A stretch of 64,000 nt of DNA from Nitrosospira sp. Nsp14 (GTDB taxonomy: Bacteria > Pseudomonadota > Gammaproteobacteria > Burkholderiales > Nitrosomonadaceae). The DNA is taken from NCBI RefSeq assembly GCF_900113575.1, contig NZ_FOPV01000005.1, forward strand, positions 62,001-126,000, read 5' to 3'. This document shows, piece by piece, positions 1-64,000 of the stretch (its first letter is position 1; the number at the start of each line of letters is the position of its first letter). A program made the translations under genes and the position numbers. A model generated the notes under the pieces. It saw only the letters and a program-made list of their open reading frames with translations, had not been told where the DNA came from and made no database searches.

Positions 1-252
1 CCTCCGGTTGTTGATAGTACGAGCGGCGAATGGTGGCGATTCAGGGGAGGCGATTGCCGTTCGGTACCGAACATAGCCAAATTCCCCGTCTCTCTCGCCG
101 TACAGGGGGTATGGCAGCGTATGGGCGCGTATTTGCCGAGGCGCTTAAGCGAGTGGGTGGCGAGTGCTGGCGATGTTTTTTTTGGCAATATTTTTTTTTG
201 ATGTTTTTTGTTAGCATCATTCCTGTCACATAATGATTGAGCAGATCGATTA

Positions 253-645
253 ATGAGCAGAGCGAGTACCCTAATGTCCAATTCACGCAACAAACCATCT
301 TCAAAATCAGGACCGCGCAAGGAAACCGGCATGCTGACTGAGCGCGTCGAGCTCCCAGGCCCGGATTCCGAGCAGAAACCCCTCAATCCCGCAGTGTCGG
401 CGGAGGAGACGCTCCTGCCGCACGAGCGCGATCAGACCACGAAATCCGTGGGCACGAGCCAGCCGAACGAAAACGAGATGTCTCGTGCCGTGATCGGGCA
501 GGCGGCGGAAAACACCCGGCATGGACTGAAAGATACCGATCGCCGCGGCATCCCCTCTGATATTGTCAAATCCGATGTACCCGGGTCCGGACCAAGTTCG
601 AATGTGCCGGAGCAGGCGCGAAAAAAGGAAAAACCGAAACCTTGA
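253..645 (+). CDS. Hypothetical small hydrophilic protein
   Basis: The reading frame encodes 130 residues rich in Pro, Ser, Glu, Lys and Arg, with no signal peptide, membrane segment or enzyme motif. Around residues 55-60 it has a Pro-His-Glu-Arg-Asp stretch, and around residues 92-100 a Lys-Asp-Thr-Asp-Arg-Arg-Gly stretch. From memory these resemble short conserved motifs in small uncharacterised betaproteobacterial proteins, so I think the gene is real although no function is known. A second ATG at 274 is an equally good start, because neither has a strong ribosome binding site. The protein is probably disordered. It stands alone, 117 bp upstream of an exported protein on the same strand. 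Confidence 0.5.
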   Translation: MSRASTLMSNSRNKPSSKSGPRKETGMLTERVELPGPDSEQKPLNPAVSAEETLLPHERDQTTKSVGTSQPNENEMSRAVIGQAAENTRHGLKDTDRRGIPSDIVKSDVPGSGPSSNVPEQARKKEKPKP

Positions 646-762
646 TACGCGGGAGCCGATCATACGTGTCTTGCTGACTCGGGCAGATCGTGGAGAACAC
701 GAACAGCTACGGCCAGATCCATGCCACCGCCCATGACTCAATTAATCGCGGAGAATGATCCC

Positions 763-1287
763 ATGCAACCGTTGAAAATAGCTCAAATGATGCTTCGCAC
801 TTTAATTCCGGCGATTATCGCCGCCGCTTCGATGATAGCGGCTCCAAGCTTTGCCCAGGAGGCTGCGTCCACGGCCGAATCCCCCGCTGTAAGCCCTTCG
901 CTCCCGGCGATTCAGTTGCAGGGCCAAACGGAATTCGTAACCGGGGGAGTCGGACAGGATGAATCCGAGGCCATGAAGAAGGAAGGGCGCGCTTGGCCAC
1001 TGATGCTTGAGTTTGCCCAGACCAGCGACGGGCGCGCCCAGTACCTCAGCGATGTACAGGTCACCATTAAGGACAAGTCTGGAAATACCGTCCTGGATGC
1101 GACCGCGGAGGGACCTTATATGTTGATCAGGCTTGCTCCGGGCAGATACTCCCTGGATGCGATTTATGAATCCGTGACGCTGCATCGTCATCTGAAGCTG
1201 GAAAAAGGCCAGAACAGAAAGGTGGTCCTCGTATGGCCGAGCCAGCTCAGGGAAGGACAAGGACAAGGACAAAGGAACCCAGAGTAA
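763..1287 (+). CDS. Exported protein with carboxypeptidase-regulatory-like fold
   Basis: I place the start at the ATG at 763 because GGAG lies about 8 bases upstream and a clean signal peptide follows. There are basic residues, then a hydrophobic core, then Ala-Ala-Pro-Ser-Phe-Ala before the predicted cut near residue 32. An in-frame ATG at 721 would put 14 extra polar residues in front of the signal. The mature part (about 140 residues) has a C-terminal segment with alternating beta-type residues, including a Gly-Arg-Tyr-Ser-Leu run. That is typical of the carboxypeptidase regulatory-like (transthyretin-type) beta sandwich. It ends in a Gly/Gln-rich tail. It probably works in the periplasm, partner unknown. 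Confidence 0.6.
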   Translation: MQPLKIAQMMLRTLIPAIIAAASMIAAPSFAQEAASTAESPAVSPSLPAIQLQGQTEFVTGGVGQDESEAMKKEGRAWPLMLEFAQTSDGRAQYLSDVQVTIKDKSGNTVLDATAEGPYMLIRLAPGRYSLDAIYESVTLHRHLKLEKGQNRKVVLVWPSQLREGQGQGQRNPE

Positions 1288-1804
1288 TCGGTGGGGGGGC
1301 AGGCACGCTCCCGGTCCTCCGCCGATGATCAGGCAGCCATGTCAATCATTGTCGGCATTCGTTCGCGGCGAGAAGTGTTGCCCTGGTGTGGTTGATCTTT
1401 TCAGTGGGTCTTGAAACCGAGCGTGTGAAATGACCGCGGAATGGGTGCCGGCATGGAAACCCGTGGAGACCGAAGCATATGCCCGCTGCTTGCGGGGGTT
1501 CCGTACGCCACGGCACATAACACATGGAGGAAAGGGGCGCCCGTACGTGACCCTTGGTAATTGTCCGTCTCTTCGGATGGATCAGGAATCAAAAGCGCGC
1601 CGGAGCATTCATGGGAGATAGGGGCAGATTGCCGCAGGTTGACGTAGATAAGACGCAGATGAAATTAGGGCAAGCTAGGAATGTACGATTCCGCACGGAA
1701 TGAGAAGGAAAAAGACCCCATTCTTGTTGTATTTGCCTATGTGTGGCAAATCCGCCTCGTAGTTTCAATCCATCTATCCATCTGTCAAAAAGGAAAAGAA
1801 TCCC
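1288..1804 (+). other. Intergenic region upstream of catalase
   Basis: I see no convincing gene in these 517 bases. A hairpin with G-U pairs (about 1288-1327) follows the preceding gene, but it lacks a T-run. A perfect 7-bp inverted repeat, ATTTGCC (1731-1737) and GGCAAAT (1745-1751), lies about 55 bases before the catalase start. It could be an operator or part of the leader. Confidence 0.4.
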
Positions 1805-4177
1805 ATGGATCCCGTTAATGACTCTGATAATCGTTCGACCGTGAGCGGCCCTTCCCGCCCAGAAGGAGCCCCAGCAAACGAGTTTACCGCCAAGCAGGCC
1901 GCGACGCAGGAACTCACCGCGGCCATGCCATACAATGCTAATAAGGCACTTGAGTACGGAGAAGTTTCTGCTGCGCCGGAAAAAGGGCAGGCAATGGAGC
2001 CCCCTGACCCTAGTGTGACCGGCAGCACCTTGACGGAAGACACCAGCTCCGACAAGACTGGCGCGGGGGAGCCGCAAGTGGGCTTCAATGCCGCCAACGA
2101 GTCGCTCGACCGGGTGCGCGCCGACTCCAGCGGCCGTGCACTGACCACCAATCAGGGGGTGCCGGTGGCGGACAACCAGCATTCATTGAAAGCTGGATTG
2201 CGAGGCCCGGCGCTGCTGGAGGATTTCATCCTGCGCGAGAAGATTACGCATTTCGACCATGAGCGCATACCCGAGCGCATCGTGCACGCGCGCGGCTCCG
2301 CCGCGCATGGGTATTTTGAATGTTATGAGTCGCTGGAGCGATACACGCGGGCGTCGCTGTTTGCCGAAGAGGGCAAGAGAACGCCGGTTTTTGTGCGTTT
2401 CTCCACCGTGATAGGGGAGCGCGGTTCGGCGGATACCGCGCGCGACGTGCGGGGCTTTGCGGTCAAGTTCTATACCGACGAAGGCAACTGGGACCTGGTG
2501 GGAAACAATATTCCGGTATTTTTTATCCAGGACGCGATAAAGTTTCCGGACCTGGTGCACGCGGCAAAACCCGAGCCCCATTTCGGGATGCCGCAAGCCT
2601 CCACCGCACATGACACCTTGTGGGATTTCATTTCGCTGATGCCCGAGTCGGCCCATATGATGATGTGGGTCATGTCGGACCGGGCGATTCCGCGCAGCTA
2701 CCGCATGATGCAGGGTTTCGGCGTGCACACTTTCCGCCTGCTCGCTGCGGATGGCAGCTCGCATTTCGTGAAGTTTCACTGGCGTCCGCTAGCCGGGACG
2801 CATTCGCTCGACTGGGACGAAGCGGTCAAGATCAGCGGAGCCGATCCGGATTTCCACCGCCGCGACCTTTGGGAAGCCATTGAATGCGGCGCATTTCCGG
2901 AATATGAGCTCGGCGTGCAGATTTTTACCGAGGCCCAGGCGGAAGGATTCAGCTTCGACGTGCTCGACGCCACCAAGATCGTCCCGGAAGAGCTGGTTCC
3001 GGTCCGGGTGGTGGGGAAAATGGTACTCAACCGCAACCCGGACAATTTTTTCGCGGAAACGGAGCAGGTGGCCTTCTGCGCCGCGCACATCGTGCCCGGG
3101 CTCGATTTCACCAATGACCCACTACTGGCGGGACGTATCCACTCGTATGTGGATACCCAGATATCCCGCCTCGGTGGGCCCAATTTCCATGAAATCCCCA
3201 TCAATTCGCCGGTTGCGCAGGCCCATAACAACCAGCGCGACGGCATGCACCGTCAAACCATCAACCGCGGCCGCGTCGCCTATGAGCCGAATTCCCTGGG
3301 CGGTGGCTGTCCGTTCCAGGCCGGAGCAGCCGGTTTCAGTTCCTTTCGGGAGCCCATGGGTGGGGACAAGGTGCGCGGCAATCCGGAGCGGTTCGCAGAC
3401 CATTACACGCAGGCAACATTGTTCTGGAATAGCCAGACACCAGTGGAAAAGGCGCACATCGTCCGGGCTTTCCGCTTTGAGCTGACGCGCGTGCAAACAC
3501 CGGCGATACGGCAGCGCATGGTGTCCGTGCTGAGGAACGTTGCACAGGAACTCGCGGAAGCGGTCGCACTGGGACTGGGAATCGACCTGCCGCCAGCGCA
3601 GCCCCGGGCCCTGCAAACCAAAGTCGTGCCCGAGGTCGAATCCTCTCCCGCGCTTTCGCTTTTCGCCCGGCCGGGGGAGCGCACGATCCGCACGCGCAGG
3701 GTGGCAATCCTGGTAGCGGATGGGGTGAACGGCCAGAGCGCGAGAGCAATCCATGCCGGGCTAGCCAGAGAGGAGGCTGTGCCCCGTTTTGTCGGCCTGC
3801 GCCTGGGACGGGTGCAAAGCACGGACGGAAACCAGATCGAGGTCGATGCGACGGCAGAGGCAATGCCCTCCGTGCTGTTCGACGCGGTGGTTGTGCCCGG
3901 TGGGCACGAGGATATGGTGAAGGTTTTCGCCAATGCCGGCCCGGTACTCGAATTTATCGGGCAGCAATACCGTCATTGCAAGCCGATCCTGGTACTGGGC
4001 AATGGCAGGGCTGTGGCCGAGCGTGCGGGCGTAAAGCTGGTGCTTCCGTCGGGCGAGCTCGATTCGGGCGTGCTTTACTTCCAGGAGGACAATTTCGGGG
4101 AGGTCCTGCCGCACTTCGTGGAGGCAATCGCCGCTCACAGGCATTTTGCCAGGGAGACTGACCCTCCCCAGGTCTAG
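1805..4177 (+). CDS. katE: Large-subunit catalase HPII
   Basis: This cytoplasmic haem enzyme breaks hydrogen peroxide into water and oxygen. It has 790 residues, slightly longer than E. coli HPII (753). An acidic, low-complexity N-terminal arm (about 1-115) precedes the catalase core. The core carries the active-site His161 in an Arg-Ile-Val-His-Ala-Arg-Gly motif, a conserved Arg-Phe-Ser-Thr-Val stretch, and the proximal haem ligand Tyr448 with Arg444 four residues before it. From about residue 630 a DJ-1/PfpI-type (flavodoxin-like) C-terminal domain follows, which is diagnostic of the large-subunit clade. The start has AAGGAAAAG upstream. The first base after its TAG stop is the start of an IS5-like terminal sequence. 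Stationary-phase or stress control is likely by analogy but is not visible here. Confidence 0.95.
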
Positions 4178-4235
4178 GGAAGCACTGAACAAATCTTCGC
4201 TGGCGCGACGGCGGCTTTGCGGGATGGGGCGCGCG
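4178..4235 (+). repeat. Solo IS5-like terminal sequence, copy A
   Basis: GGAAGCACTGAACAAATC starts directly after the catalase stop codon. It matches the left end of the element at 41845 at 16 of 18 positions. The similarity runs on for about 35 more bases (CGCTGGCGCGACG, then TTTGC and GGATGGG blocks). The four bases before it are CTAG, which fits the CTAR target rule of IS5-group elements. I find no matching right end nearby, so it is a solo or truncated end. Confidence 0.65.
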
Positions 4236-4308
4236 GGAATCGGGCGCTGGACGAACTCAACAGGGCCGTTGAAGACTGTTATCATTGCAGCATGCGATGT
4301 AATCATCC

Positions 4309-6435
4309 TTGGCCCGGGCGCCTGCTGCTCCAGTGAAAGTCTGGCCTGGCACCCCCTATCCGCTCGGCGCGACCTATGATGGCGCGGGGACGAACTTTTC
4401 GGTATTTTCCGAAGTGGCCGAGCGTGTCGAGTTGTGCCTCTTCGATGAGGCAGGCCGCGAAACGCGGGTGGCATTGCCGGAGGTCACGGGCCACTGCTGG
4501 CATGGCTATCTCCCTGGCGTGGAACCGGGGCAGCGCTACGGCTTCCGGGTGCACGGCCCATGGGCGCCGGAGCAGGGCAACCGGTGCAATCCCGCGAAGC
4601 TCCTGCTCGACCCCTATGCAAAGGGCGTCTATGGCGATATTGCGTGGGACGAAGCTGTATTTCCCTATCATTTCAATTCCGACCCCGAGGTATCCAATGG
4701 TCGGGACAGCGCCCCCTTCATGCCCCGCTGCATCGTCCACCAGCCATTCTTCGACTGGACTGGCGATCGTCAGTTGCAACGGCCCTGGAACGAAACGATT
4801 ATCTATGAGACGCATGTAAAGGGTTTTACTGCACGGCACCCCGACATTCCGCGCGAATTGCGCGGTACATACGCGGGGCTCGCTCATTCCGAGTCGATTG
4901 AATACCTGAAGAAACTCGGCATCACTGCTGTCGAGCTGATGCCGGTGCACTATTTCGTGAACGACAAGCACCTGTTGGACCAGGGGTTGAGCAACTACTG
5001 GGGCTATAACTCCATCTGCTACTTCGCCCCGCACGGCGCGTATGCCGCCGACAAGCGGCCGGGCGCCGCCGCCGCGGAGTTCAAACAGATGGTAAAAGCG
5101 CTGCACCAGGCCGGTATCGAGGTCATTCTCGATGTGGTCTACAACCACACCGGCGAAGGCAATCACATGGGTCCGGTGCTGAGCCTGCGCGGGATTGATA
5201 ACGCCTATTACTACCAGTTGATGGAAGACCGGCGCTACTACCGGGATTACACCGGCACCGGCAACTGCCTCAACATGCGCCAGCCCCACGTGTTGCAACT
5301 GATCATGGATTCACTGCGGTACTGGGTGCTGGAAATGCACGTGGACGGTTTTCGCTTCGACCTGGCTTCCGCCCTGGCGCGCGAACTGCACGAGGTACAG
5401 ATGCTGAATGCCTTTTTCGATATCATCCAGCAGGACCCGGTCACGAACCAGGTGAAGCTGATCGCCGAACCCTGGGACCTGGGCGAAGGCGGGTACCAGG
5501 TTGGCAACTTCCCGTCGGGCTGGTCCGAATGGAACGGCAAGTACCGCGACTGCATACGCAACTTCTGGCGGACGCGGGAACCCACCTTGACCGAGTTCGC
5601 CTATCGCTTCACCGGCAGCCCCGACCTCTACGCGGGCAATTCGCGCCGTCCGTTCGCCAGCATCAACTTCGTCACCGCGCACGACGGTTTCACACTGCGC
5701 GACCTGGTGTCCTACAACGAGAAACATAATGAGGCCAACGGCGAGGACAACCGCGATGGCAGCGACGATAACCGCTCCTGGAACTGCGGTATCGAGGGTG
5801 AGACCACTGATCCCGGCGTGCTCGCCCTGCGGGTCCGACAGCAACGCAATTTTCTGGCCACTTTGATGCTGTCCCAGGGCGTCCCGATGCTGGTCGCGGG
5901 GGACGAGGCAGGCCGCACTCAGCGGGGAAACAATAATGCCTACTGCCAGGATAACGAAATCTCCTGGCTGGACTGGGACAATGTAGACAAGAACCTGCGG
6001 GACTTCGTCCGCCGCCTGATTCAGTTCCGCCGCGCTCACCCCGTCTTTCGCCGCCGCCGCTGGTTCCAGGGGCAGGCCATTCACGGCGAGGGCAAGGACG
6101 ACATCGCCTGGTTCGATCCGCGCGGCGAGCAGGCGAGCGAGCAGTTATGGGAGGGAGGGGTGGTGCACAGCCTGGGGATTTTCATCAACGGGGAAAATTT
6201 TCCCAACCCCAATGCTCGGGGTGAACCGGTCACGGACGACAGCTTCTACCTGATCTTCAACGCGCACTTCGAAGACGTGGATTTCATCCTGCCGCCCAAC
6301 CGCTGGGGCATGCGCTGGCTGAAAGTGTTCGATACGGCGGAAGGATGGTCGGAAGATGGGGCCGCGCTCGAAGCCGGCGCTACCCTGTCGGTCGTGCAGC
6401 GGTCGTTCGTGCTGCTGCAGCGGCAGGCTTCATAA
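4309..6435 (+). CDS. glgX: Glycogen debranching enzyme GlgX
   Basis: This enzyme cleaves alpha-1,6 branches of glycogen or limit dextrin and frees maltodextrins. It has 708 residues, a normal length. An N-terminal CBM48 beta domain (about 10-110) is followed by the GH13 barrel. All four GH13 regions are visible: DVVYNHTGEGN, nucleophile Asp351 in GFRFDLASAL, acid/base Glu387 in IAEPWD, and Asp459 in TAHDGFTL. The family-specific NEANGEDNRDG stretch follows. The start given is a TTG; a GTG at 4333 is an alternative, and neither has a good ribosome binding site. It lies 131 bp after katE and ends at a strong terminator. Its products can feed MalQ, TreY and TreZ, encoded further on. Confidence 0.95.
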   Translation: MARAPAAPVKVWPGTPYPLGATYDGAGTNFSVFSEVAERVELCLFDEAGRETRVALPEVTGHCWHGYLPGVEPGQRYGFRVHGPWAPEQGNRCNPAKLLLDPYAKGVYGDIAWDEAVFPYHFNSDPEVSNGRDSAPFMPRCIVHQPFFDWTGDRQLQRPWNETIIYETHVKGFTARHPDIPRELRGTYAGLAHSESIEYLKKLGITAVELMPVHYFVNDKHLLDQGLSNYWGYNSICYFAPHGAYAADKRPGAAAAEFKQMVKALHQAGIEVILDVVYNHTGEGNHMGPVLSLRGIDNAYYYQLMEDRRYYRDYTGTGNCLNMRQPHVLQLIMDSLRYWVLEMHVDGFRFDLASALARELHEVQMLNAFFDIIQQDPVTNQVKLIAEPWDLGEGGYQVGNFPSGWSEWNGKYRDCIRNFWRTREPTLTEFAYRFTGSPDLYAGNSRRPFASINFVTAHDGFTLRDLVSYNEKHNEANGEDNRDGSDDNRSWNCGIEGETTDPGVLALRVRQQRNFLATLMLSQGVPMLVAGDEAGRTQRGNNNAYCQDNEISWLDWDNVDKNLRDFVRRLIQFRRAHPVFRRRRWFQGQAIHGEGKDDIAWFDPRGEQASEQLWEGGVVHSLGIFINGENFPNPNARGEPVTDDSFYLIFNAHFEDVDFILPPNRWGMRWLKVFDTAEGWSEDGAALEAGATLSVVQRSFVLLQRQAS

Positions 6436-6473
6436 GCCTGCGTACATTAAACCATCTTTTGCGGCACCCTGAA

Positions 6474-6512
6474 GCGTAAACCCAGCCGGATGGCTGGGTT
6501 TACGCTTTTCGC
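6474..6512 (+). terminator. Rho-independent terminator after glgX
   Basis: A perfect 14-bp stem (GCGTAAACCCAGCC at 6474-6487, with its complement at 6492-6505) encloses a GGAT loop and is followed by TTTTCGCG. It lies about 40 bases after the glgX stop. Confidence 0.9.
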
Positions 6513-6557
6513 GCTTCAGTAGTTTACGGGAGGGCTTAGGCTTGCCCTACGCCCGGC

Positions 6558-6629
6558 TTACAAGAGATAAATAAACAATAAAACAATCGCTGGTACGCCT
6601 AGCAGCCAGGCAATTAAATATCGAGCCAT
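6558..6629 (-). CDS. 23-residue single-span membrane peptide
   Basis: On the minus strand an ATG at 6629 opens a 24-codon frame ending in TAA at 6558. AGGAGA lies about 8 bases upstream. The product starts Met-Ala-Arg-Tyr-Leu and is otherwise almost wholly hydrophobic: a Trp-Leu-Leu-Gly-Val-Pro centre, then a Val/Leu/Phe/Ile tail. It would form one short transmembrane helix with a basic N-terminus. I recall similar tiny peptides (R-Y-L-I-A-W-hydrophobic-G-V-P) in other proteobacteria, but I cannot name a family. It is convergent with glgX, with the glgX terminator between them. The good Shine-Dalgarno and helical pattern make it better than chance, but it is unproven. Confidence 0.6.
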   Translation of the reverse strand: MARYLIAWLLGVPAIVLLFIYLL

Positions 6630-7329
6630 GATGGTTCTCCTATGAAGGATTTAAGGAACTCGTGACTTGAGCCTTTAAAACTTGCATGACGGAGGTCACG
6701 TTTTCACGCTTTCACGTTTCTTACACGTTTCGCGAAAACACGACACCATTTTAGGAAATGATTTAAATATTTTCGGTACGCCAGCGCACTTTGCATGTCA
6801 GGCTGTGAAAAAAAACTGGTCTCGCACAATCTCGTTAGCAAGAAAGCTTGCAGGGATTGGGCAAGCGTTATCTATTCCCAACTCCACGCAGTTGCGCCTA
6901 AGGCATAATTCGCGCGCTCCCTTTCGTAGTTTTTTTGTGCGGTGATGCATAGCGAAGCACGGGTCGGGCGGGTATGAGCCCGACGACCGCGTTTTTTTCC
7001 CATGCAAGGAAGTGATGGCGGTTGCTTCGCGGTAGTCGTTGAGTGCGGCGCCGAGGTGGACACCATCACCCGACAGCATGGCGGCGGTCTGTGGCCTTGT
7101 GGGCATCGAGGTCGCCGATGCCGATGGCGCCGCCGGTGACCATCGCCGTATGGCCGGCGAGCGAGCGGTTCGTGAGATCAGGATAGGGTCACGGCGTATC
7201 TCCCCAATCGGCAGCGGGGACGGACGCCCCCAGGCGCTGGCGGTTTCCGCGCGAAATCGGCGTAGCAGCGTGGTGTCGTGCCCAGTGCGCCATGGGAAGC
7301 CTTTCGTTGTCAGTTTCTGTGCCGGCCGG
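6630..7329. other. Gene-poor stretch with a short-chain dehydrogenase scrap
   Basis: No intact gene is supported. On the minus strand, 7066-7182 reads through an SDR-like N-terminus: Leu-Ala-Gly-His-Thr-Ala-Met-Val-Thr-Gly-Gly, then Ile-Gly-Ile-Gly. It then runs into unrelated residues and a stop, so it may be a decayed dehydrogenase fragment. The rest (6630-7060) is AT-richer and shows nothing I can assign. Confidence 0.35.
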
Positions 7330-8037
7330 CTACCAGCGCTCGCCGAAGGGACGTGCCTCGACCTCGAAGCTCCACGCCCGGCGGTCCTGATGCGCCAGGA
7401 ACCAGGCCGTCTCCGCCACCCCTGCGGGGTCCACGAAGAAGTCGTCCTCTTTGTCGGGCATCGCCTGCCGCGTTCCGGGAAGGTCGACCACGCCGTCCAC
7501 TATCAGCAACCCAACATGGATTCCCGCCGGCCAAAGCGTGCGAGCCATCGATTCAGCCAGACTGCGCTGCGCGGCCTTTGCCGGCGCGAACGCCGCCGTC
7601 CTCTTTCCGCCCCGCAGCGATGCCGTCGCCCCGGTGAAGAGGATGGTGCCCGAACCCCGTGCTTTCATCGCTGGGATGACGGCTTGGGAGCAGAGCAGTG
7701 AGCCATAGGCGTTGACACGCCATGCGGCCTCGAACTCGGCGGCCGTGATCTCCTCGACCGATTTGAACACGCCGGAGCCTGCGTTGAAGAGCAGGACGTC
7801 CACGGCGCCAAAGTCTGCCGTGATCGTGTCGAATACCGTGCCAACAGAGGCAGGATCGCTCACGTCGCACGCATAGGCGACGGCGCCATCGATCTGCTCA
7901 GCGAGGCCAGCGATCTTCGCGCCGTTGCGCGCGAGCAGCGCGACGGCGTACCCGCCGTCCGCGAAGCGCCGGGCGAGCGCGGCACCGTTGCCTGGTCCCG
8001 CTCCAGCCACGACGGCTACGGGTTTGCGTTCCTTCAT
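7330..8037 (-). CDS. Short-chain dehydrogenase/reductase
   Basis: A 235-residue cytoplasmic NAD(P)-dependent oxidoreductase of the SDR superfamily. The N-terminal Rossmann motif is present in a variant form, Gly-Ala-Gly-Pro-Gly-Asn-Gly at about residues 12-18, where the classic form is Thr-Gly-x3-Gly-x-Gly. The Asn-Ala-Gly strand motif is at about 90, and a catalytic Ser region precedes it. The usual Tyr-x3-Lys is replaced by Phe-Ala-Pro-Ala-Lys, so the catalytic Tyr seems changed to Phe. That change would weaken or alter redox activity. The start has AAGGAG 6-11 bases upstream. No neighbour suggests the substrate. Confidence 0.85.
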   Translation of the reverse strand: MKERKPVAVVAGAGPGNGAALARRFADGGYAVALLARNGAKIAGLAEQIDGAVAYACDVSDPASVGTVFDTITADFGAVDVLLFNAGSGVFKSVEEITAAEFEAAWRVNAYGSLLCSQAVIPAMKARGSGTILFTGATASLRGGKRTAAFAPAKAAQRSLAESMARTLWPAGIHVGLLIVDGVVDLPGTRQAMPDKEDDFFVDPAGVAETAWFLAHQDRRAWSFEVEARPFGERW

Positions 8038-8204
8038 CGCGAACTCCTTCCTCGATCAATGTCTGAGCAGCCCTTCGGATCTGTTCATACCTTAACGGAC
8101 AAATAGCCCCCCGTCTAGACTGAGTATCGCGACTTCTCTCATCCTTTTGCGTCCGGACTGATCCGTTGCGAGCCAACTCTAAACCGGGTTTCGCATTAAC
8201 GTAT

Positions 8205-8352
8205 GCGATGCAGCACGGCATGCGGCAATTAAACGGAGTTTACACCCAGCGTTTTAATCGCTGGCATGGACGGGTGGGGCATGTCTTCCAGAGCCGCTAC
8301 AAGGCGATTATCATGCAGAAGGAATCGTACCTGTTGGAACTGGCCCGCTCCT
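8205..8352 (+). pseudogene. Remnant of REP-associated tyrosine transposase (RAYT)
   Basis: The frame reads Met-Arg-Gln-Leu-Asn-Gly-Val-Tyr-Thr-Gln-Arg-Phe-Asn, then Arg-Val-Gly-His-Val-Phe-Gln-Ser-Arg-Tyr-Lys-Ala. This is the conserved middle of Y1/IS200-like RAYT transposases. After Leu-Glu-Leu-Ala-Arg the similarity stops and the sequence runs into the end of the neighbouring lipoprotein gene on the other strand. The N-terminal HUH region and the C-terminus are both missing, so the piece cannot be active. Confidence 0.75.
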
Positions 8353-8386
8353 TTTTGCAACAGCGCCCTCTATTACACAAGTCGGG

Positions 8387-8953
8387 TCAAGGCGGCAGTT
8401 CAGCGCTCTCCGCATCGGACAAAGTCTCCAGCCAGGCTTGAATGTCAGTTTTAGCCTGCTCGGTCAATGTGACGAAGCCCGCGATTGCCCCGGTTGCATC
8501 CGGCGAAGCAGTGTTTTGCGACAGATTAAACGAGCGATCGGCGATCAGCCGATGGTCTTTCGTTGCGAAGACGCTAACCATCAGGCTCATGACAACGCGC
8601 GCCTGATTAGAGGTTTCAAATTGTTGTTCGAACTGCGTCAGATTTATCTGTACCGTGAACGGCCGTTTGCCGTTTATAGTCAGGCGACGTTCCAATAAAG
8701 CTGGGAACGGCGCTTCCCAGCGATCCAGATTGTAATAACGGATGGCGGTTGCGTCTTTGTAAAGCAGGCGGTAGCGTATCCGCTCATCCCACAGCCAGAC
8801 AGGAGCATCGAGCGTAACTGCAGCATCCCGGGCGGTAGATATTGCAATCGGGCCTAGATCGTGACTTACCGGCAAGCCGTGGTTGGCACCGATGCTGCAG
8901 GCGGAAACCGTTGCCATCAATGTTATCGCTATCAAGCAAGGTGATCGTTTCAT
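8387..8953 (-). CDS. ABC-transport auxiliary lipoprotein (PqiC/YmbA-like)
   Basis: A 188-residue protein with an N-terminal lipoprotein signal whose lipobox ends at Cys19 (Val-Ser-Ala-Cys). The body matches the ABC-type transport auxiliary lipoprotein family that accompanies MCE systems. It should be anchored in the outer membrane and help pass lipids between the MCE tunnel and that membrane. Its start overlaps the stop of the mlaD-like gene by four bases, so it is the last gene of the operon read from 11784 down. The RAYT remnant begins just past its stop. The family assignment comes from context and pattern. Confidence 0.8.
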   Translation of the reverse strand: MKRSPCLIAITLMATVSACSIGANHGLPVSHDLGPIAISTARDAAVTLDAPVWLWDERIRYRLLYKDATAIRYYNLDRWEAPFPALLERRLTINGKRPFTVQINLTQFEQQFETSNQARVVMSLMVSVFATKDHRLIADRSFNLSQNTASPDATGAIAGFVTLTEQAKTDIQAWLETLSDAESAELPP

Positions 8954-9876
8954 TGCGATGCCTTGAAACCCGGCTCGCCGGGTCCTGGTGACAAGGGTTC
9001 GGCCCCCAGCAGAAACGCTTGCGGATCGGCTTCAAGCATCGTCGCCACGCGATCGAAACGATGTACGGCGGCCTGCATCTGCAGCATGAGGGTGTTGGCT
9101 CTCGGCATGGTTGTTTGCAGCAGTTGCTGACCTACGGAAGCGCCAGTTTGCATCAGGTCGCCCGATTGCCTGGAAAGCACTGTCAGTTCTTGCCGCATTT
9201 GTTGGCTTAACTGCTTGAATTCATCGGTCAGTTCATTCACCTCGGACAGCGCGTGCCGTGCATCCGCCGTTAATGCCGGCACTTGGGCCAGCGCTTTGTC
9301 GGCGCTGTTCTGCAATGCGCTGAACCGGCTCGTGGCGGCTTCAATATTGCTCAGAATCTGTTTCATTTGCTGGATATTATTTTTGTCCAGGAGCTGATTC
9401 AGCCTGAGCATGAGTTCATGGGTTTCATTGACCGTATCCTCACCTGCAACCGACAACCGATCGATAAAGGAGGGCTTGATCGGAATGCGGGTGTCCGGAG
9501 AGCTGCCGCTCGGCAGCGGTTCAGGATTGTCGCCGCTATCTTTGAGGGCTATTTGCGTCAATCCGGTCACGCCCTGAAACTCCAATGTCGCATAAACGCC
9601 GTGGTTTAATTGCACCCTGTCATCCACTTCCATTGGTACGACGATCATGCTGGGATCATTTGTGTCGAAACGCACTGCGCTGACCTTGCCAACGTCGATA
9701 CCACGGTAATAAACGGTGGAACCGGTCCTGAGCCCGGTCACCGAGCCGCGGGTCGCGGCCACATAGGTTTGCGTTTGACGCTCGACATCACTGAGCCAGA
9801 TGACAATGACGACAATGCTGACGATTAGCGTTACCATGAACAATCCGGTCACTAAAGCATGGCTGTCTTTACCCAT
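8950..9876 (-). CDS. mlaD: MCE-family lipid-binding protein (MlaD-like)
   Basis: A 308-residue inner-membrane-anchored periplasmic protein. One transmembrane helix (about 9-29) is followed by an MCE domain with the typical Gly-Leu-x-x-Gly-Ser-x-Val-x-Tyr-Arg-Gly-Ile-x-Val-Gly-x-Val pattern (about 47-66). A long helical region up to about 280 could form the tunnel extension. The start at 9876 has GGAGG upstream and overlaps the end of mlaF by eight bases. A longer frame up to 9939 is not needed. It is longer than E. coli MlaD (183 residues), closer to MCE proteins with C-terminal helices. Confidence 0.9.
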   Translation of the reverse strand: MGKDSHALVTGLFMVTLIVSIVVIVIWLSDVERQTQTYVAATRGSVTGLRTGSTVYYRGIDVGKVSAVRFDTNDPSMIVVPMEVDDRVQLNHGVYATLEFQGVTGLTQIALKDSGDNPEPLPSGSSPDTRIPIKPSFIDRLSVAGEDTVNETHELMLRLNQLLDKNNIQQMKQILSNIEAATSRFSALQNSADKALAQVPALTADARHALSEVNELTDEFKQLSQQMRQELTVLSRQSGDLMQTGASVGQQLLQTTMPRANTLMLQMQAAVHRFDRVATMLEADPQAFLLGAEPLSPGPGEPGFKASQ

Positions 9877-10651
9877 GACCTGCCTCCAATGAACTGAATA
9901 TCCGTTGTGCGCGGTTGTTATGAAAGAATTCCTGAACAAAAGGATGATCGCAGGCGAGCACCTTATCCAGTGTGTCGAACGCGACCAGCCGATGGTCTGC
10001 CAGTACCCCTACTTTGAGGCATAAATCCCGCAAGATATCCAAGTCGTGCGTGATCATGACCACTGTGAAATCAAGCTCCTGATGCAGTTGCCGCAACAGG
10101 GTGACGAAAGCCTCGCTAGCCAGGGGATCGAGTCCTGAAGTCGGCTCGTCCAATAATAATAATTCCGGCTCCAGAATCAGGGCCCGGGCCAAGGCTGCAC
10201 GTTTGACCATACCGCCGGACAATTCGGACGGTTTGAGCGTGGCGTCACGGGCGTTCAGTCCTACCATCGCCAGCTTCATGTACACCATTTGCGAGATCAG
10301 TTCCTCGTCGTCGATATCCACTTCCCGCAGCGGAAATGCGATATTGTCAAAAATGTTCAATGCGCTGAACAATGCCCCGTTCTGAAATAATACGCCGGTA
10401 TGATTGCGTCGCTCCCTGCATTCGGTAGCGCAGGCTTCCTGGATCGGCTCACCCAATACTTTTAGGCTGCCCCGGCTGGGTGTTTCCAGACCAATTATCT
10501 CGCGCAGCAAAGTGGTTTTACCGCTGCCGGATGCACCCACCAGTCCGAGTATTTCGCCGTTTTCAAGACGAAAACTTATATCCTGATGAATCAATTGTTC
10601 GCCGAAATAAGTCCAAATATGCTCAAGCTCCACGGCGTAAGATTTTTTCAC
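9869..10651 (-). CDS. mlaF: MCE/Mla ABC transporter ATPase (MlaF-like)
   Basis: A 260-residue cytoplasmic ATPase that would power lipid movement by the MCE system. Walker A is Gly-Ala-Ser-Gly-Ser-Gly-Lys-Thr-Thr, the signature is Leu-Ser-Gly-Gly-Met, Walker B is Leu-Leu-Leu-Leu-Asp-Glu-Pro, and the switch His follows in Ile-Thr-His-Asp. The Gly-Gly-Met form of the signature is typical of MlaF. The start is a GTG whose GTGA overlaps the stop of the permease gene, a sign of translational coupling. Confidence 0.93.
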   Translation of the reverse strand: MKKSYAVELEHIWTYFGEQLIHQDISFRLENGEILGLVGASGSGKTTLLREIIGLETPSRGSLKVLGEPIQEACATECRERRNHTGVLFQNGALFSALNIFDNIAFPLREVDIDDEELISQMVYMKLAMVGLNARDATLKPSELSGGMVKRAALARALILEPELLLLDEPTSGLDPLASEAFVTLLRQLHQELDFTVVMITHDLDILRDLCLKVGVLADHRLVAFDTLDKVLACDHPFVQEFFHNNRAQRIFSSLEAGHG

Positions 10652-11784
10652 GGAATCCCCACATTTTTGAACAGAATGGAAAATATGGCATCCATCAAAA
10701 TCACCACAGTGATTGTCGTTACTACGGAATGTGTGGTTCCATCTCCCAGACTCTCGGTGTTGGGCTTGATCAGAAAGCCGTAATGACAGGCGATCATGGC
10801 GATCATCATGCCAAACGTAACCCCCTTGGCTAGACCGATATAAAAATTAACGATGGGCACCGCCTTGGGCAGACGATCGAGAAATTGCTGGTAACCGATA
10901 TCCAGTGTCAGTTGCGCCGAGATCATGCCGCCGATCAAGGCCATCACATCGGTCCAGACGATCAGCAACGGCAAGGCTATGGCCAACGCGATCACTTTCG
11001 GCACAACCAGCCGCAATGAATGAGAAATACCCAACGCCGCCAAAGCGTCGAGCTCCTGAGTAACGCGCATGATACCGATTTCGGCGGTCATGGCAGAACC
11101 GGAGCGGCCAGCGACCAAAATAGCCGTAAGCATCGGCCCCAGTTCCCGTATGATGCTCAGCCCGAGCAGGTCGATAATGTAAATTTCCGCGCCGAACCGT
11201 TGCAGTTGCAATGAAGACAGATAACTCATCGAGATGCCGACCAAGAGGCCGACCAGGGCAGTGACGCCCAGGGCGCTGACACCGGCCTTATAAATCGTTA
11301 ACGAGATTTCCCTATAGGGTATGGCGCGGGGATTCCGAAACAAATAAACAAAATCAGGAGTCAACCCGCCGAGCAAGGTCAGCCAGGCACGCATGTGTTG
11401 ATAAAATCCCTGAAGCGGCACCTGCCCATAGCGCAACACCGTGGCAAAATCCGGTAGCATGGGGTGGGGCGTCGGAATTTTACGGTCGTGGCAATATTTG
11501 AATAAGCGCCGCTGTTCCGGGCGCATGATCAGATTCGCGGGCAGTTTTTCGCCCCAGGCCTGCCAGAGCAGAAAAGCCGCAGCACTGTCCAGCCGTTCGA
11601 TTCGGCTGATATCCCATTGTTTATCCATGTCAACGGCGAGTTCTTTAATGGACTGGCGAAGTGCCCGGTCTGTCGCTAGTGTGCGCAGAGTCCATAGCCC
11701 AACCAGCACAATCAGCTTGCCACCGAATCCCTCCGGGAATGTCACCATAGGCTTTTCAGTGTCGATTATCGCCTTATCAATCAT
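10648..11784 (-). CDS. mlaE: MCE/Mla permease with N-terminal STAS-like domain (MlaE-like)
   Basis: A 378-residue inner-membrane permease. Residues 1 to about 115 form a soluble STAS-like domain (an Ile-x-Arg-Leu-Asp-Ser-Ala-Ala-Ala pattern). About five hydrophobic segments of the MlaE/YrbE fold follow, with the conserved Arg-Glu-Leu-Gly-Pro and Gly-Arg-Ser-Gly-Ser-Ala stretches. In E. coli the STAS role is played by a separate protein, MlaB. Here it is fused, as in many betaproteobacterial copies. It is the first gene of the operon; upstream lie two small inverted repeats. Confidence 0.9.
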   Translation of the reverse strand: MIDKAIIDTEKPMVTFPEGFGGKLIVLVGLWTLRTLATDRALRQSIKELAVDMDKQWDISRIERLDSAAAFLLWQAWGEKLPANLIMRPEQRRLFKYCHDRKIPTPHPMLPDFATVLRYGQVPLQGFYQHMRAWLTLLGGLTPDFVYLFRNPRAIPYREISLTIYKAGVSALGVTALVGLLVGISMSYLSSLQLQRFGAEIYIIDLLGLSIIRELGPMLTAILVAGRSGSAMTAEIGIMRVTQELDALAALGISHSLRLVVPKVIALAIALPLLIVWTDVMALIGGMISAQLTLDIGYQQFLDRLPKAVPIVNFYIGLAKGVTFGMMIAMIACHYGFLIKPNTESLGDGTTHSVVTTITVVILMDAIFSILFKNVGIP

Positions 11785-11803
11785 AAAGAATGCTCTCCCT
11801 TAG

Positions 11804-11877
11804 TTACGGCAAAGTTGGTTAGTCTGGATGCCGTAAAATGTCCCGGGTCTCTCTTTCGAGGAGGTCGAAGTTTCGAC
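11804..11877. promoter_or_regulatory. Candidate operator elements upstream of the mla operon
   Basis: Two inverted repeats lie 20-95 bases upstream of mlaE. One is TTACGGCA (11804-11811) with its exact complement at 11829-11836. The other is the 14-bp palindrome GTCGAAGTTTCGAC with a 2-base centre (11864-11877). No factor can be named. Confidence 0.35.
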
Positions 11878-12042
11878 TGATTATCTTTGGATGGATGATC
11901 CCACCGTTACTTCATACAGAATTTAACGATCTGAATTTCAGCCCTTTTTCTATTTGTAGAGTAGAAACTGAAAATTACAAAGTTACAAAGGCGTGACAAA
12001 ATGGAACAATAAGTTAACGATCTTATGTTATTGATAAAATAA

Positions 12043-12201
12043 GCAAAAACTCGTACCGAAGCCCGCTTGGCAGTGTTTACCTGGGTCGAGGGCTGGCACA
12101 ACCCCAGGCGACGTCATAGCGCGCTGGGATACCTATCACCTGTTAACTTCGAAAGGAGATCGCCGACCTCTATTCCTGAATCTGATGTCCAGTGTCAATA
12201 A
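12043..12201 (+). pseudogene. C-terminal remnant of an IS3-family transposase
   Basis: After a stop at 12040, the frame reads Thr-Glu-Ala-Arg, then Trp-Val-Glu-Gly-Trp-His-Asn-Pro-Arg-Arg-Arg-His-Ser-Ala-Leu-Gly-Tyr. This is the characteristic C-terminal end of IS3-type OrfB integrases, followed by a stop at 12199. The DDE catalytic core is absent. Upstream sequence is AT-rich and unrelated. Confidence 0.85.
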
Positions 12202-12683
12202 GCCCCAGCAAACCACAAAAAACGCCTGGGAATCAGGTCCATAACCGTCAACGAAAATGGGTCAACTCCAATACGGAATTTCAGAACCGGGTACAAAACC
12301 GGGTATATGGCGGGTGAGGTAAATGTCAGCCCCATCTATGCTCCCGGACAAACTCACTTCAGACCGTGCAATGAACGTCATCCGGCGTGTGCCCCTTGAG
12401 TTTGCACACCGCTACCACCGGCTTGCCGTTGAAGAATTGAAGTAAATTCCAGCCAGGGGCCGGGACTTTCCTGCCCCTGAACTACGCTTTTTCGCGTCCG
12501 CGAAAATATTCAGTAATCACGCGCTTTCGCTTCCTTCGCTCTCAATGCCCACCCCTTCCTGCCTACATGCGCTTCGTAGGTAGGCTTCGCCACGCACTAA
12601 ACCTTATGCAAGCCCCCACCGGCATCCCGACCGCCATGTGTGAGGCGCGTTTTTTCACACCTGATGTGTGACGACCGAGCTCC
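12202..12683. other. Gene-free stretch after the IS3 remnant
   Basis: No gene is supported. A local inverted repeat near 12560-12590 (CCTAC and GTAGG around ATGCGCTTC) and a TCACAC/GTGTGA hairpin near 12656-12672 are present. Neither has a T-run on the strand that would terminate the trehalose operon. The region may hold the decayed flank of the insertion. Confidence 0.4.
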
Positions 12684-15600
12684 TCATCCCTCCGCCTCAT
12701 GCGGTCGCAGAAGCGCATAGGGGAATGTCCGGAAAAGCCCGGCCAGTTCGATTCCCCGTTTCTCCCCTTCCAGGGTCCGGATGGACACGATCTCGTCGGT
12801 CAATACATTGATCCACTGCGCGTGCATCGGGCCAAGATAGTCAACGTCCGGCGGCAACTCAAGCCAGCTGTCGCCCCACACACCCTCACCGACTGGAATG
12901 CCGCCGTTTTCTCCTTCCTCCCTCAGGAGCCCGTCGATCAGCCGCGGCACGGCGACCAGCAGGGTGTCGTTTCCGCCATGCCGCGCGAAGGCACAAACGT
13001 GCTCTGTCCGCTGCCCTCCGGTTTTCAAGGGGAGATAGTTTCCGTCACGGAAAAGCTTCTCGTTCTCGCGCCGGAACGAAAGCGTTTTCCAGGTCACGTA
13101 GAGTTTGATGCGGCCGTCCGGAAGGTTCTCCAGCAGCCGCCGGGCGCAGGCAGCGGCGCCCTCGCTGTCATGCAGGGACCTGACCGCGCGCAGGGCCGCG
13201 CGCCGCGCAACGTAATCCACCCGACGCCGGTTGTCGGGGTCCACCAGGCTGAAGTCCCACATTTCGTTGCCCTGGTAGATGTCCGGCACCCCGGGCGAGG
13301 TGAGCTTGAGCAGCACTTGCGACAGGCTGTTATAGGCCCCCCGCCGCGCGATCTTCTGCTGGAATGGTACAAAGTCAGGCAGGAACAGGTTGGTCGGCTG
13401 GGAGGAGAGCAGCGCGCGCACGAAATCCTGGGTGGCAGCCTCATACTCGCTGGCCGGGTTGATCCAGGAGCTGTGCACTTTTGCCTCGCGCCCGGCCTTG
13501 AGCATGTAGGCGGCGACGCGCTCGCGCAATTGCGCCAATGCCGCTTCATCGGGCTGCTCAAACGGCCATATGCCAAGCAGAGTCTGATATAGCAGGTACT
13601 CGTCATTGCGGCTGGGCGCGGCGATCTCGTCCAGCTTGCGACGATTGCGCCGGTTCAGCTTGCGCCAGCGGGCAAGGACGAGGTTCCATTGATCGGGTAT
13701 TTCGGACAGCACGCTAATGCGCGCGCGCACGTCTTCCGAGCGCTTGTTGTCGTGGCTGGAGGTGGACAGCAGGGCATGGGGCCAGCGCGCGGCGCGCGCC
13801 TGGTTGCCCTTGTGGAATGCCGGGACCGAGACGCCGAACCGGTGCGGCTCGCTGCCGACTTCGTTCAGCGACACCAGCCGGTTGTATTGATAGAAGGTGG
13901 TGTCCTCCATCGCCTTGGCCATGACTGGGCTGGTGTACTGCTGGAATTTCATGGCGAAGGCGCATACCGCGTTTTCGTAAGCCTCGCCCTTGCCCCTGGC
14001 CTCCCGCGCCAGCAGCACATCCTGAATGAAATCGAAAATACTGGGATCGGGGTCCCTGCTGCGCTTCTTCGCCGCACCGACGGCCCAGTTCACATAGCGG
14101 ACATCTTCCGCGGCGCTCTCGCAGCCGGCGACGTAGGTGCGGTAGACGGGAAAGTTGGCCACGACCTGAGCCAAAGCGCTGCGCTGGCTATTGAACGTAA
14201 AGTCGCAGGTGTGCAGACCGCCCCTGGCGATGCGCGCAAGTTGCGTGGCCAGCACGTGCAGTTCGCCTGCCAGTGCGCGCTTCATGATCAGATGCTTGTT
14301 CGTGCGCCCCATGGCGTCAAAGTCGAGCCGTGCCCTGATGAAACCGTGATAAATGCGGGTGAAGCGGTTGGTGGCGCTGGCGTCGACGAACAGGCCGGTG
14401 CACATGGCGGCAAAGTCGTAGCCTGTGCTGCCATGCACCGGCCAGGAGGGAGGGAGATACTCATGCGAAGCGAGAATCTTTTCCACCACGATGTACAGCG
14501 GCAGGACGCTGCCCCCAGTATCCCCGTCATCTCCGACATTCGGCGCTTCGCGTGAAGACAGCGCAGCCGCCATGGCCTGCAGGCGACCGAAATATTCCCT
14601 GGGTGCATACAAGCCGTCGGGATGGTCAATGCGCAACCCGTCGACGAGGCCGGCCGCAAGAAACTCACGCAGCAGCCGATGAGTATTCTCGAACACCTCG
14701 GGGTTATCCATGCGCAGCGCCGCCAGCTCATTTACGTCGAAGAAGCGGCGGTAGTTGATTTCGTCCGCAGCTGCGCGCCAGTACGCCAGCCGGTAGGCCT
14801 GCGCTTCGAGCAAGTCGTGCAGGAGACTGGGGCTCCTGGCCCCTTCGGGCGTCTCGCCGTTGAAAGTAGCGGTATTCTCGCGCACGAACTGGGCAATATC
14901 CGCGCTGCGGACGAACAGCGCAGCCAGATGGCGCTTGTGTATTTCCTTGTCGCGTGCTCGCTCCGCAACCCCCTCGGGGTTGATATTGTCGCGCGCCGGC
15001 AGGTGACTGAAGGCGGTCATCAGGGATTGCAGCTCGAGAAAATCAGGATGCTGCTCATCCAGCCGCGTCTTCAGGCGTTCCAGGCCAAACCCCAGCACGC
15101 GCGGGTATTCGCGCGGGTCCACCGGGAAGCGGTGCTCATAATAGAACACGCTGAATGACCCTTCCTTCTCGTCATATGCGAACTTGAACTGCCCCTTCTC
15201 CAGTACGTCCCCATAATGGTCGCCGAGCACCGGCAGCAGCACGCGCCCAGGCACGTGCTCGCCCATGACATACCAGTCGATATCGAAGTAGCCAGCAAAC
15301 CGGGATACCGGCCCGTTTTCGAGCACGTCCAGCCACCAGTCATTATCCGCGCCACCGACGAACATGTGGTTCGGCACCACATCCAGGATCTGGCCCATCC
15401 CGCGCCGTTTCAAGGAGCGTGCGAACGCCGCAAACCCTTCGCGCGTCGCGATCTCCGGGTTAAGGCGGTTGTGGTCGGTGATATCGTAGCCATGACGGCT
15501 GCCGGGGCGCGCCTTGAGAATGGGGGAGAGATAGCAGTGGCTGATGCCAAGGTCGTCCAGGTAGGGAATCAGCTGCGCCGCGTGCCTCAGGGTAAAGTCG

Positions 15601-17915
15601 CGATTCAGTTGCAGCCGGTAGGTAGCGCGGGGAATCGACAGCCTGACCCCGGGCTGGCCCAGACCCCTCCCGCCGCCCAGCGGGCGCATGGGAGGACGTT
15701 CACGCCGGAACGCCTGGAGAATGCCTTGCAAATAGGGACTCTGACGCCACTCCTCAAGATTGAGTGGGAGCTTGAGCCGCCAGCAGGGGTAGGCAGCAAG
15801 GTCGGCCGCGCCGGGGAGATTCGGCTGCTCGCGCACGCCAAAACCGTCTTCCATCTGCATCAGCAGCAGCTTCGACGGTGCCTGCGCGAGATAGGTGTAC
15901 ACGGCTGCCGCGAGCTCCGCCGTCATTTCCGGGAAACTGACCTGATGCAGGCCGGTGCCTTCGGACGGTACGGGCAGCACGCCCTGGCTTTGCAGTGCCA
16001 CCAGCAGCTGCGCACGGTCCGCAGCCCGCTCCACGATCTGGCGATTGCGGGCCTCTTCGTCCGGGAACAGGTGCTGGCGGTCCCGAAGATCGATGTCGAT
16101 TCCTTGCCAGTAGCCGGCAAGAGTGGGGAGGTCATGGGTGGTCACCGCCGCCACGGCATTGACCGGATATTCCTGCGGAGGCTTCAGCCTGCCGTCATCG
16201 CGCCGCTCGAAATACAGCAGGCGTGTCGACATGACATTCATGGGATGAAGCGCCGCACGCACCTCGTCCGGTACCGTTCCGAGGTCTTCGCCTACCACCA
16301 GGCAGCGGTTGCGCTGACTCTCCAGCGCCAGTATGCCAAGCATATCCTCGAACGGATACCGCACGTACGCGCCTTCGCTCGCGGGCAATCCCTTCGCTAC
16401 CCAGAACAGGCGGAACAGACCCATGATGTGGTCCTTGCGCAGGGCTCCGGCGTACCGCATATTGGCGCGCAGCATTTCGATGTAGGGTGCGTAGGCGTGG
16501 GCAGTCAGCTGATGGGGAATCCAGGGCGGCAATCCCCAATTCTGGCCGAGACGGTTGAAGTCATCGGGAGGTGCCCCTACGCTCGCATCAAGCGCGTACA
16601 GACGCCTGTCGGTCCAGGTGGCGCCTCCCCCTTCCGCCACGCCGATCGCCAGATCCACCATCACGCCCACGCCTAGTCCCGCGTCCTGCGAATGCGCGGC
16701 GACCGCTTCCAGCTGTGCGTGCGCCTGCCACTGCAGGTATTCGAAGTATTCCACACGGTCGAGATGATCGTGGCAGAACTGCGCCACCTCCGGCGCATCC
16801 GGGTCGCGCCAGGCTTCCGGCCATGCGGGCCAGCCCCATATGGTGTCATCCAGGGCACGAAAGTGCGCCTGCAGCGCTTCGAACAAAGCCTGTTTGCGCA
16901 GACTGTCGCCATGCTCGGACTGAAACGCGCGAAAAGCCTCCCCCCGCTCGGTGTTCCGGTCCAGGTGAAGGCTGCGGAAATGCCGGTAGAGGCAATCGAA
17001 GACCCTGGTTTTCATCTCGGCGACGCCGCGGTAATCCACCTGATCGGTGGCGCGCAGCGCGCGCAACTGCGCCTGGGTTTGCGGCGCCAGCACCAGCGCG
17101 CGCGCTTCTTCGCACTCGTCAAAATCGGCCATCGCCTCAACGTCCAGATAGAGCGAATTGAACCAGGATCGGCTGGACGGGCTGTAGGGACTGGCGTGTT
17201 CCGGGGCATCGGGAAACAGGGCATGGAGCGGGTTGAGCAACACCGTGCTGCCGCCTGTTTCCGCGCAGAAACCCACCAGGCGCCACAAATCGCGGAAATC
17301 GCCCATGCCGTAGTTGCGTTCCGAGCGCATCCCGTAGAGCTGAAGCGCAAAACCCCAGGCGCGGCCTTCGCCCTGGATGGCGGGCGGCTGGTAGCAGGTG
17401 GCAGGAGCGATGATGAGCTGCATCTCGCCCACGGCACCGGCGCCGTCCATGCGTTCGATGGCCAGCCTGTGATAGCCCGGCTCCAGCGTGAGAGGCAGCG
17501 GCAAGGCCCGGCGCACAAACGCCTGTCCGTCCAGATTGCCGCGCTCGAGCTCTTCCATCTTCTCCGGAATGAATTCGCCCCGGTCCTCGCCGCCGGACTC
17601 CCTGCGCAGATGCCAGCGATAGGACTTCCGGTCCTCGCTCACGGGGAGCGCGACCGCGATATGGCAGGGGCGGGGTTGCGCCGCCGGCACGGTTTCGCGC
17701 AGCACCTGCACCGGCGGCAGAGGCTGTTTCCATCTGCGCCGCTCGAAAACGAGCAGGGATGCAGCGATCTCTTCTTCGCTCTCCGCCGCCACGTCCATGG
17801 CTTTGAGGAGCGCGCGCCTGGCGGGATCCGAGGTCCGGTGCGTATTCCCCCAGATGTCGTTGTAACCCGGCAGTATGCCGTAGAGTTCGCTTAGCCGATC
17901 AAGCGGATTGCTCAT
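12684..17915 (-). CDS. malQ-treY: 4-alpha-glucanotransferase / maltooligosyl-trehalose synthase fusion
   Basis: One 1743-residue frame joins two enzymes. Residues 1 to about 740 are a GH77 amylomaltase (MalQ), with nucleophile Asp495 in Arg-Lys-Asp-His, acid/base Glu in Val-Gly-Glu-Asp-Leu-Gly, and Thr-His-Asp. A short Gly/Arg/Pro linker near 740-755 leads to a GH13_26 TreY domain (about 755-1743) that begins with Tyr-Arg-Leu-Gln. It shows DVVPNH, nucleophile Asp1097 in GLRIDHPDGL, acid/base Glu in Val-Val-Glu-Lys, and Ser-His-Asp-Asn-Lys-Arg. MalQ would lengthen short dextrins; TreY turns the reducing end into a trehalose unit that TreZ then cuts off. It is the last gene of the operon, 81 bp after treZ. 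Confidence 0.93.
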   Translation of the reverse strand: MSNPLDRLSELYGILPGYNDIWGNTHRTSDPARRALLKAMDVAAESEEEIAASLLVFERRRWKQPLPPVQVLRETVPAAQPRPCHIAVALPVSEDRKSYRWHLRRESGGEDRGEFIPEKMEELERGNLDGQAFVRRALPLPLTLEPGYHRLAIERMDGAGAVGEMQLIIAPATCYQPPAIQGEGRAWGFALQLYGMRSERNYGMGDFRDLWRLVGFCAETGGSTVLLNPLHALFPDAPEHASPYSPSSRSWFNSLYLDVEAMADFDECEEARALVLAPQTQAQLRALRATDQVDYRGVAEMKTRVFDCLYRHFRSLHLDRNTERGEAFRAFQSEHGDSLRKQALFEALQAHFRALDDTIWGWPAWPEAWRDPDAPEVAQFCHDHLDRVEYFEYLQWQAHAQLEAVAAHSQDAGLGVGVMVDLAIGVAEGGGATWTDRRLYALDASVGAPPDDFNRLGQNWGLPPWIPHQLTAHAYAPYIEMLRANMRYAGALRKDHIMGLFRLFWVAKGLPASEGAYVRYPFEDMLGILALESQRNRCLVVGEDLGTVPDEVRAALHPMNVMSTRLLYFERRDDGRLKPPQEYPVNAVAAVTTHDLPTLAGYWQGIDIDLRDRQHLFPDEEARNRQIVERAADRAQLLVALQSQGVLPVPSEGTGLHQVSFPEMTAELAAAVYTYLAQAPSKLLLMQMEDGFGVREQPNLPGAADLAAYPCWRLKLPLNLEEWRQSPYLQGILQAFRRERPPMRPLGGGRGLGQPGVRLSIPRATYRLQLNRDFTLRHAAQLIPYLDDLGISHCYLSPILKARPGSRHGYDITDHNRLNPEIATREGFAAFARSLKRRGMGQILDVVPNHMFVGGADNDWWLDVLENGPVSRFAGYFDIDWYVMGEHVPGRVLLPVLGDHYGDVLEKGQFKFAYDEKEGSFSVFYYEHRFPVDPREYPRVLGFGLERLKTRLDEQHPDFLELQSLMTAFSHLPARDNINPEGVAERARDKEIHKRHLAALFVRSADIAQFVRENTATFNGETPEGARSPSLLHDLLEAQAYRLAYWRAAADEINYRRFFDVNELAALRMDNPEVFENTHRLLREFLAAGLVDGLRIDHPDGLYAPREYFGRLQAMAAALSSREAPNVGDDGDTGGSVLPLYIVVEKILASHEYLPPSWPVHGSTGYDFAAMCTGLFVDASATNRFTRIYHGFIRARLDFDAMGRTNKHLIMKRALAGELHVLATQLARIARGGLHTCDFTFNSQRSALAQVVANFPVYRTYVAGCESAAEDVRYVNWAVGAAKKRSRDPDPSIFDFIQDVLLAREARGKGEAYENAVCAFAMKFQQYTSPVMAKAMEDTTFYQYNRLVSLNEVGSEPHRFGVSVPAFHKGNQARAARWPHALLSTSSHDNKRSEDVRARISVLSEIPDQWNLVLARWRKLNRRNRRKLDEIAAPSRNDEYLLYQTLLGIWPFEQPDEAALAQLRERVAAYMLKAGREAKVHSSWINPASEYEAATQDFVRALLSSQPTNLFLPDFVPFQQKIARRGAYNSLSQVLLKLTSPGVPDIYQGNEMWDFSLVDPDNRRRVDYVARRAALRAVRSLHDSEGAAACARRLLENLPDGRIKLYVTWKTLSFRRENEKLFRDGNYLPLKTGGQRTEHVCAFARHGGNDTLLVAVPRLIDGLLREEGENGGIPVGEGVWGDSWLELPPDVDYLGPMHAQWINVLTDEIVSIRTLEGEKRGIELAGLFRTFPYALLRPHEAEG

Positions 17916-17996
17916 GCTGTTCCCATGGATGTGGCCTGACTGAGAGTTTTTGGATGAAGGCTCGATTTGTGGAGGGCATTGATGGACATGGGGTGT

Positions 17997-19913
17997 TCAA
18001 ACGTGTCCTGGGGTGGTGCGCGCGGGCGCATGGACAGGGCTCGGCACGTGCAGCGTCCATACCACGTCGCAAGGGCCGAGCATGCCTGCGGCGGCTTCGC
18101 CTGTGGAGGCAAATATGGTCGTGCCGGCGGGTACGACGGTACGTATGACCTGATTGGAAAAATTCGACAGCAGCCGCAAGGCGGAGCCGTCGCCCAGGCG
18201 CCAGTCCACTCGCAGGCAGTCGGCACCGAACACATGGAAGCGCCCGGAATAGGCGTTCATTCCCGCCAGGCGGGGTACGATGAATTCCTTCCTCAATTCC
18301 AGCAGGGTGCGGTAATAATCCAGCCAATCCGCGTGCGGTTCATTCTGGATGCAGTTCCAGTCGAGTTTCGACCTGTGAAAAGTCTCGATGGCATTGGGGT
18401 CGGGTATCGAAGCCTGCGTTTCCGGCTGGGCAAAGCGCGTGAACCTGGCGAACTCGCGCCGCCGGCCTTGCGTTACCGCTTCCCGCAATTCGTCGCCAAA
18501 ATCGCAGAAGAACAGGAAGGGGGAAGGGGCGGCGAATTCCTCGCCCATGAACAGCATTGGTATGTCCGGGGCGAGCAGGTAGATGGCGGCCGCGGCACGG
18601 ATGGCCGGGGCGCCACCAATCTGCGTGATGCGCTCGCCGAACGCGCGGTTCCCCACCTGGTCGTGACATTGCAGGAACGATATGAAGGCCCGCGGCGGCA
18701 GGTGAGCGCTGGGCTCGCCGCGTGGGGCGTCGCGATAGGTGGATAATTCTCCCTGATAGGCGAACCCCTCGGCCAGGCAACGCGCCAGTTGGCGAACCGG
18801 ATCGGCGGCGTAGTCGACATAGTAGCCATCCTTTTCGTCGGTGGCGAGCACATGCAGCGTATGGTGGATGTCGTCGTTCCACTGCGCCGCGTACCGCCCC
18901 AGTTGCGGATTGCCCAAATAGCGCGCCTGGTTGGCGTCGTTTTCGAGAATCAGATGCGCATGACGCCCGGGATCAATTCCGGCGCGCACGCGGTCGGCCA
19001 GCTCGACCAGAAAATGAGGGCTGGAATTATCCAGGATTGCATGCACCGCATCCAGGCGCAGGCCGTCCAAGTGGTACTCATGGAGCCAGTAGAGCGCGTT
19101 GTGGATGAAAAACTCGCGCACCTCGCGACTGCCGCGGCCATCGAAATTGATCGCCGCGCCCCAGGGTGTGTGATGCCGTTCGGTGAAGAATGGGCTGGCG
19201 TAGAGGTGGAGATAATTCCCCTCCGGCCCGAAGTGGTTATAGACCACATCGAGCAGGACCATCAGGCCGCGCGTGTGCGCCGCCTGCACCAGGGCTTTGA
19301 GGTCATCGGGGCGCCCGTAGCGGCTGTCGGGGGCGTAGGGCAGGACACCGTCGTATCCCCAGTTGCGCGCGCCCGGAAAATCCGCCACGGGCATGAGTTC
19401 GATGGCGGTGATGCCTAGTTCGACGAGGTAATCCAGCCGCTGCATCACGCCGTTGAAAGTTCCCTCGGGCGAGAACGTGCCGACATGTAATTCATAAATG
19501 ACCGCCTCTTCCCACGGGCGTCCACGCCATGCCCCGTCTTGCCAGGCGAAGGCAGCGGGATCGATCACTTCGCTTGCCCCATGCACATCGTCGGGATTGA
19601 AGCGCGAGGCGGGATCCGGGACCCTGATTTTTCCGTTTGTGTTCCCTTTTGCCTTCCCTGCCTTCGCATTTTCCTGGCGGTTTATCTCGAATCTGTAGCG
19701 CGTTCCGGCCGCGGCATAGGGCACGGTCAATTCAAACCATCCGTCGCCTTGCGGGTCCATCGCCAGCACCTGCTCCCCATCCGCTTCGCCTTCCGGGATG
19801 CACAGGCCGACCTGCGGGCAATCGGGCGCCCAAAGGCGGAAACAGACTCCCCGGCCTGTATCTTTTTCCAGAACTTGTGTCCCAAAGGGCATGTGATGTG
19901 TCCGGGTCGTCAT
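17997..19913 (-). CDS. treZ: Maltooligosyl-trehalose trehalohydrolase TreZ
   Basis: This cytoplasmic GH13 enzyme releases trehalose from maltooligosyl-trehalose, the product of TreY. It has 638 residues, slightly longer than usual. An N-terminal beta domain carries an Arg-Leu-Trp-Ala-Pro motif. The barrel shows DVVYNHFGPEGN, nucleophile Asp288 in GLRLDAVHAI, acid/base Glu324 in Leu-Glu-Asn-Asp-Ala, and Gln-Cys-His-Asp-Gln-Val-Gly. A Lys/Asn/Gly-rich insert near residues 85-95 looks like a local loop expansion. It begins only eight bases after the treS-maltokinase stop, so the two are co-transcribed. Confidence 0.95.
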   Translation of the reverse strand: MTTRTHHMPFGTQVLEKDTGRGVCFRLWAPDCPQVGLCIPEGEADGEQVLAMDPQGDGWFELTVPYAAAGTRYRFEINRQENAKAGKAKGNTNGKIRVPDPASRFNPDDVHGASEVIDPAAFAWQDGAWRGRPWEEAVIYELHVGTFSPEGTFNGVMQRLDYLVELGITAIELMPVADFPGARNWGYDGVLPYAPDSRYGRPDDLKALVQAAHTRGLMVLLDVVYNHFGPEGNYLHLYASPFFTERHHTPWGAAINFDGRGSREVREFFIHNALYWLHEYHLDGLRLDAVHAILDNSSPHFLVELADRVRAGIDPGRHAHLILENDANQARYLGNPQLGRYAAQWNDDIHHTLHVLATDEKDGYYVDYAADPVRQLARCLAEGFAYQGELSTYRDAPRGEPSAHLPPRAFISFLQCHDQVGNRAFGERITQIGGAPAIRAAAAIYLLAPDIPMLFMGEEFAAPSPFLFFCDFGDELREAVTQGRRREFARFTRFAQPETQASIPDPNAIETFHRSKLDWNCIQNEPHADWLDYYRTLLELRKEFIVPRLAGMNAYSGRFHVFGADCLRVDWRLGDGSALRLLSNFSNQVIRTVVPAGTTIFASTGEAAAGMLGPCDVVWTLHVPSPVHAPARTTPGHV

Positions 19914-19921
19914 GCGCCCTT

Positions 19922-22900
19922 CTATCTTTTTGGCCGCATCAGCCGGATCAGCTGCCGCATGGGAATGTCCACGGTGGCCAATTGTTGCGCAAGCGCATGG
20001 CTCGCTGCGGCAACCGTCTTTTCGACCAGGAACAGTGTAACCAGTGTTTCCACTGTCGCCGGGCTGGAAGGAAACAAAGGGTGTTCCTTCATCGCACGAC
20101 GGTAGCTCTTGAAGAAAGCGTCAGTTGCGAGCGCCTGCCAATTATCCGTCTGCTCTCGCAGCGCGGGGCCTGCATCCGGATATTCCGCCGTCACGTGCGC
20201 GAGCGCGGCTGCAGCCGCTTCCGAAAACGAAAAGAGCATTCCGGCAACATCGCGCAGCGGGGTATGCTTCCAGCGGCGTTCCCGCCAAGCGCGTTCCAGC
20301 CCGCCGCCGTAGTTGGTGATCAGAAAATCATTGTTAGACAGCCATACCTGGCGCAAATTGTAGTCGCCGTGGCAGCGCGCCTTCATCGCATCCATGTCGG
20401 CCACAGCGGCGCGCGTCATGCGCCGGTAGAACCGTGGGCGGGCCGCAAGGAGGTCTTGGGCGGCCGCTCGCGCCGCCTCCGGCAGTCGCGGCAATTCCGC
20501 TTGCAGCAACGTGTACATCAGATCCATCTGTGCACGCATGTTGCTCACCCACTCAGCGATGTCACCTGGAGTGACGGGTTCCATCCCGAACGCCCCGGCC
20601 GGGTCCGGCCTCGCGAGCGCCTGATGAAACTCGGCCGTGCGCAGTCCCAAGGTTTTTGCAAGTGCCGTGTAGACGGCATGGCGCGCGTCGATGGGGCGCA
20701 TTTGGCGTGTGCGGCAGTCGTCCAGGTACCGCGCGAGGTAGTCCTGGGCATGGGCCCAGGCGCTGCCCTGGTTCTCGGCATAACGCTCGAGAATGGCGAG
20801 GGTCGAGCACTCGCCCTCGGCGTTAACATACTCGACCGTGCCAGCCAGTTGCGCGATGTGGGTGAAGTTTGTCTTCTCGGTCAGGAATCGCGACATTTCC
20901 AGCTCGGGATGCACACCGGCGAGCAGCCAGCGGTAACCCTTCAATATCAGCCGATCGCCCATATTCACCAGCAGGCGGCCGCGTTCGGACACCGTTCTGG
21001 TCACGTTCATTGCGTTCCCTTCCCGGAAAATCCCGGGAAACGCGCTGGTCCCATGGAAGCGCACCTGTCCCCGCTCGAACGCAAGCGACAAACCCGCCTC
21101 CATATTGGAGATCACGGCTTGGCAGAAAGCGTCATCCCAGAATGCGTCAAACAGCACGCCCAAACGGGCACGACGCCGTACCTTGGCCAAGGTAGCAGGC
21201 AGCAGGGTAGTCAGGCGGCTCTCTCCTTCGTCCTCCCACGCCAGCGCCAGCGGCATGGCGTAGCGATATTTCTCGCCGTTGGCGAGCGTCAGGATGACAA
21301 TGGCCAGAAGCCAGCCGCCCCGCTCGATCACCCATTCATGCGTTTCGCCCAGCTCGAATTTTTCCACGTCTGTCCTGTTCGCGAACCATGGCTGAGAGCG
21401 AAAGAAGCCCGGCAGAATTTCACGCTCAAGCTGCGTCCGCGCCCGTTCGGCCATGAGCTGGTTCCTCGGCCCGTTTTCCGCGTGGTCCCCCGCCAGGGTG
21501 CCCCATCCGCTATCCACCAGTACCAGCACGGCGAGATCCGGCAACACCTGGCGCTCCTCGTGCCATGCTGGCGCCATCACGTCGGTGGCGAGGCGAAAGG
21601 CGTAGAAGCCGTGGCCGCTCAGGGTGAGCTGGTACGGCAGGACGTCGATGGGGGGAAATGCACTACGCCCCATCAATTCAGCCGGCACCCGGCCTTTGTA
21701 CTGGCTCAAATCCAGTTCCACCGCCTGAGGCACCCGCGCGAGGTTGGCCACGCACAGAATGGTTTCGCCCTCGTATTCGCGTAGATAGGCGAGGATCTTG
21801 CGATTGCCGGGGCGCAGAAAACGCAGCGTACCGCGTCCAAAGGTGCGATGAGCCTTACGAATGGCTATGACACGTTTTGTCCAGTTGAGCAGTGAATATG
21901 CGTTGCGGCGCTGTCTTTCCACATTCACAGCGGCGAAACCGTAGACCGGATCGGCAATAGGCGGCAGAAACAGCTGCTCGGGATCGGCCGTGGAAAATCC
22001 GCCGTTGGCTCCACCCAGCCATTGCATGGGAGTGCGCACGCCGTTGCGGTCGCCCAGCTGAAGGTCATCGCCCATGCCGATCTCGTCGCCATAATAGACA
22101 ATGGGCGAACCCGGCATGGACATGAGCAGGAGGTTCATCAACTCTATGCGGTGCCGGTCATTTTCAAGCAGGGGAGAAAGCCGGCGGCGGATGCCGAGGT
22201 GGAGGCGCGCCTGGGGGTCGACCGCATAGGTCTGATGCAGGTAATCCCGCTCGCGGTCGGTGACCATCTCGAGGGTAAGCTCGTCATGGTTGCGAAGAAA
22301 TACCGCCCACTGGCAGTTCTCCGGTATGTCCGGGGTCTGCTCCATGATCTCCACGATCGGATGGCGATCCTCCCGGGCGATGGCCATGTACATCCGCGGC
22401 ATCAGCGGAAAGTGAAAGGCCATATGGCATTCGTCGCCGTCGCCAAAATATTCGCGCACATCCTCCGGCCACTGATTGGCTTCCGCCAGTAACATGCGGT
22501 CGGGGTAGTGCGCATCCAGTTCAGCCCGCATGCGCCTGATCACCGCGTGGGTCTCCGGCAGGTTCTCGCAGTTGGTGCCTTCGCGCTCGCACAGGTACGG
22601 CATCGCATCCAGCCGCATGCCGTCCACGCCTGCGTCGAGCCAGAAGCGCATCACATGCATGATGGCGTTAAAGACGTGGGGGTTGTCGAAATTCAGGTCC
22701 GGTTGGTGGTAAAAAAAGCGGTGCCAATAATAGGCTTGCGCTTCCTCGTCCCACTGCCAGTTGGAACCCTCTGTATCGGTGAAGATGCTGCGTGCGCCGC
22801 TGTATTTGGTGTTGTCGCCGCTCCAGACGTAGTAGTCGCGTTTGGCGGAGCCCGACGGGGCACGCCGCGCGGCCTGAAACCAGGGATGCTGGTCCGAGGT

Positions 22901-23221
22901 GTGGTTGATTACCAGTTCGGTGATCACGCGGAGCCCCCGACGATGGGCCTCGTTGATGAAGCGGTGGAAGTCCGCCATGTCACCGACATCCGGGTGCACG
23001 TTGTGGTAATCGGAGATGTCGTAGCCGTCGTCGCGCCCCGGCGACGGATAGAAAGGCAGGAGCCAGAGCGCAGTCACGCCCAGCTCCTGCAGATAGTCGA
23101 GCTTGGAGATCAAGCCGGTAAAATCGCCAATGCCATCACCGTTGCTGTCGAAGAAGGTCTTGACATGCAGCTGGTATATGACGGCATCCTTGTACCAAAG
23201 GGGATCTTCTTCTCGTTCCAT
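19922..23221 (-). CDS. treS: Trehalose synthase / maltokinase fusion
   Basis: A 1099-residue bifunctional protein. Residues 1 to about 545 are TreS (GH13_16), which interconverts maltose and trehalose. Visible motifs are [15 protein letters not shown], nucleophile Asp205 in [10 protein letters not shown], acid/base Glu in Leu-Ala-Glu-Ala-Asn-Gln-Trp, and Arg-Asn-His-Asp-Glu-Leu-Thr. The C-terminal half (about 560-1099) is a maltokinase (Pep2/Mak) with a kinase-like His-Gly-Asp-Tyr-Asn-Leu-Arg-Gln motif. It makes maltose-1-phosphate, usually the substrate of GlgE; no glgE is in this window. It is first in the operon. The 470-bp region upstream is shared with the divergent MscS gene. Confidence 0.95.
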
Positions 23222-23549
23222 AATTTATTGTTGCAATCACGTTGCGCGGTGTGGCGCGCCGGAGTGGTAACCTCCGACCCACTCAAGCCTCAAGCCCGAT
23301 CTGCACCACATCCATAAGGGTCCAGCTTCCAACAAATGTAACGCAAGGTCTGTACCATATCGTACAAAGCGTCCCGGGGGCGTCAATTGCCTGCCCGGCA
23401 TCCATGCGTCGGGATGAAGCATTGGTGGAAGTGGCAGGACGCGCGATGCCTCGAGTTCAATGTATGCCGGCGCACTGACTATATGCGTCCAACGGCGCAT
23501 CATGCAAGCCGTGCTCGTCCATTATTTTATGGAGAATCTGCTGTCGTCT

Positions 23550-23664
23550 TAAGTCCGGCTTAAGTCGGACTAATAAGTCGGACTAATAAGTCGGACTAAT
23601 AAGTCGGACTAATAAGTCGGACTAATAAGTCGGACTAATAAGTCGGATTGATAGGTCGGCTTAA
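23550..23664 (+). repeat. 13-bp tandem repeat array upstream of the MscS gene
   Basis: Six perfect copies of TAAGTCGGACTAA run from 23561 to 23638. Two degenerate copies follow to 23664 and one partial copy precedes them. Each unit holds the near-palindrome AGTC-G-GACT. The array ends 25 bases before the MscS start and about 330 bases from the treS start. No spacers are present, so it is not CRISPR. Confidence 0.95.
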
Positions 23665-23689
23665 TTCTTGACGCCACTAGCTGCCCTGC

Positions 23690-26245
23690 GTGGCTATTTC
23701 CTTTCTTCTCCAGTTGCCGATGTTTTATCGAATAAACCCATCCGCGACACTGGCCCAGTTGTCACTGGTTTTGTCGCTTGCAATCGCCATATCTCCGGAT
23801 GTCCTTGGCGCCGGTGGCGGTGAGCGCGCCGCCGGAGAGGCGTCGGCCACCGCACCATCTGTCACGCCTGCACAAGCAAAACGCACGCTGGCGATTCTCC
23901 AGGACGAAAAGAAGCGGGTTGAGCTCGAAGAAACGCTCGCCGCGATCGCGCAAGCTACGGCTGGCCCGACGGTTGGCGCGACGGCTGACCCCAGGGCTGA
24001 ATCCACGCTGCCGGCGCCGGCTGTAGCGCCCACCGAAGAGCAGGCATTGCCAATTGAGCTGACCAAGAATGGTCTGGTTGCGCAGGTGTTCGACCTGATC
24101 GGGAAGCGGCTGAATGCGATAGGCGATCAACTGCGCTTGACCGGACGCATGTTTCTGCAAGTAAAAACAGTGGGTGAATGGTGGCGGTATAACCTGGGCG
24201 TGCCGGAACGCCGCGCGGTTGTGCTGGATGCGCTGTGGCAGGTCATCGTCACGCTCGCAGGGGCATTGCTTGCCGAATGGCTGCTGCGCGGCGCGCTGGG
24301 ACGGCCGCGCAAGCTGATCGAGGAGCGCGCCGCGGCGCGGAAGACGGCCATCGACCAGAAAAAAACGGACGCCGCTCATTCCACATCGGCGGAACGACGC
24401 CATCGCGCTGAACCCGTCTCCCAGGCACGCGCCGCTGACCGGCATTGGAGCCTGTTGCGCCGCCTGCCTTACGCGCTCACCCACTGGGTCCTGGGGCTCA
24501 TTCCGCTGGTGGTCTTTTTCGTGGTGGCAATTGTGCTCCTGAACGCGGCTGGCGGACGCGCCGAGCCTTTTTACGGTCCGACTCTTCTGGCTGTCAGCGC
24601 TTACGCAACAACGCGCTTTGTGCTAAGCGTGATCCAGCTCATGGCTTCGCCGCTTGGCCAAGGGCTGCGCCTGATGCACATCAGTGACGGCACAGCGATT
24701 TTCCTGAACCGCTGGCTGCGATGGATTGTGATTGTCGCCGTGTTCGGCACCGCCATTGCCGACATTTCCCTGGAAACAGGCGCGACAAGAAATACGCATG
24801 ACACGCTGACCAAGCTGGTTGCGCTGGCCGTGCACGTAATACTGTTGGTCATGGTTTTTCACAGCCGGGAAGCAACTGCGGCCGCCATACGCGGGACGGC
24901 CGCGGACAGCCCGGAACTGTTCGGTTGGCGCAGCATGCTCGCCGACAGCTGGCTTTTTGTCGCGACGTTCCTCATCGTCGCCGCCTGGCTGCTGTGGTCC
25001 GCCGGAACTGAAAACGGATTCCAGCACGTACTGCATGTGTTCGGCTGGTCGGCGGCCGTCATCGTTGGAGCCAGCCTGGTGTCGATCTTCGTTCTGGGGG
25101 CGATCGATCGCGCATTCATCAGCAACCACGAGAACAAACAGCAGCAGTTCGGGCAGGCGCGTCGCGCGGATGACCCCGGGTCTGAGGCGGCGGCACCGAA
25201 AAGCACATATCACATGCTGGTATACCGCGCAGTCTCGTCAATAATCGGCCTCGTCGCCTTTATCCTGCTGTTGCAGGTATGGGGCGTGGATACACACGCC
25301 TGGTTCGGAGAGGGATCGGTAGGCCGCCGCCTAGCCTCGGCGCTTGCCACCATCGCGGTGACGTGCATGCTGGCGCTGGTGGCGTGGAAAGCGTTGAACA
25401 AGGCAATATGCAGCCGCGTCGACCAGTGGTCGGAGGAGGGCGACATCGCCCGCGCCGCGCGCTTGCGCACGCTGGTACCCATGTTGCGCGCCTGCCTGTT
25501 CTTCGCCATTGCAACGGTCGTAGTGCTGGCCGCGCTGCACCAGTTGGGCATCAATATCGGGCCCTTGCTCGCCGGAGCCAGCATCCTTGGCGTAGCGTTG
25601 GGCTTTGGCTCCCAAAAGCTGGTGCAGGACTTTATCACTGGGATTTTCCTGCTGATGGAAAATGCCATCCAGGTGGGCGATTTCATAACCGTCGCAGATG
25701 TTTCGGGATCGGTGGAATATCTGTCCGTGAGGACGGTGCGGCTACGCGCGCCGGATGGCTCGCTTCACGTGGTGCCGTTCAGTTCCGTTTCAACCGTGAC
25801 CAACACGAATCGCGGCCTCGGCAATGCCGCCGTCCGGGTCAGCGTGAAGGCGGACTCGGACGTGGAGGAGGTGTTTGCTGCCATCCGCGCGGTGGGCAAG
25901 GAAATGCGCGCCGATCCGCAACTGAAGGAGCTGATCCTGGCGGACCTGGAAATTTGGGGCGTGGATCAGGTCGATGGCGCGATGATTACCATCCTCGGGC
26001 AGATACGCACTGTGGACAGGGGGCGGTGGCCGGTGCAGCGCGCCTTCAACTGGCGGATTCTGGAGCGCTTCCGCGAACTGAACATCCAGTTCGTGAACCC
26101 GCAGGAACGTCGGCTCGTGACCCAGCCTGGCCCTTCTGCTTCCGCCGCCCAGACCCAGCTGCAGCTGCAGCCACAACTGCAGCCGCAGCCGGACCGCAGG
26201 CAGGAGATTGTCCTTCCGCCGGATCGGGAAGCAACCATGCGTTAG
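23690..26245 (+). CDS. MscS-family mechanosensitive channel, large YbiO-like type
   Basis: A pressure-release channel of the inner membrane. The 851-residue protein has an N-terminal signal-like helix, an Ala/Thr/Pro-rich periplasmic part with a coiled-coil stretch (to about 150), many membrane segments (about 180-610), and the MscS core. The core carries the pore helix Leu-Leu-Ala-Gly-Ala-Ser-Ile-Leu-Gly-Val-Ala-Leu-Gly-Phe-Gly and then the beta domain. It ends in a Gln-rich repeat tail. The GTG at 23690 is used; an ATG at 23720 also leaves a good signal peptide, and neither has a clear ribosome binding site. The divergent trehalose operon suggests a joint role in osmotic shifts: solute made by one, vented by the other. 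Confidence 0.88.
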   Translation: MAISFLLQLPMFYRINPSATLAQLSLVLSLAIAISPDVLGAGGGERAAGEASATAPSVTPAQAKRTLAILQDEKKRVELEETLAAIAQATAGPTVGATADPRAESTLPAPAVAPTEEQALPIELTKNGLVAQVFDLIGKRLNAIGDQLRLTGRMFLQVKTVGEWWRYNLGVPERRAVVLDALWQVIVTLAGALLAEWLLRGALGRPRKLIEERAAARKTAIDQKKTDAAHSTSAERRHRAEPVSQARAADRHWSLLRRLPYALTHWVLGLIPLVVFFVVAIVLLNAAGGRAEPFYGPTLLAVSAYATTRFVLSVIQLMASPLGQGLRLMHISDGTAIFLNRWLRWIVIVAVFGTAIADISLETGATRNTHDTLTKLVALAVHVILLVMVFHSREATAAAIRGTAADSPELFGWRSMLADSWLFVATFLIVAAWLLWSAGTENGFQHVLHVFGWSAAVIVGASLVSIFVLGAIDRAFISNHENKQQQFGQARRADDPGSEAAAPKSTYHMLVYRAVSSIIGLVAFILLLQVWGVDTHAWFGEGSVGRRLASALATIAVTCMLALVAWKALNKAICSRVDQWSEEGDIARAARLRTLVPMLRACLFFAIATVVVLAALHQLGINIGPLLAGASILGVALGFGSQKLVQDFITGIFLLMENAIQVGDFITVADVSGSVEYLSVRTVRLRAPDGSLHVVPFSSVSTVTNTNRGLGNAAVRVSVKADSDVEEVFAAIRAVGKEMRADPQLKELILADLEIWGVDQVDGAMITILGQIRTVDRGRWPVQRAFNWRILERFRELNIQFVNPQERRLVTQPGPSASAAQTQLQLQPQLQPQPDRRQEIVLPPDREATMR

Positions 26246-26319
26246 AAGTTCGCTGCCGTGCCTGCATGCATACACACCCGTGGGCGGCCTGACAAAAACC
26301 CCTTTGCAAGGAGACCACC

Positions 26320-26910
26320 ATGAAACAATCATCAGGACAAACAGCCGCTTCAGACGCGGCTCCGCAGAGCCTGCTGGCGCGCGCCGTGACTTCAGGAACG
26401 ATTGGCGGGCTGGCGGCCGCCGCAGCCGCTTCGTTGGCAGGAAAGCGCGAAGACGGTTCTTATGCCGCGCCTCTCAACGCCACCAGCCACATCATCTGGG
26501 GCGACGAGGCCGCGCGTCAGGACCAGCCATCGCTAAAATACACACTTACCGGATTTTTGCTGAATCATGCCTCGGCGATATTCTGGGCGTTATTTTACGA
26601 GAAGCTGCTGGGCAAGGGCGAAAAGCGCCAGAGCTGGCATCATCCGGAAAACTGGAACGAAAGCGCCCGCCCGCAGCAGGCAACACCGGCGCGGACCGAA
26701 GCAGCTATTCTAAAGCCGATACTGGACTCGGCGGCAGTGACGGCTGGTGCCTACCTTATCGATTATCACCTGATTCCCCAGCGTTTCACGCCCGGCTTCG
26801 AAAAGCGCCTTTCCGGAAAATCGCTGGCGGCGGTGTTTGTTGCGCTGGCCACCGGCCTTGCCGCGCGCGACATGATGCAGGCGGCGAAGGCGCGGCGCGA
26901 TCAAGCATAG
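26320..26910 (+). CDS. Hypothetical small membrane protein
   Basis: A 196-residue protein that starts after a strong AAGGAG site. The N-terminus has an Ala/Gly-rich hydrophobic helix (about 22-42). Further hydrophobic segments lie near 80-95 (Phe-Trp-Ala-Leu-Phe-Tyr), 130-148 and 168-185, so two to four membrane passes are likely. I do not recognise a family with a known role. It follows the MscS gene by 74 bases on the same strand and is probably co-transcribed, which hints at an envelope or osmotic role. Confidence 0.75.
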   Translation: MKQSSGQTAASDAAPQSLLARAVTSGTIGGLAAAAAASLAGKREDGSYAAPLNATSHIIWGDEAARQDQPSLKYTLTGFLLNHASAIFWALFYEKLLGKGEKRQSWHHPENWNESARPQQATPARTEAAILKPILDSAAVTAGAYLIDYHLIPQRFTPGFEKRLSGKSLAAVFVALATGLAARDMMQAAKARRDQA

Positions 26911-26991
26911 CCGGATCCGCTGCCAAAGAGCGGACGGGCGAACCGGGGCGGAATGATTCCTACCCACGTTGCCCAATCAGGCTCAGCCGCG

Positions 26992-28386
26992 TTATTTTTT
27001 CAGATCCCGCGCCAGGCGTAGGCCTGCGAACTGCCAGCAGGTGCTGGCCGGAAAAAAGTTGCGGAAGCTGGCGCGAATGCGCTCCCGTGGAATGGCGCAG
27101 GAGCCGCCGCGCAGCACATACTGGTTGACCATGGAGCGGCTGTTGTACTCGCCTACCGCTTCATCCCAAACCACCGACATCGGTTCGTTTTCGTTGGGCT
27201 TGGCCGGGTTGTAGCCCGGATAGGGCGAATAACTCGACTGCGTCCATTCCCAGGCATCTCCATACAGCTGATCAAGTAGCGCGCCTGAATTGGCTGGATC
27301 GAGACGGGCGGGGCAAGGGTGGAAACGATTATTGTCCGCGAAGCATCCATCTATTTCCTGCTGGGACGCGGCATGCTCCCATTCGGCTTCGCTCGGCAGG
27401 CGCGCGCTGGCCCAGCGTGCATAGGCGTCGGCTTCGAACAAGGAAACATGGATGACGGGGAGGTTCCGAACCAGCGGCATGAGCCCACCAAGGGTGAACT
27501 CCTGCCATTCGTCGCCCTGGCGTCGCCAGTAGAGCGGGTGCCGCTGCCCGTTCTCCTTTATCCAGTCCCATCCCTCCGAAAGCCAGCAGCTGGGGTCATC
27601 ATAACCGCCCGCATTCATGAATTCGAGATACTCACCATTTGTGATGAGGCGTGAAGCAAGCTGATAGGGCTCAAGGTACTGCCGGTGGCGCGGCGATTCA
27701 TTATCGTAGCTGAATCCGTTGCCATCGGAGCCGATCTCCACCAGACCGCCCGCGAAGTCGCGCCACTGCAGCGGAGGGGGAGCGGGGGGAGGGGAAGCCT
27801 GGACCGCTGACCACGCCGGTCCCCCTTGCGCGTAGCGCGGATTGAGCGGACTCTGGGAGAGAAGATGCTTGACATCGGCCAGAATAAGCTCCTGATGCTG
27901 CTGCTCGTGGTTCATCCCCAGGATGGTGAGCATGCGCAGCATTTCTTCCCGCGTTTTATTCCTCGCATCGCCGTCGGCGACATTTTGCGGCCGCTTCAAC
28001 ACCTGCTGCATCCGGTCATCGACATTGCGGCAGTAATCGCGTGTCTCCCCTAGGGATGGTCGGGTGAACAGGCCGCGCTTGGGGTCGGGATGGGTCTGGC
28101 CCGACTTGTTGTATGAGCTGAACATGGTGCCGAAAGCCGGGTGATATGGCTTGAACGGCTTTTCATAATGCTGCAGCACAAAGGTTTCGAAGAACCATGC
28201 CACATGGCCGAGGTGCCACTTGACGGGACTGGTTTCCGGCATCGATTGTACGCAGCAATCCTCATCGATCAATGGCTCGATCAGCGCGAGCGTTCGGCTT
28301 CGGATCGCGGAATATTTGTCGAACAGCGAAGAGGAGTCCACTGACGAGGAGGAAATGGAAGAAGAGGGCAACGAAGAAGAGATCAT
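26992..28386 (-). CDS. egtB: EgtB-like sulfoxide synthase (DinB plus formylglycine-enzyme fold)
   Basis: A 464-residue protein in the family of EgtB, the non-haem iron enzyme that joins cysteine (or gamma-glutamylcysteine) to hercynine in ergothioneine synthesis. The N-terminal DinB-like domain shows the iron-binding pattern: one His in Trp-His-Leu-Gly-His and the His-x3-His-x-Glu motif His-Glu-Gln-Gln-His-Gln-Glu. The C-terminal FGE-sulfatase domain (about 210-460) has Gly-Asp-Ala-Trp-Glu-Trp and ends with Val-Leu-Arg-Gly-Gly-Ser and Arg-Asn-Phe-Phe. The N-terminus has a Ser-rich run. No methyltransferase egtD lies next to it, so the pathway must be completed elsewhere, or this paralogue acts on another thiol. 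Confidence 0.88.
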   Translation of the reverse strand: MISSSLPSSSISSSSVDSSSLFDKYSAIRSRTLALIEPLIDEDCCVQSMPETSPVKWHLGHVAWFFETFVLQHYEKPFKPYHPAFGTMFSSYNKSGQTHPDPKRGLFTRPSLGETRDYCRNVDDRMQQVLKRPQNVADGDARNKTREEMLRMLTILGMNHEQQHQELILADVKHLLSQSPLNPRYAQGGPAWSAVQASPPPAPPPLQWRDFAGGLVEIGSDGNGFSYDNESPRHRQYLEPYQLASRLITNGEYLEFMNAGGYDDPSCWLSEGWDWIKENGQRHPLYWRRQGDEWQEFTLGGLMPLVRNLPVIHVSLFEADAYARWASARLPSEAEWEHAASQQEIDGCFADNNRFHPCPARLDPANSGALLDQLYGDAWEWTQSSYSPYPGYNPAKPNENEPMSVVWDEAVGEYNSRSMVNQYVLRGGSCAIPRERIRASFRNFFPASTCWQFAGLRLARDLKK

Positions 28387-28561
28387 GGTGCGCTTCCCCT
28401 AAGATTGAATGCTCCAGGTAAAAACACGGCCGACGCTTCAGGTGAAAACTTGCAGCTCCGCTGCTCTCGCCCGTGAGGGCGGTGCGCGGTGAGGCGCGGC
28501 TCGACAATGCGGCTCGAGACGGAGCTGACGGAACGGCAGCGGCTAGGCAACTGCGCAACTG

Positions 28562-28870
28562 CTATAGCAGCCAAATCTCCTGCACCCGTATCACCAGCGT
28601 TTCCTGGCTGAAGCGCCGCTCCAGCTCCTCGCGAAAGCGGCTCCACCAGTCTTCGTCCAGATCCTCCACCATGACTTCATACACGATGATGTCATCATGT
28701 ACGGTGCCGCCATCCTTCTCCTGCCACAGGCCGCGCGCTGGAGTGCGGGTGTAGGCGGTTAGTCCACCAAACTGGCTGACAAGTTCGCCCCGAACCTGTT
28801 CGAATAGCGCATTCGGGAACCTTTCGCCGCTGTTGCTCCACAGCGGCAGCAAAAGCTGGGTCATGTACAT
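28562..28870 (-). CDS. Conserved hypothetical protein, small alpha/beta
   Basis: A 102-residue soluble protein with a clear alternation of strands and helices. It begins Met-Tyr-Met-Thr-Gln-Leu and has a Phe-Gly-Gly-Leu-Thr-Ala-Tyr core, a Gly-Leu-Trp motif and a Trp-Trp-Ser-Arg-Phe helix. This layout looks like a dimeric ferredoxin-like fold, but I cannot give a function. It lies upstream of egtB on the same strand (175-base gap), so it may share its transcript. The ATG at 28864 is an alternative start. Confidence 0.65.
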   Translation of the reverse strand: MYMTQLLLPLWSNSGERFPNALFEQVRGELVSQFGGLTAYTRTPARGLWQEKDGGTVHDDIIVYEVMVEDLDEDWWSRFREELERRFSQETLVIRVQEIWLL

Positions 28871-29092
28871 GATAATTCCAGGGCAGGGATAGCAAGGATA
28901 GGGGGCCAGGCGACCGAAGGCGTAACTCGTGTGCCCGGCCGCGGCTTTTTCCTCTTTATTTGCAGGGGATCACCATCGTTTAATAGCATATTTCAGGCCA
29001 GAATTCGAACTTTTTTCTCGAAATCACGCCAAAATCATACAACGGGGCAGCATGAGCCACCCACGGCAAAAGCCGTAAACACAGGAGTCTGC

Positions 29093-29668
29093 GTGATCAA
29101 ACCGGCGTGCCTCATCCTTTCCATGATCGGACTGGTCTCCGCTGGTCCTTTGTGGGCCGATGGGCATGGGGGTGACGGTGGGCATCATGGTGGCCACGAT
29201 GGAGGCGGGCATCATCATCACGATGGGCATCACCACCACGGTGGTCATCATCACCATACCAGCGTGGGCCTTTATTACGGTATAGGGGGCTACTATCCAG
29301 GATATGGCTACGGCTGGGGCGGAGGCTCCGGCTGGGGTGGATACGGTTTCGGCCTGGGGTATGGCTTCGGCCCGGGGTATTACGGTGGTTGGGGCCCGGG
29401 GTATTACGGTGGTTGGGGATACCCGGGCTATTACGGTGGTTGGGGATACCCGGGTTATTACGGGGGATATGGAGGATATGGAGGCTACGGTTACGGCGCC
29501 CCGTATGGGTATCCACCCGCGGTTTATATTCAACGGCAGGAAGCACCGCGTCAGCAGAAACCTGCCAATTATTGGTACTATTGCCGGAATCCGGAAGGGT
29601 ACTACCCCTACGTGAAGCAATGCTCTGAAGGCTGGATCCCGGTCCCTCCCCAGCCTGCAGATCAATAA
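29093..29668 (+). CDS. Exported Gly/Tyr/Trp/His-rich repeat protein
   Basis: The GTG at 29093, with AGGAG five bases upstream, gives a 191-residue protein with a signal peptide cut near Leu-Trp-Ala-Asp-Gly. The mature chain starts with a His/Gly/Asp block holding three runs of four His. It continues into tandem Gly-Tyr-Tyr-Gly-Gly-Trp-Gly-Tyr-Pro units (about 29376-29470, 27-bp period). It ends in a conserved Trp-Tyr-Tyr-Cys ... Tyr-Tyr-Pro-Tyr-Val ... Cys ... Gly-Trp module. The two Cys could form a disulfide. I recall this C-terminal module in other proteobacterial exported proteins, often beside glycine-zipper lipoproteins, as here (14-base gap). The His runs could bind metal, but this is a guess. 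Confidence 0.75.
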   Translation: MIKPACLILSMIGLVSAGPLWADGHGGDGGHHGGHDGGGHHHHDGHHHHGGHHHHTSVGLYYGIGGYYPGYGYGWGGGSGWGGYGFGLGYGFGPGYYGGWGPGYYGGWGYPGYYGGWGYPGYYGGYGGYGGYGYGAPYGYPPAVYIQRQEAPRQQKPANYWYYCRNPEGYYPYVKQCSEGWIPVPPQPADQ

Positions 29669-29682
29669 ATCAAGGGAAAACA

Positions 29683-30246
29683 ATGCCAGTTGTTCGTAAC
29701 GCAGTTTTTCATCGTGGAGCGCCTGTTTTGCTGGTCCTGCTGCTCGCCTCCTGCGCGACCATACCCAGCGGTCCGAGCATCATGGCGCTGCCTGGTTCGG
29801 GTAAATCCTTCGACCAGTTCCGTGCGGACGATGCCTCCTGCCAGCAGTATGCCACCGAACAAATAAAGACCACGCCAAACCGGGCCTCCATGCGAAGCGG
29901 GGTGGGAACGGCCGCCCTCGGCACCGCGGTGGGCGCAGCGGCGGGCGCATTAATGGGCGGGGCAAGCGGCGCAGCGATCGGGGCCGGTAGCGGCCTGCTG
30001 GGGGGTACACTGATCGGATCGGGCACGGCCAGGGGCTCGGGGAGTATGGAGCAGCAGCGCTACGACATCGGTTATACCCAGTGCATGTATGGTAAAGGCC
30101 ATCGCGTTCCCGTTTCCGGCCAGATAATGGATAACGGGATGAACCGCGGATACGGCGGATACGACTTCCAGACTCAGCAGCCGTCATCCGGTTCCATGCC
30201 GCCGCCACCCCCGCCCGGGAATCCGCCGCCACCGCCCCCTCAGTAA
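29683..30246 (+). CDS. Glycine-zipper lipoprotein with proline-rich tail
   Basis: A 187-residue protein with a lipoprotein signal (lipobox Leu-Ala-Ser-Cys). A Cys-containing segment (about 45-65) precedes a glycine-zipper region (about 75-112) in which Gly repeats every four residues, as in outer-membrane-inserting helices. It ends in two polyproline runs. The start has AAGGGAAA upstream. It is co-directional with, and 14 bases from, the Gly/Tyr-rich exported protein, so the two are likely an envelope-associated pair. Confidence 0.8.
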   Translation: MPVVRNAVFHRGAPVLLVLLLASCATIPSGPSIMALPGSGKSFDQFRADDASCQQYATEQIKTTPNRASMRSGVGTAALGTAVGAAAGALMGGASGAAIGAGSGLLGGTLIGSGTARGSGSMEQQRYDIGYTQCMYGKGHRVPVSGQIMDNGMNRGYGGYDFQTQQPSSGSMPPPPPPGNPPPPPPQ

Positions 30247-30492
30247 GGGCTTCGGGATGCTTGGGAGCCGAGTAAAAGAACAGGGAAATATAGGGTTAAA
30301 TATAGGGTTTTCTGCGTAGACGGCAAAAAGCAGGATCCGACATTCAGCAGTATTGGGTGGTATGTACGCCCCGTTCCGAGATCGCGTCGCGCTCGCGCCA
30401 TGACGTTCTTGCACTCTTTGCACTCCACACTCGAGTCGGGGATGGTGCGCAAACCGGCATTGTGCTGCCTTGGACCCTGAGGAACGAGTGCT

Positions 30493-30753
30493 CTAGGATT
30501 TGCGCGGCGACTTCAGCCCGTGGATCATCTTGTCGAGCTGCAGGCGCGTTTTTTTTACTGCTTGCTCCTCTCGCTTGATTAATTCTTTTTGCACCATCGC
30601 TGCGAAGGCGACCAGGTCTTGCCGCGGGTACTCGTCCTGCACGCCACACTCGTGAAAGAAATCCGCGACCCACCGTGCGCTGGGCTCGATGTTTCCATGT
30701 TCCCGCACATACTCGTCCGCAGCCATTCTTACGTACTCTGAAAGTTTGGGCAT
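30493..30753 (-). CDS. Hypothetical 86-residue protein
   Basis: A small, charged, helical, soluble protein with GAGGAAGG upstream of the ATG. It has a Met-Ala-Ala-Asp-Glu-Tyr-Val helix, a Trp-Val-Ala-Asp-Phe-Phe-His-Glu-Cys segment and a Lys/Arg/Gln-rich C-terminal helix. No family is recognised. It stands alone, divergent from selO. Confidence 0.6.
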   Translation of the reverse strand: MPKLSEYVRMAADEYVREHGNIEPSARWVADFFHECGVQDEYPRQDLVAFAAMVQKELIKREEQAVKKTRLQLDKMIHGLKSPRKS

Positions 30754-30865
30754 GTTGCCTTCCTCTACTTGCTTATGTCTACTCTAGCGTCTTTGGTTGA
30801 ATTTTCATCTGTTATGCTTGTCAACTATTGCCTTGCATTCTTATTCTGAACTGTCCGGAAAATAA

Positions 30866-32584
30866 ATGAGCCAGAGCAATCTACAGCCTAGCACCAGCAC
30901 GAACCTCGTCGACCTGGGTGATGTGAAATTCGACAACCGGTTTGTCCGAGGGTTGCCGGGAGATCCCGAGACGGGCAATGGTTCCCGGCAGGTCAGCAAT
31001 GCCTGCTATACACACGTCGAACCCACGCCGGTGAAAGCACCGAGGCTGCTGGCCTGGGCCGACCCCGTCGGTGAAATGCTCGGCATCGCGCGTCCGAATT
31101 GTTCCACTGGCCTGGAGGCCCAGGTGCTCGCCGGCAACGGCATCCTGCCCGGCATGCAGCCCTACGCCGCGCGTTACGGCGGGCATCAGTTCGGCCAATG
31201 GGCGGGCCAGCTCGGCGATGGGCGGGCGATTACCCTGGGGGAAGTGCTATGCCCGGACGGCATTCACCGCGAGTTGCAGCTCAAGGGCGCGGGCAGAACA
31301 CCGTACTCGCGTACCGCAGACGGCCGCGCGGTATTGCGCTCGTCGGTTCGGGAATTTCTCTGCAGCGAAGCCATGCATTACCTAGGCGTGCCGACGACAC
31401 GGGCGTTGAGTCTCGTCGCCACCGGGGAGGCGGTGGTGCGTGACATGTTTTATAACGGCAATCCGCAGGCCGAGCCGGGCGCAGTCGTCTGCCGGGTGGC
31501 CCCTTCGTTCGTGCGTTTCGGGAACTTCGAGATATTTGCCGCTCACGGCGAGCTGGAATTGCTCAAGAGACTCGCCGATCACGTGATTTCCGAGCACTTT
31601 GCCGAGTTGCGCCTTCCTCGGGCTATGGCGGATTCCATTGTTCCATCGCCGTCGTTAGATCGGGCAACATATGCGCGATGGTTCGAGGAAATCTGCCGCC
31701 GCACCGGCGTACTGATCGCGCACTGGATGCGGGTCGGCTTTGTCCATGGCGTGATGAACACCGACAACATGTCGATCCTGGGGCTGACCATCGACTACGG
31801 ACCCTATGGCTGGCTCGAGGGATTCGACCTGCATTGGACCCCTAATACCACGGACGCGCACGGACGCCGTTATTGCTTTGGCAACCAGCCGCGGATTGCG
31901 CAGTGGAATCTTATCCGGCTTGCGAACGCGCTCGCGCCGCTCATCGCTGATGAGGCGGCACTGGAGCATGGGCTGACGGTTTTTGCCACAACGTACGAGC
32001 AAACCTGGCGCAGCATGCTTGGGGATAAGCTGGGGCTGGTTGCGCTGGGACACGAGGGCGATGAAGCCTTGCTGGCGGACTTGTTCGAATTGCTGCAGCA
32101 GGTGGAAACGGACATGACGCTTTTCTTCCGTGGGCTGATGAACATTCCTGTGGACGGCGCATTTGAAACGATTGACAGGGCAGGCGGCGAAGCCGCCCTG
32201 GCGGGCATGCTGCGGGGCGCGTTCTATGATGAGGCGCAGGCTCTTGCGCCCGAGCACCGAGCCCGGCTCGGCTCCTGGCTGCGCCGATACGTCGCCCGGA
32301 CCCGCCTGGATGGACAGGGTGTGCTGGATGGGCGGGTCGCGGTGTCAACGAGCGCGCGTTACGAACGCATGCGGCTTGCCAATCCCAAATATGTGCTGCG
32401 CAACTACCTGGCGCAGCAGGCGATCGAGGCGCTGGAGCGGGATGACGCCACCGTGATCGAGCGGCTCATGGACGTATTGCGAAACCCGTACGACGAACAG
32501 CCCGAGCATGATGAACTCGCGAACCGGCGGCCCGAGTGGGCGCGCAATAAGGCCGGTTGCTCAGCGCTGTCCTGCAGTTCGTAA
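30866..32584 (+). CDS. selO: Protein adenylyltransferase SelO (YdiU family)
   Basis: A pseudokinase-fold enzyme that transfers AMP from ATP to Ser, Thr or Tyr of target proteins and is linked to redox stress. It has 572 residues, longer than E. coli YdiU (478). Visible signatures are Tyr-Gly-Gly-His-Gln-Phe-Gly, Gln-Leu-Gly-Asp-Gly-Arg, Leu-Lys-Gly-Ala-Gly-x-Thr-Pro-Tyr-Ser-Arg, His-Gly-Val-Met-Asn-Thr-Asp-Asn-Met, and Ile-Asp-Tyr-Gly-Pro-Tyr-Gly. The protein ends Cys-Ser-Ser, where the selenoprotein members have Sec-Ser-Ser. The start follows a long AT-rich leader without a strong ribosome binding site. Confidence 0.95.
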   Translation: MSQSNLQPSTSTNLVDLGDVKFDNRFVRGLPGDPETGNGSRQVSNACYTHVEPTPVKAPRLLAWADPVGEMLGIARPNCSTGLEAQVLAGNGILPGMQPYAARYGGHQFGQWAGQLGDGRAITLGEVLCPDGIHRELQLKGAGRTPYSRTADGRAVLRSSVREFLCSEAMHYLGVPTTRALSLVATGEAVVRDMFYNGNPQAEPGAVVCRVAPSFVRFGNFEIFAAHGELELLKRLADHVISEHFAELRLPRAMADSIVPSPSLDRATYARWFEEICRRTGVLIAHWMRVGFVHGVMNTDNMSILGLTIDYGPYGWLEGFDLHWTPNTTDAHGRRYCFGNQPRIAQWNLIRLANALAPLIADEAALEHGLTVFATTYEQTWRSMLGDKLGLVALGHEGDEALLADLFELLQQVETDMTLFFRGLMNIPVDGAFETIDRAGGEAALAGMLRGAFYDEAQALAPEHRARLGSWLRRYVARTRLDGQGVLDGRVAVSTSARYERMRLANPKYVLRNYLAQQAIEALERDDATVIERLMDVLRNPYDEQPEHDELANRRPEWARNKAGCSALSCSS

Positions 32585-32761
32585 TACTTCCCGGATAATG
32601 AGCCAAAGCAGGATACCGGCTGGCCCGCTGTTGGGCGGACTTTTGGAGCGGAATGCCGGCGGCGAAATATCGAGGCGGATTTTCGGGGTGGTGCCGGTTG
32701 AAGCGTGAAATCCCGGCGGCTCCCGCGCCGTAACAAGGCTGGAGCTGCCGGAACAAGGGGT

Positions 32762-34507
32762 TTAAAGCGTCTTGAGGTATTCGAGCAAGGCTTTCTTCTC
32801 CTCGGCTGAGAGGGTGGTACCGAACTCATGCCCGCAGCGGCTGTTGCCGGAATTGCGGTCGCTGCAATCCGTGGTCTCCAGGGTATAGTCAAACTTGCTC
32901 TGCTGGACGGCGAGGCCCACGTTAACCAGATCGTAGGCGGGGCCGACCTTGAAGGAACGAACACGTTCGGCTGCCGGCTTCAGCAACTCTGCCAGGGTCG
33001 GCACCGAGCCGTTGTGCAGATAGGGCGCCGCCGCCCAGATACCTTCAAGCACGCGCGCTTCGTAGGCATACGAAGGTGCTCCCTTCACCACGGCTGCTGG
33101 CGCGCGGAAAGCGCCTTTAAGCGATGCCGTTTCGGGAGGAAAGGCTGACGATGCCTCCGCTTGCGCGCCCAGTTGCCCGACTTTTTTCTGTGCCTGAGCG
33201 TCATCCGCTTTCAGCAGTATCGGCACGTAATGCTGAAGAATGGAGCCGATCACCGATGTTCCCAGCACGTTGAAAGCAGTATCGACCGGTTTGAGCGGCT
33301 CGGCAAGGAACGGTATCTTCGCGCCTTCGAGCACGCCCGTCTTGACGGTCCAGCTTAGCACGCTGTATTCACGCGAGTCGGTGCCGACGTCCTGGATGGG
33401 TGTAGCCCAGGTCTTCTGGTCGGGGAAACGGGTCTCGCCGGGCTGGATTCCGTGACAATCGGCGCAACCGCCCTGTTCGGTCTTGCGTGCAAAAATCGCC
33501 TTGCCCTTGGTGGCGAGGGCCTGGTCTATTTTCCATGGCCACTTGGGCGCCCCAATTTTGCGGACAAGATCTTCCAGCGCATTCAGTCCCTGGAAATTGG
33601 CGGAGTTCTGATGCAGGTAATCGATCCCCAGCAGCCGCCAGGAATCTTTTTTCGGATGAAACACGCCGAATACCCCATAAACCTCCCCGAGATTGCGCGC
33701 CAAGCCTAAAATATTATTGCCATTATCGGCGAAGCCGGGCCATTGGGTCTTGTCCTGGATCGGAGCGTTCCAGAGGAAGGGGTAGCGGACCGGAGCGGTG
33801 GCGGGTTTGATATTCTCCGGGATCATGTAGGTGGGCGGCGGCCCGATATCGAGGCCGGTGAGACGGTTGAAAATCATGGATACGGCATCCAGCCGCGCCG
33901 GCCCCCAAGGCTGAGCCGGCAGGGCGCCTTTCATCAGGGTATGATAGGGCAGGTGCCAAGCCTGCACCGCTTTGCGCAACTTCGCTTTTTCCTCCGCGCC
34001 TGGCGTCGGCCCCAACACAGCGCGGGCAAAATCGGCGAATGCCTGCTGATCTGTGAGCACGGTATTGACCGCCTTGTCCAGGTCGGCAAGGAAGCTCTGG
34101 AAATCGACGATGCCGGGACCGCCATCGATCCGGTAGGGAACGCCCTCGACCTCGATCTCGCGGGTATGGCAGGCGGAGCAATTCATGCCGATTTCCTGGC
34201 CATTGCTTCCGCTCGCAACGGTAAAGCCAACCGGCAGTCCGGCAGGACGGCTTTCCTCGTTGGGCAAATAGCCGTAGCGGCCAAGGCTATCGGCCATGAA
34301 AGGCTGGCCGCCCGGTTGTTTCAAGGCTGCGATCCAGCGCAGCGGCATGATGCGCGAACCCTGGTCGCGGCTGTAGAAATCTTTGCGTGCAGTGGCATTC
34401 CAGTTCGTTCCCTGATCAATGGCCTGTGGCGTGGCGGTGAACGCAGGCAGCGGCGCAAGCAGCGAGAGCACTGTGCTTCCGATCAAAAATGCGGATGCGG
34501 CTTTCAT
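32762..34507 (-). CDS. Periplasmic di-haem cytochrome c (RoxA/MauG-type superfamily)
   Basis: The ATG at 34507 (AGGGGA upstream) opens a signal peptide cut near Ala-Phe-Thr-Ala, giving a 581-residue precursor. Two covalent haem sites are present: Cys110-x2-Cys113-His114 and Cys348-x2-Cys351-His352. The C-terminal Tyr-Leu-His-Asn-Gly-Ser-Val-Pro-Thr-Leu motif is typical of the di-haem peroxidase-like superfamily, and the size fits the RoxA branch more than CcpA (about 330 residues). Whether it is a peroxidase, a dioxygenase or only an electron carrier cannot be told. It is convergent with selO and has no evident partner. Confidence 0.85.
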   Translation of the reverse strand: MKAASAFLIGSTVLSLLAPLPAFTATPQAIDQGTNWNATARKDFYSRDQGSRIMPLRWIAALKQPGGQPFMADSLGRYGYLPNEESRPAGLPVGFTVASGSNGQEIGMNCSACHTREIEVEGVPYRIDGGPGIVDFQSFLADLDKAVNTVLTDQQAFADFARAVLGPTPGAEEKAKLRKAVQAWHLPYHTLMKGALPAQPWGPARLDAVSMIFNRLTGLDIGPPPTYMIPENIKPATAPVRYPFLWNAPIQDKTQWPGFADNGNNILGLARNLGEVYGVFGVFHPKKDSWRLLGIDYLHQNSANFQGLNALEDLVRKIGAPKWPWKIDQALATKGKAIFARKTEQGGCADCHGIQPGETRFPDQKTWATPIQDVGTDSREYSVLSWTVKTGVLEGAKIPFLAEPLKPVDTAFNVLGTSVIGSILQHYVPILLKADDAQAQKKVGQLGAQAEASSAFPPETASLKGAFRAPAAVVKGAPSYAYEARVLEGIWAAAPYLHNGSVPTLAELLKPAAERVRSFKVGPAYDLVNVGLAVQQSKFDYTLETTDCSDRNSGNSRCGHEFGTTLSAEEKKALLEYLKTL

Positions 34508-35005
34508 TTGTGTATCCCCTGTCGAGTTGGTCTTGAATATTTGATACAACTCTGGTTAACGACAGCTCAGCGGTAAAGTGAAGCGCAGATGAAAAGGGGC
34601 GCAGGTAAAAAGGCGTGGGGGAACAATGAAGAGGTAGGGATGATCTAGAATAAATAGGCAGCAACCGGAAGGTCCTCCGCAAAATGTGGATGGATAGCAC
34701 CAGGCGAGATAAGAAGAGGTGAGGCGGCACCGGCCCATCTCAGTAGAAATGGATCGGATCGGGGAGGATCGCGGAGGATCAGGGAGGCGGAGGCTGGCTA
34801 AACGTTGCCGCGATGATGGACGTGGGGAATAAGTTGGTTGGAAATGCGAATCTGCCGCTTTTCCCTCACGGTGGCAGTATGTCCTGCAACCGCGGGGGAC
34901 GGATATGCGCGACCGTCGGCCTCGAGTCCGGAATCCCTGGGTGAGATTTTCCAACCGGATACCGGATATGGCGTTCCACTGGGAGATGCTGGCAAGGAGG
35001 TGCTT
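34508..35005. other. Intergenic region between the cytochrome and MgtC-like genes
   Basis: This is the divergent promoter region of the cytochrome and the MgtC-like gene. A short purine-rich direct repeat (GGATCGG and GGAGGATC blocks) lies at about 34747-34788. No gene is supported; a longer upstream extension of the MgtC frame (from 34838) has no membrane or family character. Confidence 0.5.
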
Positions 35006-35491
35006 ATGAATGAATTGTGGCAGGAAATCGGCAATATGGTAATGGCGGAATTTTCCGACCTGCCGGACACTACCGAATTTACCCGCCTCATGCTGCGCCT
35101 TGGGGTGGCCGCGGCACTGGGCGGGCTGTTGGGATGGGAGCGCGAGCGCAGCGGCAAGTCGGCAGGGGCGCGTACGCACATGCTGGTTGCGATGGGCGCC
35201 GCGCTTTTCGTGCTCATTCCCCAGCAAATGAACATGGCCGACGCTGATCTGACGCGTGTCATTCAAGGAATTATCACCGGCGTGGGGTTCCTGGGAGCCG
35301 GGACCATACTGAAAAGCACCAGCGAGCAAACAGTGAAAGGTCTGACGACAGCGGCCGGATTGTGGCTGACTGCCGCGATCGGCATGACAGCGGGACTGGG
35401 GCGCGGAGCCTCCGCCGTTTTAAGTACGCTCCTGGCTTTGATCATACTGCATCTTGTGCCCAAGATCTGGCGCAAGGCTGGCGGGTCCTGA
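35006..35491 (+). CDS. MgtC/SapB-family membrane protein
   Basis: The ATG at 35006 follows a strong AAGGAGGTG. The 161-residue protein has an N-terminal soluble helix, then four to five membrane segments. It carries the family signature Leu-Gly-Gly-Leu-Leu-Gly-Trp-Glu-Arg-Glu-Arg, followed by Gly-Ala-Arg-Thr-His and Gly-Phe-Leu-Gly-Ala-Gly-Thr-Ile. It lacks the C-terminal ACT-like domain of Salmonella MgtC and so resembles the short SapB type. Members affect magnesium or acid adaptation and F-ATPase; the exact role here is open. Confidence 0.9.
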   Translation: MNELWQEIGNMVMAEFSDLPDTTEFTRLMLRLGVAAALGGLLGWERERSGKSAGARTHMLVAMGAALFVLIPQQMNMADADLTRVIQGIITGVGFLGAGTILKSTSEQTVKGLTTAAGLWLTAAIGMTAGLGRGASAVLSTLLALIILHLVPKIWRKAGGS

Positions 35492-35830
35492 ACCACCGAA
35501 AAAGCATCCTCCGCGGTCCCCGCCTGAATGTGCGGAGCCCCTGCCTGCTGACAATGGTGGGATACAACGCAGGCCGCCTGTTTCTCTCTCTTTTCCGCAC
35601 GGCTTGCAGCATCCGGAATAAATGACTAATCTTAAAAGTGCTGGTATGCCTCAGCTCGTGGAGTTCCGGCCTGCTTCAGCCTTTGTCGCCCTTTTGTCGC
35701 GCTTGGCGGGGCCCCAGGGGCTGACCGTTACGCTTGCTTGAAGCCTGTTCCCTATCTGTCACAGGCCTTTGCATCCGTTTCGCCGGTTTTGCCTGTTGAT
35801 GCAGCAGGATGCCAATCTATAGGAGCATGA
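35492..35830. other. Intergenic region with no recognised content
   Basis: I see no gene, repeat or clear terminator in these 339 bases. A ribosome binding site-like AGGAG lies just before the next gene. Confidence 0.5.
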
Positions 35831-36460
35831 ATGAATCTTGGCCTGTCCCCGATGCTCGTTACCTGCATCGCTCTGGTTGTCCTCGCGGGTTGCGGCACGC
35901 GCCCGCCCGTAAAGTCGTTTTTAGGCGCTTCTTACCCGAAAGTCAGCTATAAGGAAGTCCAGCCGCGCTCCACACCCCTGCGCCTGCATCTTGCGGTCGA
36001 GTTTCAACGCAATGGCGAACCTTTCCCCAAGGGGGACGTGCCGCTCAAGGACTATGCCAACAGGATACTGGTGAATTCGCGCGTGATAACGCCCGTGGAG
36101 GAGGGTGGCGAGGGGGAAATAAGAATTGTGCTCAACAATATCGCCGACCCCGAAACGGTGGCCGTGGAAACAGCTCACAGTGGGCTGCCACTATGGATGT
36201 TGGGCAAGACCATCACGGATACCTATGAGATGTCGGTGTTCGTTACGGCCCGAGGCAAATCGGCCAGCCGGACCGGCATCAAGCACGCGGTACATACCGC
36301 TATCGGCAACATGGCAGTGCCCGAAGCGGTGGAAACCTTTCACCACAAGCAGGCTTTCGCCAGGGTGCTCGAGCAAATGCTGCTGCAGGCGCTAAAAGAC
36401 ATGCAGCGGAGCGGCGACCTGAATGCGGCCGCTGCGCATACCCAGCATCCCCAGACCTGA
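35831..36460 (+). CDS. Putative lipoprotein of unknown function
   Basis: A 209-residue protein with a lipoprotein signal whose lipobox is Leu-Ala-Gly-Cys at about residues 18-21. The body has mixed beta strands (Leu-Arg-Leu-His-Leu-Ala-Val-Glu-Phe) and a Gly-Glu-Ile-Arg-Ile-Val-Leu-Asn-Asn strand, and ends with helices and a His-rich tail. I do not recognise the family. AGGAG lies a few bases before the ATG. It is convergent with the FAD/Rieske gene. Confidence 0.65.
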   Translation: MNLGLSPMLVTCIALVVLAGCGTRPPVKSFLGASYPKVSYKEVQPRSTPLRLHLAVEFQRNGEPFPKGDVPLKDYANRILVNSRVITPVEEGGEGEIRIVLNNIADPETVAVETAHSGLPLWMLGKTITDTYEMSVFVTARGKSASRTGIKHAVHTAIGNMAVPEAVETFHHKQAFARVLEQMLLQALKDMQRSGDLNAAAAHTQHPQT

Positions 36461-36576
36461 GAGCCGCCGGGCCCTAAGCTACCCAGTCCACGTTGCCCGG
36501 TTGAGAAGTCGCCAAGCTGTCTGCGCGGGCGGTCGTACCATCGATTCGGTCAGCGCGGCCGGTCCAAGTGGAACGT

Positions 36577-38079
36577 TTAGTCGATATTTTGCGGGAAATG
36601 GCGTTGCAGCGGTTCGATCGCAGGGCCCTCGATCACCGTTCCATCGAGCGCAAAGCGGCTGCCATGGCAGGGGCAATCCCAACTCTTTTCCACGCTGTTC
36701 CAGTGCACCTTGCACTTCATATGAGTGCAGACGGGCGACACGGTCACCAGGGTCCCGTCAGGGTCTCTGTAGGTAGCGAGCGACTCGCCCCCGATCTTCA
36801 CGATTGCGCCGCTACCGGGCATGAGCTGCGACAGCGGGATCTCCGGTCGGTCAGTGACATAGTCCTTGATGAAAGATTTCATTACCGTCACATTTTCTTC
36901 CACGAAGCCCTTCGCACCTTTTATCGGCGAAAACCGGCTCGCCTTGACCATCGGTGCGAAGAGGTTGTCGCGGCCTATTATCTCGTCGGCGATGATCGAG
37001 GCCGCGACCGTGCCCCACGTAAGGCCGTCAGTCTGGAAGCCGGTGGCAATGAAGCATTCGGTAGCGTCCTTGCCGACGTAGGGCAAGCCGTCGGAGGGGC
37101 TGTAATTCTGCGCCGACCAGCGGAAGGCGATCTCGCGCACGTCGAAGTGCGCCGCAGTTGCCGCTTCAAGCCGGTCGAGGTTGATGTTGGCGTCTTCCTG
37201 CCCGGTCTTGTGCTCCTCCCCGACACAGACAAGAAAGGTTTCATTCTCGACGTCGAGGCTGCGCGCAGAAATCCTGTCCACTCCGCTGCCCCAGAAGATC
37301 CCCGTCGGAAACGAATTCCTGGCGATGCGCGTGGCAAGTCCATATTCGCGGTTCACCACCATCTTGGCCTGCACCAGGTGCAGCCCGATGGGGGAGTGAG
37401 TAGCTAATACGATTTCCTTAGCGGTGACCTTGCCGTCAGCAGTGCGGATGACCCTTCGATCCGCATCGACCTCAAGCACCTGCGAATATTCGAAGATGCG
37501 GCCGCCGTGGCCGGCCGCCTGGCGGGCCAGCTCTCGAACGTAAGCTTGTGGATGGAACTGGGCCTGGTTATCCAGAACCATCACGCGCCCACGCGGAGGG
37601 TGGAAGGGAGTCGGGAGAGTGTCTTCATAATGCACCGCCATCCCTGCGTCAAGCGAGCCCTGGTATTCGTTTTCAATGTGTTCGGTCGCATCCGGCGCCG
37701 TCGCATAACGGTATAGCGGGCAGCGGCGGAAACCGCAGCCGATTCCATATTTCTGGACCCGGCGCTCGATCTGATCGACCGCCTCCCGCCGGGCTACCGT
37801 TACAGCATGGGCCACATCTTTGTCCCATCGCTCGACAATGCCGCGGATACCGCGGCTGACGGTCTCATACAGGTTGCCGGTCGAATTGCCTGTACTGCCG
37901 CAGCCCACCTCGTGCGTTTCCAGCAATACGACGGGAATCCCCTGCTCGGCCAGATTTAAAGCAAGCGTCACCCCAGTGATGCCGCCGCCGACAATCACCA
38001 CATCGGTAGCGATCTCCTCTTGCAACATCTCAAAAGCGGCTATGGGCGCGGTGGCGCGCCAGACGGAAGTTGTATCCAC
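36577..38079 (-). CDS. FAD-dependent oxidoreductase with C-terminal Rieske domain
   Basis: I choose the GTG at 38079 (AAAGGA upstream), giving 500 residues. The frame stays open back to 38229, but that part is only the translation of a 9-bp tandem repeat and has no RBS. The N-terminus carries a DAO-type FAD site, Val-Val-Ile-Val-Gly-Gly-Gly-Ile-Thr-Gly. A long substrate domain follows. The last 60 residues hold a Rieske 2Fe-2S site: Cys-Thr-His, then Cys-Pro-Cys-His-Gly-Ser. Such fusions belong to the amine/glycine oxidase-like DadA group in the cytoplasm. The substrate is unknown. Confidence 0.9.
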   Translation of the reverse strand: MDTTSVWRATAPIAAFEMLQEEIATDVVIVGGGITGVTLALNLAEQGIPVVLLETHEVGCGSTGNSTGNLYETVSRGIRGIVERWDKDVAHAVTVARREAVDQIERRVQKYGIGCGFRRCPLYRYATAPDATEHIENEYQGSLDAGMAVHYEDTLPTPFHPPRGRVMVLDNQAQFHPQAYVRELARQAAGHGGRIFEYSQVLEVDADRRVIRTADGKVTAKEIVLATHSPIGLHLVQAKMVVNREYGLATRIARNSFPTGIFWGSGVDRISARSLDVENETFLVCVGEEHKTGQEDANINLDRLEAATAAHFDVREIAFRWSAQNYSPSDGLPYVGKDATECFIATGFQTDGLTWGTVAASIIADEIIGRDNLFAPMVKASRFSPIKGAKGFVEENVTVMKSFIKDYVTDRPEIPLSQLMPGSGAIVKIGGESLATYRDPDGTLVTVSPVCTHMKCKVHWNSVEKSWDCPCHGSRFALDGTVIEGPAIEPLQRHFPQNID

Positions 38080-38186
38080 GATATATCCTTTTTTAGATGA
38101 TTGTTTGTAATCGTCTTGCCGCACGCCACGTGCCGCAGATTCTGATCTTGATGCGACGATGCCTGGTGCGCGCGATATTCGCCTAC

Positions 38187-38231
38187 GGAACAAGGGGAAC
38201 AAGGGGAACAAGGGGAACAAGGGGAACAAGG
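38187..38231 (+). repeat. Five perfect tandem copies of a 9-bp unit
   Basis: GGAACAAGG is repeated five times without error. It lies 108 bases upstream of the GTG start of the FAD/Rieske gene, in its probable promoter or leader. The rest of 38080-38484 has a TATAAT-like box near 38305 (plus strand) but no gene. Confidence 0.95.
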
Positions 38232-38484
38232 GGCACCGGCACCGTTCTATCGTTAAACACCCACTGATTTTTTTCTGTACGCTACGGCACAGAGGAGGAT
38301 TTGATATAATGGGAACAGCCGGGAGCGCGTCCTGGGTCGCACGTCTTGGGCCGTGCTGACCGGCCGCCCGAATCGTTATCGTTTAGCCCGCGCGATGGGT
38401 GAGAGGGAAGTAGCGGGCGCTGCCAATTGGTCCTCAGTGACCTTGTGCTCAGTGACTCTTAGTGATCTTGTGTGACCCGCGCGG

Positions 38485-39978
38485 TCAGTTGATGATTTTG
38501 TGTACCCGGTAGAGCATCTTGTCGAGCTTTCGGGGCAATTTGACTTTTTTGATCACGGACTCGGCGATCGCCGGGGTGAACTGATTGGCGAGCAGCGCTG
38601 TGAGCGGCCCGAACGCGGCCGCGGCCGCCAGCCACGGCAGGCTCACGCCCAACCCGAAATAGGCCAGCGGACCGGGCAACGCCGCCATTCCCGATGCCCC
38701 GGCGGTAAACACCTTCGCCAGCTTTTTTTCCTTTGCGATAAGCTCGATCGACTCGGACTCGATCGCGTTGTATTGGCTGATCAGGTCCTCCAGTTCGGCC
38801 TGCTTGCCGTCAACATAAGATGCCGACCCCAGCTGCTGCAGGATTTCCGCCGCAGACTTGAGCTTGAGGCGGTTGCGCTGGAGAACATCGATCAGCGAAT
38901 CGACCATGGCGTCGTCAAATACGATTTTTCCGGGATCGCTGCTGAGCCGAAGTTTCAGGCTCGCGACGCTGCGCGCATTCAAAGGCGATTTTCGGTCCAT
39001 CAGGCAATACAGGAACTGATCTATTATTTCGTCATACTCGGGGTCGCGCTGCACAGGGTCATCCGGATAGATGCGCAGCCTGATCAGCTCCTTGTACTCG
39101 CCAGGGGTGATGTTGTAGGTGGTGCCGAACGAAGCCGTGATCGGCGCGGTGAAGTTGAGGTGGAAAATTCGCGCCAGCCGCATGAACTCGGTGAAGCCTT
39201 CCATGGAGCGGGGGGCGTGATCGAACGCCTCCGTGAGTTGCCGGTTGATGTCATACGGGAGATAGCCTTCCACCGCGCGCAGGTAGGCGTAATGCCAGAA
39301 AACGGCCTCGGCGTCGGGCCGCCTGCCCCGGAAATATGCGTTTTGTACGTTCGGTTCGTCATCCGGCAGCCGGGAATAGCTGGCAGCAATCTGCTTCAAC
39401 GACTGCGCTGCCTCTTCGCGATAGGCCTCGTAATGATTTGCCTCGCCGCTGCTGCCACTGCTACTGCCGCTACTGCGTGTGTAGGGGGCGTTTCTCTCTC
39501 GCTGTTTGGCAATTGCCGCGTCGAATATGCCCTTGCGCACGGCGCTGCCGATGTATACGCCGCCCGCGCCCAGCAGTTGTTCGAGCTTGGCCTGCTGCGC
39601 GATATGACCTTTCAGCCCATCACGCAAATCGGAATCGTAATCCCGCAGATTCAGGTAAACGAAGCCGTTCCTCGCCAGCTTGCAGAGCGAAGCCAGACTC
39701 AGGCCGAAGGGGGCGTCCGAGGCCAGGGTCGCCAATGTCAGATCGACCGTCAGCTTTGGCTGCGTCATCAATTGCAACGGCAGCGGCAGCGAGTCCACCC
39801 AGCTTCCGGCCTCATTCGCCACCGAGCCGAAGCCTTTTATCACCGCTCCCATGGTCTGCCTGGAGAGGTCGACGAAGTCTGAAATATCGGCGTGCGGGGG
39901 CAGCTTCAGGCTTGCTGCCGCATGCGCTGCCTGGTCTTGCTGCCGGTCGTGAAGCTTTTCAAGCTCGTCAGGCGTCAT
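38485..39978 (-). CDS. Unrecognised 497-residue protein with a C-terminal membrane hairpin
   Basis: The start at 39978 lies inside the end of the upstream regulator gene (11-base overlap), so the two are translationally linked. A longer frame to 40275 is excluded because it reads antisense through the regulator. Residues 1-60 are polar and helical. A Ser/Gly-rich linker (Ser-Ser-Gly-Ser-Ser-Ser-Gly-Ser-Ser) occurs near 170. The middle is a helical, charged domain. Near 430-470 two hydrophobic stretches rich in Ala, Gly, Leu and Pro could form a membrane hairpin, followed by a basic tail. No catalytic motif is evident and I do not know the family. Confidence 0.75.
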   Translation of the reverse strand: MTPDELEKLHDRQQDQAAHAAASLKLPPHADISDFVDLSRQTMGAVIKGFGSVANEAGSWVDSLPLPLQLMTQPKLTVDLTLATLASDAPFGLSLASLCKLARNGFVYLNLRDYDSDLRDGLKGHIAQQAKLEQLLGAGGVYIGSAVRKGIFDAAIAKQRERNAPYTRSSGSSSGSSGEANHYEAYREEAAQSLKQIAASYSRLPDDEPNVQNAYFRGRRPDAEAVFWHYAYLRAVEGYLPYDINRQLTEAFDHAPRSMEGFTEFMRLARIFHLNFTAPITASFGTTYNITPGEYKELIRLRIYPDDPVQRDPEYDEIIDQFLYCLMDRKSPLNARSVASLKLRLSSDPGKIVFDDAMVDSLIDVLQRNRLKLKSAAEILQQLGSASYVDGKQAELEDLISQYNAIESESIELIAKEKKLAKVFTAGASGMAALPGPLAYFGLGVSLPWLAAAAAFGPLTALLANQFTPAIAESVIKKVKLPRKLDKMLYRVHKIIN

Positions 39979-40450
39979 GTGGGGCTCCGCCAGCGGGTGG
40001 TTCGGCTTCAGCCTGCGATGTGCCCGGCAATACCCGCGATGCCGCCAAGGGAAACGTCTCGAATACCGAGATGGAGTAGTCCAGGAACAGCTCGATCCGC
40101 CGCTTGAGATCGGCCGACATGGTGACGCGCCTGGAACGCAGGTCGCCAGGGTCCATCCGCTCAATGAGCAAGCCCTGATCGATCGCGATCTGAATGTATT
40201 TGATTGCCGTACGCTGACTGACATTCGGCATGAGCTGGTACAGCTCGGATTTGCGAAAAGCTTCAACTGTGCCACCGGGGCTGCCGCGATCGTTGTTCAG
40301 TCTCAGCCACATGCGAGTAAATAGGTCGTAGTAATTCAGGTCGTGGAAGAGCCTGTCGCCCATCACCTCTACCCAGTACTGGTCGGTATCGTTGATCAGG
40401 TCAATAAAATCTCGGCGCCTGGTATCAGGGTATGGGCAAGGTGTATTCAT
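39968..40450 (-). CDS. Winged-helix transcription regulator (MarR-like)
   Basis: A protein of about 160 residues, starting at the ATG at 40450 (GAGGAAG upstream); ATG 40483 or TTG 40504 would add 11 or 18 residues. The centre has a helix-turn-helix-like run: Ser-Gln-Arg-Thr-Ala-Ile-Lys-Tyr-Ile-Gln, then Gly-Leu-Leu-Ile-Glu-Arg, then Asp-Leu-Arg-Ser-Arg-Arg-Val. That is the recognition helix plus wing pattern of MarR-type regulators. It is the first gene of a two-gene unit. The AT-rich palindrome at 40546-40565, between it and the desaturase, is a plausible operator. Confidence 0.7.
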   Translation of the reverse strand: MNTPCPYPDTRRRDFIDLINDTDQYWVEVMGDRLFHDLNYYDLFTRMWLRLNNDRGSPGGTVEAFRKSELYQLMPNVSQRTAIKYIQIAIDQGLLIERMDPGDLRSRRVTMSADLKRRIELFLDYSISVFETFPLAASRVLPGTSQAEAEPPAGGAPHDA

Positions 40451-40545
40451 TTCTGGTTCTGCTTCCTCTGCACGGGAGGACATGGCATCGAACAGTGGCC
40501 GCAATCGGTGTGGGGAAAATTATACGTCTTTATTAATCGTAATAT

Positions 40546-40565
40546 TACATGTATTATTGCATGTA
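40546..40565. promoter_or_regulatory. Palindrome between regulator and desaturase genes
   Basis: TACATG, eight bases, then CATGTA, in a strikingly AT-rich 120-base divergent intergenic region. The same stretch also reads as two direct CATGTAT copies 12 bases apart. It is about 95 bases before the regulator start and 60 bases before the desaturase start. Confidence 0.5.
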
Positions 40566-40624
40566 TCTTCTATATCGATGCAACCGTATCTATACCGCGG
40601 CACCGCAGAGGAAAAGCTTAAATC

Positions 40625-41665
40625 ATGTTCAGCAGAATTGAAAATGGGTATTTTCGCTACCAGGGCAGCCTGCTCCCGAACCTATCGGTGTTGATCTATT
40701 GCCACCTGGCCTATTTTGGCGGCGCCACGCTCGTTCTGTCGCTAAACCCCGTTTTGATGGCGGTCGGTACTGTCGCGCTGGCGCACGGCATGGTCATCGC
40801 CTCGTACCTGATCCACGACTGTGCGCACAATGCGCTGTTCAAGTCGCCGCGCCATAATGGCCTGACGGGAAGCCTGTTGAACTGGCTTACCGGCGGCTGC
40901 TATGGAACCTATGCCGAGCTGCGCGCGCAGCATATGCGTCACCATGTCGAGCACGTCGACGTCATTCGCTTCGACTACCGGCCCTATCTCGCCCGCCATC
41001 CGTTCCAGCTCAGGATTGTCCAGGCGCTCGAATGGCTGTATGTCCCGGCAGTGGAATTCATAATGCATGCCGCGCTCATGGTCGCTCCTTTTATCCTTGA
41101 GGAAAAGAAAAATCAAAGGCTGCGCACGGCCGGAATCATTCTCGTCCGTTTTAGCCTGCTGGCGGCGCTATTTGTATATTCGGCGGAGGCCTATTTGTGC
41201 TACCTCTTCGCCTACGCCATGTTCCTGACAGTGCTGCGCTTCATGGATGCGTTCCAGCACAATTACGAGGTCGTCCTGTCTGGGGGCGAGGACATCCGAG
41301 CAGTAAAACATGGTGGCGATCGGACGTATGAGCATCTGCATACATTCAGCAATCCGGTTTCGGTTGCGCATCCATGGCTGAACCTCATCTGCCTCAATTT
41401 TGGCTACCACAACGCGCATCATGCACGCCCCGCCGCGCCCTGGCATGGACTGCCTGGACTGCACCGGAAGTTGTACGGCGAAGCGTCGGAGAACGGCGCC
41501 GCGCGGATCATACCGTTCCACAAGCAGTTGGCAAGTTTCCACAACAGCAGGGTGGCGCGGGTGATGGGCGATAATAGCGAAACGCAAGGAAACCGGTTTG
41601 CGAAACGCCTGGAGCAGGGAACCGCAGTGGGCGCCAGCGGCATGTCTTTTCTCACGCCGCTTTAA
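40625..41665 (+). CDS. Membrane fatty-acid desaturase
   Basis: A 346-residue integral membrane di-iron enzyme that introduces a double bond into acyl chains. The three His boxes are in place: His64-Asp-Cys-Ala-His68, His103-Met-Arg-His-His107 and His262-Asn-Ala-His-His266. Four or more hydrophobic segments lie between them. GAGGAAAAG precedes the ATG. Its divergent neighbour is a winged-helix regulator, with a palindrome between them, so it may be controlled by that protein. The C-terminal 50 residues are polar and variable. Confidence 0.9.
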   Translation: MFSRIENGYFRYQGSLLPNLSVLIYCHLAYFGGATLVLSLNPVLMAVGTVALAHGMVIASYLIHDCAHNALFKSPRHNGLTGSLLNWLTGGCYGTYAELRAQHMRHHVEHVDVIRFDYRPYLARHPFQLRIVQALEWLYVPAVEFIMHAALMVAPFILEEKKNQRLRTAGIILVRFSLLAALFVYSAEAYLCYLFAYAMFLTVLRFMDAFQHNYEVVLSGGEDIRAVKHGGDRTYEHLHTFSNPVSVAHPWLNLICLNFGYHNAHHARPAAPWHGLPGLHRKLYGEASENGAARIIPFHKQLASFHNSRVARVMGDNSETQGNRFAKRLEQGTAVGASGMSFLTPL

Positions 41666-41844
41666 GCGGCTCTTTAAGGGGCTGCTACCAAGTAAAGCGC
41701 TGCTACCAAGGGGGTTGAGCAAGCTGCGCGAATGGAGGCGTTTCACGCACGGCAAGCACGCGAGGCGGAACGCTCTGCGCTGCGGGACCGGTAAGCCCCC
41801 GATTGAACAAAACAGTCCGAACAATCAGCCCGACGCGTCTGTAA

Positions 41845-42419
41845 GGAACCGCTGAACAAATCTCCGCTGGCGCGACGTGGTTTTGCAGGATGGGATGCGC
41901 GAAAGGCGACGACGCGAATGGTGCCGACCGCGAAGGGCCGAGCAGTGTCTTCCGAAGGAAGATGCGACCCCGTAGCGGGGTGCAAACCCCCTAATAGGTT
42001 CTTTGCGCGGTCGCGACATCCCCACCGCTACCCGATCCCTCGCTTCGCAGGGCCCCTCGGGCCACGCTCTGGGGGCGTTCCCCTTCGCTCGGAGCCTGAC
42101 AAGGCAGACCGCCCGCAAAGCCACGTCCCATCAGGGTTGCGGTAACATCGGGGGAGACCGCGAAGGGCAAAGCAGTGTCTTCCAAAGGAAGATTGCGATC
42201 CCGTAGCGGGCTGTTGGCGTCCTACGTGCACTTTGGCGCGGTCTGGCATCCCCGCCGCTGCCCGATCCCCGCTTCGCGGGACCCCTCGGGCAACGCTCCG
42301 GGGAGCCATGGCGTTGCGCTCCTCGGCATCGTAGTCCCGGCTACGACCAGCGTCGCGCGCCTTATGATCATCCCGATCTTAACAGCAGCGCGCTCAGCGA
42401 GGATTTGTTCAGCGGTTCC
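41845..42419. mobile_element. Non-autonomous element with perfect 18-bp IS5-like inverted repeats
   Basis: GGAACCGCTGAACAAATC at 41845-41862 recurs exactly inverted at 42402-42419, and the sequence just inside is also partly inverted. The 575-bp interior has no credible gene and no transposase. It is made largely of two related units. The ends match E. coli IS5 ends (from memory) at about 12 of 18 positions. Flanks are GTAA and TTTA, not a clean target duplication. It ends 97 bases before metY. Confidence 0.8.
41926..42330 (+). repeat. Two diverged copies of a hairpin-rich unit
   Basis: Unit 1 (41926 to about 42101) and unit 2 (42156 to about 42330) align along about 175 bases, 230 apart. 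In both, GACCGCG pairs with a downstream CGCGGTC. These arms enclose the hairpins CTTCC-NAA-GGAAG and CCCG-TAG-CGGG, and are followed by CCCGA...TCGGG around an inner hairpin with a TTC loop. Confidence 0.75.
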
Positions 42420-42516
42420 TTTAACATTTCCAGTTTGGCCGTCCTCGACTTTGCGCCTCGGTATGCCTTACATTATCGACTGTAAACCCCACACGAACCT
42501 GAGCAAGGAGGACCGA

Positions 42517-43794
42517 ATGAAACTGGAATCGCTGGCCCTGCACCACGGTTATCAATCCGAACCCACCACCAAGGCAGCCGCCGTTCCCATTTATCAGACC
42601 ACTTCCTATACGTTTGATAATACCCAGCATGGCGCTGACCTGTTCGACCTGAAGGTCGAGGGAAATATCTATACCCGAATCATGAATCCGACCAGCGCGG
42701 TGCTGGAGCGACGCATCGCCGAGATGGAGGGCGGTGTAGGCGCAGTTGCCGTCGCCTCGGGAATGGCCGCCATCACCTATTCCATACAATGCATCACCAG
42801 CGCCGGCGAAAATATCGTCAGCACCAGCCAGCTCTATGGCGGCACGTACAATCTGTTTGCGCATACCTTTCCGCGGCAAGGCATCGATGTGCGCATGGTG
42901 GCAAACGATGACTACGAGGACATCGAGAGGCAGATCGACGGCAATACCCGGGCGATTTTTTGTGAATCGATCGGCAACCCCTCCGGGAATATCGCCGATA
43001 TCGGCAAGCTGGCGGAGATCGCCCATCGCAATGGCGTGCCGCTGATCGTCGACAGCACCGTTTCCACGCCCTACCTGTGCCGGCCGTTCCAGCTCGGGGC
43101 CGATATCGTGGTGCATTCGCTGACCAAATATATTGGCGGCCATGGCACCACGATAGGAGGAATGATCGTGGATTCAGGGAAATTCGACTGGGTGAAACAC
43201 AAGGCACGCTTCCCCCTGATGAACGAGCCCGACCCCTCCTACCATGGCGTCGTCTACACCGAGGCCTTCGGCCCTGCGGCGTTTATTGGCCGCTGCCGGG
43301 TCGTGCCGCTGCGCAATACCGGGGCGGCCTTATCGCCGCACAGCGCATTTCTATTGCTCCAGGGCCTGGAAACGCTCGGCTTGAGGATGGAAAGGCATTG
43401 CGAGAATGCGCTGAAAGTGGCGCAGTACCTGGAAGGCCACCCCAAGGTGGAATGGGTCAATTATGCGGGCTTGCCCAATAGCAGATATCACGGCCTGTGC
43501 AACCGCATCAGCAGGGGGAAAGCCTCGGGCATACTGAGCTTTGGCATCAGAGGCGGAGCAGTTTCAGGCGGGCAGTTTATAGACGCGCTGAAGATGATCC
43601 TGCGCCTGGTAAATATCGGCGATGCCAAATCTCTTGCATGCCATCCTGCCTCTACGACGCACCGGCAACTGAACGCTGACGAGCTGAAAGCCTCCGGGGT
43701 TACCGAAGGATTGGTCAGGCTATCCGTCGGGATAGAGCATGTCGACGACATCATAACGGATATCGGCCAGGCGCTCGACGCCGTTCTTCCTTGA
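42517..43794 (+). CDS. metY: O-acetylhomoserine sulfhydrylase MetY
   Basis: A PLP enzyme that makes homocysteine from O-acetylhomoserine and sulfide. I choose the ATG at 42517 because AAGGAGG lies just upstream and the family N-terminus starts there. The frame stays open to 42175 only because it runs into the mobile element. The 425-residue protein has the PLP lysine Lys204 in His-Ser-Leu-Thr-Lys-Tyr-Ile-Gly-Gly. It also shows Asp-Ser-Thr-Val-Ser-Thr-Pro-Tyr and Ser-Val-Gly-Ile-Glu-His near the end, as expected for MetY. It is convergent with a MetE-like gene that could methylate its product. Confidence 0.93.
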   Translation: MKLESLALHHGYQSEPTTKAAAVPIYQTTSYTFDNTQHGADLFDLKVEGNIYTRIMNPTSAVLERRIAEMEGGVGAVAVASGMAAITYSIQCITSAGENIVSTSQLYGGTYNLFAHTFPRQGIDVRMVANDDYEDIERQIDGNTRAIFCESIGNPSGNIADIGKLAEIAHRNGVPLIVDSTVSTPYLCRPFQLGADIVVHSLTKYIGGHGTTIGGMIVDSGKFDWVKHKARFPLMNEPDPSYHGVVYTEAFGPAAFIGRCRVVPLRNTGAALSPHSAFLLLQGLETLGLRMERHCENALKVAQYLEGHPKVEWVNYAGLPNSRYHGLCNRISRGKASGILSFGIRGGAVSGGQFIDALKMILRLVNIGDAKSLACHPASTTHRQLNADELKASGVTEGLVRLSVGIEHVDDIITDIGQALDAVLP

Positions 43795-44025
43795 TTCGGC
43801 CGGCGGCCACAACGCGGTAATCCGGCAGATTGGCGCCGGCTGCGCATTCTCGATACTCTGGGACCACCGGGCGCGATACACCTGCCACCTGCGCCTGGCC
43901 GCGACTTGTCGTCGTCGCCTTACCTTTCAGTACCTTTGAGTACCTCTTGATCCGGTCATTGCCGGGCTTGGCTGTCGTGGTTGTTCTGACATGGTTGTTC
44001 TGACGCTCCAAGCCATATTCCATCG

Positions 44026-45123
44026 TCAGGTCGAGCTTGATGTCTCCACGACCGATTGACCGGAGATTATCTTCCATGCCAGTGCGGTCCCCTGTACGCG
44101 CGCCGCTATCTTTTTGAACGCCGTGTCGCGACTGGTGGAAGTGTCGTCGCAAAAGGGCGAAAACCCGCAGTCGTCGGTCGTGCCCAGCCGGTCAGCAGGA
44201 ATATGCTCAGCCGCCTCCAGCACCCGATCCCGGATTTCTTCAGGAGTCTCGGTCCGTGGGTCGATCGGGTTGATGACGCCGATAAAAATCCGCTGCTCCG
44301 GCTTCATATGGGCGCGGATGATCTTCAGCACGCGCACCCGATCCTGTTCTGAAGAAAGCGCAATATAAAAATTCCGCGCTTTCAGCTGGAACAGGCACGG
44401 CAGCAATTCGGCGTAGTCGACATCGGCGCTGTGGGTGGAGTCACAGTCCGCGCCAGGGCAGGTATGCACGCCGATCCGCATCAATTCCTCAGGGTTGAAA
44501 CGCGAGAGCGCCAGATTGTTCAAATCGATGAAGCTGTTCAAGAGCTTGCCGCTGGGGTCGAGCTTTATCGCCAGCCTGCCCTCGGTAAAGTCAATCTGGA
44601 CTTTGTGCGCGCCCCGCTCAAGACAGCGGCGAACCTCGCTTTCATGTTCATTCAGCAAATCGTCGATAAATTCCGCGCGCGAATAGCCGGGGACCTCGTC
44701 GGCGGGATACAGCAGACTCAACGCCGATGGCGAGATCACCGCCTGCTTGACCGGTACCCGCGCATAACCCATGGCGACATCCAGATATTGATCGGCGTAA
44801 ACCCGGTAGCGGAATGGACCGGATACAAGTTTCGGCATGCGCCGGCTATGGCCCGCTTGGAACGGGATGGTGAAGCCATCGGGCGCCGTGTTCGGGAGCC
44901 CGTGTACGGAATAAGTCCAGAAGTTATGGTACTTTTTCTGTTCACCATCGGTGATCACGGGCGATCCGGTTGCTTCGAATCTTGCGATCGTGTCACGTAT
45001 CGCGTCTTTATAAAGATCGTCCAATTTAGGGTCGAAGGCATCGTTAGTCGCCAATGCCTCGAGCAGTTCCGGGGGCCGGGGAATGCTGCCGATAGGTTCT
45101 GTCGGTATTGTCATGGGTGCCAT
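44026..45123 (-). CDS. MetE catalytic-domain (core-type) methionine synthase homologue
   Basis: A 365-residue protein equivalent to only the C-terminal half of MetE. It keeps the zinc-binding pattern (His-Thr-Cys in Gly-Val-His-Thr-Cys-Pro-Gly, and a later Cys in Asp-Asp-Cys-Gly-Phe) and the N-terminal Thr-Glu-Pro-Ile-Gly-Ser-Ile-Pro-Arg-Pro. The folate-binding N-terminal domain of canonical MetE (about 750 residues) is missing, so the methyl donor may not be methyl-tetrahydrofolate-polyglutamate. The start at 45123 has GAGGCAGGA; ATG 45114 is possible. It faces metY, 231 bases away. Confidence 0.85.
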   Translation of the reverse strand: MAPMTIPTEPIGSIPRPPELLEALATNDAFDPKLDDLYKDAIRDTIARFEATGSPVITDGEQKKYHNFWTYSVHGLPNTAPDGFTIPFQAGHSRRMPKLVSGPFRYRVYADQYLDVAMGYARVPVKQAVISPSALSLLYPADEVPGYSRAEFIDDLLNEHESEVRRCLERGAHKVQIDFTEGRLAIKLDPSGKLLNSFIDLNNLALSRFNPEELMRIGVHTCPGADCDSTHSADVDYAELLPCLFQLKARNFYIALSSEQDRVRVLKIIRAHMKPEQRIFIGVINPIDPRTETPEEIRDRVLEAAEHIPADRLGTTDDCGFSPFCDDTSTSRDTAFKKIAARVQGTALAWKIISGQSVVETSSST

Positions 45124-45572
45124 TCCTGCCTCAAAAAAATCGGCTTGGGGATTATATCCACATTCCTTGTAATGTAATATAAATTTAATATATGGCCGCT
45201 CAGTGACGGTTCAAGGCCGTCGTGAAGTCGTGCAGCCGCAGTCGTGCGCACCCCACGCTCAAACTGGGCGGCAGTATCCCAGGAAGCCTTGGGCAAGTTG
45301 CTTTCGCGCAGCAGAGCCACGTGCGCCTCATGTGCGCGCGGACGAAATCCTTCGCCGGAGATAGGCGGTCCCGGAAGAACTTCTTCGCCTCCAGCCGAAA
45401 GAGGCGTTATCCGCCTTCCTAATTCGAGAAAGCGGCCTCGGCGCAGCTTGCTTATCGGTTATGAGGCACCTCAAACAAGGCACCTCTAAGGCAGCTTATG
45501 ATGCGATTCCTTGCGCAACTGGAGCCATCGAGGACTGAATTCGCAGTCAGCTGTTGATCGTGTTTATTACGG
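45124..45572. other. Intergenic region with no recognised gene
   Basis: This is the upstream region of the MetE-like gene and lies downstream of the first hybrid kinase. The 60 bases next to the MetE-like gene are AT-rich and could hold its promoter. No terminator or repeat stands out. Confidence 0.4.
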
Positions 45573-47678
45573 CTATTTAGCCGGCTTGTGCATCCACCGT
45601 GTCAGCGTTCTGATGGTGGCGATCAGCTCGTGCGCTTCGACGGGCTTTGGGAGGTGCGTCTGATAGCCCGCGATCATCGCTTTCATCCTGTCCTCGGGCC
45701 GCGCAAAAGCGGTGAGCGCGATGGCCGGTATATTGCCGCCGCGGGCAGCACCCAGATTTCTCACTTCGCGAATAAGCTGATAACCATCCTTTTCCGGCAT
45801 CCCGATGTCGCTGACGATCAAGTCCGGCGTCTGGTTTTTCAAAATTTCCAACGCTTCCGCGGCGCTTGCCGCGCACAGCACTTCGGCTTCGTATCTTGTC
45901 AACACTTCATGGATGAGCCCACGCGAATCTTCTTCATCATCGATAACGAGAATTTTCACCCCGGGAAGCGTAATCTGCTCCATGTGAGGGGGCAGCGACC
46001 TGGAGGCTGCGCCGAGAAGATGTGACTTGGCGTCGATGACGGGCGCGAGTGGAAGGGATAGGAAGAACGATGCGCCCTGGCCTTCGCCGGCGCTTTCCGC
46101 ATGAACCGTCCCGCCGTGCAGCCCTGCAAGCTGTTTGACAATGGAAAGCCCCAGGCCGAGGCCGCCATGCTGGCGGGTAAGCGACGAGTCCCCCTGGCGG
46201 AAACGATCAAAAACATAGGGCAGAAAGTCGGGTCGAATGCCGGGGCCGGTGTCTTTCACGGTGAGCTGCAAATGGGATTCGACCCGCTCGACGATGATAT
46301 CGACATTGCCATTGCGCGGCGTGAACTTGACCGCGTTGGATAATAGGTTCCAGATGATCTGCTGCAGGCGGTTGTTGTCCCCCGAGACCGGTCCCGCGGG
46401 GGAGCCGATGCTCTTCACGAGGCTTATCCCCTTGGCCTGAGCGGCCGGAGCAATGGACTCGACCGCCGCCTCGACCACTGTTGAGAGGTCCAGCCGCTGC
46501 ATGTCGAGCCTGACTTTCCCCGAGATAATACTGCTCATCTCGAGCAGATCCGCGATCAGCTTGTTTTGGGCGCGCGCATTTCGTTCAATGGTTTCCAACG
46601 CCCGCTGCACGTTATCCGGGCTCATGGTTCCCTGCAGCACAAGCTGGGACCATCCAAGTATCGCATTCAGCGGGGTTCTCAGTTCGTGTGACAGCGTCGC
46701 CAGGAATTCGTCCTTGAGCTGGCTTGCGCGCTCGGCTTCGGCACGCGCCTCGCGCTCGTTCTCGAGCAACTGCTTTTTTTCTTCATCCCCCCGCTTGATG
46801 CCGTCGATATCGGTATGCGACGCCACCCACATCGATACATGGCCGCGCGGGTCGCGCTTCGCCTGGGCCCGGGTCAGGTGCCAGCGATAGCGGCCGTCGA
46901 TCTGACGGATGCGATGTTCCATCTGAAACGGTTTTCCCGTGTCAAGCGCGCAGCGCCAGCGCTTGATATTCTCATCCAGATCCTCTGGATGGATAAGCTG
47001 AGTCCATTGCCAGCCCATCATCCGCTCGCTGGGCAAACCGGTATAATCCGTCCATTGCTGGTTGACGTAATCCACTTCGCCGTCAGCCCGGGTGGTGCAT
47101 ATCTTCAGGGGCATCGTATCCGCCATGAAACGCAGGCGGTCGATGCTTTCGCGTACCGCTTCCTCTGCGCGCCGGCGCGCGGTGATATCCCTGAAGCTCC
47201 AGACGCGGCCGACACTCTGCTCCTCGATGAACTGCATCTTCGAGAACCGCTCCAGCACGGTACCGTCAATAAGTTCCAGCACATCGTAGGTATCGGCAGG
47301 CCAGGCCGTATAGATTTCCGCTGCCTTCGCCAGGAAACTGTGCGGGTCCTTCACTTGCTTGCAGCAGAAAGTCAGCAGATGCCAATGCTCGCGAAAACCC
47401 GTCGCTTCGCGCGGTATCTGCCACATCTGTAAATAGCGCTCATTGAAGCGCAGGACCATGCCGTGCTCGTCGGTTACCAGGATGCCATCGGCGGTGGTCT
47501 CGATGGTGGCGCGCAGGATCGACAAAGAGTGATCGAGCTGCTTTGCTTTTTCCTCCAGCTCCTTTTTGGCCTGACGGAGATCATGCTCGGCCCGTTGCCG
47601 CGCCTGGAGAATAACGGTAGCGGTTTGCAGCGCAACGCAGCGAAGCAGCTTCTCTTCGTTGTCTTCTATCATTGCCAT
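45573..47678 (-). CDS. Hybrid sensor histidine kinase (PAS-PAS-HK-REC), copy 1
   Basis: The ATG at 47678 (AAAGGAAC upstream) gives 702 residues with no membrane segment, so it is a cytosolic sensor. A coiled coil (about 20-55) is followed by two PAS domains (about 60-180 and 185-305), and then a HisKA domain with the phospho-acceptor His331 in Leu-Ser-His-Glu-Leu-Arg-Thr-Pro. The ATPase domain has Asn and Gly boxes. A C-terminal receiver carries its Asp in Val-Ser-Asp-Ile-Gly-Met-Pro. No DNA-binding regulator is nearby. It is a close paralogue of the kinase at 49275. Confidence 0.93.
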   Translation of the reverse strand: MAMIEDNEEKLLRCVALQTATVILQARQRAEHDLRQAKKELEEKAKQLDHSLSILRATIETTADGILVTDEHGMVLRFNERYLQMWQIPREATGFREHWHLLTFCCKQVKDPHSFLAKAAEIYTAWPADTYDVLELIDGTVLERFSKMQFIEEQSVGRVWSFRDITARRRAEEAVRESIDRLRFMADTMPLKICTTRADGEVDYVNQQWTDYTGLPSERMMGWQWTQLIHPEDLDENIKRWRCALDTGKPFQMEHRIRQIDGRYRWHLTRAQAKRDPRGHVSMWVASHTDIDGIKRGDEEKKQLLENEREARAEAERASQLKDEFLATLSHELRTPLNAILGWSQLVLQGTMSPDNVQRALETIERNARAQNKLIADLLEMSSIISGKVRLDMQRLDLSTVVEAAVESIAPAAQAKGISLVKSIGSPAGPVSGDNNRLQQIIWNLLSNAVKFTPRNGNVDIIVERVESHLQLTVKDTGPGIRPDFLPYVFDRFRQGDSSLTRQHGGLGLGLSIVKQLAGLHGGTVHAESAGEGQGASFFLSLPLAPVIDAKSHLLGAASRSLPPHMEQITLPGVKILVIDDEEDSRGLIHEVLTRYEAEVLCAASAAEALEILKNQTPDLIVSDIGMPEKDGYQLIREVRNLGAARGGNIPAIALTAFARPEDRMKAMIAGYQTHLPKPVEAHELIATIRTLTRWMHKPAK

Positions 47679-48194
47679 ATATGTTCCTTTTGTCGGTTCA
47701 AAAACAACGACAGCGGAGGACAGCACGAAAAGTATTCGTTGTGGGGCCAGGATAGGGCTGCAAGAAACGGTTCCATGCCCTTTGCCAATTTACTTTCCGA
47801 ATATGCTAGCCGGATCGACTCGCCCATTCCGTACGTTCACACACAAAAATCAATAAGAGGGTCCGTGGCGAGATACGTTTTGTTTACGGCAGTTCTTGCC
47901 GGGAAAACAATAGCGAAGCCCAGGAATGAATGCACCGGGGACGCACAGCCGGAACAAAAGAGCGTCCACGGTGATGCGAACACGATATCATACGTCTCCA
48001 GATTAACCAGTACAACCCAGTACGACGCAGTACAACTCAATAAAACGCCTGAAAGCCTGTTTATTGGCGGCGCCGGCCACTCAGGGACAGGCTCCCCTCG
48101 CGGCTCGTGTTTCCACATTCCTGGCTTCAATTGTTCCGATCTGTTCGAATCAACGCGACCTGCTGAGCGACCCGCTCGGGGGGCAAGTGCGAAA
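47679..48194. other. Intergenic region with no recognised gene
   Basis: Between kinase copy 1 and the hydrolase, both on the minus strand, I see no gene. A short degenerate CAGTACRAC direct repeat (three copies, about 48007-48036) is the only pattern. Confidence 0.4.
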
Positions 48195-49106
48195 TCAGTG
48201 CGCAGCGTTGCGCTCGCGCAGATGCCAGGCAAGGAAGTCGATGATGCGGCGTTCGTATTCCCTGCCGGCGTAGGCATGCATGTTGAAGTGGCCCCCGCCC
48301 GGGACAATCCATATCTCCTTGGGCTCGCGGGCGGCGGCAAACAAGCGTTCGGTTTCCGCCATGCGCGTATGCTGATCGATGGAACCGGAGACCAGCAGAA
48401 CTGGCGCATTGAGGTTGCCTATATGGCCGATGGGATTCAGTTCGGTAACGGGAATGCCAAGCCGGAACGATAACTGCCACAGCAGAAGCGGCGAAAGGAT
48501 GGACCCGGCTTCGCCAACATGCAGCTTCATCCTGTTTTGGACGGCTTCCTCAATCGTGGGATGGAGCGATTCAAGCACCACCGCATCCAGTCTCAATGGC
48601 GTTTTTGCCAGCACGATGGCGGCTGCGCCGAGGGAAACGCCTATGGCCCCCATACGCTCACGGGGAAATGCGTTGCGTAGATAATTCACCGCGGCCTGCA
48701 CGTCCTCCGACTCGCGCACCCCGAACGTGATCCGCTCGCCGGGCGTTTCGCCATGTGCCTGCAGATCGATGAGCAGAACGCCATAGCCATGCTCGTTGAG
48801 AAACCTGGCACGGCTCAGCATCTCCACCCGGTTGCTTCGAATCGAGTGCACCAGCAATATCACGCCGGCCCCAGGTTCCCCCCGAACCAGCCAGGCATGA
48901 ACGCTGGCGTCTTCGTCGCGGGAATTGTCATGGCGGGGGACCCGCACCGATTCGACCGGAAAATCGGCGCCCAGGGATAGGGATAAGGTGCTGACCGGGG
49001 TGGGCGCTGCGCCGGAAAGAAGTTCGCCCACGGCAAGCGCAGCGAGCAGTACGGCCGCGATTCCCGACAGCATTGCAAAAAAGGCGATCAGGATCCACCG
49101 GGGCAT
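48195..49106 (-). CDS. Alpha/beta hydrolase, membrane-anchored
   Basis: A 303-residue protein with one N-terminal membrane helix (about 5-27) and a hydrolase domain likely on the periplasmic side. The nucleophile elbow is Gly-Val-Ser-Leu-Gly, with Ser at about residue 153. An earlier Val-His-Ser strand and a C-terminal Gly-Gly-Gly-His-Phe-Asn (catalytic His) complete the triad pattern. The fold looks like the BAAT/dienelactone-type peptidase-like group; the substrate is unknown. It lies between two paralogous hybrid kinases on the same strand. Confidence 0.85.
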   Translation of the reverse strand: MPRWILIAFFAMLSGIAAVLLAALAVGELLSGAAPTPVSTLSLSLGADFPVESVRVPRHDNSRDEDASVHAWLVRGEPGAGVILLVHSIRSNRVEMLSRARFLNEHGYGVLLIDLQAHGETPGERITFGVRESEDVQAAVNYLRNAFPRERMGAIGVSLGAAAIVLAKTPLRLDAVVLESLHPTIEEAVQNRMKLHVGEAGSILSPLLLWQLSFRLGIPVTELNPIGHIGNLNAPVLLVSGSIDQHTRMAETERLFAAAREPKEIWIVPGGGHFNMHAYAGREYERRIIDFLAWHLRERNAAH

Positions 49107-49274
49107 ACTCGAGTCGGCCAGTCAGGCGTGAAATGAAATTATTGTGCCACGTTCGGCAGCCGTGTGGCTTTATTCCGCAGTCACTGTCCGCGCAGCTTAT
49201 ACCGCGCTTCCCCATGTATGCAGAGATAGCCGAATCACAGCCGCCGGTTATGCCTGCCCCGTCGTTTGTGTTGG

Positions 49275-51392
49275 TTATGAATGGGCATCTTCCTCTGTCT
49301 TCTCGCTACCGGTCCATCCGATCAGGCTTCCGACTGTCGCGATCAACTCGTGCGATTCCACCGGTTTGGATAAATGCCGTTGAAATCCAGCGAGCAAGGC
49401 TTTGGTGCGGTCTGTGGAATGAGCGCACGCAGTCAGCGCGATAGCCGGGGTCCGGCCTCCCTGAGCTGCGGGCAGGCTGCGTACCGCGCGAACGAATTGG
49501 TATCCATCCTCTTCGGGCATGCCGATGTCGCTTATGAGCACATCCGGCCTCCGATTCTTGAGGACTTCAAGTCCTTCCGCGGCGCTTGCAGCGGTGAACA
49601 CGTCGGCTTCGGATTGAGTGAGCGCCTCTTTAATGAGTTCGCGTGCATCCGGCTCATCTTCGATCACAAGCACTTTCAATCCCCTAAGGGTCATTTCGCC
49701 CCCATCCGGATCGAAAGGCATGGGAGCCGCCAAAGACGCGGCCATTTTCTGGTTGCTAACCGGGGCGAGCGGGAGGCTGACGATAAAAGATGCACCCTTT
49801 CCTTCGCCCGGACTTTCTGCCCGGACGTTTCCTCCATGCAGCGTCACAAGTTGTTTGACGATGGCAAGGCCGAGTCCCAGTCCCCCGTAGCTGCGCGTGA
49901 GCGAGGAATCCGCCTGGCGAAACCGGTCGAATACATCCGCCAGGAACTCCTGCTTGATGCCCGCGCCAGAGTCCTTGACCGTCAGTTCGAGATGCGACGC
50001 CACCCTTTCGACGACCACCTCTATCGTGCCACCTTTTGGGGTGAATTTGACTGCATTGGAAAGGATGTTCCAGATGACCTGCTGCAAGCGGCTGTTATCG
50101 CCAGTAACCAGTCCAGCCGCCGGATCGATTGTTTTTCGAAGGTGAATCCCCTTTGCCTCCACAGCCGGCAGAATCGATTCAACCGCTGCCTCGGCCACGG
50201 CAGCCAGATCCAGTTGGTGCACGTCGAGCCTGAATTTTCCTAATACAATACTGCTCATTTCGAGGAGATCCTCGATAAGCTCGTTCTGCGCGCGCGCATT
50301 CCTCTCGATGATCTCCAGACCCCGCTGTATGTTCTCCGGACGCATTGTTCCCTGCAAAATCAGCTGCGACCATCCGAGAATTGCGTTGAGTGGCGTCCTG
50401 AGCTCATGAGAAAGGGTGGCGAGAAACTCATCCTTGATGCGGCTGGCGCGCTCGGCCTCGCCTCGCGCGATTCGCTCGCGCTCGAGCAGCTGCTGTCTTT
50501 CGTTGTCCGCGCGCTTGAGCGCATCGATATCGGTATTCGAACCCACCCACATCGAGACTGCTCCGTTAACGTCCCGCCGCGCTTGAGCACGAAGCAGATG
50601 CCAGCGGTAGTCGCCGGTTGCCTGCCGGAAGCGGCATTCCATTTGATACGGCTCCGCCGTGCCAACCGAATGCAGCCAGCCCTGCAAGGTCTCGTCCACG
50701 TCGTCGGCATGGATCAGCCGGGTCCATCCCCAGTCCGTAAGTTCCCGTAAAGTCAGCCCGGTGTAATCCTGCCATTGCCGGTTGAGATAGTCGAACGAGC
50801 CATCGGCGCGTGCGGTAAAAATCTTTTGCGGCATCGCGTCGGCCATGAAGGACATCCGCTGGCCGGTTTCCCGCAGGGCCTCCGCTGTGCGTGCGCGCGC
50901 GGTCACGTCGCGGAAGCTCCAGCCACGGCCGAAGCGCTTGCCCCCGATATACTGCGCCCTGGAATACCGCTCAAAAACCCTGCCGTCGGCAAGCGCCATC
51001 AAATCGTGGCTTCCCTCCGGCCACGCCGCGTAAATTTCAGCGGTATTCTGCAGGAATTGTTGCGGATCCTTCAAGCATTCACAGTGGGACTCAAGCAGTT
51101 GCCGATGCTGTGCAGCATGTTCCGCAACTTCGCGGGATATGCCCCACATCTGCAGATAACGCTCGTTGAAGAGGAGGATGTGCCCAGTTTCGTCGGTGAA
51201 CAGAATCGCATCGGAAGTTGATTCAATCGCCGCGCGCAGCACGGAGAGAGAGCGCTCGAGTTGGCTCGTTCTTTCTTCAAGCGATCCCCTGGTCTGCTCA
51301 AGCTCGCCTTTCATGCATCGGCTGGCGTCCAGCACGCTGGAGGAATCGGATACAACCGGACGCTGTGGGTTATTCTCGTCATCTTCCATCAT
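49275..51392 (-). CDS. Hybrid sensor histidine kinase (PAS-PAS-HK-REC), copy 2
   Basis: A 705-residue soluble hybrid kinase starting at the ATG at 51392 (GAGGGG upstream); the adjacent ATG at 51389 is an alternative. It has the same layout as copy 1: coiled coil, two PAS domains, HisKA with Leu-Ser-His-Glu-Leu-Arg-Thr-Pro, ATPase domain, receiver with Ile-Ser-Asp-Ile-Gly-Met-Pro-Glu-Glu-Asp-Gly. Long stretches around the H-box and the ATPase domain are nearly the same in both, which suggests duplication. The divergent start of a third kinase is 292 bases away. Confidence 0.93.
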   Translation of the reverse strand: MMEDDENNPQRPVVSDSSSVLDASRCMKGELEQTRGSLEERTSQLERSLSVLRAAIESTSDAILFTDETGHILLFNERYLQMWGISREVAEHAAQHRQLLESHCECLKDPQQFLQNTAEIYAAWPEGSHDLMALADGRVFERYSRAQYIGGKRFGRGWSFRDVTARARTAEALRETGQRMSFMADAMPQKIFTARADGSFDYLNRQWQDYTGLTLRELTDWGWTRLIHADDVDETLQGWLHSVGTAEPYQMECRFRQATGDYRWHLLRAQARRDVNGAVSMWVGSNTDIDALKRADNERQQLLERERIARGEAERASRIKDEFLATLSHELRTPLNAILGWSQLILQGTMRPENIQRGLEIIERNARAQNELIEDLLEMSSIVLGKFRLDVHQLDLAAVAEAAVESILPAVEAKGIHLRKTIDPAAGLVTGDNSRLQQVIWNILSNAVKFTPKGGTIEVVVERVASHLELTVKDSGAGIKQEFLADVFDRFRQADSSLTRSYGGLGLGLAIVKQLVTLHGGNVRAESPGEGKGASFIVSLPLAPVSNQKMAASLAAPMPFDPDGGEMTLRGLKVLVIEDEPDARELIKEALTQSEADVFTAASAAEGLEVLKNRRPDVLISDIGMPEEDGYQFVRAVRSLPAAQGGRTPAIALTACAHSTDRTKALLAGFQRHLSKPVESHELIATVGSLIGWTGSEKTEEDAHS

Positions 51393-51684
51393 TTTCCCCT
51401 CGTGGTCGTTTGTTGCCGGTAACCGGAAGCGGGAACAGCTGGCGCCAAAGAGCGGACTTGAGGACAGCCGCCGCAATTTTTGTTATTTCTTGCTTTGATC
51501 TTCGTCAACGAGGCGGGTTTATAACCTCTTTATAGTTTATCCGCATGCCTTCCGCCGTTCACATGCCGACAAATGCTCATGCTTGTATTTTGCAAGCTAC
51601 GCGACAGTTGGCTTCCGATATCGGGAAATGTTATAAAGGGCAAATGCCAGCACCTATTAAAAAAAATGGAGGTAGCCATAATCC

Positions 51685-54483
51685 ATGAGCCTGCCTGAGA
51701 TACCCGGCTGGCTGCGCGGCAGTGAAATGGGCGAGCAGATTTTTGCACATGACTGGGCTGAATCCGGTCTGGGTCCAATAGAAAGCTGGCCGCCGCACCT
51801 TAAGCTCGCAGTCAATATCATCCTTTTGCTGCCGTCGGCAACCATACTGCTATGGGGCCCTGAGTTCATCCAGATCTATAATGACCGCTTCCGCGATACG
51901 ATGGGCGTGAAGCATCCCAACGCCCTTGGTCAGCCGGTGCGCATATCCTGGCCGGAGGGCTGGGATTTTACCGCTCCCATCATCGAAGGCGTCATGATGC
52001 GCCGCGAGTCCCACCTGTTCGATGAGCAACGGCTGGTGCTGAACCGCAAGGGAGCGCCGGAAGAATGTTTTTTACGGCTCACATACAGCCCCGTTCCAGG
52101 CGCGTTGCCCGGCCAACCGGGGTTCGATGAGACCCCCCCGGGCGGCGTGCTCGTGACTGTCGTCGACACAACGGACCTGGTCAATGCGCGCCGGCGCGAG
52201 GCCGAGCGGGTCCAACTTAAGGAGGCGCTGCAGGCGAAGCGGATCGAGTTGCTGGAAGAGGTATTTCGTACCGCGCCCTCGTTCCTGCACGTGCTGCGGG
52301 GCCCGGATTTCATTTTCGAATTCGCCAATGATGCGTATTACCAGCTTGTCGGCAGGCGCGAATTGATCGGCCGTCCGGCCTTTGAGGCGCTGCCGGAGAC
52401 AGCGGAATGCGGTTTCCAGGACCGGCTCACCCAAGTCATGTCCACCTGCAAACCGTTCGTCGGCTTCGAGCTTCCGGTGAAGTTAAGCCCCGGCGATGGG
52501 AGTCCGGCCGAAGAGCATTACATCGATCTCGTCTATTTGCCGCTGCTGGACGAGAACGGCACCTGCGAGCGCGTTCTTGGACACGGCATCGACGTAACCA
52601 TGCATGTGAAGAAGCGCAAGCAGGCGGAAGAGGCGCTGCGCGAGAGCGAGGAACGCTTCCGGCGGGCGCTCGAGATCGACACCATTGGCGTTATTTTTTT
52701 CGACGGTGGCGGCGGGATTACCGAAGCCAACGATGCTTTCCTGAAAATGAGCCGGTTCGACCAGCACGATGAGCGCGCGGGTTTGGGCCACTGTAATATT
52801 GTGACGCCGCCGGAATGGCGGGAGCTGGCTTTGCGTGCCATCCGCGAATTCAAGTCAACCGGGCAAACCGTTTCCTACGAGCAGGAGTTCCGCCGCGACG
52901 ACGGCTCGCGCTGGTGGGGGTTGTTTACCGCAAAGCAGCTCGACGCGGGCGAGAGCGTCGGGTATGTGATCGACATTACCAAGCGCCAGCGCGCCGAACA
53001 GAACCTGCGCGAGAGCGAGGCACGGTTCCGAGCCCTGGCGGAGGCATCGCCCGCGCTGATCTGGCAGGTGGACGCCCAGTGTCATGTGGTTTACCTCAAC
53101 CAGGTCTTCCTCGACACATTCGGTATGTCCGCCTGCGAACTCATGCCGAACGGGTGGCAATCCTTTCTCCACCCCGACGACGCGCCCGGCTATATCGCGG
53201 CGCTGGAGCAGGCGGTGCGGAAGCGGAGCCGCCTGCAGCACCGTGTGCGGGTAAAGAACGCGCAGGGCGAATGGCGTTGGCTGAAGTCATATGCGCTGCC
53301 ATGGTTCACTGCTGCCGATGAGTACGCGGGGCACGTCGGTGTGTCCATCGATATCACCGCGCTGCTGGACGCCGACCGGCGCAAGGATGAGTTCCTGGCC
53401 ACGCTTGCGCATGAGCTGCGAAACCCGCTGGCACCGATTTCGAACGCGCTGGCGCTGATCGCCCGCCCGGATGGCGAGGCGGCTCTCCCTCATCTGTTGC
53501 CGGTGATTACCCGCCAAGTCGATTATATGGTCCGGCTGGTGGATGATCTGCTGGAGATATCGCGGATCACCAGCGGCAAGGTGGAATTACGGCGCGGGGC
53601 GGTGGATCTGAACACGGTGCTGCGCAACGCGGTCGAGGCGAGCAGGGCGCTGATCGATGAGAACCAACATAAGCTAAGCCTGTCGCTTCCAGAGACCTCG
53701 CTGATGGTTTACGGCGACACGGTTCGACTTGAGCAGATATTTACCAATCTGCTCAATAATGCGGCGAGATATACGCCAAGAGGCGGCCAGATCTGGATGA
53801 ACGCCCGCCGGGATGGGGATAGCGCCATCATATCGGTTCGGGATAATGGCATCGGCATATTGCCCGACATGCTCCCGCGCCTGTTCGATATGTTCGCGCA
53901 GGAGCGCCGGATGGGCGCCGGGGCGCAGGAGGGTCTGGGCATCGGTCTCCATCTGGTCGAGCGGCTGGTCAAGATGCATGGCGGCTCCGTCGAGGCCCAC
54001 AGCGGCGGCAAGGATCAAGGCACGGAGATCGTCGTGCGCCTGCCCCTGTCACAAACACAAACCTCTGCAATCACCGCGGCGCCCGCCAGCACGACGGCGC
54101 CGGGGAGCAGGGCTTCCGCGTCCCGCGACATACGCGTGCTGGTAGTGGACGATAATCATGATGCGGGCGAGGTTCTGGCGATGCTGCTTGAGTCGATGGG
54201 CTTCGGAGCCCGAGCCGTCGATAGCGGGCCGGCGGCTCTTGCGGCCCTGCCGGACTACCAGCCGAACGTGATCCTGATGGATATCGGCATGCCGGGTATG
54301 AGCGGGTACGACGTGGCACGGCACATTCGGGAACAGCCTCAGTACGAACATATCAAGCTGGTCGCGCTCACGGGCTGGGGACAGGAAAAGGACCGCCGCC
54401 TCTCGCGCGAGAGCGGCTTTGACCATCACCTTACCAAGCCAGTCGATTTCAAGGTCCTGAAGAGCTTGATCACCTCGCTATAA
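51685..54483 (+). CDS. Multi-PAS hybrid histidine kinase
   Basis: A 932-residue soluble kinase. The first 150 residues form a PAS-like domain beginning with a Trp-Pro-rich segment. Three further PAS domains follow (about 190-310, 325-440 and 445-560), then HisKA with phospho-acceptor His576 in Leu-Ala-His-Glu-Leu-Arg-Asn-Pro, an ATPase domain (Asn-Leu-Leu-Asn-Asn-Ala-Ala-Arg-Tyr), a Thr/Ala/Ser linker, and a receiver whose Asp866 lies in Met-Asp-Ile-Gly-Met-Pro-Gly-Met. Its H-box has Asn where copies 1 and 2 have Thr, so it is a different lineage. GGAGGT lies 12 bases before the start. Confidence 0.92.
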   Translation: MSLPEIPGWLRGSEMGEQIFAHDWAESGLGPIESWPPHLKLAVNIILLLPSATILLWGPEFIQIYNDRFRDTMGVKHPNALGQPVRISWPEGWDFTAPIIEGVMMRRESHLFDEQRLVLNRKGAPEECFLRLTYSPVPGALPGQPGFDETPPGGVLVTVVDTTDLVNARRREAERVQLKEALQAKRIELLEEVFRTAPSFLHVLRGPDFIFEFANDAYYQLVGRRELIGRPAFEALPETAECGFQDRLTQVMSTCKPFVGFELPVKLSPGDGSPAEEHYIDLVYLPLLDENGTCERVLGHGIDVTMHVKKRKQAEEALRESEERFRRALEIDTIGVIFFDGGGGITEANDAFLKMSRFDQHDERAGLGHCNIVTPPEWRELALRAIREFKSTGQTVSYEQEFRRDDGSRWWGLFTAKQLDAGESVGYVIDITKRQRAEQNLRESEARFRALAEASPALIWQVDAQCHVVYLNQVFLDTFGMSACELMPNGWQSFLHPDDAPGYIAALEQAVRKRSRLQHRVRVKNAQGEWRWLKSYALPWFTAADEYAGHVGVSIDITALLDADRRKDEFLATLAHELRNPLAPISNALALIARPDGEAALPHLLPVITRQVDYMVRLVDDLLEISRITSGKVELRRGAVDLNTVLRNAVEASRALIDENQHKLSLSLPETSLMVYGDTVRLEQIFTNLLNNAARYTPRGGQIWMNARRDGDSAIISVRDNGIGILPDMLPRLFDMFAQERRMGAGAQEGLGIGLHLVERLVKMHGGSVEAHSGGKDQGTEIVVRLPLSQTQTSAITAAPASTTAPGSRASASRDIRVLVVDDNHDAGEVLAMLLESMGFGARAVDSGPAALAALPDYQPNVILMDIGMPGMSGYDVARHIREQPQYEHIKLVALTGWGQEKDRRLSRESGFDHHLTKPVDFKVLKSLITSL

Positions 54484-54663
54484 ACTCCCCAGTTCCTCTA
54501 TCCTTTCCCCGGGACAATCCCACGGTTAGATGGCTGGCCGTCGCGGGTTGCCCCGTCATGCTTTTCCTTCATCGCTGTGCCAACGCAAACGCAAACGGGG
54601 GCGCCTTTCAGGGGCGAATGAACGTTCTGTGCGCTACTGCACTGTCTGTTAGAACCGGTGATA

Positions 54664-54740
54664 GGAAACTCTGAACGAGTCCCCGGTCCCGAGCCCCCCA
54701 GTCCTTGGCGCGACGGTGCCTTTTGCGGCGAAACTTACGA
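54664..54740 (+). repeat. Degenerate solo IS5-like end, copy C
   Basis: GGAAACTCTGAACGAGTC at 54664 matches the element end at 41845 at most positions. After a short inserted stretch, the blocks TTGGCGCGACGG and CTTTTGC seen in the other copies return. No right end is found. The region 54484-54942 otherwise holds no gene. Confidence 0.5.
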
Positions 54741-54875
54741 ATGGCATGGTACGTGGCATGCACGAAGGCGACGCGTTATTTCCTCTACCCAATTCCAATT
54801 TCATCCTGCAAAGCTGCCCTTGCGGCCCGGTGTCTCAGGCGTTGCTTGAATTCCCTAGGATTTTACTTCGGCAAG

Positions 54876-54908
54876 CTTACTTGGCGCTTACTTGGCGCTT
54901 ACTCGGCG
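54876..54908 (+). repeat. Three 11-bp tandem repeats before a dehydrogenase gene
   Basis: CTTACTTGGCG occurs twice, then CTTACTCGGCG. The array ends 34 bases before the dehydrogenase start at 54943. Confidence 0.85.
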
Positions 54909-54942
54909 GTATCGAGAGATCGATTTTTTGAGGAGACAATCC

Positions 54943-55830
54943 ATGGCTTCACATAAACCTCTAAACGAACAAGTTATTGTTATTACCGGGGCCTCCAGCG
55001 GGATTGGACGGACGACGGCATTGCACGCGTCCCGCCAGGGGGCCAGGCTGGTCCTCATTGCACGGAGCGCGGAAACACTCAAGGCGCTGGTAGGACGGAT
55101 CGTCGCAGACGGGGGAGAGGCATTGCATGTAGCGGCGGATGTCGCGGACCGGCAGAAAATGGAAGAGGCAGCCCAGGAGGCCGTGAGTCGCTTCGGCCGG
55201 ATCGATACATGGGTAAACAACGCCGGCGTTTCCATTTATGGGCGCCTCGATAAAGTAAGCGAAACCGACAGCAGGCGCTTGTTCGACGTCAACTTCTGGG
55301 GCGTCGTGAATGGCTCGCTTGCGGCTCTGCCTCATCTTAAACGTAGCGGCGGGGCGCTCATCAACCTGGGCAGCGAGGTATCGGAATCCGTTGCGCCTTT
55401 TATCGGCATGTACGCCGCATCGAAGCATGCTGTCAAGGGGTTTACCGATGCGCTGCGTGTGGAAATCGAGGAGATGGACGCAGAGCCGGTTTCCATAACG
55501 CTGATCCAGCCGACCGCCGTCAACACCCCTTTTCCGCATCACGCGAAAAACTACATGGACAGGGAACCCAAATTGCCTCCGCCGGTTATCGAACCGGATC
55601 GGGTCGCGGAGGCCATTCTGAAAGCAGCTACGGCGGGCGGAAGGGACGTCAAGGTCGGCGCGATGGCAGTGGTGAATACCGCGATGTCCACAATGTTGCC
55701 CGGACTTGGCGACAAAATGTCCGTCAAGCGGGGCATGAGCCAGATGGACGATATGCCGCCGCTTCATCCGGAAGGCACATTATTCCAGCCGGGAGAAGAG
55801 GAAAGTCGCCGCGATCAGCCACCCACCTAG
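54943..55830 (+). CDS. Short-chain dehydrogenase/reductase
   Basis: The ATG at 54943 follows GAGGAG; the frame upstream of it is not needed. The 295-residue enzyme is a classical SDR: cofactor motif Thr-Gly-Ala-Ser-Ser-Gly-Ile-Gly at about 14-21, Asn-Asn-Ala-Gly near 91, and catalytic Tyr-x3-Lys in Tyr-Ala-Ala-Ser-Lys. A C-terminal extension of about 50 residues is longer than the 250-residue norm. It resembles the general-stress or membrane-lipid SDR group, but the substrate is not known. Two KGG stress-protein genes follow on the same strand. Confidence 0.92.
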   Translation: MASHKPLNEQVIVITGASSGIGRTTALHASRQGARLVLIARSAETLKALVGRIVADGGEALHVAADVADRQKMEEAAQEAVSRFGRIDTWVNNAGVSIYGRLDKVSETDSRRLFDVNFWGVVNGSLAALPHLKRSGGALINLGSEVSESVAPFIGMYAASKHAVKGFTDALRVEIEEMDAEPVSITLIQPTAVNTPFPHHAKNYMDREPKLPPPVIEPDRVAEAILKAATAGGRDVKVGAMAVVNTAMSTMLPGLGDKMSVKRGMSQMDDMPPLHPEGTLFQPGEEESRRDQPPT

Positions 55831-56071
55831 GCATCATGACGAAAGCTGTGCGTTAATTCATATGCCATGGAGCAGCATAAGTACAAATGAATCGATTATT
55901 TTCGGTTTATGTGTGCCTCCGTACATAAAAGCGCCTTGCTGCTTACTAAGATGGGATCAAGTCTGGGCTTGTACAGCCGGACGGGCTTCCGCAGGCATTA
56001 TTGATGGCGGCACTCAGGGCGCCGTCCGGGTGTCGACGGAAAAATCTTAAATCTGGATACAGGAGATCGAC

Positions 56072-56332
56072 ATGGCCTCAACAAAAAGCGGCGGTGGCCA
56101 AAGCAAACGAGGTTTTGCTTCCATGGATGAGGACAAGCAACGGGAAATAGCCAGCAAGGGCGGCAAAGCGGCCCATGAAAAAGGGACGGCGCATGAGTTC
56201 ACTTCCGCAGAGGCGCGCGAGGCTGGCCGGAAAGGGGGAGAGGCTTCCCATGGCGGCAGAAGCAGCGGTTCTGCATCTCGTGGCGGCTCTTCCGCGGCCC
56301 ATGCGAAGTCCGGCAGCCAAAGCCATAAGTGA
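56072..56332 (+). CDS. KGG-repeat stress protein (Con-10-like), copy 1
   Basis: An 86-residue, very hydrophilic protein with AGGAGA upstream. It has an Arg-Gly-Phe-Ala-Ser-Met-Asp start and Lys-Gly-Gly repeats: Ser-Lys-Gly-Gly-Lys-Ala-Ala-His-Glu-Lys-Gly-Thr-Ala-His, then Arg-Lys-Gly-Gly. A Ser/Gly/His tail follows. Members of this family, related to fungal Con-10 and bacterial GsiB, build up under desiccation, heat or general stress and are likely unstructured. A terminator follows at 56364. Confidence 0.9.
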   Translation: MASTKSGGGQSKRGFASMDEDKQREIASKGGKAAHEKGTAHEFTSAEAREAGRKGGEASHGGRSSGSASRGGSSAAHAKSGSQSHK

Positions 56333-56363
56333 TTGTCGATAAATGATTGTGTAGGAACCGCAA

Positions 56364-56397
56364 GAAAAAAGGTGAGGACACTCACCTTTTTTCGTTT
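56364..56397 (+). terminator. Rho-independent terminator after KGG gene 1
   Basis: AAAAAAGGTGAG (56364-56375) pairs perfectly with CTCACCTTTTTT (56380-56391) across a GACA loop, giving a T-rich 3' side followed by CGTTTC. It could work on both strands. Confidence 0.88.
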
Positions 56398-57026
56398 CGC
56401 TTCGCCGCAACCTCTCCCCCCAGCTGTGTTAGCGTTTTGCAACGTTCAACCTGTGTTCAACCCTTTTTCCACAGGACGTATCGATCGCTGCCGTTGCTCA
56501 TACAAAAGACAAGTGCAGGAGACAAGTCCCCAGCGGGTAATCCTGCCAGTCAAGAGGCCATATTTTTTGTTTTTTCCCACCACCCCCGACCGAAACGCAT
56601 AAACACTTGCGGCTGAAATTCGAATGCGCGAATGCGCGGTGCATGCGGATGGCATTATATGTTCTGGCCGCTCGCGCTCGCCGGCCCAATCCCGTTGCTG
56701 TCCTTTTTGCGGCTTCGCTTTCTCCTTCTTCCGCTTCCTGTATGCAGCAGCATATGGACCCTGACTCATTTTCCTCCCACCACCCTCGCTGACTACATCG
56801 CGCATCGGCTTCAGCTACACAATCCATCCGGGAAAGCAAGAGGAGCAGATGTGCGCTGACGAACAGAGAAAATTAATATGGATAATTACGATGAATCAGT
56901 CTCCGTCTTTCCTTGGCTGAGATCAGAAACCGGAAACGTCGAAATGAGATCGCTTATTTTGCCCACTCATTTGCCCAACAAAGGGGCTTTATTGAGTATT
57001 GAATGTTCCCAATGAGGAGATCCATC
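56398..57026 (+). other. Intergenic region; possible 45-codon leader frame
   Basis: No firm gene. A frame from 56878 to 57015 would encode 45 residues (Met-Asp-Asn-Tyr-Asp-Glu-Ser start) and ends 11 bases before KGG gene 2, its stop overlapping that gene's Shine-Dalgarno. An overlapping 23-codon frame starts after AGAGGAG near 56850. Both are weak. Confidence 0.3.
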
Positions 57027-57401
57027 ATGGCTTCAAGCAAGGATAAAGGAAGCAGCGGGGGGGATCGCAATGCGGGTGCCAGCAAGCGGGGTTTTGCTTC
57101 CATGGATGAGGAAAAGCAGCGTGCGATTGCCAGCAAGGGGGGCAAGGCCGCTCATGAGAAGGGAACCGCGCACGAGTTCAATTCTGAAGAAGCCCGGGAG
57201 GCTGGCCGGGCTGCTCATGAGAAAGGCACAGCGCACAAGTTCGATTCCGAACAGGCCCGTGAAGCGGGCCGCAAAGGTGGCAAGGCGGCCCATGAAAGAG
57301 GCACCGCGCACGAGTTCGATTCCGCAGAGGCTCGCGTAGCGGGCCGCAAGGGCGGCGAGGCTTCCCGCAGCGGCAAGAGCGGCAACCGAAGCAGCGCTTA
57401 G
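57027..57401 (+). CDS. KGG-repeat stress protein (Con-10-like), copy 2
   Basis: The ATG at 57027 follows GAGGAG. The 124-residue protein starts like copy 1 (Met-Ala-Ser, then Lys-Arg-Gly-Phe-Ala-Ser-Met-Asp-Glu) but carries three Ala-His-Glu-Lys/Arg-Gly-Thr-Ala-His units instead of one. The middle unit lacks its Lys-Gly-Gly lead, so the repeat has grown by uneven duplication. It has the same likely role as copy 1: a disordered protectant for drying or osmotic stress. Confidence 0.9.
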   Translation: MASSKDKGSSGGDRNAGASKRGFASMDEEKQRAIASKGGKAAHEKGTAHEFNSEEAREAGRAAHEKGTAHKFDSEQAREAGRKGGKAAHERGTAHEFDSAEARVAGRKGGEASRSGKSGNRSSA

Positions 57402-57647
57402 GGTATTCACTCGCCGGTTCGCACTGGTTCACCGGCAGCTAAAGCCGGCGCGCAGAGAGCAAATGGAGGTGCTGCGGCCATGACGCTCGGCTCGCAGGAA
57501 TTGCCCTCCCCAACCCGGACGGCGCATGGTCGTGCGGCTTCCTTGATGGTCGTTACCTGTGCTCTGTGCGTAAGCGTACGGAACAACCACCTGTTCTGAG
57601 TAGCATAGAAGCTACAGCAATGTCGCTGAAATTACTGGAGGCACATC

Positions 57648-58016
57648 ATGAGACATATTCCTCTTTTCAAAAATACGGCCCGAATTGCGACTCTGGCAAG
57701 CGTTATTGTGCTTGGCATCAGCGGCGCGGCGTATGCGGCGGGTGCGGGAGACCAAACCGGTCAGCACGGTGACATGTCCGGGCATGGCGGACCTGTAGAT
57801 CGCTCCAAGTCAGGGCAGCCCGGCCAGGGTTCCTCTTCGATGCAGCAAGGCGGGTCCTCATCGATGCAGGGCGGCCAAGGACAAAAACCGGGTGAAACGC
57901 GCTCTGGCCAAGGTGCATCGGGGCAGCCCGGCACTCCTTCCGGCGGTTCATCCACCGGTCAGGGACAGGGGTCGGGCGGAACGGGGTCATCCGGAGGATC
58001 GGGAGGAGGGTACTAA
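57648..58016 (+). CDS. Exported low-complexity Gly/Ser/Gln protein
   Basis: A 122-residue protein with TGGAGG upstream and a signal peptide cut near Ala-Tyr-Ala-Ala-Gly. The mature part is nearly all Gly, Ser, Gln, Pro and Thr with short Ser-Met-Gln and Gly-Gln repeats and no fold. I know of no function. It would be periplasmic or extracellular. The stop codon TAA abuts an IS5-like end. Confidence 0.7.
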   Translation: MRHIPLFKNTARIATLASVIVLGISGAAYAAGAGDQTGQHGDMSGHGGPVDRSKSGQPGQGSSSMQQGGSSSMQGGQGQKPGETRSGQGASGQPGTPSGGSSTGQGQGSGGTGSSGGSGGGY

Positions 58017-58060
58017 GGCATCTCCGAACAAATCCCGGCGGGGCGATAGGCTTGAAGGGA
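58017..58060 (+). repeat. Solo IS5-like end, copy D
   Basis: GGCATCTCCGAACAAATC begins right after the TAA stop of the upstream gene; CTAA precedes it, which fits the CTAR target rule. It matches the end at 41845 mainly in its right half (GAACAAATC), then diverges (GGCGGGGCGATAGG). Confidence 0.5.
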
Positions 58061-58076
58061 TAAAATGGGGGCGGGC

Positions 58077-58149
58077 AAGGAGGCCCCACGGGACCTCCTT
58101 GAGTTGCGATGTGGGGGTGACCATAAATACCCCGTGGCGGGGTTTCTTT
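58077..58149 (+). terminator. Two hairpins after the low-complexity exported protein
   Basis: AAGGAGGCCC pairs with GGGACCTCCTT (58077-58100, one mismatch) but has no T-run. ACCCCG-TGG-CGGGGT (58129-58143) is followed by TTCTTTAT and is a likely terminator for the gene ending at 58016. Confidence 0.7.
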
Positions 58150-58366
58150 ATCATTAATGCTGCCTGAATATGACGGCATGAGCGTGGATAGCACTCGGTC
58201 CTCAGCAGTCTGCAATGACGCGCTGTTTGACTATGTCACATGACAACGCCATGCGGCTATGGGAAAAGCGCACCTCCTCCTCAAGCCACGCCACCACGCC
58301 GCCACCCCAAGACGCGTTGCAGCGCCGAGGGTACAGAAAAGTACAGGAAAAAGATGCAGGAAAAGA

Positions 58367-58398
58367 AAAACCCGCAAGGTCATCTCCTTGCGGGTTTT
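58367..58398 (-). terminator. Rho-independent terminator for the hemerythrin gene
   Basis: A perfect 13-bp stem, AAAACCCGCAAGG with CCTTGCGGGTTTT, has a 6-base loop. On the minus strand it is followed by a TCTTTT tail and lies about 60 bases after the hemerythrin stop. The plus-strand side also ends in TTTTGTTT, so it may work both ways. Confidence 0.88.
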
Positions 58399-58458
58399 GT
58401 TTGCTCCTTAAAAACGTTCACCGGCGGCGCTATCTCGTGCCGCCGCCGGACTTGGACC

Positions 58459-58950
58459 TTATTCCTCCATCAACTCCTCTTTTCGCTGCGCGATTTCAGC
58501 GCCGATTTCCTCAAGATCTACCTTGGCTTTCTCGACCTTGGGAAATATCTCGTTCTGCTCTTCCTCGATGTGATGGTTGACATACTCGCCCAGCACCTTT
58601 ACGGTTGCATCGAACATCGGGTCCGATGCGCCCATCGACTGGACCTGCGCGATCAGCTCCTTGGCTGAATTGTGCTCGACCACGGCTTCGTTCATCAATT
58701 CCTCATCCTCAATGGCTTCGCGCGCCGCGGGGTAGAAAATTTCCTCTTCCAATTGCGCATGTACCATCAGTTCCTGGCAGATCTGCGTCGCCAGTTCCTG
58801 CTTACCTTCCTCGTCGTCCTTTTTACTCAGTTTCTCGAATTCCTTGAACATTTTCTTTACTTTGGCGTGATCGGCCGTCAGTAGCTTGATAGCGTCATTT
58901 TTGGTGCGGCGCGTGGCCGTTTTTCCAGTGCTGGTTTGTGCTGTGGGCAT
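58459..58950 (-). CDS. Hemerythrin-like HHE-domain protein
   Basis: The ATG at 58950 (GAGAAATACC upstream) gives 163 residues. Two HHE repeats supply the di-iron ligands: Asp-His-Ala-Lys near 28, His-Ala-Gln-Leu-Glu-Glu-Glu-Ile-Phe-Tyr-Pro near 65, Glu-His-Asn-Ser near 95, and His-His-Ile-Glu-Glu-Glu-Gln-Asn-Glu-Ile-Phe-Pro near 130. A Lys/Arg/Thr-rich N-terminal tail precedes them. Such soluble proteins bind oxygen or NO or store iron; in an ammonia oxidiser, NO handling is plausible but inferred. Confidence 0.92.
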   Translation of the reverse strand: MPTAQTSTGKTATRRTKNDAIKLLTADHAKVKKMFKEFEKLSKKDDEEGKQELATQICQELMVHAQLEEEIFYPAAREAIEDEELMNEAVVEHNSAKELIAQVQSMGASDPMFDATVKVLGEYVNHHIEEEQNEIFPKVEKAKVDLEEIGAEIAQRKEELMEE

Positions 58951-59628
58951 GGTATTTCTCCATTGGTGTGGTTGGTTATAGAGTCGGCTGCAAATGGCTG
59001 CGAATTGCCGATTGCCTGTTCCTCGGGTAAATGGTCTATGACGAACATGTATCCGATGACGGGAAGAATACCCACTGCCAGCTGAACTTTCTGTTCGCCA
59101 AGCCACACTCCGGTTCGTTTCTGGGGCGCGGAGAGTATTTACTGCGCAACTCTTCCTCGGTGCTGACGTCTCGAACGCCAGATTTTTTCGAAAATGTAAC
59201 TTTTCGTGCCTGTCTACGTTAAGGAGGGAGAATGAAACGGAAGCGGATCATTTTTACGTCCGAATGTATGCTGGCGAACAGAGGATCCACCATTTCACGG
59301 GTACAATGCGGTGAGTTTTCGCCTTGGGGTCGCGTCGTTCAACTCCAGGTTCCTACGATTACCCTGACGCGGTCGGGCCCCAATCAAACATCTAACGGCA
59401 TAGGGATCTATAAATTTGCCAGTCCGAAGGTTAGTTCTGGTTTAAATACCGGGTCTTGGTCCCCGGTCGGCTGCGTTGCTTCAGGTCCTCCTTGCCAAGG
59501 TTTTCTGCCCGGCACACTCTTCCCTTCATCCAGAACAGTTTATAACCCCCATATCCGATCTCCCGGTACCGCTCCCATCCCCACGCGCGGCACGACGAAT
59601 ATTTAAATTTTCTCGAGTGAAACCGATC
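58951..59628 (+). other. Intergenic region; doubtful ORF 59232-59606
   Basis: No safe gene. A frame from the ATG at 59232 has a very strong AAGGAGGGAG site and 124 codons, but its product is Ser/Thr/Pro/Gly-rich without fold, signal or known motif, and it ends 22 bases before the glycosidase start. It may be a leader or noise. Confidence 0.3.
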
Positions 59629-61905
59629 ATGAAGGAAAGGAAAAACCCCGTTGCGGAGCTATCCGCGCATGGCAAAGAACTGGCGCTTTGGGGCGGGCTC
59701 GAGTGTACCGTGAACCGGGTGGCGGACGAGTATTTTAGCCAGCTCGAGCGCAACGGGCACGCCGGGCGCTTATGCGATCTGGAGCGGTTCGCCGGTCTTG
59801 GCATCCGGGCAATACGATATCCGGTGCTGTGGGAGCATATGGCCCCCGACGGACTGGATCGGGTCAACTGGGAATGGTCGGACGCGCGCTTGCCCGAGTT
59901 GCGGGCGCGCGGTATCACGCCTATCGTGGGCCTTGTCCACCATGGTAGCGGTCCGAAATATACCAGCCTGACCGATTCGAACTTCCCCGGCGAACTGGCG
60001 GCTTTTGCCGCCCTGGTGGCTCGGCGATACCCGTGGGTGGAGTATTACACACCGGTGAACGAGCCGCTCACGACAGCCCGCTTCAGCGGCTTGTATGGCT
60101 TGTGGTATCCCCACGGACGCGACGACTCGATTTTTGTCGAGGCCTTGCTCAACCAGTGCCAAGGTGTGGTGTTAGCCATGCGCGCCATTCGTCGGGTCAA
60201 CCCGCAGGCGAAGCTCGTGCAAACGGATGATCTGGGCAAGAGCTACAGCACGGCGCAAATGTCCGGGTTGGCCGACTTCTACAATGCGCGGCGCTGGCTT
60301 GCCTGGGACCTGCTATGCGGAATGGTGGACCCGGAGCATGCATTGTGGGCGTATCTCACCAGCACCGGCATCGCTGCTGAAAGACTGCTCTGGTTCAAGG
60401 ACAACCCGTGCCCGCCGGATATCATCGGGATCAATTATTACATCACCAGCGAGCGGTGGCTGGATGAGCGCGTGGAGCGGTATCCTGGCCACCACGTCAC
60501 CGATTATCGCGGCCAACGCTTTGTCGACGTTGAATCCACCCGCGTGCTCGCGACACCGACACCCGGCGTGGGCTCCTTGCTGCAGGAGGCGTGGGACCGG
60601 TACCGGCTGCCGCTGGCGATTACCGAGGCGCATATCGACGCGCACCGGGAGGATCAGATGCGCTGGCTGGTTGAAATCTGGCAGGCCGCCAGGATAGCAA
60701 AACAGCAGGGCATTGATGTGCGCGCGGTCACCGTTTGGGCATTACTGGGCTCCTATGACTGGAACTGCCTCGTTACGCAATGCAGAGGGTATTACGAACC
60801 CGGCCCTTTTGACGTGCGCTCAAGCCCGCCGCGGCCCACGGCCGTTGCCGGCCTCATGCAGGATCTCGCTGCAGGGCGCATATTAACCCATCCGGCCCTG
60901 AAGGGGCAGGGCTGGTGGCGCCGGCCGGGACGTCTCACCTGTCCTCCGGTTGCGACCCCCACCGTCGTTGGCTCCCTTTATCGGGAACACAATGATGTGT
61001 GTGACGAGAGCACACAGCCGATTCTCATTACGGGCGCGAGCGGTACGCTGGGGAGGGCCTTTGCAAAAATTTGCGAGGAACGGAATCTCACTTATAAGCT
61101 GCTTAGCCGTCAGGAGATGGATATAGCGGTACAGCCTTCGGTCGAATCGGCCGTGTCGCGGTATCAGCCATGGGCTGTTATAAATGCCAGCGGTTATGTG
61201 AACGTGGATAACGCGGAACGCGAATTCGACCGCTGCTTTCGAGAGAATGCCCTTGGGCCCGCGATCCTGGCGACAGTCTGCGCGGCGCGAGGCATACAGC
61301 TGCTCACTTTCTCGAGCGATCTCGTATTCGACGGCTGCAGGCAGTCTCCCTACCTTGAGAGTGATCCCATCCGGCCATTGAACAACTATGGCAGGAGCAA
61401 GGCAGAGGCGGAGCGCCGGGTCCTTGATACCTGTCCCGAGGCACTGATGGTCCGCACCAGCGCGTTCTTCGGACCCTGGGACAACTATAACTTCGTCACG
61501 CTCGCCTTGAGCGCCCTGACGAAAGGCCAGCGGTTTGCTGTTTCAACAGATATCACGGTTTCACCTACTTATGTACCCGACCTGGTGCATGCAAGTCTTG
61601 ATCTGCTGATCGACCGGGCAGCGGGAATCTGGCACCTGGCAAACGCGCATGCGCTTACCTGGTTGGAGCTTGCTGTCATGGCTGCTGAAAAGGCCGGCGT
61701 CGACAACTCCGGTCTTGATGCGCGGGCCAGTCAGGAGTTTGGCTATGCCGCAGTCCGTCCGGCCTATAGTGCGCTTTCCAGCGAAAGAGGCATCATTCTT
61801 CCCGCACTTGAAGATGCGCTCGACCGTTACCTTGCGACGAGACGGCATGAAATGCCAGTGGAACCCCCGGAAAAAATGACTGGAACAAGAAAAATCAGGG
61901 ACTGA
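59629..61905 (+). CDS. GH1-type glycosidase / RmlD-like sugar-nucleotide reductase fusion
   Basis: The ATG at 59629 starts the family homology, although its ribosome binding site is weak. Residues 1 to about 430 are a family-1 glycoside hydrolase-like barrel. Acid/base Glu145 lies in Val-Asn-Glu-Pro and the likely nucleophile Glu333 in Ile-Thr-Glu-Ala-His (Ile-Thr-Glu-Asn-Gly in classic members). Residues from about 464 form an RmlD-type SDR with Thr-Gly-Ala-Ser-Gly-Thr-Leu-Gly, catalytic Tyr-Gly-Arg-Ser-Lys and Val-Ser-Pro-Thr-Tyr-Val-Pro-Asp. RmlD makes dTDP-L-rhamnose, but this branch may act on another sugar. No rml genes are nearby; an ABC exporter follows. Confidence 0.88.
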   Translation: MKERKNPVAELSAHGKELALWGGLECTVNRVADEYFSQLERNGHAGRLCDLERFAGLGIRAIRYPVLWEHMAPDGLDRVNWEWSDARLPELRARGITPIVGLVHHGSGPKYTSLTDSNFPGELAAFAALVARRYPWVEYYTPVNEPLTTARFSGLYGLWYPHGRDDSIFVEALLNQCQGVVLAMRAIRRVNPQAKLVQTDDLGKSYSTAQMSGLADFYNARRWLAWDLLCGMVDPEHALWAYLTSTGIAAERLLWFKDNPCPPDIIGINYYITSERWLDERVERYPGHHVTDYRGQRFVDVESTRVLATPTPGVGSLLQEAWDRYRLPLAITEAHIDAHREDQMRWLVEIWQAARIAKQQGIDVRAVTVWALLGSYDWNCLVTQCRGYYEPGPFDVRSSPPRPTAVAGLMQDLAAGRILTHPALKGQGWWRRPGRLTCPPVATPTVVGSLYREHNDVCDESTQPILITGASGTLGRAFAKICEERNLTYKLLSRQEMDIAVQPSVESAVSRYQPWAVINASGYVNVDNAEREFDRCFRENALGPAILATVCAARGIQLLTFSSDLVFDGCRQSPYLESDPIRPLNNYGRSKAEAERRVLDTCPEALMVRTSAFFGPWDNYNFVTLALSALTKGQRFAVSTDITVSPTYVPDLVHASLDLLIDRAAGIWHLANAHALTWLELAVMAAEKAGVDNSGLDARASQEFGYAAVRPAYSALSSERGIILPALEDALDRYLATRRHEMPVEPPEKMTGTRKIRD

Positions 61906-62063
61906 CGGATGTGCACGCTTTTGACGCTTGCTTCTGACACTCAAGGCGGCCCCCGCAACCTCCGCAAGTACCCGTCGTCATGGAAAGCACGGCTGCAACG
62001 CCTGCGCCTGGGCCAAGATCACATCGCAGTTCAACTTTAATCTAGTCAAAAAGAGGCAACATT

Positions 62064-63893
62064 ATGTTCGCATTCTTTGAACAGCTTGTACGGCCAACCG
62101 ATGTTCCCGTGAAGTCGCCGCCTTCAGGCTTGATGGCGTTTTACTGGCACTTCGTCAGCCAGACGAAGGGTCTTTATGCCGCTTTGTTTGCCACCGGCCT
62201 GGCGGTGGCGCTGATCGACACCCTCGTCCCTGTCTTCATCGGCCGCCTCGTGCAAATAATGGAGGCGAGCGCGCGTTCCGCCGCTTTGCACGATGCGATC
62301 CCGATGCTGATCGGCATGGCGCTGCTGGTACTGATCGGCAGACCCCTGGCTATTCTGATAGACAGTTTCATCCGCCATAATGCGGTCGTGCCGGGTGTCA
62401 CCAGCCTGATCCGCTGGCAGAGCCACTGGCACGTCATCAGGCACAGCTGGACGCTGTTTCAGAACGATTTCGCGGGGCGTATCGCCAACCGGGTGATGAA
62501 CACCAGCGACGCGGTGCGTGAATGCGTTGTGTCGAGCATACATGCTGTCTGGTATATCGCCGTATACGGCGTCTCCGCGCTGTATCTCATGGGTACCGCG
62601 GATTGGCGCCTGGCCATTCCCACCGCGCTGTGGGTGGTTTCGTACATATTTTTTCTGAGCTACTTCGTGCCGCGCATGCGCGATCTCTCCCGGCATAGCA
62701 GCGAACGCAGCTCGATACTGATGGGTCGGGTGGTGGACAGCTATACCAATATCCTCACAGTGAAACTGTTCTCGCGAGCGGCCGACGAAGACGCCTACGT
62801 GCGCGATGCGATCGAGGATCACAAGGGCGCAATAGCCGCACATATGCGTTTGATAACGAAATTTACCACCACATTAGCGGTGCTGAACGCTCTTTTGCTG
62901 GCGAGCACTTCCGCCATTGGGCTCGTGCTATGGTCGGAAGGCCTGATTGAAGCCGGAATCGTGGCAATGGCGGTGCCGCTGGCCTGGACGATCGCGAACA
63001 CGGCCGGATGGGTCAGTTGGGAGATGAACAGGGCTTTCGAAAACATTGGCGTGGTGCAGGACGGTATGCAAACCATCGCGGTGGCGAATACCATGACCGA
63101 CAAGCCTGCCGCACGAAACTTGGACGTCAGCACAGTCCATGGCGAGATCCGCCTCGAAAGGCTGACCTTCACTTATGGCCGCAGTGACGGCAGAAAAGTG
63201 CTCGACAGCCTCAACTGCACCATCCGCCCGGGTGAGCGAGTGGGATTGGTAGGGAGTTCAGGCGCGGGCAAGTCCACCTTGATCAACCTGTTGCTGCGCT
63301 TTTACGAGATCGAGGAGGGCACCATCCGGATCGACGGGCACGATATCCGCGAACTGACGCAGGACAGCTTGCGGCGCGCGATTGGCGTTGTGGCCCAGGA
63401 TACCTCGTTGCTGCACCGTTCCATAGCCGAGAACATTGCTTATGGCAGCCCGGGCGCCACGCAGGCGCAGATTGAGGCAGCCGCCCGCCGCGCGCAGGCG
63501 CACGAGTTCATCCTGAGCCAACGGGACTGGAAAGGGCGCACGGGCTATGACGCGCACGTGGGGGAACGGGGCGTAAAACTCAGCGCGGGGCAAAGACAGC
63601 GCATCGCAATTGCCCGCGTGGTGCTGAAGAATGCACCCATCCTGGTGCTCGACGAAGCCACCTCCGCGTTGGATAGTGAAGTGGAGCTTGCCATTCAGGA
63701 TCAGTTGATCGGATTGATGGAGGGCAAGACGGTAATCGCCATCGCGCACCGCCTCTCGACCATCGCCTGCCTCGACCGGCTGCTGGTGCTGAATGACGGA
63801 CGCATCGTGGAGCAAGGTACCCACGAGGAGCTCCTGCAACTCAATGGCCAGTACGCCATGCTCTGGCGACATCAGTCGGGCGGGTTCCTGTGA
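62064..63893 (+). CDS. ABC exporter, fused permease and ATPase
   Basis: A 609-residue half-transporter of the MsbA/multidrug type, presumably a homodimer in the inner membrane. Six membrane helices (about 30-325) precede the ATPase: Walker A Gly-Ser-Ser-Gly-Ala-Gly-Lys-Ser-Thr, Q-loop, signature Leu-Ser-Ala-Gly-Gln (Ala in place of the usual Gly), Walker B Ile-Leu-Val-Leu-Asp-Glu-Ala and switch His in Ala-His-Arg-Leu-Ser. It lies 158 bases after the glycosidase-RmlD gene on the same strand. A link to glycan or glycolipid export is possible, unproven. Confidence 0.93.
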   Translation: MFAFFEQLVRPTDVPVKSPPSGLMAFYWHFVSQTKGLYAALFATGLAVALIDTLVPVFIGRLVQIMEASARSAALHDAIPMLIGMALLVLIGRPLAILIDSFIRHNAVVPGVTSLIRWQSHWHVIRHSWTLFQNDFAGRIANRVMNTSDAVRECVVSSIHAVWYIAVYGVSALYLMGTADWRLAIPTALWVVSYIFFLSYFVPRMRDLSRHSSERSSILMGRVVDSYTNILTVKLFSRAADEDAYVRDAIEDHKGAIAAHMRLITKFTTTLAVLNALLLASTSAIGLVLWSEGLIEAGIVAMAVPLAWTIANTAGWVSWEMNRAFENIGVVQDGMQTIAVANTMTDKPAARNLDVSTVHGEIRLERLTFTYGRSDGRKVLDSLNCTIRPGERVGLVGSSGAGKSTLINLLLRFYEIEEGTIRIDGHDIRELTQDSLRRAIGVVAQDTSLLHRSIAENIAYGSPGATQAQIEAAARRAQAHEFILSQRDWKGRTGYDAHVGERGVKLSAGQRQRIAIARVVLKNAPILVLDEATSALDSEVELAIQDQLIGLMEGKTVIAIAHRLSTIACLDRLLVLNDGRIVEQGTHEELLQLNGQYAMLWRHQSGGFL

Positions 63894-64000
63894 TCCAATT
63901 CGTGATATTTCGTGAATTGCGCCGCCCGGTATTGCGGTCGGAAATGCTGAAACGGGGTACCTGCGTATCGACGCCGCAGGCAGGTTGCGGAACAGAGACC
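63894..64000. other. Window end after the ABC exporter
   Basis: The last 107 bases show no terminator and no recognisable start of a further gene. Confidence 0.4.

Follow-up and report, generated by a model that had tools for sequence, protein, structure and literature searches.

A putative IS5-type MITE upstream of metY in Nitrosospira sp. Nsp14 and the hairpin-forming module it carries

Introduction

The window, i.e., the whole stretch of 64,000 nucleotides analysed here, contains a 575-bp sequence with inverted repeats at its ends, located between a desaturase-like gene and a metY-type gene. What is this sequence, how did it reach its position, and does it matter for metY? A sequence-only reading had described it as an IS5-like element without transposase, possibly a MITE moved by a related transposase elsewhere, and had considered that it may carry or disturb the metY promoter. 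According to our analysis it is most probably (roughly 90%) a relic of a non-autonomous IS5-type MITE that carries two modules. This value applies to the explanation as a whole, including the history of the module, and not to its single steps.

Results

Ends and Parts of the Element

The element was delimited by a repeat search of the window and by comparison of copies; modules were scored with R1, a covariance model built from 35 module copies. The parts are as follows:

41845..42419, + strand: composite MITE, two-module form, 575 bp (repeat and copy comparison)
41845..41862, + strand: left 18-bp terminal inverted repeat (inverted similarity spans 41843-41869)
42402..42419, - strand: right 18-bp terminal inverted repeat (inverted similarity spans 42395-42421)
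41845..41922, + strand: left core segment of the basic element of about 270 bp, common to module-free copies
41924..42076, + strand: module 1 (hairpin repeat of about 150 bp) at site 1, R1 score 158 bits, missing from 270-bp copies
42079..42152, + strand: middle core segment (copy comparison)
42154..42305, + strand: module 2 at site 2, R1 score 153.9 bits
42307..42419, + strand: right core segment (copy comparison)
41841..41844, no strand: left flank GTAA; the right flank is T plus TTAA (42420-42424)
4178..4235, + strand: left end of a further copy of this MITE family, truncated before the module 1 site is reached

The inverted pair 41843-41869/42395-42421 comprises 27 nt with 93% complementarity, and its 18-mer is exact at 41845-41862 (+) and 42402-42419 (-). 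With up to 3 mismatches allowed, the 18-mer has 3 matches in the window versus 0.05 expected, and none of 100 shuffles reached 3. Exact 18-mer inverted pairs at most 1 kb apart occur only here in the 64-kb window, as three overlapping registers of one repeat. The exact inverted repeat that the sequence-only reading had seen at both ends is thus confirmed, far beyond chance as judged by the shuffles. Its view of an interior without transposase also holds, as a Pfam search (E ≤ 1) with the three frames internal to the 575-bp element gave no match. While its description of the ends was correct, it had overlooked the two-module structure of the interior: the element contains direct repeats (D1-D4) with a spacing of 229-231, and modules 1 and 2 are identical in 120 of 154 aligned columns. 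The element's own 4-bp target duplication is imperfect, being decayed or shifted (GTAA versus T plus TTAA).

The metY Locus Lacks the Element in Close Relatives

The neighbourhood of the element comprises:

40625..41665, + strand: desaturase-like gene upstream of the element
42444..42476, + strand: promoter-like stretch CTCGACTTT...TACATTAT between the element and metY, common to genomes G012 and G013
42517..43794, + strand: metY-type gene downstream of the element, 425 aa, with its ATG after AAGGAGG; the name was given by the earlier reader

Judging by its protein, we take the product of 40625..41665 to be a putative desaturase. From the end of the element to the metY ATG (42517) there are 97 bases, exactly as had been stated. 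A frame running through the element into metY (42175-43794) was considered as a longer gene and rejected, since the alignments with 20 orthologues begin at residue 1, encoded at 42517.

Twenty other genomes have a full-length metY orthologue, and 8 of them have a desaturase homologue within 1.5 kb upstream of metY. The element was looked for at the same locus in these genomes and was found next to none of the 20 orthologues. When the 1.5 kb preceding metY were scanned for a MITE-type end with up to 4 mismatches, 2 of the 20 genomes gave a match and the other 18 none. In G011 (locus L215, G011:C28) a left end is located 250 bp upstream of metY and is truncated near the module 1 site; in G003 a match with 3 mismatches is found 824 bp from metY.

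By metY, the nearest genomes are G012 (93%) and G013 (92%). Both retain the order desaturase-metY with about 243 bases between the genes, versus 851 in the window, and both lack the element. The alignment of the G012 flank across the junction is moderate (GCGTCT...TTTAAC) and places the insertion site to within a few bases. The promoter-like CTCGACTTT...TACATTATC upstream of metY is aligned in G012 and near-identical over the compared stretch in G013. A scan with the sigma-70 consensus did not call this conserved stretch, nor did it call any promoter inside the element. We do not count the promoter-like stretch as part of the element because it is present in G012 and G013, which lack the latter; this likely promoter, promoter-like in terms of its conservation, is thus outside the element and older than the insertion. 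The idea that the element carries or disturbs the metY promoter is therefore unsupported, and the element appears to be a neighbour of metY rather than its control element.

Two further repeats were seen upstream in the window. A tandem 18-bp repeat at 41675-41710 (2 copies, 89% alike, TAAGGGGCTGCTACCAAG) lies just past the desaturase stop codon. The stretch 38159-38240 is a short in-frame tandem repeat, translated as NKGNKGNKG from one strand and as FPLFPLFPL from the opposite one. It covers the region in which a long frame of the minus strand (36577-38229) is predicted to start, and is possibly a slippage tract or indicates a wrong start.

Copies and Target Duplications in the Genus

The sequence-only reading had proposed a search for further copies, and this search was positive in the own genome as well as in the genus. 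Of the two findings that it had named as refuting, neither was made: there are further copies, and the element was not seen at the locus in any of the 20 other metY orthologues inspected. The own genome (G000) comprises 3.36 Mb in 54 contigs; in it, the 18-bp end has 18 matches at up to 2 mismatches, while a control pattern has 0. Eight copies are two-ended, with lengths of 270, 270, 273, 279, 347, 423, 424 and 575 bp, the window copy being the longest. Two end matches are left over: the truncated end at window position 4178 and a diverged element of about 286 bp at C7:30383. The latter (L060 2384-2669) has related ends (GGAACGGCTGAACAAGTC...) and perhaps represents an older subfamily. MITE ends are present in 21 of 23 genomes of the genus, the own one included, with 1 to 18 ends per genome except for G011 (Nitrosospira sp. 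56-18). G011 has 145 ends, or 161 with a degenerate pattern, which would correspond to some 70-80 copies if most of them are paired.

Target duplications were evaluated for 39 distinct two-ended copies (8 from G000, 2 from G015 and 29 from G011). A perfect 4-bp duplication, mostly YTAR, flanks 19 of them, the window copy not being among these; of the 39 copies, 33 have YTAR as left flank and 28 have it as right flank. Four copies have inverted rather than direct flanks (TTAG...CTAA in L092, L120 and L139; TTGA...TCAA in L104). YTAR is the target motif of IS5, according to the accessible sections of PMC10359306. The family is thus short and non-coding with terminal inverted repeats, multicopy and dispersed, with target-site duplications and an orthologous empty site, as is the case for MITEs (reviewed in PMC10969869, accessible sections).

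In G011, MITE ends at L120 3085 and L121 4129 are immediately next to the stop codons of two ordinary genes (frames 3086-4345 and 3637-4128), which is to be expected if TTAA/CTAG targets overlap stop codons. Another MITE end, at L120 845, is 16 bases from a stop codon.

An IS5-Type Transposase as the Probable Source

Profile searches of the whole own genome with PF05598, PF01609 and NF033581 gave 0 matches. The early transposase searches covered 6 genomes for DUF772 and 2 for DDE_Tnp_1. The DDE_Tnp_1_5 profile, applied to 7 genomes, had 0 matches in the own genome, but no control matched either. None of the 7 DDE_Tnp_1 loci of G011 (L113-L119) has a close MITE end; 5 of these loci were also scanned for inverted repeats. 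The long end pairs at L120 and L121 of G011 were considered as parent IS and rejected, as they enclose ordinary genes.

Parent-like IS were traced by an end scan of 39 genomes of another genus of the family, followed by an NF033581 search across the genus. The degenerate end pattern matched at least once in 30 of the 39 genomes, and L286 (1191 bp, flanks CTAA/CTAA), L280 and L275 are IS5_4 transposases or pieces thereof beside such ends. Within the genus, NF033581 (IS5_4) scored above cut-off in 5 of 23 genomes. G010 has a complete IS of 1159 bp (L291 1329-2487), which ends in GGAAGCTCTGAATAAGTC and GGAAACCCTGAACAAGTC, is flanked by CTAG on either side and contains an open IS5_4 frame of 328 aa. 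A 252-aa frame of G018 (L293), covering positions 18-259 of the 285 of the profile, adjoins GGAAGCGCTGAACAAATC, the one end found there, and transposase pieces under the cut-off in G021 (L300) adjoin it as well; GGAAGCGCTGAACAAATC is a MITE end common among the G011 copies. In the three other genomes above the cut-off, the transposases of G001 and G020 have weaker ends and that of G019 none, and closely matching ends on both sides were found in none of the three.

The suggestion that the ends are IS5-like was thus tested and stands: in relatives, IS5-family transposases lie beside the same or similar ends, and the MITE copies have YTAR duplications. In an alignment of MITE and IS ends, nothing recognisable is in common past about 18 bp. 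The assignment as IS5-related is based on the ends shared with an NF033581 IS and on the YTAR target; the source is accordingly an IS5-type transposase. Movement by a related transposase located elsewhere is supported by the copies, by YTAR, by the IS5 transposases of relatives and by the locus without element, and this transposase probably acts in trans. Present-day mobility in the own genome is doubtful because a transposase of the families searched with a working control is missing there, although the assembly consists of 54 contigs.

A Hairpin-Forming Module with Variable Occupancy

Copies of the MITE carry module 1 only, module 2 only, both or neither, and this variation is seen in more than one species. 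Within the genus, R1 matched in 21 of 23 genomes; in the rest of the family, 102 genomes gave 0 matches. These searches used stricter filters, with which weak matches may be lost. The 21 genomes have from 3 to at least 24 matches each, these counts being lower bounds. An exact module pattern was found in 42 stretches of GTDB contigs, from Nitrosospira and Nitrosovibrio plus one MAG labelled Hydrogenophilaceae.

The module folds into a stepped hairpin with two-sided changes in 3 of 15 pairs, a number reached by 17 of 500 shuffles. There are 21 cells with two-sided changes versus 6.1 in shuffles, and 98.5% of the cells pair versus 95.8% in shuffles; one of the five pair measures, "further pair types", did not exceed the shuffles (266 of 500). 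Rfam gave 0 matches, both for the window at gathering scores and for four loci at E ≤ 1, and folding z-scores of four single module copies were only -0.6 to -1.9. Based on the missing Rfam match, these z-scores and pair types no better than in shuffles, an RNA gene was rejected.

An array at L058 2500-2870 (G000:C39) contains a part of about 45 nt that matches the module end while the rest differs; parts of the module may be interchangeable. In N. multiformis Nl7 and a SCN18 MAG (L141 and L156), three diverged modules beside others form a distinct, well-supported branch of the module tree.

Single-Module Forms Resemble Recombinants

Forms of about 345 bp (341-347) correspond to 575 bp minus the 230-base spacing of the two modules. 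These forms have a single module, with the left flank of site 1 on one side and the right flank of site 2 on the other, and lack the middle segment. We followed 14 diagnostic positions that separate site-1 modules (4 rows) from site-2 modules (7 rows) in G011. Among 15 such single-module elements of this genome, 14 start with a site-1 letter and 14 end with a site-2 letter; these edge letters count little, since they are beside the flanks used for sorting. L105 alone shows one clean internal switch from site-1 to site-2 letters. In L096, L102 and L124 the switch is only at the left edge, by the classifying flank, and together with L099, which has no site-1 letter, they show site-2 letters almost throughout. 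L133 has no site-2 letter. The remaining elements are mosaics, several of the G011 single-module elements having mostly site-1 letters on the left and mixed letters on the right, and L177, one of the site-1 rows, is itself a mosaic. The 345-bp forms are most simply read as products of recombination between the two modules, a reading that is supported but not proven.

A Second MITE Family Carries the Same Module

The module is also located inside a second MITE, Y, in G001 and other genomes. Y is 361-387 bp long, and its ends (CCTAAATCCGGTAGTTG) are unrelated to those of the IS5-type MITE. They begin with CCT, and the 5-bp target duplications are A+T-rich, perfect in 26 of 35 distinct copies and matching in 4 of 5 bases in 8 more. 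All 35 copies carry the module, a biased count as all loci were module-anchored. With CCT-starting ends and 5-bp A+T-rich duplications, Y presumably fits IS1380/ISEcp1-type members.

We sorted 98 distinct module copies, a sample in which G011 and G001 weigh heavily: 34 are in Y, 13 at site 1, 12 at site 2 and 19 between the site-1 left flank and the site-2 right flank. The other 20 lie elsewhere, 14 of them adjoining another module. On the module tree, in which 57 of 95 inner branches have support below 80, Y modules form nearly one group (2 label changes versus a shuffled mean of 28.4). As modules cluster by host element on this tree, exchange between the two MITE families looks rare. Tandem modules occur inside as well as outside the MITEs: three at site 2 in Nitrosovibrio tenuis (L159), two inside Y in N. 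briensis (L164), and an array of three full units without MITE arms on contig C29 of the own genome. Such arrays are head-to-tail without spacers (e.g., G022:C13).

Discussion

Our data point to the following history of the locus. An IS5-family transposase acting in trans would have cut at the 18-bp ends, and the element would have inserted at a TTAA-like target in the gap that separates the desaturase-like gene from metY, ahead of the likely promoter of the latter. The core of the element measures about 270 bp and can carry, at two sites, the hairpin-forming module of about 150 bp, a separate repeat of the genus. The module probably spreads mainly by riding on MITE transposition, its copy number being altered by recombination and tandem duplication between module copies, and it is also carried by the second MITE family with its unrelated ends. 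We infer that the module is without essential function for the cell.

Other explanations were weighed against this one. The element could have been co-opted for the regulation of metY, with transcription set by its hairpins or by an outward promoter, and would then be kept by selection. It lies only 97 bp from metY, G011 independently has a truncated left end 250 bp upstream of the same gene, and other MITEs carry promoters, as described for BrickBuilt (PMC4596501, accessible sections). However, the promoter-like stretch is outside the element and shared with G012 and G013, which lack it, and for 18 of 20 other orthologues the 1.5 kb upstream is free of such an end, even with up to 4 mismatches allowed. 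That no promoter was called inside the element is a weak argument, since the same scan misses the conserved stretch. Altogether we regard recruitment by metY as improbable. Even less probable, to a degree that we give it hardly any weight, is an old fixed intergenic region or RNA gene that is not mobile. Its wide presence across the genus and the two-sided changes in the hairpin (3 of 15 pairs, 21 cells versus 6.1) would fit, but the scattered positions, the target duplications, the orthologous locus without element and the missing Rfam match all argue for mobility.

A more serious rival concerns the module itself. It might be its own mobile unit, or be moved by its own recombinase, inserting at GGGCG-like sites or palindrome tips independently of the MITEs. 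This would account for its presence or absence at two defined MITE sites, for its occurrence both in an unrelated MITE family and in arrays that lack MITE arms, and for the head-to-tail arrangement of these arrays without spacers. Against this, modules cluster by host element (2 label changes versus 28.4), so that transfer from one context to another looks rare, unequal crossing-over is a further way in which tandem arrays arise, and no target duplication could be fixed for the module. We consider such independent movement unlikely. Equally tentative is the picture it would lead to, a unit smaller than an ordinary transposon that inserts at hairpin tips, uses MITEs as vehicles and forms arrays: a parasite of transposon parasites within one genus. 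Spread of the module by riding on MITEs is the reading that we prefer.

Among known systems, BOX elements are closest in design. In Streptococcus pneumoniae and S. suis these are small composite repeats in which end pieces enclose modules that are predicted to fold and that vary in number; two BOX families of S. suis have different ends and the same type of boxB modules, and BOX elements are confined to few related species (PMC3049150, accessible sections). Likewise, the elements described here consist of end pieces and 0, 1 or 2 modules (3 in tandem in L159), and two families share one module. This likeness is one of architecture, between distant organisms. Unlike BOX, both MITE families have transposon-type ends and target duplications, and the module of about 150 nt occupies two separate sites in one element and also forms arrays outside MITEs. 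BrickBuilt of Porphyromonas gingivalis is MITE-like with a trapped internal repeat that was propagated through the genome, according to the sections of PMC4596501 available to us; that repeat is a 23-nt spacerless minisatellite, whereas here a hairpin unit of about 150 nt is found in two MITE families. With the IS5 family (NCBIfam NF033581) the element shares the 18-bp ends and YTAR duplications, and transposases of this family lie by the same or similar ends in relatives, but the element itself is without transposase and has no homology past the ends. We therefore file it as an IS5-related composite MITE that is BOX-like in design and not a BOX member. In kind it is an ordinary MITE; what is unusual is that it contains a module which is shared, variable and restricted to the genus. 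For Nitrosospira, our searches of open-licence papers gave no description of such elements.

For the genus, these observations show how one non-coding repeat can spread by hitching on two unrelated mini-transposons. Living genomes show the intermediates, from the bare core to forms with one module, with two modules and likely recombinants. Assembly and annotation of the genomes of these ammonia oxidisers must reckon with the module repeat.
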